Positions 1 to 38,631 of a DNA stretch of 38,631 nucleotides are shown piece after piece. Each line of letters starts with the position of its first letter. The first letter of the stretch is position 1. Position numbers and translations under genes: made by a program. The DNA lies in NCBI GenBank assembly GCA_946055775.1, contig CAMGHE010000004.1:1-38631 (forward strand). The letters run 5' to 3'. This DNA is from an uncultured Bacteroidales bacterium (GTDB taxonomy: Bacteria; Bacteroidota; Bacteroidia; Bacteroidales; Bacteroidaceae). The notes beneath the pieces were generated by a model that worked only from the letters and a program-made list of their open reading frames with translations, was not told where the DNA came from and did not search any database.

Positions 1-55
1 GAGCGTCTGCCTTACAAGCAGAGGGTCGGGGGTTCGAATCCCTCAGCGCCCACCA
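1..55 (+). tRNA. tRNA-Val(TAC), 3' part only
   Basis: The visible 52 bases are identical to the matching part of the complete tRNA gene 34 bases downstream: anticodon arm with loop CTTACAA (anticodon TAC), variable region, T arm with GGTTCGAATCC, and the acceptor strand AGCGCCC plus discriminator A. The 5' acceptor strand and D arm lie outside the window. CCA follows the discriminator base at 53-55, so this copy appears to encode its 3' end. Confidence 0.93.
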
Positions 56-89
56 CTCATCTTTCCACATCTTGCCGCGGCGACATCAC

Positions 90-164
90 GGGCGCTTAGC
101 TCAGCTGGTTCAGAGCGTCTGCCTTACAAGCAGAGGGTCGGGGGTTCGAATCCCTCAGCGCCCA
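90..164 (+). tRNA. tRNA-Val(TAC)
   Basis: This is a complete cloverleaf. The acceptor strands are GGGCGCT at 90-96 and AGCGCCC at 157-163, with discriminator A at 164. The D arm is GCTC...GAGC, the anticodon stem TCTGC/GCAGA encloses the loop CTTACAA, and the T arm contains GGTTCGAATCC. Anticodon TAC reads valine GUA/GUG codons. Unlike the preceding copy, the bases after the discriminator are CTC, so CCA must be added after transcription. It is the last gene of a tandem pair closed by the terminator at 174-211. Confidence 0.96.
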
Positions 165-173
165 CTCCCCCAC

Positions 174-211
174 CCGAGGGTCTGTCCTTCACGACAGACC
201 CTCGGTTTTTT
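174..211 (+). terminator. Rho-independent terminator of the tRNA-Val pair
   Basis: A perfect 13-bp stem (174-186 with 193-205) with a 6-base loop is followed by six T residues. It lies 9 bases after the second tRNA. Confidence 0.93.
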
Positions 212-295
212 ATGACCATGCGGCGGGCGATTGCCCTTCTATCTTGAAAGTTCAGAGAGTGCCGTGGCGGCCTCGACGCTTTCTGCCGGCCATGC

Positions 296-326
296 TTTGT
301 ACTTTGGCCTTTTAATCGTACATTTG
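296..326 (+). promoter_or_regulatory. Bacteroidota-type promoter of yicC-gmk-nadD
   Basis: TTTG at 296-299, a 19-base spacer and TACATTTG at 319-326 match the group consensus TTTG-N19/20-TAnnTTTG. The start codon is 36 bases past the -7 element. Confidence 0.75.
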
Positions 327-361
327 CGGGAAGAATACAAGCCAACGTTTAGCACACTCAC

Positions 362-1240
362 ATGATACAATCCATGACGGGCTACGGCAAGGCCGAAATC
401 CACTACAACGGAAAGAAAATCATTGCCGAAATCAAGTCGCTCAACTCTAAGGCGCTGGACCTCAACACGCGCATCATCCCCCTATACCGCGAACACGAGA
501 TGGACATCCGCCGACGTATCGCTGCCGTGCTGGAGCGCGGCAAGGTGGACTTCAACCTCTGGACCGAGGCCGATGCCGAGGCTGCCGCACCGCGCCTCAA
601 CGGGGCCGTCGTGGCCGACTACATACAGCAGATACGCCAACTCAGCGACGCTCAGGGGCTGCCCTTCCCGGCCGACCACATCTGGGACATCGTGGCGCGT
701 ATGCCGGAAACGCTGCAGGCTACGGCCAACGACGAACTGACGGACGAGGAATGGCAGGCGGCTGCCACGGCCGTCGATCAGGCCATCGAACGCCTCATGG
801 CTTTCCGCAGTCAGGAGGGCGAGGCGCTGAGCCATAAGTTTGCCGCCAACCTGGACCGCATAGAGGCTCTGCTGCACGACATCGAGCCCTACGAGACGCA
901 GCGCGTGGAGAAGATACGGGCGCGTCTGGAGGAGCGCCTGGAAGAACTCAAGGGCGTAGATTACGACCGCAACCGTCTGGAGCAGGAACTGATTTACTAC
1001 ATCGAAAAACTGGACATCAACGAGGAGAAGCAGCGTCTGGCCAACCACCTGAAGTACTTCCGCGAAACGATGGCCAACGGCAAGGGCCAGGGCAAGAAAC
1101 TGGGCTTCATCGCCCAGGAGATGGGCCGCGAAATCAATACCACGGGCTCGAAGAGCAACCTGGCCGAGATGCAGAACATCGTGGTCCGCATGAAGGACGA
1201 ACTGGAACAGATTAAGGAGCAGGTGCTCAACGTGATGTAA
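362..1240 (+). CDS. yicC: YicC-family endoribonuclease
   Basis: The protein has 292 residues, the usual length of the YicC family. It starts with the family hallmark MIQSMTGYGKA and ends in the conserved C-terminal (DUF1732) domain, whose signature QEMGREINT lies near residue 250; the middle is helical and charged. E. coli YicC has been reported to be an endoribonuclease acting in small-RNA turnover, but the role in Bacteroidota is not established. The gene is the first of an operon with gmk (54-base gap) and nadD, a common order in Bacteroidales. The start codon follows the promoter at 296-326 directly; no Shine-Dalgarno sequence is seen. Confidence 0.93.
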   Translation: MIQSMTGYGKAEIHYNGKKIIAEIKSLNSKALDLNTRIIPLYREHEMDIRRRIAAVLERGKVDFNLWTEADAEAAAPRLNGAVVADYIQQIRQLSDAQGLPFPADHIWDIVARMPETLQATANDELTDEEWQAAATAVDQAIERLMAFRSQEGEALSHKFAANLDRIEALLHDIEPYETQRVEKIRARLEERLEELKGVDYDRNRLEQELIYYIEKLDINEEKQRLANHLKYFRETMANGKGQGKKLGFIAQEMGREINTTGSKSNLAEMQNIVVRMKDELEQIKEQVLNVM

Positions 1241-1294
1241 AGCGCTGACGGCAACTCCCCCACATACATTCCTCACCCCCAACTCCCCCACCCC

Positions 1295-1870
1295 ATGACC
1301 GGCAAACTTATCCTTTTCTCCGCCCCGAGCGGCAGCGGCAAAAGCACCATCATCAACTACCTGATGCAGCAGGGGCTCGGCCTGCACTTCTCCATATCGG
1401 CCACCAGCCGTCCGCCGCGCGGCCAGGAGCGCAACGGCGTGGAGTATTTCTTCCTCAGTCCCGAAGAATTTCGCGAGCGCATAGATCGCAACGAATTTTT
1501 GGAATACGTCGAAGTGTATGAGGGCCGCTTTTACGGCACGCTTAAATCTCAGGTGGATGCCCAACTTTCTCGCGGCGAGCATGTTGTGGCCGACGTGGAC
1601 GTGGTGGGTGCCGGCCGCATCAAGGCGGTCTATGGCGACCGTGCCCTGACGGTCTTCGTTCAGCCGCCCTCGGTGGACGAACTGCGCCGCCGCCTCGAAG
1701 GCCGGGGCACCGACAGCCCCGAGGTGATCAACGACCGCATCGCCCGCGCCGAGTACGAGTTGACCTTCGCCCCGCAGTTTGACGTCGTCATCGTCAACGA
1801 CCGGCTCGAGCAGGCCCAGGCCGATGCGCTGGCGGCCATCCGCCGTTTCCTGCAGGCTGAGGCCGAATGA
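1295..1870 (+). CDS. gmk: Guanylate kinase
   Basis: This 191-residue cytoplasmic enzyme phosphorylates GMP (and dGMP) with ATP to give GDP, an essential step in GTP supply. The P-loop APSGSGKST is at residues 10-18 and the GMP-binding segment SRPPRGQERNGVEYF runs from residue 38. The lid and the NDR motif near residue 145 (VINDRIARAEYEL) are also present. Length and motifs match the bacterial family throughout. It lies between yicC and nadD in one operon. The 54-base leader is C/A-rich with very few G, so the ATG at 1295 is chosen because the family N-terminus begins there, not from a ribosome binding site. Confidence 0.97.
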   Translation: MTGKLILFSAPSGSGKSTIINYLMQQGLGLHFSISATSRPPRGQERNGVEYFFLSPEEFRERIDRNEFLEYVEVYEGRFYGTLKSQVDAQLSRGEHVVADVDVVGAGRIKAVYGDRALTVFVQPPSVDELRRRLEGRGTDSPEVINDRIARAEYELTFAPQFDVVIVNDRLEQAQADALAAIRRFLQAEAE

Positions 1871-1903
1871 CCTGACACACACTGCACAAAGTCCACTGTA
1901 CTC

Positions 1904-2491
1904 ATGCGCACCATAGGTATCTACGGCGGTTCGTTCAACCCCATCCATGTGGGCCACATCGCGCTGGCCCGCAGCCTCGTAGCCCGGGGCCTTGTGGACG
2001 AGGTGTGGCTCATGGTGTCGCCCTGCAACCCGCTGAAGGCGCAGAGCGGTCTGGCCCCCGACCACTGGCGCCTGCGTCTGGCCCAGGCTGCCGTGAGTGA
2101 CGTGGAGGGCGTCTGCGCCTCAGACTTCGAGTTTGCCCTGCCGCGCCCGTCCTATACCTACGACACGCTCAAAGCTCTGGAGCGGGCTCATCCCGACTGT
2201 CGCTTCGCCCTGCTCATCGGGGCCGACAACTGGCAGGTGTTCGACCGCTGGGCCCATCACGACCGGTTGCTCAGCGAGCACGACATCTTCATCTATCCGC
2301 GCCCCGACTGCCCCATCGACGCCGCCGGCCTGCCGTCCCGCATCCACCTGCTGGCCGATGTGCCGCAGTTTGACATCAGCGCCACCGACCTGCGCCGGCG
2401 CATAGCCGCCGGTCAGGACGTCAGCCCCTGGATGCCACCCGCCGCCCACCGTCTGCTGATAGCCGACAATCCCTATCGAAAGGAAGGGTAA
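1904..2491 (+). CDS. nadD: Nicotinate-nucleotide adenylyltransferase
   Basis: The 195-residue protein transfers AMP from ATP to nicotinate mononucleotide, giving deamido-NAD, the penultimate step of NAD synthesis. The nucleotidyltransferase signature GGSFNPIHVGH is at residues 8-18, with the HxGH histidines. The second ATP-binding motif, ISATDLRRR (ISxTxxR), is at residues 158-166. It is the third gene of the yicC-gmk-nadD operon, 33 bases after gmk, and is followed by the hairpin at 2518-2561 that separates it from the convergent lipoprotein gene. Confidence 0.97.
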   Translation: MRTIGIYGGSFNPIHVGHIALARSLVARGLVDEVWLMVSPCNPLKAQSGLAPDHWRLRLAQAAVSDVEGVCASDFEFALPRPSYTYDTLKALERAHPDCRFALLIGADNWQVFDRWAHHDRLLSEHDIFIYPRPDCPIDAAGLPSRIHLLADVPQFDISATDLRRRIAAGQDVSPWMPPAAHRLLIADNPYRKEG

Positions 2492-2517
2492 GTTTCTCCA
2501 CCCCATACCCCACACAG

Positions 2518-2561
2518 CCACAGAGGGCCGTCACCCATCGTCAGGTGACGGCCCTCTGTGG
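2518..2561. terminator. Long perfect hairpin between convergent genes (probable bidirectional terminator)
   Basis: An uninterrupted 18-bp stem (2518-2535 with 2544-2561) with an 8-base loop lies between the stops of nadD (+) and the PorE-like gene (-). No T tract follows on either strand, so termination is inferred from position and stem strength. Confidence 0.6.
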
Positions 2562-2577
2562 CATATATATTCGCAGG

Positions 2578-4680
2578 TTACCGGGCGTCGGCACCCTCTT
2601 CTTCATCCTCATCGAAGCGGTTGAGGTCCTCGTCGGGACGCTTGAAGGCGTCGGGACGCAGGCGGCCGTTTTCGTCGAAAAGGCCGTAGGTGGTGCGCAG
2701 TACGCGGAAGGCCGTACGACGGTTGAGGGCGTGGCAGGCTTCGCGCTCTTCGTCGGTGCGCAAGGTGTCGATGAAGGCCACCGTCAGCGTGTCGCCCTCC
2801 TTGAGGAAAGCGTGCTGCTCGGCCATGCGGCGCGTCACCACCTGCGGGCGGCGCTCGCCATAGCCCACGGCCGTCAGGCGGTCGGCGGCGATGTGGCACG
2901 AGTCGGTAAGATAGCGCACGACGCTCTCGGCGCGTCGCTGCGACAGGCGGTCGTTGTAGGCGTCGGAGCCGCGGTTGTCGCAGTGCGCGGCCAGTTCGAT
3001 GGTGACGTGGGGATTCTCCGTGAGCAGGCGTCCCAGACGGTCGAGCGCCGTCCGCGAGTCGGGCGTCAGTTCGGCGCTGTCGAAGGCATAGTTGATGCCG
3101 CGCACCAGCACCGGCACGCTGAGCGAAGGCAGCGGAAACTGCAGGACATACTGGCGCTCCACCCCCGCCGTATCGGCCACGAGCGTCTGCGTGACGTTGA
3201 GGAAACCCTTGCAGGTAGCCAGGAGCACATAGCGCACGCCGGGGCTCAGCGCCTCTTCAAACGAGCCGTCGCTCTGCACGCCGCGCTTGATGTAACTGCC
3301 GTCGTCGCCCACGACATAGACCGTGGCCTCGGGCAGCTCGTAGCCGTCCTGCTCATAGACCCACCCCTTGACCGTCAGCAACACCTCGGGGTGGCTGAAG
3401 GCGTAGATGCGGTCGCGCCCCACGCCGCGCCCCGCCCGTGACGAGGAGAAGTAGCCGCGGTGGTGCAGACCGTCGAAGGTGATGCCAAAGTCGTCGCCCG
3501 CGCTGTTCATCGGTGCGGGCAGTGCGCTGACCGTCCAGCGCTGCGTGACGGTGTCCTCGCGGGCACGGTAGAGGTCCAGACCGCCCAGGTTAGGCAGGCG
3601 GCCGTCCGAGGAGAAATAGAGTTCGCCGTTCGGCCGGAACGCCGGGAACACCTCGTTGCCCGGCGTGTTGATGTCCGGTCCCAGGTTCTCCACAGCCCCC
3701 AGACCATGGCTGCCGAGCGAGGCCCGCCACAGGTCGAAGCCCCCCTGTCCGCCCGGCATGTCGGACGTAAAGTAGAGCCAGCGTCCGTCTGGCGACACCG
3801 CCGGGTGAGCATAGGACGAGAGCGTATCGGCCGTGACCTTGAGCGGCTGCGGCTTGGCCCATTTGGCGTCCTGGCGTGCCGAGGTGTAGATTTCCGCCAT
3901 ACGCGGATAGGTGGCATCGCGCCGGCATACGGTGAGATACATGGTCTTGCCATCGGGGCTGAACTGGCATACGCCCTCTTCAAACTCGGTGTTGACATCG
4001 CCTTCCAGCGGTTCGGGAGCCTTCCATCGCCCCTTCTCGTCGCGTTTGACGCAGAAAATATCGGCATACTTCATGGCCGTCACGCCGCTCAGGTCGTTGC
4101 CCGTAGCGGTGTTGCGCGTGGTGGTGAAGACCAGCGTCTTGTCGTCGGCAAAAGCCGGACAGAAGTCGGAGCGCGTGCTGATAAGGACCTTCTCAGACGT
4201 CACCGTATAGGGCGAGCCCTTTTTGGTGATTTCCGGTGCGGCAGCCGCCGCCTCGATGCCCGCCAGAGCCGCGGGGTCGGCCGGATGCGTGTCCAGATAG
4301 CGCTGGTAGGCTGCGGCTGCGGCTTTATAGTTGCCCTGTGCGCGGAGCATGTCGCCCAGCCGCAGCAGGGTCAGCGTGTCGGTCAGGCCGTAGCGCTCCG
4401 CATTCTGGTAGCCGCCGGCCGCGCGGGCCACCTGACCATAGCGGCGGTAGCACTCGGCCATGCTGTAGGCCAGACGGCCACGTGCCGCCCTGTCCTTGGG
4501 CGACGTGCGCTGGTAAGCCTGACGGAAGAGGGCGGCAGCCTCGGCATATTCGCCGATAGCCTCGGCAGCCTCGGCACGACGCACCGTGCGCTCCACCGTG
4601 GAGCACGACGCCAGGGCCGCGATGACCGCCAGGGCCAGCACGACAGGGGCGGCATGGCCGGACAGACACCGACGACGCAT
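2578..4680 (-). CDS. PorE-like outer-membrane lipoprotein (TPR, beta-propeller, CRD, OmpA)
   Basis: From the ATG at 4680 the product has 700 residues and opens with a lipoprotein signal: MRRR, a hydrophobic stretch, then lipobox AALASC with the lipidated Cys at residue 26. It continues with helical TPR-like repeats (about 35-145), WD40/PD40-type propeller repeats (about 160-430) with recurring SPDG and LYFTSD blades, a carboxypeptidase-regulatory-like domain (about 435-505, from VKGWVYEQDG) and an OmpA peptidoglycan-binding domain (about 530-670, NYAFDSAEL and LSQRRAESV). An acidic tail ends the protein. This order is that of PorE, a type IX secretion protein anchored to peptidoglycan. Paralogues with the same order exist, so the role in secretion is inferred. 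The frame stays open upstream to an ATG at 4833, but that lies before the likely promoter and would bury the signal peptide; 4734 is an alternative start. Confidence 0.82.
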   Translation of the reverse strand: MRRRCLSGHAAPVVLALAVIAALASCSTVERTVRRAEAAEAIGEYAEAAALFRQAYQRTSPKDRAARGRLAYSMAECYRRYGQVARAAGGYQNAERYGLTDTLTLLRLGDMLRAQGNYKAAAAAYQRYLDTHPADPAALAGIEAAAAAPEITKKGSPYTVTSEKVLISTRSDFCPAFADDKTLVFTTTRNTATGNDLSGVTAMKYADIFCVKRDEKGRWKAPEPLEGDVNTEFEEGVCQFSPDGKTMYLTVCRRDATYPRMAEIYTSARQDAKWAKPQPLKVTADTLSSYAHPAVSPDGRWLYFTSDMPGGQGGFDLWRASLGSHGLGAVENLGPDINTPGNEVFPAFRPNGELYFSSDGRLPNLGGLDLYRAREDTVTQRWTVSALPAPMNSAGDDFGITFDGLHHRGYFSSSRAGRGVGRDRIYAFSHPEVLLTVKGWVYEQDGYELPEATVYVVGDDGSYIKRGVQSDGSFEEALSPGVRYVLLATCKGFLNVTQTLVADTAGVERQYVLQFPLPSLSVPVLVRGINYAFDSAELTPDSRTALDRLGRLLTENPHVTIELAAHCDNRGSDAYNDRLSQRRAESVVRYLTDSCHIAADRLTAVGYGERRPQVVTRRMAEQHAFLKEGDTLTVAFIDTLRTDEEREACHALNRRTAFRVLRTTYGLFDENGRLRPDAFKRPDEDLNRFDEDEEEGADAR

Positions 4681-4779
4681 GGCGGAGGCAAAGGCGGAGG
4701 CGGACGCAACAAAGGGTATGGGGAAGGATGACATGGGCTTTGGGGGAATTGGGCCGCCCTGCGGCGGCATTGGCGAGGA

Positions 4780-4787
4780 CAAAGGTG
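4780..4787 (-). promoter_or_regulatory. Possible -7 element for the PorE-like gene
   Basis: Read on the minus strand it is CACCTTTG, one mismatch from TAnnTTTG, about 100 bases upstream of the chosen start codon. No clear -33 element is visible. Confidence 0.35.
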
Positions 4788-4882
4788 CAAATTTTTCTTG
4801 ACATACAGGCGTCGGCACGGCCATTCTCGGCACTGACGACGCTTTTTACGCACCAGAAGGGCCTTCTTCATGACGAAAGTCG

Positions 4883-4890
4883 TACTTTTG
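4883..4890 (+). promoter_or_regulatory. -7 element of the metal-efflux operon
   Basis: TACTTTTG matches TAnnTTTG and lies 72 bases before the first gene of the operon. A matching -33 element is not obvious. Confidence 0.5.
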
Positions 4891-4962
4891 TAGAATGGCA
4901 ATGCCACCGCTATGCCCCGATAGGACCGGCGGCGCCATGGCCGTCTTCATTTCTCCATCTCC

Positions 4963-5373
4963 ATGCGCACCCTACTCTTCCGAGCGTTCGTCCTCGCCTC
5001 CGTGGTCAACCTGCTGGTTGCCGTTTGCTTTCCCCATCACCACCATGGGGACGGACTGTGCATGGGCATGGCTCACGAGGCGTCGTCTGCCGGTGGCGGC
5101 CGGGAGTTGCCCGTGCCCGACAATGGCCGTCACGCCAGTGACTGCATAGCCCACACCCCCTACTGCCGCACCGCGCCGTCGCCACGCCCGACGCTCATGC
5201 AGGCGCAGCAGATGCCCGTATGGGCGGCTGCCGTGTGGTGCGCAAAGGTCATCCCGCAGATGGCCGGCATGGGGAAGAGGACCTTTACACCCTATCACCG
5301 TCACCCCCTGCGTCCGCCTGCCGGACGCTGCAAGACGCCGCGTGCACCGCCGGTCAACGGCCATACCTGCTGA
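4963..5373 (+). CDS. Small His-rich secreted protein (DUF6769-like) of the metal-efflux operon
   Basis: This 136-residue protein begins with a hydrophobic signal or anchor segment (residues 1-24). Directly after it comes HHHHG and then Cys/Met/His residues (LCMGMAH), the look of a periplasmic metal-binding peptide. Further Cys residues (DCIAH, PYC, VWC) and a basic proline-rich tail follow. The HHHHxxG pattern resembles small Bacteroidales proteins (DUF6769) found beside RND metal pumps; that assignment is from memory of the pattern and is tentative. The gene precedes the adaptor, pump and channel genes on the same strand, with an 80-base gap to the adaptor, which supports a part in metal capture or sensing. 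The C-terminal half has little recognisable structure. Confidence 0.68.
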   Translation: MRTLLFRAFVLASVVNLLVAVCFPHHHHGDGLCMGMAHEASSAGGGRELPVPDNGRHASDCIAHTPYCRTAPSPRPTLMQAQQMPVWAAAVWCAKVIPQMAGMGKRTFTPYHRHPLRPPAGRCKTPRAPPVNGHTC

Positions 5374-5453
5374 ACTGCGGGGCGGCACGACATGTAGAAT
5401 TGAACCCGCCGCTCCATCCCCCCCCACAAGTAGTTACTCCTATATGTATTATC

Positions 5454-6605
5454 ATGAACAGATTTCTTCCTTATATCCTCACAGCCTTTGTCATGGTGGG
5501 CTGCGGCCAGAGTGGCCACGAAGACCATGACGACCACGACCATGAGGCCGAAGCCCAAGAGGCCGGCGGTCACAAGCATGGTGACGAGATCGTGCTGACC
5601 AAAGAGCAGATCGAGGCCGCGGGCATCCGCACCGACAGCGTCTGCCGCGGCGCCTTCCACGGCGTCATCCGCGTGGGCGGCACCATCGAGGCCGTGCCTG
5701 CCGACGAACAGGTGGTGGTGGCCACGATGAATGGCGTCCTGCACTGCACCCGGCCCATGCCGGCTCCGGGAAGTGCCGTCACACAGGGTCGGACGCTGGC
5801 CACCATCAGCGCGGGACACCTGCAGGAGGGCGACCCCGTCAGCCGCGCCCGCATCGACTATGAGGCGGCGCAGCGCGAGTATGAACGCGCCGGCCGCTTG
5901 GTGGGCGAGAACCTCATCTCGCAGGCGGAGTATGACGAGGTGCGCCGCCGCTACGAGCAGGCCCGCACGGCCTACGAGGCTCTGGCCGGCCAGAGCGCTC
6001 AGGGCGGCGTGGCGGTCAAGGCGGGCATGACGGGCTACGTCAAGCAGTGGCTGGCGGCCGAAGGGACCTACGTCAGCGTGGGCCAGCCCATCGCCGTCAT
6101 CACCAGCACACGCCGCCTGCGCCTGAGGGCCGACGTGCCCATGTCGCAGGCCGCGCAGATGGACCTGGTGCGCAGCGCCCGTTTCCGTCCGGAGGGCAGC
6201 GAGCAGGTATATAGCCTCGACGAGATGCAGGGCCGCTTGGTGGCCTACAGCCGCACGGCGGCCGAGGGCGACGCCTACGTGCCTATGGTCTTCGAGATGA
6301 ACAACGTGGGCCAACTGTGCCCGGGTGCCTATGCCGACGTATGGCTGCTCACGCACGACAGCCACGAGGCCATGACCGTGCCCGTCAGCGCCATCTCTGA
6401 AGAGCAGGGCCTGTACTACGTCTATGTCCAGACGCACGACGACGCCTTCGTCAAGCACGAGGTGTCGCTGGGTCTGAGCGACGGCCTCCGCATCGAGGTG
6501 ACGGCGGGTCTGGACGGCAACGAGAAGGTGGTCTGCCGCGGCACGAGTCAGGTGCGCATTGCCGGCGCATCGGCCGCCATCCCCGAACATAGCCACAACC
6601 ACTAA
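5454..6605 (+). CDS. RND metal-efflux membrane fusion lipoprotein (CusB/CzcB family)
   Basis: The start at 5454 gives 383 residues beginning with a lipoprotein signal (MNRFLPYILTAFVMVGC, lipidated Cys at 17). A His/Asp/Glu cluster at residues 20-44 (HEDHDDHDHE...) is a likely metal-binding tail. The rest follows the adaptor plan: barrel-sandwich half, helical hairpin (about 135-185, AQREYERAGRLV and AEYDEVRRRYEQA), second half of the lipoyl-like domain, beta-barrel and membrane-proximal domain. Such adaptors sit in the periplasm, link the inner-membrane pump to the outer-membrane channel and can pass metal to the pump. The frame is open upstream to 5220, but only the ATG at 5454 gives a proper signal peptide. 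The gap to the pump gene is 16 bases. Confidence 0.92.
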   Translation: MNRFLPYILTAFVMVGCGQSGHEDHDDHDHEAEAQEAGGHKHGDEIVLTKEQIEAAGIRTDSVCRGAFHGVIRVGGTIEAVPADEQVVVATMNGVLHCTRPMPAPGSAVTQGRTLATISAGHLQEGDPVSRARIDYEAAQREYERAGRLVGENLISQAEYDEVRRRYEQARTAYEALAGQSAQGGVAVKAGMTGYVKQWLAAEGTYVSVGQPIAVITSTRRLRLRADVPMSQAAQMDLVRSARFRPEGSEQVYSLDEMQGRLVAYSRTAAEGDAYVPMVFEMNNVGQLCPGAYADVWLLTHDSHEAMTVPVSAISEEQGLYYVYVQTHDDAFVKHEVSLGLSDGLRIEVTAGLDGNEKVVCRGTSQVRIAGASAAIPEHSHNH

Positions 6606-6621
6606 CTAAAGTCTGCTCATC

Positions 6622-9600
6622 ATGCTTGACAATATCATTCACTTTGCGTTACGCAACAGGCTTGCGGTGATATTCTCGGCCGTGCTGCTGATTATCACCG
6701 GCCTTTACACCGTACAGCAGACGGAGGTCGATGTCTTTCCCGACCTCAACGCGCCCACCGTGGTGGTCATGACCGAGGCGGGCGGTATGGCGCCCGAAGA
6801 GGTGGAGCGCCTGGTGACGTTCCCCATCGAGACGGCGGTCAATGGCGCCACGGGCGTCCGCCGCGTGCGCTCGTCATCGACGACGGGCTTCTCGGTGGTG
6901 TGGGTTGAGTTCGACTGGGACACGGAGATTTACCGCGACCGGCAGATTGTATCGGAGAAATTGGCGGCCATCGCAGGCATGCTGCCCGAAGGGGTGGGCA
7001 AACCGACGCTGGGCCCGCAGTCGTCCATCATGGGCGAGGTGATGTTCGTGGCCATCACGGCCGACAGCACGTCGCTGCGTGACCTCCGCACGCTGGCCGA
7101 CTGGACGCTGCGGCCGCGCCTGCTGGCCACGGGTGGCGTGGCCCAGGTGGCGGTCATCGGCGGCGAACTGAAGGAGTATCAGATTCTGCTCTCGCCCGAA
7201 CGCATGCGCCACTACGGCGTCAGCCTCATCGACGTCACCGAAGCCGTGGGCGACATGAACCGCAACGTTTCGGGCGGCATCCTCTACGAATACGGACAGG
7301 AATACATCATCCGCGGCGTACTGGCCACAACGGACCTGCAGACGCTGCGCGAGGCCGTGGTGCGCACCGGCGACGGCCGCACCATCCCGCTCTCTCAGGT
7401 GGCTGACGTCAAGATTGGCAACCACTCGCCCATGACGGGCGTGGCCTCGGTAAAAGGACAGCCCGCCGTCATCATGACAGTGACCAAACAGCCCTCGACG
7501 AGCACCATCGACCTCTCTGAGCGTATCGACGCCACGCTGGCCGAACTGCAGAGCCGCCTGCCGGCCGACGTGAAGATGCACACCGACATCTACCGACAGG
7601 AGCACTTCATCCACAGCGCCATCAACAACGTCCAGAAGTCCATCTTAGAGGGCGGCATCTTCGTCATCATCGTGCTGTTCCTCTTCCTGCTCAATGTGCG
7701 CACCACGTTTATCTCGCTCGTCACCATCCCTATCTCCATGCTCGTCACCGTCATCACACTGCACCTGCTGGGGCAGACCATCAACACGATGAGCCTGGGC
7801 GGTATGGCCATCGCCATCGGCTCGCTGGTGGACGATGCCATCGTCGATGTGGAGAACGTCTTCAAGCGATTGCGCGAGAACCGCTGCCTGCCGCCGGAAC
7901 GCCGTCAGTCGGTTCTCCACGTGGTGTTTGAGGCGTCGCGCGAGGTGCGTATGCCCATCCTCAACTCTACGCTCATCATCATCGTCAGTTTCATACCGCT
8001 GTTCTTCCTGACGGGTATGGAGGGCCGTATGCTGGCGCCGCTGGGCATCGCCTTCATCACGTCGCTCTGTGCCTCGACGCTGGTGGCGCTGACGCTGACG
8101 CCGGTGCTGTGCTCGTACCTGCTCGGTGGCCGGAAGGCGGGCAAGGGTCTGCCTGACGACCGCGACGAACAGAAAGAGCCGCTCCCCGTGCGCTGGCTCA
8201 AGAAGGGCTATTCGGCCCTGCTCGAATGGAGCATGAACCACAAGGCTCGCCTCATCGGCATCACGCTGGCCATCTTCGCCGGCACCATCGTCCTTTTCTC
8301 TACCCTCGGACGCAGTTTCCTGCCGGCCTTCAACGAGGGCTCGTTTACCATCAACGTAACCACGGTGCCGGGCATCTCGCTCGAAGAGAGCGATGCCATT
8401 GGCCGCCGCGTGGAGAAACTGCTGCTTACCGTGCCCGAGGTGCAGACCGTCGGACGCAAGACGGGACGCGCCGAACTGGACGAGCACTCGCAGGGCGTCA
8501 ACGCTTCGGAGATTGAGGCCCCGGTCGAACTGGCTGACCGCAGCAAAGAGGAGGTGCTGGCCGACATTCGCCACAAACTGGCCACCGTGCCGGGCGTCAG
8601 CGTGGAGGTGGGCGCGCCCATCAGCCACCGCATCAACGCCATGCTGTCGGGCTCGAACGCCGGCATCGCCATCAAGGTGTTCGGCACCGACCTGACGCGC
8701 ATGCACCGTCTGGCAGAGGAAATTAAGGAGAAGATTCAGGGCATCGAAGGCCTGACCGACCTCAACGTCGAACAGCAGGTGGAACGCCCGCAGTTGCAGA
8801 TTGTGCCGCGCCGCCAGATGCTGGCCCGCTACGGCATCACGCCGGCGGCCTTCGCCCGCTCCGTGCGCATCCTGCTCGAGGGCGAGACGGTGTCGCTGGT
8901 CTTCGAGGGAAACCACACGTTCGACCTCGTGCTCAAGGTGGACAGCATCAGTAGGGAGAGCATCGAGAGCATCCGCCAGATGCCCATCGACGCGGCCAAC
9001 GGCCAGGTGGCCCTGGGCCAGGTGGCCGACGTAACCTCCACCACGGGCCCCAACATGATCAACCGCGAGAATGTGGCGCGCAAAATTGTGGTCTCGGCCA
9101 ACGTTCAGGGCCGCGACCTCGTGGGCGTCGTCGATGACATCCGCCGGGTGGTCGATGCCGAGGTGACGATGCCCGAGGACTACCATGTGGAGTACGGCGG
9201 CCTCTTCGAGAGCGAGCGCTCGGCCTCGCGCATGCTGCTGGCCACGTCGCTCATCTCCATCCTGGTCATCTACCTGTTGCTCTTCAACCAGTTCCGCTCG
9301 CTGCGCCAGAGCGCCATCGTCCTCATCAACATCCCGCTGGCGCTCATCGGCGGCGTCGTGGCCATCTCCATCACGGGGGGCATCATGAGCATCCCGGCGC
9401 TCATCGGCTTCATCGCCCTCTTCGGCATCGCCACGCGCAACGGTATGCTGCTCATCGTGCGCTACAACGACCTGCAGGCCACCGGCATGCCGCTCTACGA
9501 GAGTGTCATCCACGGCTCGGCAGACCGCATCACGCCCATTCTCATGACGGCGCTCACCTCGGCCCTGGCGCTCATCCCGCTGGCCGTGGCCGGAGAGATG

Positions 9601-9750
9601 CCGGGCAACGAACTGCAAAGCCCGATGGCCAAGGTCATCCTGGGCGGACTGTTCACCTCGACATTCCTCAACGCCTTCATCATCCCCATCACCTATTACC
9701 TGACCAACCGCAAAAAGAACCATATACCATGCACCGCATCCTCGCTATAA
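6622..9750 (+). CDS. Heavy-metal RND efflux pump (CusA/CzcA family)
   Basis: This 1042-residue inner-membrane proton/metal antiporter has the full RND plan: a first transmembrane helix (about 12-31), a large periplasmic domain, helices 2-6 (about 340-500), a second periplasmic domain and helices 8-12 (about 865-1030). The start (NRLAVIFSAV...EVDVFPDLNAPTV) and the TM4 segment GGMAIAIGSLVDDAIVDVEN (residues 393-412) mark the heavy-metal (HME) branch. TM4 carries Asp404, Asp405, Asp409 and Glu411, candidates for the proton relay. Copper/silver or zinc/cobalt/cadmium cannot be told from sequence alone. The gene overlaps the start of the channel gene by 22 bases, so the two are translated together. 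Confidence 0.94.
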   Translation: MLDNIIHFALRNRLAVIFSAVLLIITGLYTVQQTEVDVFPDLNAPTVVVMTEAGGMAPEEVERLVTFPIETAVNGATGVRRVRSSSTTGFSVVWVEFDWDTEIYRDRQIVSEKLAAIAGMLPEGVGKPTLGPQSSIMGEVMFVAITADSTSLRDLRTLADWTLRPRLLATGGVAQVAVIGGELKEYQILLSPERMRHYGVSLIDVTEAVGDMNRNVSGGILYEYGQEYIIRGVLATTDLQTLREAVVRTGDGRTIPLSQVADVKIGNHSPMTGVASVKGQPAVIMTVTKQPSTSTIDLSERIDATLAELQSRLPADVKMHTDIYRQEHFIHSAINNVQKSILEGGIFVIIVLFLFLLNVRTTFISLVTIPISMLVTVITLHLLGQTINTMSLGGMAIAIGSLVDDAIVDVENVFKRLRENRCLPPERRQSVLHVVFEASREVRMPILNSTLIIIVSFIPLFFLTGMEGRMLAPLGIAFITSLCASTLVALTLTPVLCSYLLGGRKAGKGLPDDRDEQKEPLPVRWLKKGYSALLEWSMNHKARLIGITLAIFAGTIVLFSTLGRSFLPAFNEGSFTINVTTVPGISLEESDAIGRRVEKLLLTVPEVQTVGRKTGRAELDEHSQGVNASEIEAPVELADRSKEEVLADIRHKLATVPGVSVEVGAPISHRINAMLSGSNAGIAIKVFGTDLTRMHRLAEEIKEKIQGIEGLTDLNVEQQVERPQLQIVPRRQMLARYGITPAAFARSVRILLEGETVSLVFEGNHTFDLVLKVDSISRESIESIRQMPIDAANGQVALGQVADVTSTTGPNMINRENVARKIVVSANVQGRDLVGVVDDIRRVVDAEVTMPEDYHVEYGGLFESERSASRMLLATSLISILVIYLLLFNQFRSLRQSAIVLINIPLALIGGVVAISITGGIMSIPALIGFIALFGIATRNGMLLIVRYNDLQATGMPLYESVIHGSADRITPILMTALTSALALIPLAVAGEMPGNELQSPMAKVILGGLFTSTFLNAFIIPITYYLTNRKKNHIPCTASSL

Positions 9751-10919
9751 CGCTCACCGTGGCGGCGCTCGTCTTGCCGACGCCCTGCGCGGCACAGACG
9801 GACGTCAACGCCGTTCTGGCCACGGTGGAGGCTCACAACAGTACGCTGAAGGCCCTGCGCCTGACGCTCGATGCCGAACAGCAGGCCAACCACGCCGAGA
9901 CGACGCTGGACGACCCGGAGATTGAGGTGGCCCAACAGTGGGGCAGCCCTTCGTCCATCGGCACTCGCCAAAACCTCAACGTCAGCCAGCGCTTCGACGC
10001 GGCCACCCTGACGGGCAGCAAGCGCCGCCTGGCTGGGGCACGCGACGAAGAGGCTCGCCAACGATACGCCTTGGAACGCTCGCGCATCATGCTCGACGCC
10101 CGCGAGGCCATCGCCGACGTCATCTACTATAATGCGCTGACGGCACTGCTCCGGACGCGCCTCGACCAAGCCCGCGTCACGGCCCGCGCCTGGCAGCAGC
10201 GCCACGCCGCGGGACGTGCCAGCCTGACCGACGTGGAGAACAGCCGGCTCGACCTGCAGATGGCCGAGACCGACATGGCCCGCACGCTGGCCGACCGCAC
10301 GGCGGCTCAGCAACGCCTGCAATGGCTCTGCGGCGACCAGCCCGTGACGCTCACCGACACGGCCTTTGCCGCCATCGCCCCGCTGGGGACGTTCGACGGC
10401 TGGGCCGCCCGCGCCGAGGCTCAGGGCCCCACCCTGGCCTATGCCCGCAGCCAGAGCACAGTGGCGCAGCAGGAGCGCCGCGTGGCCAGCCGTCAGGCGC
10501 TGCCGGCGCTGACGCTGGGCTACGGCGGCGAGTTTACGCGCGACGAGAAGTACCAGGGCCTGACCGTCGGCCTGTCGTTGCCGCTGTGGAGTGCACGCCG
10601 CCGCGTGCGCAGTGCCAAGGCGGCCGTAGCGGCTGCCGAAGCGCAGGCCACTGATGCCCGCACCGCCACCATGGCAGAGGTGCGCCGCCTATACGACCAG
10701 GTCAACGCCCTGCAACGCGTGGCTGCCGACAGTGACCGCAATCTGGCCGGTCAGCAGAGCCTCCACCTCTGGCAGCGCTCGCTGCAGGAAGGCGCCATAT
10801 CGGTCATCGACTACCTCACGGCCATCCGCCTCTACTACGATGCCCGCCAGCAGAACCTCGACACCCGCCGCGACCTGCACAAAGCCTACGCCAGGCTGCT
10901 CATCGTCGCCGGAGAGTGA
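9729..10919 (+). CDS. TolC-like outer-membrane channel of the metal-efflux system (CusC/CzcC type)
   Basis: The 396-residue protein starts with a signal peptide (hydrophobic to about residue 18, cleavage near CAAQ). It contains two outer-membrane-efflux repeats rich in long amphipathic helices (QQANHAETTLDDPEIEVAQQ; ARDEEARQRYALERSRIM; AKAAVAAAEAQATDARTA). Three copies would form the channel through the outer membrane and periplasm. Its start lies inside the end of the pump gene. A hairpin at 10940-10978 closes the operon. The family is sure; its partnership with the pump follows from the overlap. Confidence 0.88.
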   Translation: MHRILAITLTVAALVLPTPCAAQTDVNAVLATVEAHNSTLKALRLTLDAEQQANHAETTLDDPEIEVAQQWGSPSSIGTRQNLNVSQRFDAATLTGSKRRLAGARDEEARQRYALERSRIMLDAREAIADVIYYNALTALLRTRLDQARVTARAWQQRHAAGRASLTDVENSRLDLQMAETDMARTLADRTAAQQRLQWLCGDQPVTLTDTAFAAIAPLGTFDGWAARAEAQGPTLAYARSQSTVAQQERRVASRQALPALTLGYGGEFTRDEKYQGLTVGLSLPLWSARRRVRSAKAAVAAAEAQATDARTATMAEVRRLYDQVNALQRVAADSDRNLAGQQSLHLWQRSLQEGAISVIDYLTAIRLYYDARQQNLDTRRDLHKAYARLLIVAGE

Positions 10920-10939
10920 CGCCGCCTGAACGACCGAAT

Positions 10940-10978
10940 AAAGGCTGCGCAGCAAGCACCGCTTGCCGCGCAGCCTTT
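10940..10978 (+). terminator. Hairpin terminator of the metal-efflux operon
   Basis: The stem AAAGGCTGCGC/GCGCAGCCTTT continues after one mismatch as GCAAG/CTTGC with a 5-base loop. A short T-rich stretch (TTTGTCTT) follows. It lies 20 bases past the stop. Confidence 0.7.
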
Positions 10979-10990
10979 GTCTTAAGCATA

Positions 10991-11062
10991 TCTAGAGCCT
11001 CTAGAAAATCTAGATATTCCAGAAAATCTAGAGTTTCCGGAAAACCCGGAGCATCTGATACC
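10991..11062. repeat. Tandem 9-bp repeat array, unit TCTAGANNN (8 units)
   Basis: Eight consecutive 9-base units begin at 10991, 11000, 11009, 11018, 11027, 11036, 11045 and 11054. The first six bases are TCTAGA or one to three substitutions from it (TCCAGA, TCCGGA, CCCGGA, TCTGAT), and the last three bases vary. The core is its own reverse complement, so the array reads alike on both strands and can fold in several registers. It ends 8 bases from the stop of the minus-strand YjbR gene. A second array lies at 36333-36440. Confidence 0.85.
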
Positions 11063-11070
11063 TCCCGCCT

Positions 11071-11457
11071 CTAAGCCGTCTCCACAGGTGCCTCATTAAC
11101 CTGCAGCACCTCGGGAAAGGTCTGCTTGACGGCGCGGGGTAGTTTGCGCACTACCTCGGTATAACTATGTCGGATGAGGTGGGCCACCAGAGCGTCGGGC
11201 AGCAGGCCCTGCAGGTCCAGTTGGTTCCAGTGGCGCTTGTTCATGTGCCATGCGCCGGTGATGGCGGGATAGCGGTCGCGCAGCCACAGGGCATACTCGG
11301 GCTGGCACTTGAGGACGAACCATTGGGTGTCCTCCAGGTCAATCATGGCAAAGATGCGGTCCTCGACGCGGAACGCCAGAGTGGTCTCGTCAAAGGGGAA
11401 ATATTCGCTGGTGCGGGGAAGCGACAGACAGAAGTCGCGCACACATTCTATATCCAT
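11071..11457 (-). CDS. MmcQ/YjbR family protein
   Basis: From the ATG at 11457 the protein has 128 residues, typical of the MmcQ/YjbR family (a double-wing fold related to DNA-binding proteins; biochemical role unclear). Family features are the start MDIECVRDFCLSLP, the FPFDETTLAFRV segment, the WFVLKCQPEYALWLR segment, and AWHMNKRHWNQLDL before the C-terminal helix SYTEVVRKLP. The open frame runs further upstream to 11655 but crosses the probable promoter at 11525-11532 and has no family similarity there, so 11457 is preferred. It is divergent from the MaoC-type gene. Confidence 0.88.
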   Translation of the reverse strand: MDIECVRDFCLSLPRTSEYFPFDETTLAFRVEDRIFAMIDLEDTQWFVLKCQPEYALWLRDRYPAITGAWHMNKRHWNQLDLQGLLPDALVAHLIRHSYTEVVRKLPRAVKQTFPEVLQVNEAPVETA

Positions 11458-11524
11458 AGGCTGAAAGGGTTGAGCATGGTGGAGGCTGATGCGAGACTGT
11501 GTCACACAGGCTCTGCTCTTGCGA

Positions 11525-11532
11525 CAAAGATA
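11525..11532 (-). promoter_or_regulatory. -7 element of the YjbR gene
   Basis: Read on the minus strand it is TATCTTTG, an exact TAnnTTTG match, 68 bases from the chosen ATG. A TTTA-like -33 sequence lies about 19-20 bases upstream of it. Confidence 0.6.
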
Positions 11533-11584
11533 GCCATTTCTGAGCGGCCGTAAAGCGCTGGTGCCTGCTTTTTTGCTCAAACCC

Positions 11585-11615
11585 TTTGTCGAGTGCGCAA
11601 AAATTCGTAATTTCG
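11585..11615 (+). promoter_or_regulatory. Promoter of the MaoC-type hydratase gene
   Basis: TTTG at 11585-11588, a 19-base spacer and TAATTTCG at 11608-11615 (one mismatch from TAnnTTTG). The ATG at 11655 follows 39 bases later. Confidence 0.55.
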
Positions 11616-11654
11616 CGGCCAGAAATTCTCTTAAACAACACATACTTTGCACCA

Positions 11655-12116
11655 ATGAGCAAATTAGTTATCAACTCTTACGACGAATTTGAGGCCCATG
11701 TGGGTCAGGTTATCGGCACCTCCGACTGGCTTGAAGTGCCGCAGGAGCGCATCAACCTCTTTGCCGACGCCACGCTCGACCACCAGTGGATACACGTTGA
11801 CCAGGAGCGTGCCGCTCAGGGTCCCTTCGGCCAGACCATCGTACACGGCTACCTGACGCTGTCGCTCCTGCCCTACCTGTGGGAGCAGATTATCGAGGTG
11901 AACAACCTGAAGATGATGGTCAACTATGGCATGGACAAGATGAAGTTCGGCCAGGCCGTCCTCAGCGGCCAGCGCGTCCGTCTGGTGGCCACGCTGCAGA
12001 GCGTTGCCAACCTGCGTGGCATCTGCCGCGTCGAGGTGAAGTTTACCATCGAGATTGAAGGCGCCAAGAAGCCCGCCCTCTCCGGCGTAGCCACCTTCCT
12101 CTACCACTTCAACTAA
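11655..12116 (+). CDS. MaoC-family (R)-specific enoyl-CoA hydratase-like protein
   Basis: This 153-residue protein has a single hot-dog domain. The hydratase signature spans residues 38-65: DATLDHQWIHVD, with the catalytic pair Asp42/His47 at the spacing seen in (R)-hydratases, then GPFGQTIVHGYLTLSL. Family members hydrate trans-2-enoyl-CoA thioesters to (R)-3-hydroxyacyl-CoA; the natural substrate here is unknown. The start at 11655 begins the family N-terminus (MSKLVINSYDEFEAHVG), and an in-frame ATG at 11586 lies upstream of the promoter's -7 element. It is a single-gene unit, divergent from the YjbR gene and closed by a hairpin. Confidence 0.93.
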   Translation: MSKLVINSYDEFEAHVGQVIGTSDWLEVPQERINLFADATLDHQWIHVDQERAAQGPFGQTIVHGYLTLSLLPYLWEQIIEVNNLKMMVNYGMDKMKFGQAVLSGQRVRLVATLQSVANLRGICRVEVKFTIEIEGAKKPALSGVATFLYHFN

Positions 12117-12143
12117 GGCCCACACACGCCTTTTCTCCCCCAC

Positions 12144-12180
12144 GAGAGGCCGACACCGCAAGCAGCAGTGCCGGCCTCTC
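12144..12180 (+). terminator. Hairpin after the MaoC-type gene
   Basis: The stem GAGAGGCCG/CGGCCTCTC carries a further CAC/GTG above one mismatch and a loop of about 11 bases. It lies 27 bases past the stop and has no long T tract. Confidence 0.55.
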
Positions 12181-12273
12181 TCATGGTATAAGGATAAGAT
12201 GCAGGCAAGAGCCGCTGACGTTGCACAGCAGAGGGTGCAGTATGCAGCGATGACGACTAAAGACGACTTTCTG

Positions 12274-12295
12274 CAACTTTTTTGCGAAAAAGTTG
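12274..12295. promoter_or_regulatory. Inverted repeat just upstream of the trp promoter (candidate operator)
   Basis: CAACTTTTT (12274-12282) and AAAAAGTTG (12287-12295) form a perfect 9-bp inverted repeat around TGCG. It ends 8 bases before the -33 element of the trp promoter, where a regulator could bind. It could also be a weak terminator stem; no strong T tract follows on the plus strand. Confidence 0.45.
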
Positions 12296-12303
12296 GCAAA
12301 ACG

Positions 12304-12335
12304 TTTGGACAAACCCGGAAAAGCCCCTACATTTG
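12304..12335 (+). promoter_or_regulatory. Promoter of the trp operon
   Basis: TTTG at 12304-12307, a 20-base spacer and TACATTTG at 12328-12335 give a full consensus match. Transcription should start near 12342, about 30 bases before the leader peptide and about 300 bases before trpB. Confidence 0.8.
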
Positions 12336-12372
12336 CAAGCGATAAGTCAAGAAAAACTATCAAACAAACCGC

Positions 12373-12435
12373 ATGATTACTCTCCACCAGAATATCCGTC
12401 GTTGGCGTCGCTTACTACACATTGTCGTAAGTTGA
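12373..12435 (+). CDS. trp operon leader peptide (20 residues, one Trp)
   Basis: A short reading frame, MITLHQNIRRWRRLLHIVVS, starts 37 bases after the -7 element and stops at TGA 12433-12435. It contains a single Trp codon (TGG 12403-12405) flanked on both sides by two Arg codons. The last four codons and stop include 12423-12434, which is perfectly complementary to 12512-12523 in the downstream hairpin. A ribosome waiting at the Trp codon would leave this segment free, and one that reaches the stop would cover it. The position, Trp codon and pairing make it a probable attenuator peptide. Translation has not been shown, and there is no Shine-Dalgarno sequence, as elsewhere in the window. Confidence 0.72.
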   Translation: MITLHQNIRRWRRLLHIVVS

Positions 12436-12532
12436 AACGTCGCGCACCTATCCAAAATATCCGAAGATAGTCCTCAGAACAAGATAAGACCCATACCGAG
12501 GCGGCCCGTCACAACTTACGACAGGCCGCCTC
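12423..12532 (+). promoter_or_regulatory. trp transcription attenuator (antiterminator pairing plus terminator hairpin)
   Basis: The terminator hairpin pairs 12498-12506 with 12524-12532 (GAGGCGGCC/GGCCGCCTC) and, beyond one mismatch, 12508-12510 with 12520-12522. Its loop and upper right arm (12512-12523) are perfectly complementary over 12 bases to 12423-12434, at the end of the leader peptide frame. The two pairings compete. A third, weaker pairing (12411-12415 CTTAC with 12427-12431 GTAAG) could hold the antiterminator strand when no ribosome is present. This is the 1:2, 2:3, 3:4 logic of classical attenuators. Only a short TCTCTC run follows the stem, so termination may be weak or need a factor. 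Confidence 0.68.
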
Positions 12533-12647
12533 TCTCATACCCCGGCGGCAACGCCCGCGGCAGGCAACCGGCCTGTGCAACCGCCCCCACACTTTCCACA
12601 CAGCAAACCACAGTTTCCCCCCACACACTTAGCCACACACAAAAGCC

Positions 12648-13850
12648 ATGACCCACACCGCCTCTCCCTTTGAAGTAGATCGCAATGGTTACTTCGGCCG
12701 CTTCGGCGGCGCCTTCATCCCCGAGATTCTCCAGCCCTGCGTCAAGGCGCTGGCCGACAACTACCGCCGCATCATCGACAGCGACGACTTCCGTCAGGAG
12801 TATGACGCCCTGCTGCGCGACTACGTGGGCCGTCCCTCGCCCCTCTACCTGTCGCCGTCGCTGAGCGCCGAGGCCGGCTGCCGCGTCTATCTGAAGCGCG
12901 AAGACCTGAACCACACCGGTGCACACAAGATAAACAACGCCATAGGCCAGATACTCCTGGCCCGCCGCATGGGCCGCACGCGCATCGTCGCCGAGACGGG
13001 CGCCGGACAGCACGGCGTGGCCACGGCCACGGTATGTGCCCTGATGCACATGCCCTGCACGGTATATATGGGTGCCACCGACGTGGCCCGCCAGCGCCCC
13101 AACGTGGAGAAGATGCGCCTGCTGGGCGCCACCGTCGTGCCCGTAGAGAGCGGCAACCGCACGCTCAAGGACGCCTGCAACGAGGCCATTCGCGACTGGT
13201 GCTGCCACCCCGAAGACACCTACTACCTCATCGGTTCGACGATGGGCCCGCACCCCTACCCCGACCTCGTGGCACGCATGCAGAGCGTCATCAGTCGCGA
13301 GATACGCGCCCAGTTGCTGGACAAGGAGGGACGCGAGGAGCCCGACTATCTCGTGGCCTGCATCGGCGGCGGCAGCAATGCGGCGGGTACCATCTTCCAC
13401 TTCTTAAACAGCAAGCAGGTGCAGATTGTTCTGGCCGAGGCCGGCGGCATGGGGGCCGACACGCCGCAGACGGCGGCCACGCTGACGGTGGGCACCGAAG
13501 GCGTGCTGCACGGCTCGCGCACCCTGGTGATGCAGGATGGCGACGGCCAGGTCATCGAACCCTATTCCATCTCGGCCGGCCTGGACTATCCGGGCATCGG
13601 ACCGCTGCACGCCCATCTGGCGCAGACGGGACGCGCCCGCGCCCTGGCCATCACCGACGACGAGGCGCTCCGCGCGGCCTACAGCCTAAACCGCGCCGAG
13701 GGCATACTGCCCGCCCTGGAGTCGGCCCACGCCCTGGCAGCGCTGAAGAAACTGACGCTAAAGCCCACCGACGTGGTGGTGGTCACGCTCTCCGGACGCG
13801 GCGACAAGGACATCGACACCTATCTGGCCCACGCTGCCGAATATGCCTAA
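12648..13850 (+). CDS. trpB: Tryptophan synthase beta chain
   Basis: The 400-residue PLP enzyme joins indole with L-serine to give L-tryptophan, in complex with TrpA. The cofactor lysine is Lys94 in the motif HTGAHKINN, the catalytic glutamate is in AETGAGQHG (residues 115-123), and the phosphate-binding glycines are in CIGGGSNAAG near residue 240. The length fits TrpB1, the partner of TrpA. It is the first gene of trpBEGDCFA, about 115 bases after the attenuator hairpin, in a C/A-rich leader. It should therefore be controlled by the leader at 12373-12532. Confidence 0.97.
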   Translation: MTHTASPFEVDRNGYFGRFGGAFIPEILQPCVKALADNYRRIIDSDDFRQEYDALLRDYVGRPSPLYLSPSLSAEAGCRVYLKREDLNHTGAHKINNAIGQILLARRMGRTRIVAETGAGQHGVATATVCALMHMPCTVYMGATDVARQRPNVEKMRLLGATVVPVESGNRTLKDACNEAIRDWCCHPEDTYYLIGSTMGPHPYPDLVARMQSVISREIRAQLLDKEGREEPDYLVACIGGGSNAAGTIFHFLNSKQVQIVLAEAGGMGADTPQTAATLTVGTEGVLHGSRTLVMQDGDGQVIEPYSISAGLDYPGIGPLHAHLAQTGRARALAITDDEALRAAYSLNRAEGILPALESAHALAALKKLTLKPTDVVVVTLSGRGDKDIDTYLAHAAEYA

Positions 13851-13907
13851 GGGCACAGCGGACGCATTTTCCTCCCCCTCTCTTACACTCCCTCACACAC
13901 CGACACC

Positions 13908-15314
13908 ATGAATTGCTACCACTACCACATACAGCCGCATACGCTCGACGGCGACCTCATCACGCCGATGGCGGCCTATCTGAAGGTGCGCGACCGCTTC
14001 GCGCAGAGCGCCCTGATGGAGAGCAGCGACTATCACACGGCGGAAAACAACCGCTCGTTCATCGGTCTGCAGCCGCTGGCACAGATTGCCGTGGGCCACG
14101 GACAGATTACCATGACCTTCCCCGACGGCCACACCGAGATGCAGCCCGTCACGGGCAAGGACAGCGTGCCCGACGCGCTGGCGGCCTTCACGGCGCGCTT
14201 CGACGTCAAGGGCGACGGCGCACAGTATTGCGGCCTCTACGGCTACATGGGCTTCAGCGCCGTACAGTATTTTGAAGACGTACACCCCACCGACAGCGTG
14301 GCGCCGCGTGCCGACGCGCCCGACATCCTATACATATTATATAAGTATGTCCTGGTGTGGGGCGACTGCAAGGACGAACTGGTGATGCTCGAACTGCTGG
14401 CCGACGGCGAGACCTCGGCGGCGGACGACCTGATACGCACCATCAGCCGTGGCGACTGCGCCATCTACGACTTCCACGCCACGGGCCCCGTGACGTCGCC
14501 CCTGACGGACGAGGAGCACAAGGCCAACATCCGCCGCGGCATTGCCCACTGCAAGCGCGGCGACGTGTTCCAGATTGTCCTGTCGCGCCGCTTCGTCCAG
14601 CGCTTCGAGGGCGACGATTTCCGCCTGTATCGCGCCCTGCGGCGCATCAATCCCTCGCCCTACCTGTTCTACTTCGACTTCGGCTCGTTCCGCATCTTCG
14701 GCTCGTCGCCCGAGACGCACTGCCGCCTGGTGGGCGACCAAGCCTACATCGACCCCATCGCCGGCACGACACGCCGCGTGGGCACCCCCGAAGGCGATGC
14801 TGCGGCAGCGGCAGCCCTACTGGCCGACCCCAAGGAGAACGCCGAGCACGTCATGCTGGTCGATCTGGCACGCAACGACCTGTCGCGCAACTGTACGGAC
14901 GTCAAGGTGGAGTTTTTCAAGGAAACACAATATTACAGCCACGTCATCCACCTTGTGAGCCGCGTCAATGGCCGCCTGCGACCGGGCACCAACCCCTTCC
15001 GTCTGCTGGGCGAAACGTTCCCCGCGGGCACGCTGAGCGGCGCCCCCAAGGTCAAGGCGCTCGAACTCATCCTGCGCTACGAGCCGCACGACCGCGGTGC
15101 CTACGGCGGCTGCATCGGCTTCATCGGTCTGGACGGCTCGTTCAACCAGGCCATCACCATCCGCTCGTTCGTCAGCCGAGCCGGCGAACTGTGGTTCCAG
15201 GCAGGCGGCGGCATCGTGGCAGCCAGCAACGAAGACTACGAATTACAGGAGGTGAACAACAAACTCGGCGCCCTGCGCAAGGCCATCCTCGAGGCCGAGC
15301 ACGTCAGCCAATAA
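13908..15314 (+). CDS. trpE: Anthranilate synthase component I
   Basis: This 468-residue enzyme converts chorismate to anthranilate with ammonia from TrpG, the committed step of tryptophan synthesis. The N-terminal half carries the LMESS segment (residues 36-40), matching the LLESS motif that binds tryptophan for feedback inhibition. The C-terminal chorismate-binding domain has HLVSRVNGRLRP, GTLSGAPKVKALELI and GGIVAASNEDYELQEVNNK. It sits 57 bases after trpB and 28 before trpG. The feedback site suggests end-product inhibition on top of transcriptional attenuation. Confidence 0.97.
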   Translation: MNCYHYHIQPHTLDGDLITPMAAYLKVRDRFAQSALMESSDYHTAENNRSFIGLQPLAQIAVGHGQITMTFPDGHTEMQPVTGKDSVPDALAAFTARFDVKGDGAQYCGLYGYMGFSAVQYFEDVHPTDSVAPRADAPDILYILYKYVLVWGDCKDELVMLELLADGETSAADDLIRTISRGDCAIYDFHATGPVTSPLTDEEHKANIRRGIAHCKRGDVFQIVLSRRFVQRFEGDDFRLYRALRRINPSPYLFYFDFGSFRIFGSSPETHCRLVGDQAYIDPIAGTTRRVGTPEGDAAAAAALLADPKENAEHVMLVDLARNDLSRNCTDVKVEFFKETQYYSHVIHLVSRVNGRLRPGTNPFRLLGETFPAGTLSGAPKVKALELILRYEPHDRGAYGGCIGFIGLDGSFNQAITIRSFVSRAGELWFQAGGGIVAASNEDYELQEVNNKLGALRKAILEAEHVSQ

Positions 15315-15342
15315 CCCCACCATCAATCTCTCCCCACACACC

Positions 15343-15924
15343 ATGCAGAACATTCTCATCGTCGATAATTACGACTCCTTTACCTACAACCTGCGCCAAC
15401 TGCTGGAAGAAGAGGGCGCCAAGGTCAGCGTCTGGCGCAACGATCGCTTCGACGTGGCCGACGTGGCCGCCTTCGACCGCATCGTTCTTTCTCCTGGTCC
15501 CGGCATCCCCGACGAGGCTGGAAAACTGAAAGACGTCATCCGCACCTGGGCACAGTACAAGCCCATCCTGGGCGTATGTCTGGGCGAACAGGCCATCGGC
15601 GAGGTGTTTGGCGCCACGCTGGTCAACCTCGACCACGTCTATCACGGCGTGCAGACGCCGGCGACGGTGGTGGCTCCCGACTACCTCTTCAGCGCCCTGC
15701 CCGAGACCTTCGACGTAGGCCGCTACCACTCGTGGGTGGTGCGCCGCGACAGCATCCCCGCCTGCCTGGAGGTGACGGCCGTCAGCCCCGACGGACAGGT
15801 CATGGCGCTGCGCCACCGTCAGTACGACGTCCACGGCATACAGTTTCACCCCGAAAGCGTACTGACGCCCATGGGCCGCCACATCATCAGCGCCTTCCTC
15901 AAAGGGAAGCCCGAGGGAGAATAA
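15343..15924 (+). CDS. trpG: Anthranilate synthase component II (glutamine amidotransferase)
   Basis: The 193-residue class I glutamine amidotransferase supplies ammonia to TrpE. The catalytic triad is Cys79 (GVCLGEQAIG), His169 and Glu171 (FHPES), and the oxyanion motif SPGPGIP starts at residue 50. The residue after CLG is Glu rather than the more usual His (GVCLGHQ), a variant that does not touch the triad. The start at 15343 gives the typical N-terminus ILIVDNYDSFTYN. It is not fused to a phosphoribosyltransferase domain, since trpD is a separate gene 49 bases downstream. Confidence 0.96.
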   Translation: MQNILIVDNYDSFTYNLRQLLEEEGAKVSVWRNDRFDVADVAAFDRIVLSPGPGIPDEAGKLKDVIRTWAQYKPILGVCLGEQAIGEVFGATLVNLDHVYHGVQTPATVVAPDYLFSALPETFDVGRYHSWVVRRDSIPACLEVTAVSPDGQVMALRHRQYDVHGIQFHPESVLTPMGRHIISAFLKGKPEGE

Positions 15925-15973
15925 GTCCCCCGCCCTTACCTCTTCACCACAAGACCACACAGACCACAAGACC

Positions 15974-16972
15974 ATGAAAGATATACTCAACCATCTGTTT
16001 CAGGGTGGCACCCTCAGCGAGGACGAAGCCTATGCCCTGATGGGCCGCATCAGCGAGAAAGCCTTCCCCGACGCTCAGGTGGCGGCCCTGCTCACCGTGG
16101 TCCGCATGCGCAGCATCACGGCCGGCGAACTGCTTGGCCTGCGCCGCGCCCTGGTGGAACGCGCCGTGCCCATCGACCTCTCGGCCTACGCGCCCATCGA
16201 CATCGTGGGCACCGGCGGCGACGGCAAGAACACGTTCAACATCTCGACATGCAGCGCCTTCGTCGTGGCGGGCGCCGGCTACCGCGTGGCTAAACACGGC
16301 AACTACGGTGCCACCTCGGTGAGCGGTGCCAGCACCGTTTTGGAGCAGCACGGCGTGCGCTTCACCAACGACGCGGGCCGTCTGGAACAGAGCATCGAAG
16401 CCTCGGGCGTGGCCTATCTGCACGCCCCGCTGTTTCACCCCGCCCTGGCGGCCGTTGGCCCTGTGCGCCGCGCCCTGGGCGTGGCCACGGCGTTCAACCT
16501 GCTCGGCCCGCTGGTCAACCCCTGCAAGCCGGCCTGCCAAATGCTCGGCGTGGCGCGCCTGGACCAGATGCGCCTCTATGTGCAGGCGCTGACACGGCTG
16601 GGCTTGGGCTTCACCGTCGTCAATGGCCTCGACGGCTACGACGAGGTGTCGCTCACCGGCGCCTTCAAGATGGTGTCGAACCACTACGAGTGCATCTTCT
16701 CGCCGCAGGACCTCGGCCTGACCGCCGTCAGTCCCGAACAACTGACCGGCGGCGCCACGCCCGCCGACGCGGCGGCCATCTTCGACGCCGTCCTGGAGCA
16801 GCGGGCCACCACGGCGCAGCGCGACTGCGTCACGGCGAGCGCTGCCGTGGCCATCAGCACCATCTGTCCGGAGAAGACGATGGACGAGTGCTTGGCCGAA
16901 GCGCGCGAATCGCTGGCCTCGGGACGCGCCCTGCAGGCTTTCCGCCGCTTCGTCGAAATCAATGCGGCATAA
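15974..16972 (+). CDS. trpD: Anthranilate phosphoribosyltransferase
   Basis: The 332-residue enzyme transfers phosphoribose from PRPP to anthranilate. The PRPP-binding loop GTGGDGKNTFN starts at residue 79 and KHGN is at 107-110. Next comes GATSVSGASTVLEQHGV, where many bacteria have a Lys-Ser-Gly-containing segment, a local variant also expected in Bacteroidales. The rest of the fold (HPALAAVGPVRRALGVATAFNLLGPLVNP, here split across residues 155-185) is well conserved. It is followed by trpC after a 67-base gap. Confidence 0.95.
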   Translation: MKDILNHLFQGGTLSEDEAYALMGRISEKAFPDAQVAALLTVVRMRSITAGELLGLRRALVERAVPIDLSAYAPIDIVGTGGDGKNTFNISTCSAFVVAGAGYRVAKHGNYGATSVSGASTVLEQHGVRFTNDAGRLEQSIEASGVAYLHAPLFHPALAAVGPVRRALGVATAFNLLGPLVNPCKPACQMLGVARLDQMRLYVQALTRLGLGFTVVNGLDGYDEVSLTGAFKMVSNHYECIFSPQDLGLTAVSPEQLTGGATPADAAAIFDAVLEQRATTAQRDCVTASAAVAISTICPEKTMDECLAEARESLASGRALQAFRRFVEINAA

Positions 16973-17039
16973 GGGCGGCGGCCCACACAGCGAAAATTAC
17001 ACAGTCCTACTCTTCACTCCCGACAAATCCCCCCACCCC

Positions 17040-17882
17040 ATGATTACCGACGAATTTGCTGACGGCAAGCCCCGCGAGAACGTGCTGGACCGCATCATGG
17101 CGACCAAGGCGCGCGAGGTGGCCGAAGCCAAGGCCCGGCGCCCGCTGGCCGACCTGGAGCGCGCCCTCGCCGACGCGCCGCCCACGCGCAGTCTGCGCCG
17201 GGCCATCGCCGCCACGCCGGGCGGCATCATCTCCGAGTTTAAGCGGCGCTCGCCGTCGAAGGGCGACATCCATGCCGGCGCCCACGTGGCCGACGTGCTG
17301 CCGGCCTATGAGCAGCACGGGGCTGCCGCCGCCTCGGTGCTGACCGACGGCCCGTACTTCGGCGGCAGTCTGGCCGACCTCACCGAGGCGCGCCGCTGCT
17401 GCACGCTGCCCCTGCTGCGCAAGGAGTTTGTTCTGGACCGCTACCAGTTGGCCGAGGCCCGCGTGGCGGGTGCTGACGCCGTCCTGCTCATCGCGGCCGC
17501 CATCGGCGCCGAGCGCTGCCACACCCTGGCGCGCGAGGCCCACGACATGGGGCTGGAGGTGCTGCTGGAGATTCACCGCCGCGAAGAACTGGAGGCATGG
17601 TCGCCCTGCGTGGACCTCATCGGCGTCAACAACCGCGACCTCACCGCCTTCCGCACCGACCCTGAGCAGTCGGTGCGCCTCTTCCCCCACCTGCCCGCCG
17701 AGTCGCTACCCATCTCGGAGAGCGGCCTGCTCGACCCCGCATGGGCGGCACGGCTGGCACAGTGTGGCTACCGCGGCTTCCTCGTGGGCGAAGCCTTTAT
17801 GCGCACGGCCAACCCCGGAGAGGCAATCGCCCGCTACCTCAAGGCCATGCACGATGCACAAGGCCAGCCCTGTACAGACTGA
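17040..17882 (+). CDS. trpC: Indole-3-glycerol phosphate synthase
   Basis: From the ATG at 17040 the protein has 280 residues. It is a TIM barrel that closes the indole ring of CdRP with loss of CO2 and water. Catalytic and phosphate-binding motifs are all present: ISEFKRRSPSKG (residues 64-75, Glu66 and Lys68), LLRKEFVLD, LLEIHRREELE, GVNNRDL and ISESGL. The frame is open upstream into the end of trpD, but that part has no similarity to the family, and ENVLDRIMATKAREVAEAK is the expected N-terminal helix. It is a separate protein from TrpF, unlike the fused enzyme of enterobacteria. Confidence 0.95.
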   Translation: MITDEFADGKPRENVLDRIMATKAREVAEAKARRPLADLERALADAPPTRSLRRAIAATPGGIISEFKRRSPSKGDIHAGAHVADVLPAYEQHGAAAASVLTDGPYFGGSLADLTEARRCCTLPLLRKEFVLDRYQLAEARVAGADAVLLIAAAIGAERCHTLAREAHDMGLEVLLEIHRREELEAWSPCVDLIGVNNRDLTAFRTDPEQSVRLFPHLPAESLPISESGLLDPAWAARLAQCGYRGFLVGEAFMRTANPGEAIARYLKAMHDAQGQPCTD

Positions 17883-17930
17883 AACGCCTTCAACATCCCC
17901 ACCCCCACTCACAGCAAAGATGAAGAAACC

Positions 17931-18590
17931 ATGACACAACACAAAAGGACTATGATTATCAAAGTATGCGGTCTGCGCGACGCCGCCAATGTTCGCGCGG
18001 TCAAGGAAGCCGGTGCCGACTGGCTCGGGTTTATCTTCTACGAGGGCTCGCCCCGTGTGGCGCCCCTGCTGCCGCCCGAAGGGCTGCCTGACGAGGGCTG
18101 CCGCGTAGGCGTCTTCGTCAACCCCACCTTCAGCGACATCCTCGCACAAGAGGCTGCCTACGGTTTGCAGGCCGTACAGCTGCACGGACGCATCTATCCC
18201 GAGATGTGCCGCAAACTCAAGGAGCGCGGACTGACGGTCATCCTGGCCATCCCGGCCACCGGCGACCTCAACGCCGCCACGAAGCCCTACTGCAACACGC
18301 GCTCGGTAGATTACTTCCTCTTCGACACGCCCACGCCGCAGTATGGCGGCAGCGGCAAGGGCTACGACCGCAGCATGCTCCACACCTATACGGGCCATGT
18401 CCCCTTCCTCCTCAGCGGCGGCATAGGGCCCGACAGTCTGGACGAACTGCTCCACTTCCACCACGATGCCTGGGCGGGCATCGACCTGAACAGCCGCTTC
18501 GAACTGGCCCCGGGGCTCAAGGACGCCCGGGCGCTACACACCTTCATTCAGCAACTGAGGTCTCTGCCTCAACAATCTTCCAAACCATGA
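17931..18590 (+). CDS. trpF: Phosphoribosylanthranilate isomerase
   Basis: The 219-residue TIM barrel isomerises phosphoribosylanthranilate to CdRP. The catalytic cysteine is in IKVCGLRD, Cys13 from this start. The phosphate-binding parts are GGSGKGYDRS and LLSGGIGPDSLDEL. The loop GFIFYEGSPR is typical. The ATG at 17952 (MIIKVCGL) is an equally possible start and would remove seven residues. Its TGA stop overlaps the ATG of trpA (ATGA), indicating coupled translation. Confidence 0.94.
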   Translation: MTQHKRTMIIKVCGLRDAANVRAVKEAGADWLGFIFYEGSPRVAPLLPPEGLPDEGCRVGVFVNPTFSDILAQEAAYGLQAVQLHGRIYPEMCRKLKERGLTVILAIPATGDLNAATKPYCNTRSVDYFLFDTPTPQYGGSGKGYDRSMLHTYTGHVPFLLSGGIGPDSLDELLHFHHDAWAGIDLNSRFELAPGLKDARALHTFIQQLRSLPQQSSKP

Positions 18591-19363
18591 ACCGATTCAA
18601 GACTCTCTTTGAGAAGAAGCAGCGCGGCCTGCTCTCCGTATATTTCTGTGCCGGCCACCCCACGGCCGACAGCACCCTCGACATCCTCACCGCCCTGCAG
18701 GAGGGCGGCGCCGACATGGTCGAGGTGGGCATCCCCTTCAGCGACCCGCTGGCCGACGGCCCCGCCATCCAGCAGGCGGCCACCACGGCGCTCCGCGGCG
18801 GCATGACGGTCAAGAAACTGATGGACCTACTGCGCACCATGCGCCCCGCCATCCACATCCCCGTCGTCCTCATGGGCTACCTCAACCCCATCCTCCACTA
18901 CGGCTTCGAGCGCTTCTGCCGCGACTGCCAAGCCTGCGGCGTAGATGGTCTGATCATCCCCGATTTGCCCTTCGACGAGTGCCGGAGCGAGTTTGCCGCC
19001 ACGGCCCACGCCCACGGTCTGGAGTTCATCTTTCTGGTGACGCCCGAGACACCCGAGGAGCGCATCCGCCTCATCGACGACGCCACCGACGCCTTCATCT
19101 ATGCCGTGAGCGCCCCGGCCGTGACGGGGGCGAAGAACGACTTCAGCGCGGCCTCGAAAGCCTACTTTGCCCGCCTCGAGGCCATGCGGCTGAAAAACCC
19201 GCTGCTGGTGGGCTTCGGCATCTCCAACCGCACCACGCGCGCTGCCGCCGACGCCCATACCTCGGGCGTCATCGTGGGCAGCAAGTTCGTCAAACTGTTA
19301 GAGAGCACCGCCTCGCCCGCCGAGGCCGTCAGCGCCCTCGTCGAAGCCCTCGACCGCGACTGA
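18587..19363 (+). CDS. trpA: Tryptophan synthase alpha chain
   Basis: The 258-residue subunit cleaves indole-3-glycerol phosphate to indole and glyceraldehyde-3-phosphate and channels indole to TrpB. The catalytic residues are Glu46 (DMVEVGIPFSDP) and Asp57 (PLADGPAIQ). Conserved parts follow: VVLMGYLNPI, DGLIIPDLPFDE, FLVTPETPEERI, YAVSAPAVTGAK (where many homologues have S-x-x-G-V-T-G) and LLVGFGISNR. The start ATG overlaps the trpF stop. It is the last trp gene and is followed by a strong hairpin at 19419-19456. Confidence 0.96.
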   Translation: MNRFKTLFEKKQRGLLSVYFCAGHPTADSTLDILTALQEGGADMVEVGIPFSDPLADGPAIQQAATTALRGGMTVKKLMDLLRTMRPAIHIPVVLMGYLNPILHYGFERFCRDCQACGVDGLIIPDLPFDECRSEFAATAHAHGLEFIFLVTPETPEERIRLIDDATDAFIYAVSAPAVTGAKNDFSAASKAYFARLEAMRLKNPLLVGFGISNRTTRAAADAHTSGVIVGSKFVKLLESTASPAEAVSALVEALDRD

Positions 19364-19418
19364 CCCGCCGCCGCTCCACACAGGAGCAAGACCGCCCAAA
19401 GTTGGGCGAAAGAAAAAC

Positions 19419-19456
19419 ACAACATGGGCGACCGCGAAAACGGTCGCCCATGTTGT
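19419..19456. terminator. Bidirectional terminator between trpA and the DUF4369 gene
   Basis: A perfect 16-bp stem (19419-19434 with 19441-19456) has a 6-base loop. On the minus strand it is followed by a T-rich run (GTGTTTTTCTTT), so it is strongest for the convergent minus-strand gene. A second small hairpin of about 6 bp lies at 19393-19408. Confidence 0.8.
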
Positions 19457-19519
19457 ATATCAGGCCTTTTGAAAGTTCGAATGCGCGAGGCCCTCCCTGT
19501 AGACCCCAGGAGGCGGGGC

Positions 19520-20248
19520 TTACATATTTTCCGGGAAGACGTTGAGTTTGAGCCGTCGGAAGGCGGCCGCACGTCTCAGGTAGCGGCTCACCTCGGGATT
19601 ATCCAAAAAGACGGGCGGCGCACCATCTACAATCTCCTCAATCTGCGGCGTCATGACGGGCACGGGATTTTGGGCAAAGAGCCAAACGAAAAGCCCGGGA
19701 CCGAGCGGATTATCATAGTTGTCACGGATAAACTCTGTCTCCAACCGAGCCATTTCGCGCTGCAGTTTCTTCATCTGCTTACCCGTGCTTTTCTCCACCT
19801 CCTCGGGTGAGCGGCCTTCATACATCATGCGCATACCCTTCTTGTCCAGTTCCCACAGGCGGTTGTCGAGCCTGCGGCGGCGCAGGAGGAACTTGTTGAG
19901 GCGGTCGTTGAGCACGCCGCCCGAGATGCGGCCACCCGAGTGGTCCACCGAGATGCTCAAGTCGCCGCCCTCAATGACCAGGGGCATGATGCACTCGTTC
20001 CCTGTGAAGAGGCGCACCACCATCACAGTGTCCAAACCCGGGGCAAAGGAGAAGCGGCCGTGGATGACCTCGCACGAATCAACGCAGCCGGCAGGGCCAT
20101 CTGTGGTAAACTTGCTAAGGTACATCACCTTGCCATCCATACTAACAATGGTAGAACTGCCTTGGATATTGCACTGTTCGGCACACGACGAGCATAACAG
20201 AAGCATGGTTGCCATTCCAGCCGCCTTATGTATGTAATGGGAAATCAT
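19520..20248 (-). CDS. Lipoprotein with a DUF4369 domain
   Basis: The protein has 242 residues. The N-terminus is a short lipoprotein signal ending LLLCSSC, with the lipidated Cys at 22. Residues about 28-125 resemble DUF4369, the N-terminal domain often found before thioredoxin-like domains in Bacteroidota (short beta strands, SFAPGLDTVMVVRL, LVIEGGDLSISVD, GGVLNDRLNKFL). A charged coiled-coil-like helix follows (about 125-175), then a short tail. The thioredoxin domain that usually comes next is absent, so no redox role can be claimed. It probably sits in the periplasm or outer membrane. It is a single-gene unit transcribed towards trpA. Confidence 0.75.
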   Translation of the reverse strand: MISHYIHKAAGMATMLLLCSSCAEQCNIQGSSTIVSMDGKVMYLSKFTTDGPAGCVDSCEVIHGRFSFAPGLDTVMVVRLFTGNECIMPLVIEGGDLSISVDHSGGRISGGVLNDRLNKFLLRRRRLDNRLWELDKKGMRMMYEGRSPEEVEKSTGKQMKKLQREMARLETEFIRDNYDNPLGPGLFVWLFAQNPVPVMTPQIEEIVDGAPPVFLDNPEVSRYLRRAAAFRRLKLNVFPENM

Positions 20249-20321
20249 GACATTATCTAAAACGATGGGTTGCCTATAGAGGCAGGAGGGCCAAAGCCCT
20301 CATTTCGTTATCTGTTTTCGG

Positions 20322-20329
20322 CAAAGATA
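20322..20329 (-). promoter_or_regulatory. -7 element of the DUF4369 gene
   Basis: Read on the minus strand it is TATCTTTG, an exact TAnnTTTG match, about 74 bases before the start codon. No clear -33 element is seen. Confidence 0.5.
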
Positions 20330-20592
20330 CAATCTTCGGTGCAATTACGCCAGCCAAGTCGCACGTCTCAAGCCCGAAAGTCCGCGTTTTTATTAATCAT
20401 TAGGATAATTTTATATTCATTAACGCTACTCCCAACGGCCATCGAGAGTTTGTCTGCACACACCACTTCCTCTGCCCTCCTCTCCACAGCACACCGTTTA
20501 CCCCCAGACCCGCCCCGCCTGGTTATCCGAATGCACCATCAAAAACTTGCCCTCTTTCTTTGCAACACGTTCAACGTTTCATAGATTATCAC

Positions 20593-20600
20593 TACCTTTA
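20593..20600 (+). promoter_or_regulatory. Possible -7 element of the Fic gene
   Basis: TACCTTTA differs from TAnnTTTG in its last base and lies 37 bases before the ATG. The -33 element is not clear. Confidence 0.35.
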
Positions 20601-20636
20601 TCGCGGAAAAGTACAATCACAGCGAAAAACGCCGGT

Positions 20637-21665
20637 ATGATTTTAGAAGAACAACTAATACAAGTGCTTGACGAGTATAAGCGCCTCGGAATAGCAGAGC
20701 AGATAGACTACGACAAGTTCTACCTCTACTCGCTTATTACCCACTCAACAGCCATTGAAGGATCAACGGTAACAGAAATAGAAAACCAACTGCTCTTTGA
20801 CGAAGGCATCACGGCCAAAGGCCGCTCCATGCAGGAGCAACTGATGAACATCGACCTGAAAAAAGCCTACGAGGAGAGCATCCTTCAGGCCAAGACAAGA
20901 AAAGATTTTTCCATCGACATGCTGAAGGGGCTGTCTGCTATCGTCATGAGGAATACAGGCAGTACATACAACACCCTGCAAGGCTCTTTCAACTCATCAG
21001 AGGGCGATTTACGCTTGGTCAATGTGACGGCAGGTGCCGGTGGCCGCTCATACATGAACTTTCTGAAAGTCCCCAATAGGCTGGCAGACTTTTGCACCAT
21101 CATGAATGAGCGCAGACTGGCCCTCCACCAAACGGATGACATCTTCGCGAAGTATCTGCTGAGTTTTGATGCACATTATGAGTTGGTCACAATCCATCCC
21201 TGGGTAGATGGCAACGGCCGAATGTCACGCCTGATCATGAATCATCTTCAGTTTGAGTTTGGCCTTGTACCTACCAAAGTAAACAAAGAAGACAAGGCGG
21301 AATACATTCAAGCCTTGGTTGACTCCCGTGAGCAGGACACCACGAAACCTTTTCGCGAGTTCATGCTTAAAGAGCACATCAAGAACATCCGGCATGAAAT
21401 AGCAACCTATCGAGAAACCATAGAAGACGTAGATACCACAGGTGGACAGAAAACAGAAAAGGTGGACAGAAAAGGTGGACAGAAAACCCGAGAAGCCATC
21501 TTGAGCATGATTGTCCACGATGCCAAAATCACCTCCGCTCAGATGTCAGAAGCCCTCGGCATCAACCGCAGCGCGGTGTCTAAACACCTGAAAAAGATGC
21601 AAGAAGATGGCATCATCAAGCGAGAAGGTCCTGACAAGGGCGGCAAGTGGGTCATCCTAACATAG
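20637..21665 (+). CDS. Fic-domain protein (probable AMP transferase) with a C-terminal winged helix
   Basis: The 342-residue protein has the Fic catalytic loop at residues 187-198 (HPWVDGNGRMSR), matching HPFxxGNGRxxR with catalytic His187, so it should transfer AMP or a related group to target proteins. An inhibitory motif (S/T)xxxE(G/N) is present near the N-terminus as STAIEG (residues 37-42, Glu41), the class II arrangement. Residues about 285-342 form a winged helix (AQMSEALGINRSAVSKHLKKM). The linker between them contains GGQKT and VDRK repeats encoded by copies of a 13-bp DNA repeat. Base composition is clearly AT-richer and codon use differs from the flanks, which suggests transfer. 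The target is unknown. No antitoxin gene is adjacent, consistent with built-in inhibition. Confidence 0.9.
   Translation: MILEEQLIQVLDEYKRLGIAEQIDYDKFYLYSLITHSTAIEGSTVTEIENQLLFDEGITAKGRSMQEQLMNIDLKKAYEESILQAKTRKDFSIDMLKGLSAIVMRNTGSTYNTLQGSFNSSEGDLRLVNVTAGAGGRSYMNFLKVPNRLADFCTIMNERRLALHQTDDIFAKYLLSFDAHYELVTIHPWVDGNGRMSRLIMNHLQFEFGLVPTKVNKEDKAEYIQALVDSREQDTTKPFREFMLKEHIKNIRHEIATYRETIEDVDTTGGQKTEKVDRKGGQKTREAILSMIVHDAKITSAQMSEALGINRSAVSKHLKKMQEDGIIKREGPDKGGKWVILT
21441..21486 (+). repeat. 13-bp repeats inside the Fic gene linker
   Basis: GGTGGACAGAAAA occurs at 21441-21453, 21461-21473 and 21474-21486, the last two head to tail. Because 13 is not a multiple of three, the copies are read in different frames (GGQK, VDRK, GGQK). 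Confidence 0.85.
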
Positions 21666-21703
21666 TCAACCGCCAGCACATACCCAACCTAAACACAAAC
21701 CAC

Positions 21704-21892
21704 ATGAAGATAGGCATGAGAAAGCCCTCGCTGAAGAAGATGATCAGCGCCCGAACCACCGGGCGGGCCAAACGAACCGTCAAGCGCGCACTGATTCCCG
21801 GCTACGGACAGCGGGGCATGGGGCTCCTGCATCCCAAGCGCGCACTGTACAACATGATTTACCGCCGAACCACGTTCAGCATCTCGACGTAA
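21704..21892 (+). CDS. Small basic conserved-looking protein (62 residues)
   Basis: From the ATG at 21704 the protein is 62 residues, very rich in Arg and Lys, with MRKPSLKK, SARTTGRAKR, IPGYGQRGMG and KRALYNMIYRRTTF. It has no signal or membrane segment. The pattern recalls small basic proteins of unknown function seen in Gram-positive and Bacteroidota genomes, but this is from memory and uncertain. It lies 38 bases after the Fic gene on the same strand, and could be cotranscribed with it. It may bind nucleic acid, judged only by its charge. A longer frame back to 21647 would overlap the Fic gene and is less likely. Confidence 0.65.
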   Translation: MKIGMRKPSLKKMISARTTGRAKRTVKRALIPGYGQRGMGLLHPKRALYNMIYRRTTFSIST

Positions 21893-21962
21893 TGAAAGCG
21901 ACCGAAGGCACACGCGGCAAAAACAGCGGCTGCTGCGTCACCCTCGCGTTCTTCATCACCCT

Positions 21963-21970
21963 TACCTTTG
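21963..21970 (+). promoter_or_regulatory. -7 element of the DUF6078 gene
   Basis: TACCTTTG is an exact TAnnTTTG match 74 bases before the chosen ATG. It lies inside the in-frame upstream extension and so argues against the earlier start at 21892. Confidence 0.55.
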
Positions 21971-22044
21971 CATCCTATATCCTGACAACAATCTGTAGTC
22001 CCCTGTCGGCCACAACCCATAATCCTCAAAAGCATTATTTACAC

Positions 22045-22479
22045 ATGAATCCCACAATCGACCCCGAAAAAGTGCCGGCGACCTACGCCCGCTGCTTCCT
22101 CTCCAACTGCCCCCTCTCCGACCGCTGCCTGCGCCATCTGGCCGGCCAGCACCTCCTTCCCAACCAGCAGATAGGCCCGGCGGTATATCCCACGGCCCTC
22201 ATCGGCGACCAATGCCCCATGTTTCGCGAGATACGCTACATCCGCGCCGCCTATGGCTTCAAGACGCTCTTCAAGGATGTGAAACTTAAAGACAGCAACC
22301 CACTGCGAGAGGCCATTTATCAATACTTGGGAAGCATCACCACCTATTATCGCTACCAACGCGGTGAGCGCATGCTCACACCTGAACAGCAACAATGGAT
22401 TCTGACGCTCTTCGCTTCAAAGGGCTACACCGACCAGCTCTTCTTTGAACACTACGTCGATACCTACGATTTCAGCTGA
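22045..22479 (+). CDS. DUF6078-like cytoplasmic protein
   Basis: The protein has 144 residues from the ATG at 22045. It has an N-terminal cysteine cluster, Cys17, Cys22 and Cys28 (CFLSNCPLSDRCLRH), plus Cys57 (GDQCPMF), which could bind a metal. A helical C-terminal half (LREAIYQYLG, YYRYQRGERMLTPEQQQWI) follows. The CPxxDxCLRH pattern is that of DUF6078, a Bacteroidales family of unknown function. The frame is open back to 21892 with a hydrophobic stretch, but that part lies upstream of the probable promoter, so the shorter start is preferred. A palindromic repeat array starts 12 bases after the stop. Confidence 0.72.
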   Translation: MNPTIDPEKVPATYARCFLSNCPLSDRCLRHLAGQHLLPNQQIGPAVYPTALIGDQCPMFREIRYIRAAYGFKTLFKDVKLKDSNPLREAIYQYLGSITTYYRYQRGERMLTPEQQQWILTLFASKGYTDQLFFEHYVDTYDFS

Positions 22480-22490
22480 CACGCATCAAA

Positions 22491-22602
22491 ATTACCAAGC
22501 CCCTTGGCAATCGGATTGCCAGCCGCTGGTAATCGTATTGCCAGCCGCTGGCAATTGCATCACCAAGCCGTGGCAATCGCATCGCCAACCCGCGGCGCAA
22601 GA
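22491..22602. repeat. Five tandem 22-24-bp palindromic repeats
   Basis: Units start near 22491, 22515, 22537, 22559 and 22581. The best unit is TTGCCAGCCGCTGGCAA with spacer TCGTA or similar; others vary at matched positions on both arms (TTACCAAG...CTTGGCAA, CACCAAGCCGTGG, GCCAACCCGCGGC). Each can form a hairpin of 6-7 bp. The array fills the gap between the DUF6078 stop and the GH84 promoter. Confidence 0.85.
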
Positions 22603-22630
22603 TTGAAACGCGAGAAAGGGGGGCGGCGGG

Positions 22631-22662
22631 CTTGGCCACGTTAACAAAATGATGTAAGTTTG
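22631..22662 (+). promoter_or_regulatory. Promoter of the GH84 gene
   Basis: CTTG at 22631-22634, a 20-base spacer and TAAGTTTG at 22655-22662. The ATG follows 67 bases later. Confidence 0.6.
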
Positions 22663-22729
22663 CCCTCGGACGCCGCTAAGGCGCCCTACATCCAGAAGAC
22701 TCTTACCCTAAGCACACGGTTTACCCTCT

Positions 22730-24937
22730 ATGAAAAAGACATTCCTCTCCATCGCTCTCCTGCTGGCAGCCGGCACCCCATCGGCCATGGCCCAGGTGAG
22801 CCGCATCAACCCCATTCCCCAACAGTGCAGCCAGCAGGGCGAACTGTTTGACCTGCCCGCGCAATGGCGCGTGGTATGCAGCAAAGCGCTCGAAAGCAGC
22901 ATCGCGCGGCAGGCGCTGAACCTTATTTCCGTCAAGGAAGATGCCAAGGCGCCCTTCACCGTCACGCTGGCTCTGGCCAATGAAAAGGCGGGACGCAAGG
23001 CGGGCAAGCCGCTGGCCAAGAAGACCGAAGCCTACAGTCTGCAGGTGTCGGAAAAGGGCATCACCATCGTCGGCAGCGACGAGCGCGGCCTATACTACGG
23101 CGTGCGCTCGCTCATCGACATGAGCGGCGCGGGCCGCCTGCAGGTGACGAACATCACCGACTGGCCCGACGTGGCATGGCGCGGCGTGGTGGAGGGCTTC
23201 TACGGCACGCCGTGGAGCCACAGCGCACGCCTGAGCCAGCTCGACTTCTACGGCAAGCACAAGATGAACGTATATATATATGGTCCGAAGGACGACCCCT
23301 ACCACCGCGACCACTGGCGCGACCCCTATCCCGAGGCCGAAGGACGCCTGATCAGCGAACTGGCCGAGCACGCGCGCCAGCAGGGCGTCAACTTCTACTG
23401 GGCCATCCACCCGGGCGTGGACATCAAGTGGACCACGCAGGACCGCGACGCCCTGGTGCACAAGCTCGAACTGATGTACGACCTTGGCGTGCGGGCCTTC
23501 GCCGTCTTCTTCGACGACATCTGGGGCGAGGGCACGAAGGCCGACAAACAGGCCGAACTGCTCAACTACGTCGATGACAACTTCATCAGCAAGAAGCCCG
23601 ACGTCGTGCCCCTCGTATTCTGTCCGACGGAGTACAACCGCGCCTGGGCTAACGACCAAAAGGGCTATCTGCGCACGCTGGGCAGTACGCTGCACAAGAG
23701 CATCGAGGTGATGTGGACGGGCAACAGCGTGGTCCACTGCATCGACAAGGAGAGCATGGACTGGATCAACGAGCGCATCCAACGCCGCGGCTACATCTGG
23801 TGGAACTTCCCCGTGAGCGACTTCGTGCGCGACCATATCCTGCTGGGCCCGGCCTATGGCAACGGCCTGGACATCGCCCCGGACGTGTCGGGCTTCGTCA
23901 GCAACCCCATGGAGCACGCCGAGGCGTCGAAGATTGCCCTCTACGGCATTGCCGACTACACGTGGAACATGCAGCGCTATGACGCCGACGCCGACTGGGA
24001 GCGCGCCCTCACCGAGATACTGCCCGACGCCCGCGAGGCCCTGCGCACCTTCGCGCTCTACAACAAAGACCTGGGACAGAACGGCCACGGCTTCCGCCGC
24101 GAAGAGGGCACCGAACTGGCCGACGTGATGGCGGCCGTGGAGCGGGGCGACAAGGCGGCACCCGACATGGTAGAGGCACGCTGCCGCGCACTCCGCACGG
24201 CGGCCGACGTGCTGCTGACCAACCGCAGCAATCCGCAGCTCATCCGCGAACTGCGCCCCTGGCTGCTGCAGGCCAAGAACCTGGCCGACTATGGCGAAGC
24301 CGTATGCCAAATGGCACGCTGCAAGGACGGCAAGACCTTCCCCACCTTCGACGACCTCTACCGCCAGTCGCGCTCCATACGCGAACAGATGTACGACCTG
24401 GAAAACTCTGACGTGCGCCACGCCCTGCAGCCAGGCATCAAGGTGGGCACAAAGGTGATGCTGCCGATGATCAACAAGCTCTTCGCCATGACGGTCGAGG
24501 CATGGAACGCCGGCCACGGCACCGACTACGCCAGTTCGTCCGACTATGTGCCCTATAAGCTCTCCGGCAACGTGCCGCAGCTCATCCTCCTGCCCGTCAG
24601 CATCCAGGGACAGCGCGTGAGCATCGCCCCCTCGAACGAGGTCATCAAATGGCCCGCCGGCGCCTCCATCACCATCGAGAGCGAGCGCACCGTCACGCTG
24701 CAGGGCATGGACTTCAACCTGGGCATCGCGGGCGTGGCCAAGCACTTCCGCCTGGAAGTGGCCGAAGGCAACGGGCCGTGGCGCGAGGTATCTCTGCTGC
24801 ACTATAACGACAAAGACCCCGTCATCCATACGGGCAACGAACTGGGCGGCATGAAGGCCACCCGTCTGCGCCTGACCAACAAGACGGGCGAAGAGCAGCA
24901 AGTCTATTTCCGCAACTTCAACTTTGTGGTGCAGTAA
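22730..24937 (+). CDS. GH84 beta-N-acetylglucosaminidase (O-GlcNAcase-like)
   Basis: The 735-residue secreted enzyme has a signal peptide (residues 1-21, ending SAMA). An N-terminal alpha/beta domain (about 22-145) precedes the GH84 catalytic barrel, marked by GVVEGFYGTPWSH (from residue 152) and the catalytic pair Asp262-Asp263 in FFDDIWGEG. A helical spacer and a C-terminal beta domain complete it. Family members use substrate-assisted catalysis to remove terminal beta-GlcNAc. The length and order closely match the Bacteroides thetaiotaomicron enzyme BtGH84. The natural target is probably host or dietary glycoconjugate, an inference from the family. The gene stands alone, not in a polysaccharide-utilisation locus. 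Confidence 0.93.
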   Translation: MKKTFLSIALLLAAGTPSAMAQVSRINPIPQQCSQQGELFDLPAQWRVVCSKALESSIARQALNLISVKEDAKAPFTVTLALANEKAGRKAGKPLAKKTEAYSLQVSEKGITIVGSDERGLYYGVRSLIDMSGAGRLQVTNITDWPDVAWRGVVEGFYGTPWSHSARLSQLDFYGKHKMNVYIYGPKDDPYHRDHWRDPYPEAEGRLISELAEHARQQGVNFYWAIHPGVDIKWTTQDRDALVHKLELMYDLGVRAFAVFFDDIWGEGTKADKQAELLNYVDDNFISKKPDVVPLVFCPTEYNRAWANDQKGYLRTLGSTLHKSIEVMWTGNSVVHCIDKESMDWINERIQRRGYIWWNFPVSDFVRDHILLGPAYGNGLDIAPDVSGFVSNPMEHAEASKIALYGIADYTWNMQRYDADADWERALTEILPDAREALRTFALYNKDLGQNGHGFRREEGTELADVMAAVERGDKAAPDMVEARCRALRTAADVLLTNRSNPQLIRELRPWLLQAKNLADYGEAVCQMARCKDGKTFPTFDDLYRQSRSIREQMYDLENSDVRHALQPGIKVGTKVMLPMINKLFAMTVEAWNAGHGTDYASSSDYVPYKLSGNVPQLILLPVSIQGQRVSIAPSNEVIKWPAGASITIESERTVTLQGMDFNLGIAGVAKHFRLEVAEGNGPWREVSLLHYNDKDPVIHTGNELGGMKATRLRLTNKTGEEQQVYFRNFNFVVQ

Positions 24938-24956
24938 TGCCACAATAACCATCCAC

Positions 24957-25007
24957 TGAGGGAAGGGCAGGACGAAATCATCGCCATTTCGTTTTGCCCT
25001 TCCCTCA
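24957..25007 (+). terminator. Long hairpin after the GH84 gene
   Basis: The outer stem TGAGGGAAGGGCA/TGCCCTTCCCTCA (13 bp) encloses an inner stem ACGAAAT/ATTTCGT around a 7-base loop. It lies 19 bases after the stop. The right arm contains the TTTTG that serves as -33 element for the next gene. Confidence 0.72.
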
Positions 25008-25023
25008 TCTTACTGTACCTTTG
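24993..25023 (+). promoter_or_regulatory. Promoter of the AICAR transformylase gene
   Basis: TTTG at 24993-24996, a 19-base spacer and TACCTTTG at 25016-25023, a full consensus match. The ATG at 25064 follows 40 bases later. The -33 element lies within the GH84 hairpin. Confidence 0.7.
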
Positions 25024-25063
25024 CACCTTGCAACAGACAACGATTATCTCATACCAACTTCCC

Positions 25064-26245
25064 ATGAAAGAATTAGCCCTGAAGTACGGGTGCAACCCCA
25101 ACCAGAAGCCGGCACGCATCTTCGCCGAAGACGGCGAACTGCCCCTGGAGGTGCTGGGTGGCCGCCCGGGTTACATCAATTTCCTTGACGCCCTCAACGG
25201 CTGGCAGCTGGTCAGCGAACTGAAGGCCGCCACGGGCATTGCCGCCGCGGCCTCGTTCAAGCACGTGTCGCCCGCCGGCGCCGCCATCGGCCTGCCCATG
25301 AGCGACACGCTCCGGAAAATCTATTTCGTCGATGACATCAAGGAGCCCCTCACGCCCATCGCCACGGCCTATGCCCGTGCCCGCGGCGCCGACCGCATGT
25401 CGTCCTACGGCGACTTCATCGCCCTCTCCGACACCTGCGACCTGGCCACGGCCCTGCTCATCAAGCGCGAAGTGTCGGACGGCGTCATCGCCCCCGACTT
25501 CACCCCCGAAGCCCTCGACATCCTCCGCGAGAAGCGCAAGGGCACGTACAACATCCTGCGCATCGACCCGGCCTACCGCCCCGCTCCCGTAGAGCGCAAG
25601 CAGGTGTTCGGCATCACCTTCGAGCAGGGACGCAACGAGATTGACCTGACGGGCGACGACCTCTTCGCCAACATCCCCACGGCCTGCAAGGACTTCCCCG
25701 AGGAGGCACGCCGCGACCTCAAGATTGCCCTCATCACCCTGAAATATACGCAGAGCAACTCGGTATGCTACGCCAAGGACGGCCAGGCCATCGGCATCGG
25801 CGCCGGACAGCAGAGCCGCATCCACTGCACGCGCCTGGCGGGCAACAAGGCCGACATCTGGTGGCTGCGCCAGCACCCGAAGGTGATGAACCTGCCCTGG
25901 GTGGAGAAGATTCGCCGCGCCGACCGCGACAACACCATCGACGTCTATATCTCGGACGAGCACGACGACGTGCTGCGCGACGGCACCTGGCAGCAGTTCT
26001 TCACCGAGCGCCCCGAGGTGCTCACCCGCGAAGAGAAGGCCGCTTGGATTGCCCGGATGCAGGGCGTGAGCCTCGGCTCGGACGCCTTCTTCCCCTTCGG
26101 CGACAACATCGAGCGCGCCCACAAGAGCGGCGTAGCCTATGTGGCCCAGGCTGGCGGCAGCGTGCGCGACGACCATGTCATCGCCACCTGCGACAAGTAT
26201 GGCATCGCCATGGCCTTCACGGGCATCCGTCTGTTCCACCACTAA
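25064..26245 (+). CDS. Stand-alone AICAR transformylase (phosphoribosylaminoimidazolecarboxamide formyltransferase)
   Basis: From the ATG at 25064 the protein has 393 residues and corresponds to the formyltransferase half of PurH without the IMP cyclohydrolase domain. The catalytic Lys-His pair is Lys66-His67 in SFKHVSPAGAAIG. Other conserved parts are RMSSYGDFIALSD, LKYTQSNSVCYAKDGQAIGIGAGQQSR, here spanning about residues 225-250, SDAFFPFGDNIERA and GGSVRDDHVI. It should transfer a formyl group from 10-formyltetrahydrofolate to AICAR in purine synthesis. IMP cyclisation would need another enzyme, not in this window. An in-frame ATG at 25028 lies at or before the expected transcription start and is rejected. 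Confidence 0.93.
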   Translation: MKELALKYGCNPNQKPARIFAEDGELPLEVLGGRPGYINFLDALNGWQLVSELKAATGIAAAASFKHVSPAGAAIGLPMSDTLRKIYFVDDIKEPLTPIATAYARARGADRMSSYGDFIALSDTCDLATALLIKREVSDGVIAPDFTPEALDILREKRKGTYNILRIDPAYRPAPVERKQVFGITFEQGRNEIDLTGDDLFANIPTACKDFPEEARRDLKIALITLKYTQSNSVCYAKDGQAIGIGAGQQSRIHCTRLAGNKADIWWLRQHPKVMNLPWVEKIRRADRDNTIDVYISDEHDDVLRDGTWQQFFTERPEVLTREEKAAWIARMQGVSLGSDAFFPFGDNIERAHKSGVAYVAQAGGSVRDDHVIATCDKYGIAMAFTGIRLFHH

Positions 26246-26280
26246 TGTTTCACCCCCACACATCCTGACCCCACGTCACC

Positions 26281-26511
26281 ATGGCAGAAGAAACCACCGG
26301 CAAAAGCCAGCGCCACGTCTCGCACGAAGAGGTGCACCAGGCCATCACCACGGGCATCGTGTTCCGCGGCGGCGGTTCCGGCCCCTCGCCCCAGAGCGGC
26401 AAGGTCAAGACCAAGGCCAAGAAGAAAGGCTACATCACGGGGGCCCACGGCTCGGGTGCCGCCAAGAAAAAGGCCGACATCCGCACCAAGCGGGCCAACC
26501 GCCACAAGTAA
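26281..26511 (+). CDS. Unrecognised small basic protein (76 residues)
   Basis: I do not recognise this 76-residue protein. It has an acidic/polar N-terminus (MAEETTGKSQ, HVSHEEVHQAI), a glycine-rich turn (FRGGGSGPSPQSG) and a Lys/Arg-rich C-terminus (KVKTKAKKKG, AAKKKADIRTKRANRHK). There is no signal peptide or membrane segment. Codon use is the same GC-rich pattern as the neighbours, and it sits 35 bases after the AICAR transformylase gene on the same strand and 13 bases before a strong terminator, so it is very likely a real gene of that operon. The charge suggests contact with RNA or DNA, but this is only a guess. Confidence 0.7.
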   Translation: MAEETTGKSQRHVSHEEVHQAITTGIVFRGGGSGPSPQSGKVKTKAKKKGYITGAHGSGAAKKKADIRTKRANRHK

Positions 26512-26524
26512 AAAAACACGCTGA

Positions 26525-26568
26525 GACGCGTGCCGCCCCAATCTGCGGGCGGCACGCGTCCGTTTTTT
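26525..26568 (+). terminator. Rho-independent terminator after the 76-residue gene
   Basis: A perfect 14-bp stem (26525-26538 with 26547-26560) with an 8-base loop is followed by CG and six T residues. Confidence 0.93.
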
Positions 26569-26674
26569 GTCGGCCTGTACGCCAGGAGGCCTGCCGGCGA
26601 AGGGGGCCTTTTCCAATTCATCGAAGAAATCGGGGCATCCGTCTATTACCCTTGCAGAAAGCGGAGCGCGGACG

Positions 26675-26705
26675 CTTGGGTTTCGGCGCCCTCTCCCTAC
26701 CTTTG
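26675..26705 (+). promoter_or_regulatory. Promoter of the tolC-macAB operon
   Basis: CTTG at 26675-26678, a 19-base spacer and TACCTTTG at 26698-26705. A 74-base leader follows, ending in an AT-rich stretch directly before the ATG at 26780. Confidence 0.65.
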
Positions 26706-26779
26706 CATCACGAAACGGCGGAGCACACCGCTGCACACCAGTCTTCCGCACACATTCCCTACATATATATTATATACGT

Positions 26780-28129
26780 ATGAACAGACAGAACCTATTC
26801 ACGGCCATGATGGCTCTCGCTGCCCTGCCCACGGTGATGGCGGCGCAGAGCGCCAAGACGTGGACGCTGCAAGACTGCATCGACCACGCCCTGAGCCACA
26901 ACATCACGCTGCAGAAAAACCGAGCCGCCGAAACGACGGCGGCCATCGGCATCAAGGAGGCCCGCGGTGCCCTGATGCCCTCGCTCTCGGCACAGACCTC
27001 GCAGGGCCTGACCTACCGCCCCTTCCAAGAGACGGAGGGCAACATCGTCAACGGCAGCATTGCCTCGAACACGGCCAACAAGGCCACCCAGAGCGGCAGC
27101 TACGGCATCAACGCCAGCTGGACCGTATGGGACGGCGGCAAGAAGCGCTACAGCGTGGCCACCAGCGAACTCAAGGCGCAGCAGGCAGAAGCCGAGAGCG
27201 ACATCACGGCACAGACGCTGCAGGAGCAGATAGCCAACCTCTACGTGCAGATTCTCTATCTGGAAGAGGCGGTGGGCGTCTATTCGCAGTTGCTGCACCA
27301 AGACTCTATCGTCTGCCGGCGAGGCGAGGAGATGCTCCGCGCGGGAAAGATATCGCGCGTCGAACTGACGCGCCTCCAGTCGCAGATGAGCAGCGGCCGC
27401 TACGACGTGGTCAACGCCCGTACACAGGTGGCCAACTATAAGACGCAGCTGCGCCAGTTGCTCGAACTGCAGGACGAGGACATGACGCTCCAGCCGCTCA
27501 GCACCACGGACGAGGCCATCATCGCCGCCATCCCCGACAAGGCGGACGTCTATGCCGCTGCCCTGACGTGGCGGCCGGAGATGAAGGTCAGCGAACTGGC
27601 CATCGCGCAGAGCGACGTGGCGGTGAAATCGGCCCGCGCCGGACGTATGCCGCAGATTAACCTGACGGGCGGACTGGGCGACAGCCACATCACGGGCGGA
27701 CGCTCCAATTTCTTCAGTCAGATGAAGACCAACTTCAACGCCAACGTGGGCGTGTCGGTGTCTATCCCCATCCTGGACAACCGCCAGAACAAGAGCGCCA
27801 TCGAGCGCGCACAGGTGCAGCAACTCACCAGTCAGCTCGACATGGCCGACGCCCGCAAGGCGCTCTACACCACCATCGAAGACTACTGGCTGGGCACCAC
27901 CAACAGTCAGGCCAAGTATATCGCGGCCAAGGACAACTGTGCCAGCGCACAGGCCAGCTACGACATGGTGCAGGAACAGTTTCGCCTGGGCGTAAAGAAC
28001 ATTGCCGACCTCATCGACGCCCGCGCCGAACTGCTCAGTGCCAACCAGAACATGATACAGGACAAATATACCGCCCTGCTCAACCGCACCATGCTCAACT
28101 TCTATTCCAACGGAACCATCACTCTCTGA
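26780..28129 (+). CDS. TolC-family outer-membrane efflux protein
   Basis: From the ATG at 26780 the protein has 449 residues with a signal peptide (MNRQNLFTAMMALAALPTVMAAQ). It has two outer-membrane-efflux repeats with long helices (WTLQDCIDHALSHNITLQKN; KTQLRQLLELQDEDM; VSIPILDNRQNKSAIERAQVQ; QEQFRLGVKNIADLIDARAEL). It forms the outer-membrane channel for the MacA/MacB genes that follow 10 bases downstream on the same strand. The frame is open upstream to 26567, but that stretch crosses the promoter and the terminator region, so it is not coding. Confidence 0.93.
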   Translation: MNRQNLFTAMMALAALPTVMAAQSAKTWTLQDCIDHALSHNITLQKNRAAETTAAIGIKEARGALMPSLSAQTSQGLTYRPFQETEGNIVNGSIASNTANKATQSGSYGINASWTVWDGGKKRYSVATSELKAQQAEAESDITAQTLQEQIANLYVQILYLEEAVGVYSQLLHQDSIVCRRGEEMLRAGKISRVELTRLQSQMSSGRYDVVNARTQVANYKTQLRQLLELQDEDMTLQPLSTTDEAIIAAIPDKADVYAAALTWRPEMKVSELAIAQSDVAVKSARAGRMPQINLTGGLGDSHITGGRSNFFSQMKTNFNANVGVSVSIPILDNRQNKSAIERAQVQQLTSQLDMADARKALYTTIEDYWLGTTNSQAKYIAAKDNCASAQASYDMVQEQFRLGVKNIADLIDARAELLSANQNMIQDKYTALLNRTMLNFYSNGTITL

Positions 28130-28139
28130 ACCACGCCTT

Positions 28140-29318
28140 ATGACAAAGAAAAACCTTATCCTTAGCATCGCCGGAGCCGCCATCGTCTGCGGCGGCATCC
28201 TCTGGGCCTGCAACGGCGGCAGCAGCCAGGCCTCTGCCCTGGAGTATGAAACCGCCAAGGTGGAACGCGCCACCATAGCCAGCAGCGTCACCGCCACGGG
28301 CACCATCGAACCCGTCACCAAAGTGGAGGTGGGCACGCAGGTGAGCGGCATCATCAGCAAGATTTACGTCGATTACAACAGCGAAGTCAAGAAGGGACAG
28401 GTCATCGCCGAACTGGACAAGACCAACCTGACGAGCGAACTGAACAGCGCCCGCAGCAACATGGCGGCCTCGCAGAGCAACCTCGACTATCAGCGCGCCA
28501 ACTTCCGCCGCTACGAGACGCTGCACAGCAAGGGTCTGGTCAGCGACGACGAGTATGAGAGCGCACGCCTCGCACTCCGCCAGGCCGAGAGCGACTTTGC
28601 CGTGAAGCAGGAACTGGTGAACAAGGCGCAGACCAACCTGGGCTACGCCATCATCACGGCCCCCATCGACGGCGTCATCCTGAGTAAAGCCGTGGAAGAG
28701 GGACAGACCGTAGCGTCCAACTTCTCCACCCCTACCCTCTTCACCATCGCCCAAGACCTGACAGACATGCGCGTCATCGCCGACGTGGATGAGGCCGACA
28801 TAGGTCAGGTGGCCGAGGGACAGAAGGTGACCTTCACCGTCGATGCTTATCCGGGCGAGACCTTCAACGGCGAGGTGACGCAGGTGCGCCGCGAAGCCAC
28901 TACCGAGAGCAACGTCGTCACCTACGAGGTGGTTATCTCCGCCCCCAACGCCGACCTCAAGCTCAAGCCCGGACTGACGGCCAACGTCAACATCTTTACC
29001 ATGGAATATCCCGACATGCTCAGCGTGCCCACCAAGGCCCTGCGCTTCACGCCCACCAAGGACCTGCTGGCTCCGGGCGAGAAGATAGAAGACTGTCAGG
29101 CTCCGCAGAAGGTATGGGTGCGCGAGGGACAGACCATCAAGGCCTATGCCGTCAAGACGGGTATCACCAACGGCACGCTGACGCAGGTGGTCAGCGGCGT
29201 GAAAGAGGGCACACAGGTCATCACGGGCGTCAGCACCGCCATGCCTGACGGACCCGCTGCCGACGAACAGGAAAAGAGCCCCTTCGCCCCCGGACCGCGC
29301 AAACGTACTAAAAAGTAA
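28140..29318 (+). CDS. macA: MacA-like membrane fusion protein
   Basis: The 392-residue periplasmic adaptor has an N-terminal signal or lipoprotein anchor (hydrophobic to about residue 23, ILWACNGG, with Cys24). Then come the biotinyl-lipoyl half (VEVGTQVSGIISKIYVDYNSEVKKGQVIAELD), here about residues 62-95, a helical hairpin (about 100-165), the second lipoyl half (ITAPIDGVILSKAVEEGQTV) and beta-barrel domains. It should link the MacB transporter to TolC. The tail ends in basic residues (GPRKRTKK). The gene lies between tolC and the macB ATPase gene with gaps of 10 and 21 bases. Confidence 0.92.
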   Translation: MTKKNLILSIAGAAIVCGGILWACNGGSSQASALEYETAKVERATIASSVTATGTIEPVTKVEVGTQVSGIISKIYVDYNSEVKKGQVIAELDKTNLTSELNSARSNMAASQSNLDYQRANFRRYETLHSKGLVSDDEYESARLALRQAESDFAVKQELVNKAQTNLGYAIITAPIDGVILSKAVEEGQTVASNFSTPTLFTIAQDLTDMRVIADVDEADIGQVAEGQKVTFTVDAYPGETFNGEVTQVRREATTESNVVTYEVVISAPNADLKLKPGLTANVNIFTMEYPDMLSVPTKALRFTPTKDLLAPGEKIEDCQAPQKVWVREGQTIKAYAVKTGITNGTLTQVVSGVKEGTQVITGVSTAMPDGPAADEQEKSPFAPGPRKRTKK

Positions 29319-29339
29319 CTACGCAAAGCCTCTACGCTT

Positions 29340-30116
29340 ATGAAAGATACCACACAGACCGGCGCTGACGGGCGCAAGGTGGTCATCGAGTTGCAGCACG
29401 TCAAGCGCAACTTCATCGTCGGCGACGAGGTGGTCCATGCCCTGCGCGGCGTGTCGTTCTCCATCCGCGAGGGCGAGTTTGTCACCATCATGGGCACCTC
29501 GGGCTCGGGCAAATCGACGCTGCTCAACCAGTTGGGCTGCCTCGACACGCCCACCAGCGGCGAGTATCTGCTGGACGGCATACCGGTGCGTAAGATGCGC
29601 CGCCGCGAACGCGCCGTCCTGCGCAACCGCAAAATTGGCTTCGTCTTCCAAAACTACAACCTGCTGCCCAAGACGACGGCCGTCGAGAACGTCGAACTGC
29701 CCATGCTCTACAACGCCGGCATATCGGCTTCCGAACGCCGCGAGAGGGCCATCGCCGCCCTGCGCATGGTGGGACTGGGCGAGCGCCTGTACCACCGCTC
29801 CAACCAGATGTCGGGCGGACAGATGCAGCGCGTGGCCATAGCCCGCGCCCTCGCCACCAACCCGGCGGTCATCCTGGCCGACGAGGCCACGGGTAACCTG
29901 GACACCCGCACGTCGTTTGAGATTCTGGTGCTGTTCCAAAAACTGCACCGCGAGGGGCGCACCATCGTCTTCGTGACGCACAACCCCGAGATTGCCCAGT
30001 ACAGCAGCCGCAACATCGTGCTGCGCGACGGACAGGTGCGCGAGGACGTGGAAAACCCCAACATCCTCTCGGCCGCCGAAGCGCTGGCCGCCCTGCCCCT
30101 GCCGCAGGACGACTGA
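29340..30116 (+). CDS. MacB/LolD-type ABC transporter ATP-binding protein
   Basis: The 258-residue cytoplasmic ATPase has Walker A GTSGSGKST (residues 52-60), the Q-loop FVFQNYNLLP, the ABC signature MSGGQMQRVAIARAL, Walker B VILADEATGNLD and the H-loop FVTHNPE. This places it in the MacB/LolD/FtsE group. In Bacteroidota the ATPase and permease of MacB are often separate genes, as here, with the permease 43 bases downstream. ATP hydrolysis drives export of a substrate from the periplasm through TolC. The substrate is unknown (candidates include peptides, drugs and lipid-linked compounds). Confidence 0.94.
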   Translation: MKDTTQTGADGRKVVIELQHVKRNFIVGDEVVHALRGVSFSIREGEFVTIMGTSGSGKSTLLNQLGCLDTPTSGEYLLDGIPVRKMRRRERAVLRNRKIGFVFQNYNLLPKTTAVENVELPMLYNAGISASERRERAIAALRMVGLGERLYHRSNQMSGGQMQRVAIARALATNPAVILADEATGNLDTRTSFEILVLFQKLHREGRTIVFVTHNPEIAQYSSRNIVLRDGQVREDVENPNILSAAEALAALPLPQDD

Positions 30117-30159
30117 CGGCGCAGTCATTATCTCCCCAACCCCTTTCCCACAACACACC

Positions 30160-31386
30160 ATGCATATATCCAACCTCTTCAAGATAGCCCTCCGCGCCAT
30201 CGCAGCCAACAAGCTGCGGTCGTTCCTGACCATGCTGGGCATCATCATCGGCGTGGCCTCGGTCATCGCCATGATTGCCATCGGCCAGGGCTCGAAGCAG
30301 AGCATACAGAAGAACATCTCGGAGATGGGCTCAAACATGATCATGATACGTCCGGGCCAGGACCGCGGCCCCGGCGGCGCACGCCAAGACGCATCGGAAA
30401 TGCAGACGCTCAAACTCAAGGACTACGAACTGCTCAAGGAAAACTGCCGCTATCTGGCTGCCATCAGCCCTTCGGTGAGCTCGAGCGGACAGTTTGTGGC
30501 GGGCAACAACAATACCCCCTCTTCCATCTACGGCATCTCGCCCGACTACCTGGAGATACGCCAACTCAAGGTGCAGGACGGCGAAATGTTTACCGACGAG
30601 GACATACGCACGTCGGCCAAAGTCTGCGTCATCGGTAAGACCGTTGCCGACAATCTCTTCCCCAACGGCGAAGACCCCGTAGGCCGCACCATCCGCTTCA
30701 AGTCGATCCCCTTCCGCGTAGTGGGCGTGCTCAAGTCGAAGGGCTACAACTCGTTCGGCATGGACCAGGACGACCTGGTGCTGGCACCCTATACCACAGT
30801 GATGAAGCGCATCCTCTCGGTGACCTACCTGCAGGGCATCAACGCCTCGGCCCTGACCGAGGGCATGACGCAGGAGGCCATCGACGAAATCACCAATCTG
30901 CTGCGCGAGAGCCACCGCATCAAGGCGGGCGTCGATGAGGACAACTTCAACATACGCTCGCAGGAGGAGATGGCGGCCATGATGAACTCCACCAGCGACA
31001 CGATGACGCTGCTCCTGCTCGTCGTAGCCTGCATCTCGCTCATCGTCGGCGGTATCGGCATCATGAACATCATGTACGTCTCCGTGACGGAGCGCACCCG
31101 CGAGATTGGCCTGCGCATGTCGGTGGGCGCCCGCGGCATCGATATCCTGGCACAGTTTCTCATCGAAGCCGTGCTGCTGAGCGTCTCGGGCGGCATCATC
31201 GGCATCCTGTGCGGCCTGGGCGCTGCCTGGAGCATCAACGTCTTCGCCCACTGGCCCGTCCTGGTACAGCCGTGGAGCGTGTTCCTCAGTTTCGTGGTCT
31301 GCACGGCCACAGGTATCTTCTTCGGCTGGTACCCGGCCAAGAAGGCGGCCAGCCTCGACCCCATCGAAGCCCTGCGCTACGAGTAA
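30160..31386 (+). CDS. macB: MacB-type ABC transporter permease
   Basis: From the ATG at 30160 the protein has 408 residues. It has a first transmembrane helix (about 20-42, RSFLTMLGIIIGVASVIAMI), a periplasmic MacB core domain (about 45-275) and three C-terminal FtsX-type helices (about 285-400), with the conserved VGGIGIMNIMYVSVTERTREIG segment shown here as residues about 294-315. It works with the preceding ATPase, MacA and TolC in the mechanotransmission type of export. A hairpin at 31397 closes the operon. Upstream open frame from 29992 overlaps the ATPase gene and is not used. Confidence 0.94.
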   Translation: MHISNLFKIALRAIAANKLRSFLTMLGIIIGVASVIAMIAIGQGSKQSIQKNISEMGSNMIMIRPGQDRGPGGARQDASEMQTLKLKDYELLKENCRYLAAISPSVSSSGQFVAGNNNTPSSIYGISPDYLEIRQLKVQDGEMFTDEDIRTSAKVCVIGKTVADNLFPNGEDPVGRTIRFKSIPFRVVGVLKSKGYNSFGMDQDDLVLAPYTTVMKRILSVTYLQGINASALTEGMTQEAIDEITNLLRESHRIKAGVDEDNFNIRSQEEMAAMMNSTSDTMTLLLLVVACISLIVGGIGIMNIMYVSVTERTREIGLRMSVGARGIDILAQFLIEAVLLSVSGGIIGILCGLGAAWSINVFAHWPVLVQPWSVFLSFVVCTATGIFFGWYPAKKAASLDPIEALRYE

Positions 31387-31396
31387 CAGACACGAT

Positions 31397-31452
31397 GGGG
31401 CGGAAGAAAGACGGCCAACGGGCCTGCCTCTCTTCCGCCCCTTTCAGTTTTT
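31397..31452 (+). terminator. Terminator of the tolC-macAB operon
   Basis: The stem GGGGCGGAAGA (31397-31407) and TCTTCCGCCCC (31431-31441), 11 bp, is followed by TTTCAG and five T residues. Confidence 0.82.
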
Positions 31453-31457
31453 CGTTG

Positions 31458-31465
31458 TATCTTTG
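31458..31465 (+). promoter_or_regulatory. -7 element of the histidine kinase operon
   Basis: TATCTTTG is an exact TAnnTTTG match 20 bases before the ATG at 31486, directly after the macAB terminator. A matching -33 element is not obvious because the terminator occupies that place. Confidence 0.5.
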
Positions 31466-31485
31466 CCTCACACCTACCTTCTGTC

Positions 31486-32586
31486 ATGAGAATCGCTCCA
31501 TCACGCACCACAGGCAACGTCGTCGAGATCGTCGTCCACTGCCTGATATGGATTTATCTCTTCGCCTCGCCGTTCTTCATCCGCCGGCCGGGCGAGGCCA
31601 TCGACTGGCTGACCTATGCCTACCGCATTTACGAGCCGCTGTCGTACTGCATCCTGTTTTACCTCAACTACCTGTGGCTCGTGCCGCGCTTCTTCATGCA
31701 GCGGCGGTGGGCCGTCTTCGTGCTGGTCAACGCGGTGCTCATCACCCTGTTCTACTTCGGGCGCGACATCTACTTTGCCCTGCTGCCGCCGACCGAGTGG
31801 ATGCAGCACATGGCGGCGCGTCATGCCCGCCGCGGCGGCCACCAGCGCTGGGCCGAGCCCTCGCTGTGGATGCAACTGGTCTTCGTCGTGCGCAACCTCA
31901 TCTCGCTGGCCTTCATCCCCTTCATGGCGGTGCTGGTGCGCCTCAGCGTGAAATGGCGGCATGCACAGGAGGCCCTGCGCGAAGCCGAACTGCGACGCGC
32001 CGAGGCCGAGTTGAAGAACCTCAAGAGCCAGATTAACCCGCACTTCCTGCTCAACACGCTCAACAATATCTACGCCCTGACCACCTTCGACCCCGCCAAG
32101 GCGGGCGATGCCGTGCAGGAACTGAGCCGCCTGCTGCGCTACGTGCTCTACGAAACGGGCGAACGGAGCGTGGCGCTGGCCAAGGAGGTGGAGTTTCTCA
32201 ACACCTACATCGCCCTGATGCGCATGCGGCTCAACGACAACGTGCGCATCGAGACGCACTTCGACGTGCCGCGCGACGGCCGGGTGCATGTGGCGCCGCT
32301 CATCTTCATCTCGCTCGTTGAGAACGCCTTCAAGCACGGCATCAACCCCGCCGGTCCGAGTTTCATCTCCATCAGTCTGACCACCGACGGCGACAGTCTG
32401 ACCTTCGTCTGCACCAACAGCAACTGGCCCAAGACGGCCAAAGACAAGGCCCCGGGCGGCATCGGCCTGCAGCAGGTGCGCCGGCGTCTGGACCTGTCCT
32501 ACCCCGGCCGCTACACCTGGACCTACGGCCCCGAGGCCGACGGCCAGACTTACCGCTCGGCCATCACCCTGAACGGCCTGGGCTGA
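31486..32586 (+). CDS. LytS-type sensor histidine kinase
   Basis: The 366-residue membrane protein has four likely transmembrane helices (about 15-32, 45-66, 75-92 and 130-153) with no large periplasmic sensor. A coiled linker (about 158-178) leads to the His_kinase domain with phospho-accepting His186 in QINPHFLLNTL. The ATPase domain has the N-box SLVENAFKHG (Asn280) and the G-box GGIGLQQVRRRL. This LytS/YehU class pairs with LytTR regulators, as with the next gene, 53 bases downstream. The pair lies beside the tolC-macAB genes, which it may control; that link is by position only. Confidence 0.94.
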   Translation: MRIAPSRTTGNVVEIVVHCLIWIYLFASPFFIRRPGEAIDWLTYAYRIYEPLSYCILFYLNYLWLVPRFFMQRRWAVFVLVNAVLITLFYFGRDIYFALLPPTEWMQHMAARHARRGGHQRWAEPSLWMQLVFVVRNLISLAFIPFMAVLVRLSVKWRHAQEALREAELRRAEAELKNLKSQINPHFLLNTLNNIYALTTFDPAKAGDAVQELSRLLRYVLYETGERSVALAKEVEFLNTYIALMRMRLNDNVRIETHFDVPRDGRVHVAPLIFISLVENAFKHGINPAGPSFISISLTTDGDSLTFVCTNSNWPKTAKDKAPGGIGLQQVRRRLDLSYPGRYTWTYGPEADGQTYRSAITLNGLG

Positions 32587-32639
32587 CGCTCTCCTCTACA
32601 CTCCCCTATTCCCCCACTCCCTAACCTTACCCTATCGCC

Positions 32640-33401
32640 ATGACCTGTGCCATCATCGACGACGAGCCGCTGGCCGTCCGCCTTCTTGAGAGTTATGTGG
32701 CCAAGACGCCCTTTCTCGAACACTGCGGCAGTTACCACAGCGCCGTCGAAGCCCTCGACGCCCTGCAGGCCGCGCCCGTCGATTTGCTTTTCTTGGACAT
32801 CCAGATGCCGGGCCTCGACGGCCTTGACTTCGCCCGTATGCTGGGCACGCCGACACGCATCGTGTTCACCACGGCCTTCCGCGAATATGCCGTGGACAGT
32901 TATAAGGTCAACGCTGCCGACTACCTGCTCAAGCCCATCGCCTATGCCGACTTCCTGAGCGCCGCCATCAAGGTGCGCGATGCCGTGGCCCAGGCCCAAC
33001 CCCAGCCTCAGCCTTCCGCACCGGCACCGGCAGCCGCCGGCGAGGAGGGCGCGCCGCGCTCGTTCTTCGTCAAGAGCGACTACCGCCTGCTGCGCATCGA
33101 CGTGGACGACGTGCTCTACGTCGAAGGACTGAAGGACTATGTCAAGATTTATCTGGCCTCAACGCCGCGGCCCGTCATCTCGCTGACGTCCATGAAGGCC
33201 GTCGAGGCCTACCTGCCTGCCACCCATTTCCTGCGCACCCATCGGTCGTACATCGTCAACATGCAGCGCGCCGACGCCCTGGAGCGCGGTCAGGTGATCT
33301 ACGGCGAGAAACGCATCCCCGTGTCCGACAGTTACCGCGAGCAGGTGCAGGACTATATCAACCGCCACATGCTGCAGGGCCGCAGCGGCATGACCATCTG
33401 A
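32640..33401 (+). CDS. LytTR-family response regulator
   Basis: The 253-residue protein has an N-terminal receiver (residues 1-118) with acidic residues Asp7 and Asp8, phospho-acceptor Asp53 (FLDIQMPGLDG), Thr near 80 (FTTAF) and Lys near 100 (LLKPI). A proline/alanine-rich linker follows (about 119-138, QPQPQPSAPAPAAA). The C-terminal LytTR DNA-binding domain (about 142-240) has SFFVKSDYRLLRI, VEGLKDYVKI and FLRTHRSYIVN. It is the partner of the preceding LytS-type kinase. Typical LytTR targets are pairs of short direct repeats upstream of controlled promoters; none was identified with confidence here. Confidence 0.95.
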   Translation: MTCAIIDDEPLAVRLLESYVAKTPFLEHCGSYHSAVEALDALQAAPVDLLFLDIQMPGLDGLDFARMLGTPTRIVFTTAFREYAVDSYKVNAADYLLKPIAYADFLSAAIKVRDAVAQAQPQPQPSAPAPAAAGEEGAPRSFFVKSDYRLLRIDVDDVLYVEGLKDYVKIYLASTPRPVISLTSMKAVEAYLPATHFLRTHRSYIVNMQRADALERGQVIYGEKRIPVSDSYREQVQDYINRHMLQGRSGMTI

Positions 33402-33458
33402 CGGTGGTAAGCCCACTGCCGCCCTATTCTCTTCCCTTCCCCTACATCTCCTCGTCCC

Positions 33459-34688
33459 ATGACCATCTCTATCATCGGCGCCGGCGCTGCCGGCTGCTTC
33501 GCCGCCATCCACGCCAAGCGCCTGCTGCCCGAGGCCGACGTACATATTTATGAAAGCATGAACCGCCCGCTGGCCAAGGTGGCCATCACGGGCGGCGGCC
33601 GTTGTAACCTGACCAACACCTTTGCCCAAGCGGGCAGTATGGCGCAGGTCTATCCGCGCGGCACACGGCTGATGCAGCGCCTGCTCCACGCCTTCGACCA
33701 CAACGCCACGATGCGCTGGTTCGAGGCCGAGGGCGTCCGCCTGACGGTGCAGGAGGACGAGTGTGTCTTTCCGGCCTCTCAGCGGGCGCAAGAGATTGTG
33801 GGCACGCTGACGCGCCTCATCCGCCATCTGGGCATCGGCCTGCACACCGGTCACCGCCTGCAGGCCATCATCCCCGAGGACGGCGGCTACCGTCTGCAGT
33901 TTGCCGCACCCGAGGTGCCCGATGTCGTGAGCGACATCGTGGTGGTGGCCACCGGCGGCGCGGCGCGGCCTTCGTCGCTCGTGCCCTTCAGCCGGTTGTC
34001 GCTCGACGTGGAAGCCCCTGTGCCCTCGCTCTTCCCCTTTAAGATTGAAGACGAGGGCCTCACCGCACTGACGGGCACGGTGGTACCCGAGGTGACGGCC
34101 TTCATCCCCGGCACCCGTTTCCGCGCCACCGGCCCGCTGCTCATCACCCACTGGGGACTGAGCGGCCCGGCCATCCTGCGCCTCTCGTCGTATGCCGCCC
34201 GTCACCTGCACGACTGCGGCTACAGCGGTGTGCCGTTGGCCATCAACTTCCTGGGGACGGCCAACGAGGAGGAGGCGCGCACCATGCTCTGCCAGATGGC
34301 CGCCCGAAATACCGACAAGCAGGTGGGCAGCGTATGGCCCGAAGCGCTGGTGCGCCGCCTGTGGCACCACCTGCTGGAGCGCCACGGCTTCGACGTCCGG
34401 ATGCGCTGGTCACAGATAGGGCCGCGCCGGCTCAACGCCCTCGCGGCCCGTCTGACGGCCTGTCCCTTCACCATAACGGGACGCTCGCCCTATAAGGAGG
34501 AGTTTGTCACCTGCGGCGGCATCAGCCTGAGCAACGTCAACGCCTCGACGCTGGAGTGCCGCCACCATCCCGGCCTCTATTTCGCCGGCGAGATACTGGA
34601 CGTGGATGCCGTCACGGGCGGCTTCAACCTGCAAGCGGCCTGGACCATGGGCCATGCCGTGGCTCAGGCCATCGCGCGCCGCGGCTGA
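33459..34688 (+). CDS. HI0933-family NAD(P)/FAD-dependent oxidoreductase
   Basis: The 409-residue flavoprotein begins with the dinucleotide-binding motif IIGAGAAGCFAAIHA (GxGxxG). It then has the family-specific segment KVAITGGGRCNLTN (residues about 45-58), an ATGGAARPS motif near residue 168 and a C-terminal GGISLSNVNASTLE...GLYFAGEILDVDAVTGGFNLQ segment that contacts FAD. The HI0933/YhiN family is conserved but its substrate is unknown. It probably belongs to the kinase/regulator transcript (57-base gap). It converges on the GH27 gene with only 6 bases between the stop codons. Confidence 0.92.
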   Translation: MTISIIGAGAAGCFAAIHAKRLLPEADVHIYESMNRPLAKVAITGGGRCNLTNTFAQAGSMAQVYPRGTRLMQRLLHAFDHNATMRWFEAEGVRLTVQEDECVFPASQRAQEIVGTLTRLIRHLGIGLHTGHRLQAIIPEDGGYRLQFAAPEVPDVVSDIVVVATGGAARPSSLVPFSRLSLDVEAPVPSLFPFKIEDEGLTALTGTVVPEVTAFIPGTRFRATGPLLITHWGLSGPAILRLSSYAARHLHDCGYSGVPLAINFLGTANEEEARTMLCQMAARNTDKQVGSVWPEALVRRLWHHLLERHGFDVRMRWSQIGPRRLNALAARLTACPFTITGRSPYKEEFVTCGGISLSNVNASTLECRHHPGLYFAGEILDVDAVTGGFNLQAAWTMGHAVAQAIARRG

Positions 34689-34694
34689 CGTCCG

Positions 34695-36299
34695 CTACCC
34701 CTTGTGGGGGATAATCTCCATATAGTCCACATCAGGCATGGGCTGGCTGTCGTTGTGCAGACGCACGCGATGCCGGCCCTTTTTCAGATACAGACGAAGG
34801 GCGGGACGGGATAGGCCATCGGCCGTGAGCGTGCCCACATGGCGGCCATCCACCTCGACATCGATGCTCTGCTGACCATCCGACACGCAGGCCACGGACA
34901 GCATATAGTCGCCGCTCTGCGCACAACGCACGTCGCTCCACGTCAGGTCGCTCTCCGCACTGCCGCCAAGCCAGGCGGCCTTCATCCCCGCGCTGCACGA
35001 CGGGTCATGGACATATTCGCCGGTGCGGGCGGCCTGCTGGTTGCGCAGTTCCTGATAGGACGTGATGCGGGCGGCCTCGGCCTCGTAGCGGCGCTGCGGC
35101 AGGCGCCGGCGTCCCTCAAGCATCACCACACGCACGCCGTGGGCGGGAACATGGAGACGCAGACTGTCGCTATGGGCGCCCATCGTCTGATCGGCCACCA
35201 CGTCGGTCACTGCTACGGGGCCAGCCAGGCAGACGTCGGCAAAGCGCACGGTGGCCAAGGCGGCCTTGTCGGCGGGGTTATAGACGGCTACGGCACGCCG
35301 GCGGCCGTACAGGCGTTCCACATCCTTGACCAGCACATGGCAGCCCGCACTGAGCGCCACGGGGCGTACCTGCTGGTAAGGCGGCCGTTGTGACAGCGCG
35401 AGCAGTCCGGGGTGCGTCAGCAGGGCCTGCGTGGCGGGCGTGAGGGTGCCCAGGTCGCAGCCGATGAGCAGCGGACTACTGAGCATGCACCACATGGCGA
35501 AGTGGGTCAGGTCTTCAGTGGCGGTCATGCCGCGCCCCACCTCGAGCATGTCCATATCGTTGTAGTGGCCCGGGCGGCTGTAGGCCGAGAGGTAGAGGTT
35601 TTGGGCCAGGATATTACGCACGCTGCTCCACGAGGCGCGAATGTCGGGCGTGGTGCGCCACGAGTCGCCCACACTATCTACCCATGTGCCGGGATAGTTC
35701 CACCGGCAGATGTTGATGCGCACGTCGGGCCGCCCCACCCCGTCTATGGCGCGGCGGATGGCGGTATAGCGTTCGCGCTCGTCGAGCTGCAGGTGCTCGC
35801 TGTTCTGCTTGGCATCGCCGCCGCAGAAGTCGATTTTGATAAAGTCGAAGTTCATCTCGCGGAAATAGAAGCGGGCATCGCGCTCGTCATGGCCGTACAT
35901 GCCCACACCGACGCCCAGGGTGTCGTGGTCCCAAAAGTTTCCGCAGGTATGGCGTCCGGCATCGGTATAGATGCCGGCCTTGAGTCCCAGGGCGTGGACA
36001 TGGTTGGTGACGGGCCGCAGACCGTGGGGGAAGCGCTGCGGGTGGGTCAGCAGGGTGCCGTCGGCAGCGCGGCCGCCCTGAAAGCCGTCGTCTATATTAA
36101 TATAGGTATAGCCGGCGCGGTGCAGCCCTTTGGCCACCATAAGGTCGGCCTGCCGGCAGATAAGGCTGTCGCTGATATGCACGCGGTAGGTGTTCCACGA
36201 GCTCCACCCCATCATGGGCGGCAGGTCGTGACGGGGATGGGAGGTGGCGATGAAGGCTGTGATGAGGGCGAGGGCCGGGAGGAAGGTGCGTTTGGTCAT
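34695..36299 (-). CDS. GH27 alpha-galactosidase-like enzyme with a C-terminal carbohydrate-binding domain
   Basis: The 534-residue secreted enzyme has a signal peptide (residues 1-20) and a GH27 catalytic barrel (about 25-305). The barrel opens with MMGWSSWN and carries YINIDDGFQ, the nucleophile Asp157 in IKIDFCGG and the probable acid/base Asp219 in SWRTTPDI. An all-beta domain (about 310-395) and a CBM6/35-like domain (about 400-534, YEAEAARI...DYMEII) follow. Family activities are alpha-galactosidase, alpha-N-acetylgalactosaminidase and beta-arabinopyranosidase; alpha-galactosidase is most likely. No TAnnTTTG element is seen in the 133 bases before it, so it may be read from the promoter of the gene upstream, through the 9-bp repeat array. 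Confidence 0.9.
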   Translation of the reverse strand: MTKRTFLPALALITAFIATSHPRHDLPPMMGWSSWNTYRVHISDSLICRQADLMVAKGLHRAGYTYINIDDGFQGGRAADGTLLTHPQRFPHGLRPVTNHVHALGLKAGIYTDAGRHTCGNFWDHDTLGVGVGMYGHDERDARFYFREMNFDFIKIDFCGGDAKQNSEHLQLDERERYTAIRRAIDGVGRPDVRINICRWNYPGTWVDSVGDSWRTTPDIRASWSSVRNILAQNLYLSAYSRPGHYNDMDMLEVGRGMTATEDLTHFAMWCMLSSPLLIGCDLGTLTPATQALLTHPGLLALSQRPPYQQVRPVALSAGCHVLVKDVERLYGRRRAVAVYNPADKAALATVRFADVCLAGPVAVTDVVADQTMGAHSDSLRLHVPAHGVRVVMLEGRRRLPQRRYEAEAARITSYQELRNQQAARTGEYVHDPSCSAGMKAAWLGGSAESDLTWSDVRCAQSGDYMLSVACVSDGQQSIDVEVDGRHVGTLTADGLSRPALRLYLKKGRHRVRLHNDSQPMPDVDYMEIIPHKG

Positions 36300-36332
36300 G
36301 GGGGAGAGTGTTGGGGGATTTTCGGTGTTGGC

Positions 36333-36440
36333 GCTAGCTGCTCTAGAATCTCTAGCTGTTCTAGATTTTCTAGAATCTCTAGAATTTCTAGAATGTCTAG
36401 GACAGCTGGAATCTCTGGGACAGCCAGATCATCTAGGTCA
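36333..36440. repeat. Tandem 9-bp repeat array, unit TCTAGANNN (12 units)
   Basis: Twelve 9-base units run from 36333 in strict register. Five carry a perfect TCTAGA and the rest are close variants (GCTAGC, TCTAGC, TCTAGG, GCTGGA, TCTGGG, GCCAGA). The last unit (36432-36440) supplies the TAG stop codon of the four-helix-bundle-suffix gene. The period and core are the same as at 10991-11062, including the register of the palindromic core. Confidence 0.88.
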
Positions 36441-37128
36441 TGCCTCCCTTCAGCGCCGCTATCTCGCGTTCCAGCGCGGCGATGCGGGCCTTCAGGGCGG
36501 CTATCTCCTGCTCCTGCTGAGCGATGATTTGTTTCTGTGTGCCCCGCATGTCGAGACGGGCGGCGGTCATGCGTTCCCGCACACCACCTTCTTCCACAAA
36601 TTCACGGTCGCGCTTCTCCATGAAGGTGGTCATGGCCTTGTCCACCATGTGGCAGAGGCTGATGGCGGTGTTGGCCATCTCCTCGTCGGTCCATTTGGCA
36701 AAGAAGGGCTCATAATAGGCCAAGTCATTGTGCGTGCGGCAATACGCCAGCAACTTGTCGTAGCGCTGGCGCAGGTGCTCTGCTTTCGCCCAGTCGTTCA
36801 GCCCATGCTTCTTCAGATAGTCCTGGTAGTCTTCCAGCAATTCCTGGTTACTGCCCTTGGCTATGCCCATCAGCTTTATCTCGGTCTCGAACGACGTCTG
36901 TCCGTCGGTGAGCCCTTCGGCGATATTCTGCTTGACAGAGCGGGCGGCCTGCACCATCTGATCGACGGTGCGGTCACCGTATTTGGGCAGGAAACGCTCG
37001 CAGAAGGTCTTGGTGAGTTGCACGAGCACATCGCTCTTGCGATAGAAGTGCAGAGAAGTATATACCGTTGCCTTCCGCATGACGCTCGGCGTACCATCTT
37101 CGTATCGCTGCAGGTTATTGGCCATCAT
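36433..37128 (-). CDS. Four-helix-bundle-suffix domain protein
   Basis: From the ATG at 37128 (37125 is also possible) the protein has 231 residues. The N-terminal part (about 15-120: VYTSLHFYRKSDVLV, SVKQNIAEG, FETEIKLMGIAKGSNQELLEDY) resembles the four-helix-bundle proteins related to the 23S rRNA intervening-sequence (S23) family. It is followed by the suffix part typical of TIGR04258-like proteins. The last 40 residues form a coiled coil (QEQEIAALKARIAALEREIA). Function is unknown; the S23 fold forms pentamers. The frame is open upstream to 37350 but crosses the -7 element at 37153-37160. Its stop codon lies inside the 9-bp repeat array. Confidence 0.8.
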   Translation of the reverse strand: MMANNLQRYEDGTPSVMRKATVYTSLHFYRKSDVLVQLTKTFCERFLPKYGDRTVDQMVQAARSVKQNIAEGLTDGQTSFETEIKLMGIAKGSNQELLEDYQDYLKKHGLNDWAKAEHLRQRYDKLLAYCRTHNDLAYYEPFFAKWTDEEMANTAISLCHMVDKAMTTFMEKRDREFVEEGGVRERMTAARLDMRGTQKQIIAQQEQEIAALKARIAALEREIAALKGGMT

Positions 37129-37152
37129 TGTCCGTGAGATTCTGATTGGGCT

Positions 37153-37160
37153 CAAAGATA
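37153..37160 (-). promoter_or_regulatory. -7 element of the four-helix-bundle-suffix gene
   Basis: Read on the minus strand it is TATCTTTG, an exact TAnnTTTG match, 25 bases before the ATG at 37128. No clear -33 element is visible. Confidence 0.55.
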
Positions 37161-37229
37161 CGCTTTTTCGCTGATAGCGGGGCTGGCCGGTTTGTCCATT
37201 TTTTACAACAGAAGTAAAATGAGATATCC

Positions 37230-37237
37230 TACCTTTG
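37230..37237 (+). promoter_or_regulatory. -7 element of the zinc-ribbon gene
   Basis: TACCTTTG is an exact TAnnTTTG match 27 bases before the ATG at 37265. The -33 element is weak. Confidence 0.55.
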
Positions 37238-37264
37238 CAGGGTCTAACACTTAAATAAGGAACC

Positions 37265-37852
37265 ATGAACACTAACCACCCCCACCTTTGCCAGAGTTGC
37301 GGCATGCCGCTGACGGACGACTGTCTGGGCACGAACGCCGACGGCAGCAAGAACGAGGACTACTGCGTCTATTGCCTGCTTGACGGTGCCTTCACGGCCG
37401 ACGTCACTATAGAGGAGATGGCCCACTACTGCGCCATGTATGTCGAGGAATACAACAAGCATACGGGGCAGAGCCTGACCTGCTGCGAATATGAGCAGCA
37501 GTTGCTGCAGTTCCTCCCCACCCTGAAGCGCTGGAGCACGCCGGCCGCCGAGATTCCCGCCGCCGTCCACCCCATGAAGCGGGTGTTCATCGACGAGGTC
37601 AATGCCCTGGGCATCGCCGACCTGCACATCGACAACCTCTATGTCCTGAAGGGGTCGTTCATCAATCAGCCTTACGACATCAACGGTAACGAGGTACGCT
37701 TTTTCGACGACAATGCCACCTACTGGTGCAACCAGATACGGAAGAGCGACGACCGCTGCTACGGCATAGCCTGCGACGAGAAGTTTATCCTGGTCAGCGA
37801 ATATGGCCTGAACGGCGCCGACGCCCATGTGGTGATGATGAAGTGGCGCTGA
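37265..37852 (+). CDS. Zinc-ribbon protein with a C-terminal domain of unknown function
   Basis: The 195-residue protein begins with a putative zinc-ribbon domain (PF12674-like): CQSCGMPL (Cys9, Cys12) and DYCVYCLLDG (Cys34, Cys37), with GTNADGSKNEDYC between them and a helical EEMAHYCAMYVEEYNK after. This domain is common in small cytoplasmic proteins of unknown role. Residues about 100-195 form a second domain (KRVFIDEVNALGIADLHIDNL, FFDDNATYWC, EYGLNGADAHVVMMKW, here noted in parts) that I cannot name. No signal peptide is seen. It is a single-gene unit, divergent from the four-helix-bundle gene, and followed by a hairpin at 37896-37932. Confidence 0.8.
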   Translation: MNTNHPHLCQSCGMPLTDDCLGTNADGSKNEDYCVYCLLDGAFTADVTIEEMAHYCAMYVEEYNKHTGQSLTCCEYEQQLLQFLPTLKRWSTPAAEIPAAVHPMKRVFIDEVNALGIADLHIDNLYVLKGSFINQPYDINGNEVRFFDDNATYWCNQIRKSDDRCYGIACDEKFILVSEYGLNGADAHVVMMKWR

Positions 37853-37895
37853 CACCCTGTCTGGCCGTGCGCCATGCCAACCATTGCAAGACCTC

Positions 37896-37932
37896 ATGCC
37901 CGCCCACAAGCTTCACGGCTGTGGGCGGGCAT
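37896..37932 (+). terminator. Hairpin after the zinc-ribbon gene
   Basis: A perfect 13-bp stem (37896-37908 with 37920-37932) has an 11-base loop. It lies 43 bases past the stop, and only a mixed AT run (ACCTTATATAT) follows. Confidence 0.6.
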
Positions 37933-37955
37933 ACCTTATATATCAGAAAAATGTG

Positions 37956-37963
37956 TATCTTTG
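37956..37963 (+). promoter_or_regulatory. -7 element of the ABC-F gene
   Basis: TATCTTTG is an exact TAnnTTTG match 64 bases before the ATG at 38028. The -33 element is unclear. Confidence 0.55.
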
Positions 37964-38027
37964 CCGGCGCATTACGGGAAGCCGCACGGCCTCCCGCATT
38001 TTTCCACGTTTCATCCCCCCACACACC

Positions 38028-38631
38028 ATGCTTACGATAGACAACCTCACCGTAGAGTTTTCGGGCACGACGCTCTTTCGCGACATCTCCTTCGTCATCA
38101 ACCCCGGCGACCGCATCGCCCTCATGGGCAAGAACGGCGCCGGCAAGAGCACGCTGCTGAAGATATTGGCGGGCGTGCGGACGGCCACCCGCGGCACCGT
38201 GACGGCGCCGCGCGGCACGGTCATCGCCTACCTGCCGCAGCACCTGATGACGGAGGATGGCCGCACGGTCTATGACGAGGCGGCACAGGCCTTCGCCCAC
38301 CTGCACCGCATGGAGGCGGAGATTGAGGACCTCAACCGCCAGTTGGCGGAGCGCACCGACTACGAGAGCGACGAATACATGGCGCTCATCGAGGAGGTGG
38401 CCACCAAGAGCGAGAAGTTTTACGCCATCGACATGACCCACTTTGAGGAGGACATCGAAAAGACCCTGCTCGGCTTGGGCTTCGACAGAGCGGACTTCGG
38501 ACGGCAGACGGCGGAGTTCTCCGGCGGATGGCGCATGCGCATCGAACTGGCCAAACTGCTGCTGCAACGCCCCGACGTGCTGCTGCTGGACGAGCCGACG
38601 AACCACTTGGACATCGAGAGCATACGCTGGC
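38028..38631 (+). CDS. ABC-F family ATPase, N-terminal part (cut by the window end)
   Basis: The visible 201 residues are the first ABC domain of an ABC-F protein. Walker A is GKNGAGKST (residues 34-42), followed by the Q-loop IAYLPQ. A long helical insertion (about 80-140, HLHRMEAEIEDLNRQL) is the arm typical of the family. The signature SGGWRMRIELAKLLLQRP and Walker B VLLLDEPTNHLD complete it. The second domain lies beyond the window. ABC-F proteins act on the ribosome in the cytoplasm, in translation or antibiotic protection, and are not transporters. The Uup, EttA and YheS groups cannot be separated reliably from this half; the arm length suggests a YheS/Uup-like housekeeping member. Confidence 0.93.
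   Translation, partial: MLTIDNLTVEFSGTTLFRDISFVINPGDRIALMGKNGAGKSTLLKILAGVRTATRGTVTAPRGTVIAYLPQHLMTEDGRTVYDEAAQAFAHLHRMEAEIEDLNRQLAERTDYESDEYMALIEEVATKSEKFYAIDMTHFEEDIEKTLLGLGFDRADFGRQTAEFSGGWRMRIELAKLLLQRPDVLLLDEPTNHLDIESIRW

Follow-up and report, generated by a model that had tools for sequence, protein, structure and literature searches.

A probable ribosome-mediated trp attenuator with one Trp codon and no U tract, homologous to the Bacteroid-trp leader RNA

In a 38,631-nucleotide (nt) stretch of DNA from an uncultured Bacteroidales bacterium (hereafter the window), the region upstream of the trp operon probably encodes a ribosome-mediated transcription attenuator homologous to the Bacteroid-trp leader RNA, a reading that rests on sequence comparison and to which we assign a probability of about 0.8. 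The original prediction had proposed a 1:2, 2:3, 3:4 attenuation scheme for this leader, and comparison supports it well: related genomes carry corresponding leaders, the three helices show covariation, and the leader is recovered by a model from which the window was left out.

The leader precedes seven genes of tryptophan biosynthesis on the forward strand, beginning with trpB (12648–13850) and continuing through trpE, trpG, trpD, trpC, trpF and trpA to 19363. Against NCBIfam, trpB, trpD, trpA and a trpG/pabA subfamily scored above their cut-offs, and trpE, trpC and trpF were best matches below theirs. A putative promoter at 12304–12335, on the same strand, consists of TTTG (12304–12307), a 20-nt spacer and TACATTTG (12328–12335), and by its sequence fits what we take to be the −33/−7 form of Bacteroidetes promoters, in agreement with the promoter first predicted there. 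The arrangement TTTG...TAnnTTTG likewise stands upstream of several relatives' leaders (seen by eye, uncounted), and a plain sigma-70 scan of the region gave a 9/12 site.

Direct reading of 12373–12435 on the forward strand bore out the predicted 20-codon frame (MITLHQNIRRWRRLLHIVVS, ending at the TGA of 12433–12435) with its single TGG at 12403–12405, and the frame occupies the same place as the WW and WWW leaders of relatives. Downstream of the TGG, segment 1 (CTTACTACA, 12411–12419, forward strand) forms the 5′ side of a predicted anti-antiterminator hairpin, 1:2, in which 12411–12415 pair with 12427–12431; this weaker third pairing of the original prediction is not only present but longer in the predicted fold, where 12417–12419 also pair with 12423–12425. 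Segment 2, the antiterminator (TTGTCGTAAGTTG, 12422–12434, forward strand), extends over the final codons and the stop of the frame and pairs with 12512–12524. The claimed perfect complementarity over 12 bases is real: 12423–12434 (TGTCGTAAGTTG) and 12512–12523 are exact reverse complements, an added G·U brings the pairing to 13, and none of 1,000 dinucleotide shuffles of 12343–12560 gave at least 12 Watson–Crick pairs between leader and downstream sequence (best shuffle, 10). Segments 3:4 form the predicted GC-rich, terminator-like hairpin (12498–12532, forward strand), which folding confirmed at −22.8 kcal/mol with a 9-bp stem, a C·A mismatch, 3 bp and a 9-nt loop. The loop and the top of the 3′ arm (12512–12524) are the antiterminator target, which comprises eight loop and five 3′-arm nucleotides and none of the 5′ arm; the lower 9-bp stem and the 12-bp pairing could in principle coexist as a pseudoknot. 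As a whole, the 199-nt leader (12342–12540) is more stable than 198 of 200 shuffled versions (z = −2.49), but its first part alone (12373–12480) has no excess stability (z = 0.23), 113 of 200 shuffles being equally stable or more so.

From this anatomy we infer a mechanism of stalling, of termination at the U-less hairpin, of blockage by loop capture and of response to tryptophan. With ample Trp-tRNA, the ribosome would pass the TGG at 12403 and reach the stop at 12433, covering 12422–12434; the hairpin at 12498–12532 would then form and transcription would end before trpB. With scarce Trp-tRNA, the ribosome would halt at 12403 and cover segment 1 (12411–12419), leaving 12422–12434 free to seize the hairpin loop and closing pairs as they emerge and so to prevent folding of the hairpin, and RNA polymerase would continue into trpBEGDCFA.

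The comparison draws on relatives whose nearest named members by TrpB are a Bacteroidales metagenome-assembled genome (MAG; 82%) and Prevotellamassilia timonensis (80%). A TrpB-like match was found in 191 of 201 genomes of the family (in some, only a distant paralogue) and in 41 of 58 genomes of the genus. From 132 trpB-upstream regions, including some repeats of one another, we obtained 100 segments that share the design of a short frame with Trp codons, a GTCGTRAG-like antiterminator and a hairpin carrying its complement; 90 were found automatically, two were re-set by hand (L124 and L133) and eight were added by hand (L003, L020, L045, L071, L120, L122, L138 and L139), and dropping six near-duplicates left 94 leaders. 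The 32 excluded regions comprise four false automatic calls (L056, L061, L076 and L103), two with a visible WWW leader that were left out (L064 and L067) and 26, some at a contig edge, for which no leader was accepted from either the automatic search or a pattern search of the final 490 bases for two closely spaced Trp codons. Two to four Trp codons occur in 92 of the 94 leaders and one in the window and L131, a share that may be too low because the two-Trp pattern would miss one-Trp leaders. The single Trp codon, flagged as an oddity at the outset, is a real trait of the lineage; both it and the absent U tract recur in the near-identical genome L119. Between window and L119 there are no changes in the 160 nt of 12373–12532 or in the 39 nt of the promoter, compared with two in the preceding 30 nt, two plus 14 indel columns in the following 115 nt and eight in the 1,203 nt of trpB; the unchanged 160 nt are weak evidence of constraint because L119 is so close to the window. 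The divergent leaders L130 and L131, also upstream of trpB, have a split or single Trp (YWRWQ and YWRLQ) and no GTCGTAAG, and their antiterminator CGCTTG matches CAAGCG, which lies within the terminator loop or next to it.

Alignment of the leaders upstream of trpB in relatives, the check proposed with the original prediction, revealed covariation in all three helices. RNAalifold, applied without a supplied structure to a MAFFT alignment of 93 leaders from which the window was excluded, predicted a 4-bp core of 1:2 and a 12-bp terminator; for each of the 16 predicted pairs, including all 12 of the family terminator stem, one or more sequences had changed on both sides, and one pair of the 1:2 helix is C–G in 49 and U–A in 39 of the 93 leaders. 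Together, 1:2 and the terminator were paired in 89.7% of alignment cells versus 76.2% after shuffling, with a covariation score of 0.515 versus 0.250 that none of 500 shuffles attained. For the antiterminator pairing 2:3, the corresponding values were 91.3% versus 87.2% and 0.322 versus 0.253 (0 of 500 shuffles), with slid controls at 31–45% paired and 0.026–0.108; selection of most loci for at least seven complementary bases between leader and hairpin inflates the paired percentage. Two-sided changes occurred in six of eight antiterminator pairs; 21 of the 500 shuffles reached this number. Conservation is poor for two of the eight pairs in 1:2, as columns 16–37 and 17–36 are unpaired in 50 and 39 of 93 leaders, respectively, and some pair counts are lowered by alignment rows that look locally shifted (for example, L006). 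A lack of conservation and of compensatory changes had been named in advance as counting against the prediction; what we found is a leader that recurs and helices that covary.

A covariance model of the same 93 leaders, again without the window and with 1:2 plus the terminator as its structure (R1), gave a full match at 12403–12544 on the forward strand (59.5 bits, E = 9.7 × 10−15), which was the top match both in the window and in the whole genome searched. The next match in the window, at 19409–19508 (26.9 bits), and another at 172–213 were rejected as leaders, being other hairpins by their place and for want of a leader part. The former, a strong hairpin, sits in the gap that separates trpA from a convergent ORF; on the minus strand GTTTTTCTTT comes after it. 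It is likely a terminator and indicates that hairpins with a U tract exist in this genome. Across the genus, R1 matched at E ≤ 0.001 in 29 of 58 genomes, with scores of at least 55 bits in 23 of them and below 34 in the remaining six. Among the weak matches, that in G208 lies at leader L139; at L172, L173, L174 and L177 the sequence inspected held no Trp leader, and for L175, L176 and L178, loci cut by contig ends, the inspection may have been misplaced.

The Bacteroid-trp leader RNA is an entry in Table 1 of Weinberg et al. 2010 (PMC2864571) and is held in Rfam, where RF01692 bears the title 'Bacteroidete tryptophan peptide leader RNA'; PMC6414381 compares it with the E. coli leader. The window shares with this class a position directly upstream of trp genes, a leader ORF with a Trp codon, and a homologous structured part comprising hairpin 1:2 and the terminator arm; the Rfam alignment of one member holds the antiterminator segment GUCGUAAG, and R1, which recovers the window, was built partly from leaders that RF01692 hits. 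By position, such hits coincide with the aligned leaders L004, L006, L009, L011, L024 and L028 above the cut-off and L005 and L018 below it, and across the family RF01692 was found in 75 of 151 genomes at E ≤ 1 and in 29 of 151 over the cut-off. By contrast, the window has one Trp codon and no U tract and goes unscored by the Rfam model: it falls below the gathering score (49 bits) and is unlisted even at E ≤ 10, its own genome has no hit, and the sister leaders L120, L121 and L002 gave no match at E ≤ 5. An Rfam search of the window region returned no relevant family, its matches to miRNA, snoRNA and lincRNA families lying far below cut-off. The nested structure in Rfam includes the leader frame, 1:2 and the beginning of the terminator but not the antiterminator pairing, and its outer hairpin part, which involves the codons before Trp, was not recognizable as such in the window's predicted folds. 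Because it is homologous to the class yet below the curated score, we regard the window leader, by its sequence, as a diverged homologue of this known ribosome-dependent class, which extends beyond the current Rfam model, as the misses in the window genome and the tested sister leaders indicate. The observation is sound, but a known class accounts for most of it; what stays of interest is the one-Trp, U-less variant and the geometry of loop capture. In the portions of PMC2864571, PMC7366714, PMC9723704, PMC6414381 and PMC4833913 covered here and in search listings, we found neither this antiterminator geometry nor a one-Trp Bacteroidales leader, which is not a claim of absence from print.

It was the pairing with the terminator loop that had originally been singled out as peculiar. 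In the window the pairing is as described, but it is the family rule: among 84 automatically resolved leaders, window included, the antiterminator partner lies mostly in the loop and 3′ arm in 80, and in L068, L107, L108 and L109 half or more of it lies in the terminator 5′ arm. The enterobacterial trp attenuator (Rfam Trp_leader) has tandem Trp codons, Trp followed by Arg, and an antiterminator that uses the terminator 5′ arm. The window resembles it in a leader peptide with Trp then Arg, three mutually exclusive helices and a terminator before the first structural gene, and differs in its capture of loop and upper 3′ arm rather than 5′ arm, in having trpB first, in its single TGG in place of tandem Trp codons and in its missing U tract. 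We tentatively suggest, as a possibility that we consider doubtful, that antiterminators throughout the family mostly capture the terminator loop and closing pairs, blocking nucleation rather than competing for the 5′ arm, and that the window is an extreme of this design, with a 13-bp capture, one sensor codon and a U-less terminator that may need Rho or another form of RNA release. The natural series of WWW, WW and single-W leaders, with or without a U tract, bears on how many sensor codons and how strong a terminator an attenuator needs, and on whether capture of the terminator loop suffices for antitermination.

Both the single Trp codon and the lack of a U tract would be expected to weaken the switch, and the latter oddity is as real as the former. 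The tail after the hairpin reads TCTCATACCCCG, in which the longest T run is 1, alone among the 94 leaders; of the two marks of an intrinsic terminator, the window has the GC-rich hairpin and lacks the U tract. A consensus scan found no terminator on the forward strand of the window, as expected without a U tract. The sister leader L120, from the closest distinct relative in which a leader was found (85% TrpB identity), has WW and GTTTTTC after its hairpin where the window has RW and TCTCATAC, so that the single Trp and the lost U tract appear as changes in the window's lineage. They might mark a decaying attenuator that terminates poorly and leaves trp expression largely unregulated, and the hairpin ranks only 74th of 94 in stability. 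We consider decay unlikely, however: the antiterminator pairing is the longest by automatic search (13 with G·U versus 7–10 in the others; 11 by eye in the hand-added L120) and ranks 6th of 94 by crude duplex energy, the hairpin stem is intact and the form is retained in the near-identical L119. Moreover, U-poor hairpins at gene ends are common in the window's genome (60% GC), where 26 of 39 strong ones in 439 kb sampled have T runs of at most 3, and nine of at most 1; in a sister genome (45% GC, 109 kb sampled) the former applies to five of eight. The gene ends come from a simple script, and these hairpins are putative terminators. Given their frequency, the absent U tract may be ordinary for this genome and not a sign of decay.

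A U-less hairpin might alternatively act by pausing RNA polymerase for Rho, a non-exclusive variant of attenuation in which Rho loads on the stretch between hairpin and trpB at 12578–12647 on the forward strand, whose 70 nt are rich in C (34) and poor in G (5). At 0.41, its C-minus-G value exceeds that of every other leader among the 82 measured (median 0.065) and is rare in the genome, being matched by 88 of 174,866 70-nt windows in 439 kb and by 3 of 124 5′ untranslated regions (5′ UTRs; the window's own possibly included). The stretch is a possible Rho loading site, but possibly it merely keeps the 5′ UTR unstructured in a GC-rich genome; it lies 3′ of the hairpin, giving leader translation no evident control over Rho there, and T runs do follow the hairpin in sister leaders, L120 among them. 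We hold a role for Rho to be improbable. A further variant compatible with attenuation, and still less probable, is a sensor of arginine as well as tryptophan: the codons CGT CGT TGG CGT CGC at 12397–12411 place four Arg codons around the single Trp codon, and a stall at any of them might also free the antiterminator, but Arg follows the last Trp in 70 of the 94 leaders. Our estimates for the Rho and arginine variants overlap with that for ribosome-mediated attenuation, of which they are versions.

The RRWRR context had also raised the option of a nascent-peptide sensor, in which peptide and tryptophan, rather than codon starvation, stall the ribosome as in TnaC. Arg after Trp, being so frequent, is no special feature of the window, and RRWRR itself counts against the sensor in that, among the leaders listed with peptides, it occurs exclusively in the window and L119. 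The single Trp in a short basic peptide speaks for such a sensor, and one Trp in a short leader peptide is a trait shared with the tna leader, but TnaC induces a catabolic operon on excess tryptophan, whereas the window's genes are biosynthetic and follow a three-helix attenuator. The proposed check of peptide conservation went against the sensor, as the peptide beyond the Trp is not kept: up to the stop, the sequence reads RRLLLPKS in L120, RRLQLK in L121, RCLQLSVVS in L002 and RRLLHIVVS in the window. The antiterminator starts 21 nt after the TGG in the window and 23 nt after it in L120 and is thus read in different frames; among 87 leaders located by a motif pattern the three frames are split 65, 13 and 9. 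Because the post-Trp sequence and the frame differ between species while the RNA pairings stay, such a sensor is the least credible of the alternatives, and codon-dependent stalling in a ribosome-mediated attenuator remains our preferred reading. In its favour, too, the distance from the last TGG to the antiterminator is 20–26 nt in the 87 of 94 leaders so located, and 23 nt in 60 of the 87.

Several relatives differ in the surroundings of the leader. L002, L124 and L164 have a stretch in common, GCCATAGTTGATTATGAT, within the antiterminator–terminator spacer, which otherwise varies. L003 (G128:C231) has an imperfect terminator, and between its leader and trpB lie about 300 additional nt that may be an insertion. 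At L150 (G213:C5), L156 (G232:C58) and L162 (G209:C40), a Trp leader stands about 280–320 nt before a distant TrpB paralogue with 33% identity to the window's TrpB; no close TrpB was found in these three genomes of the genus, where the leader is thus associated with another gene for the tryptophan synthase beta chain.
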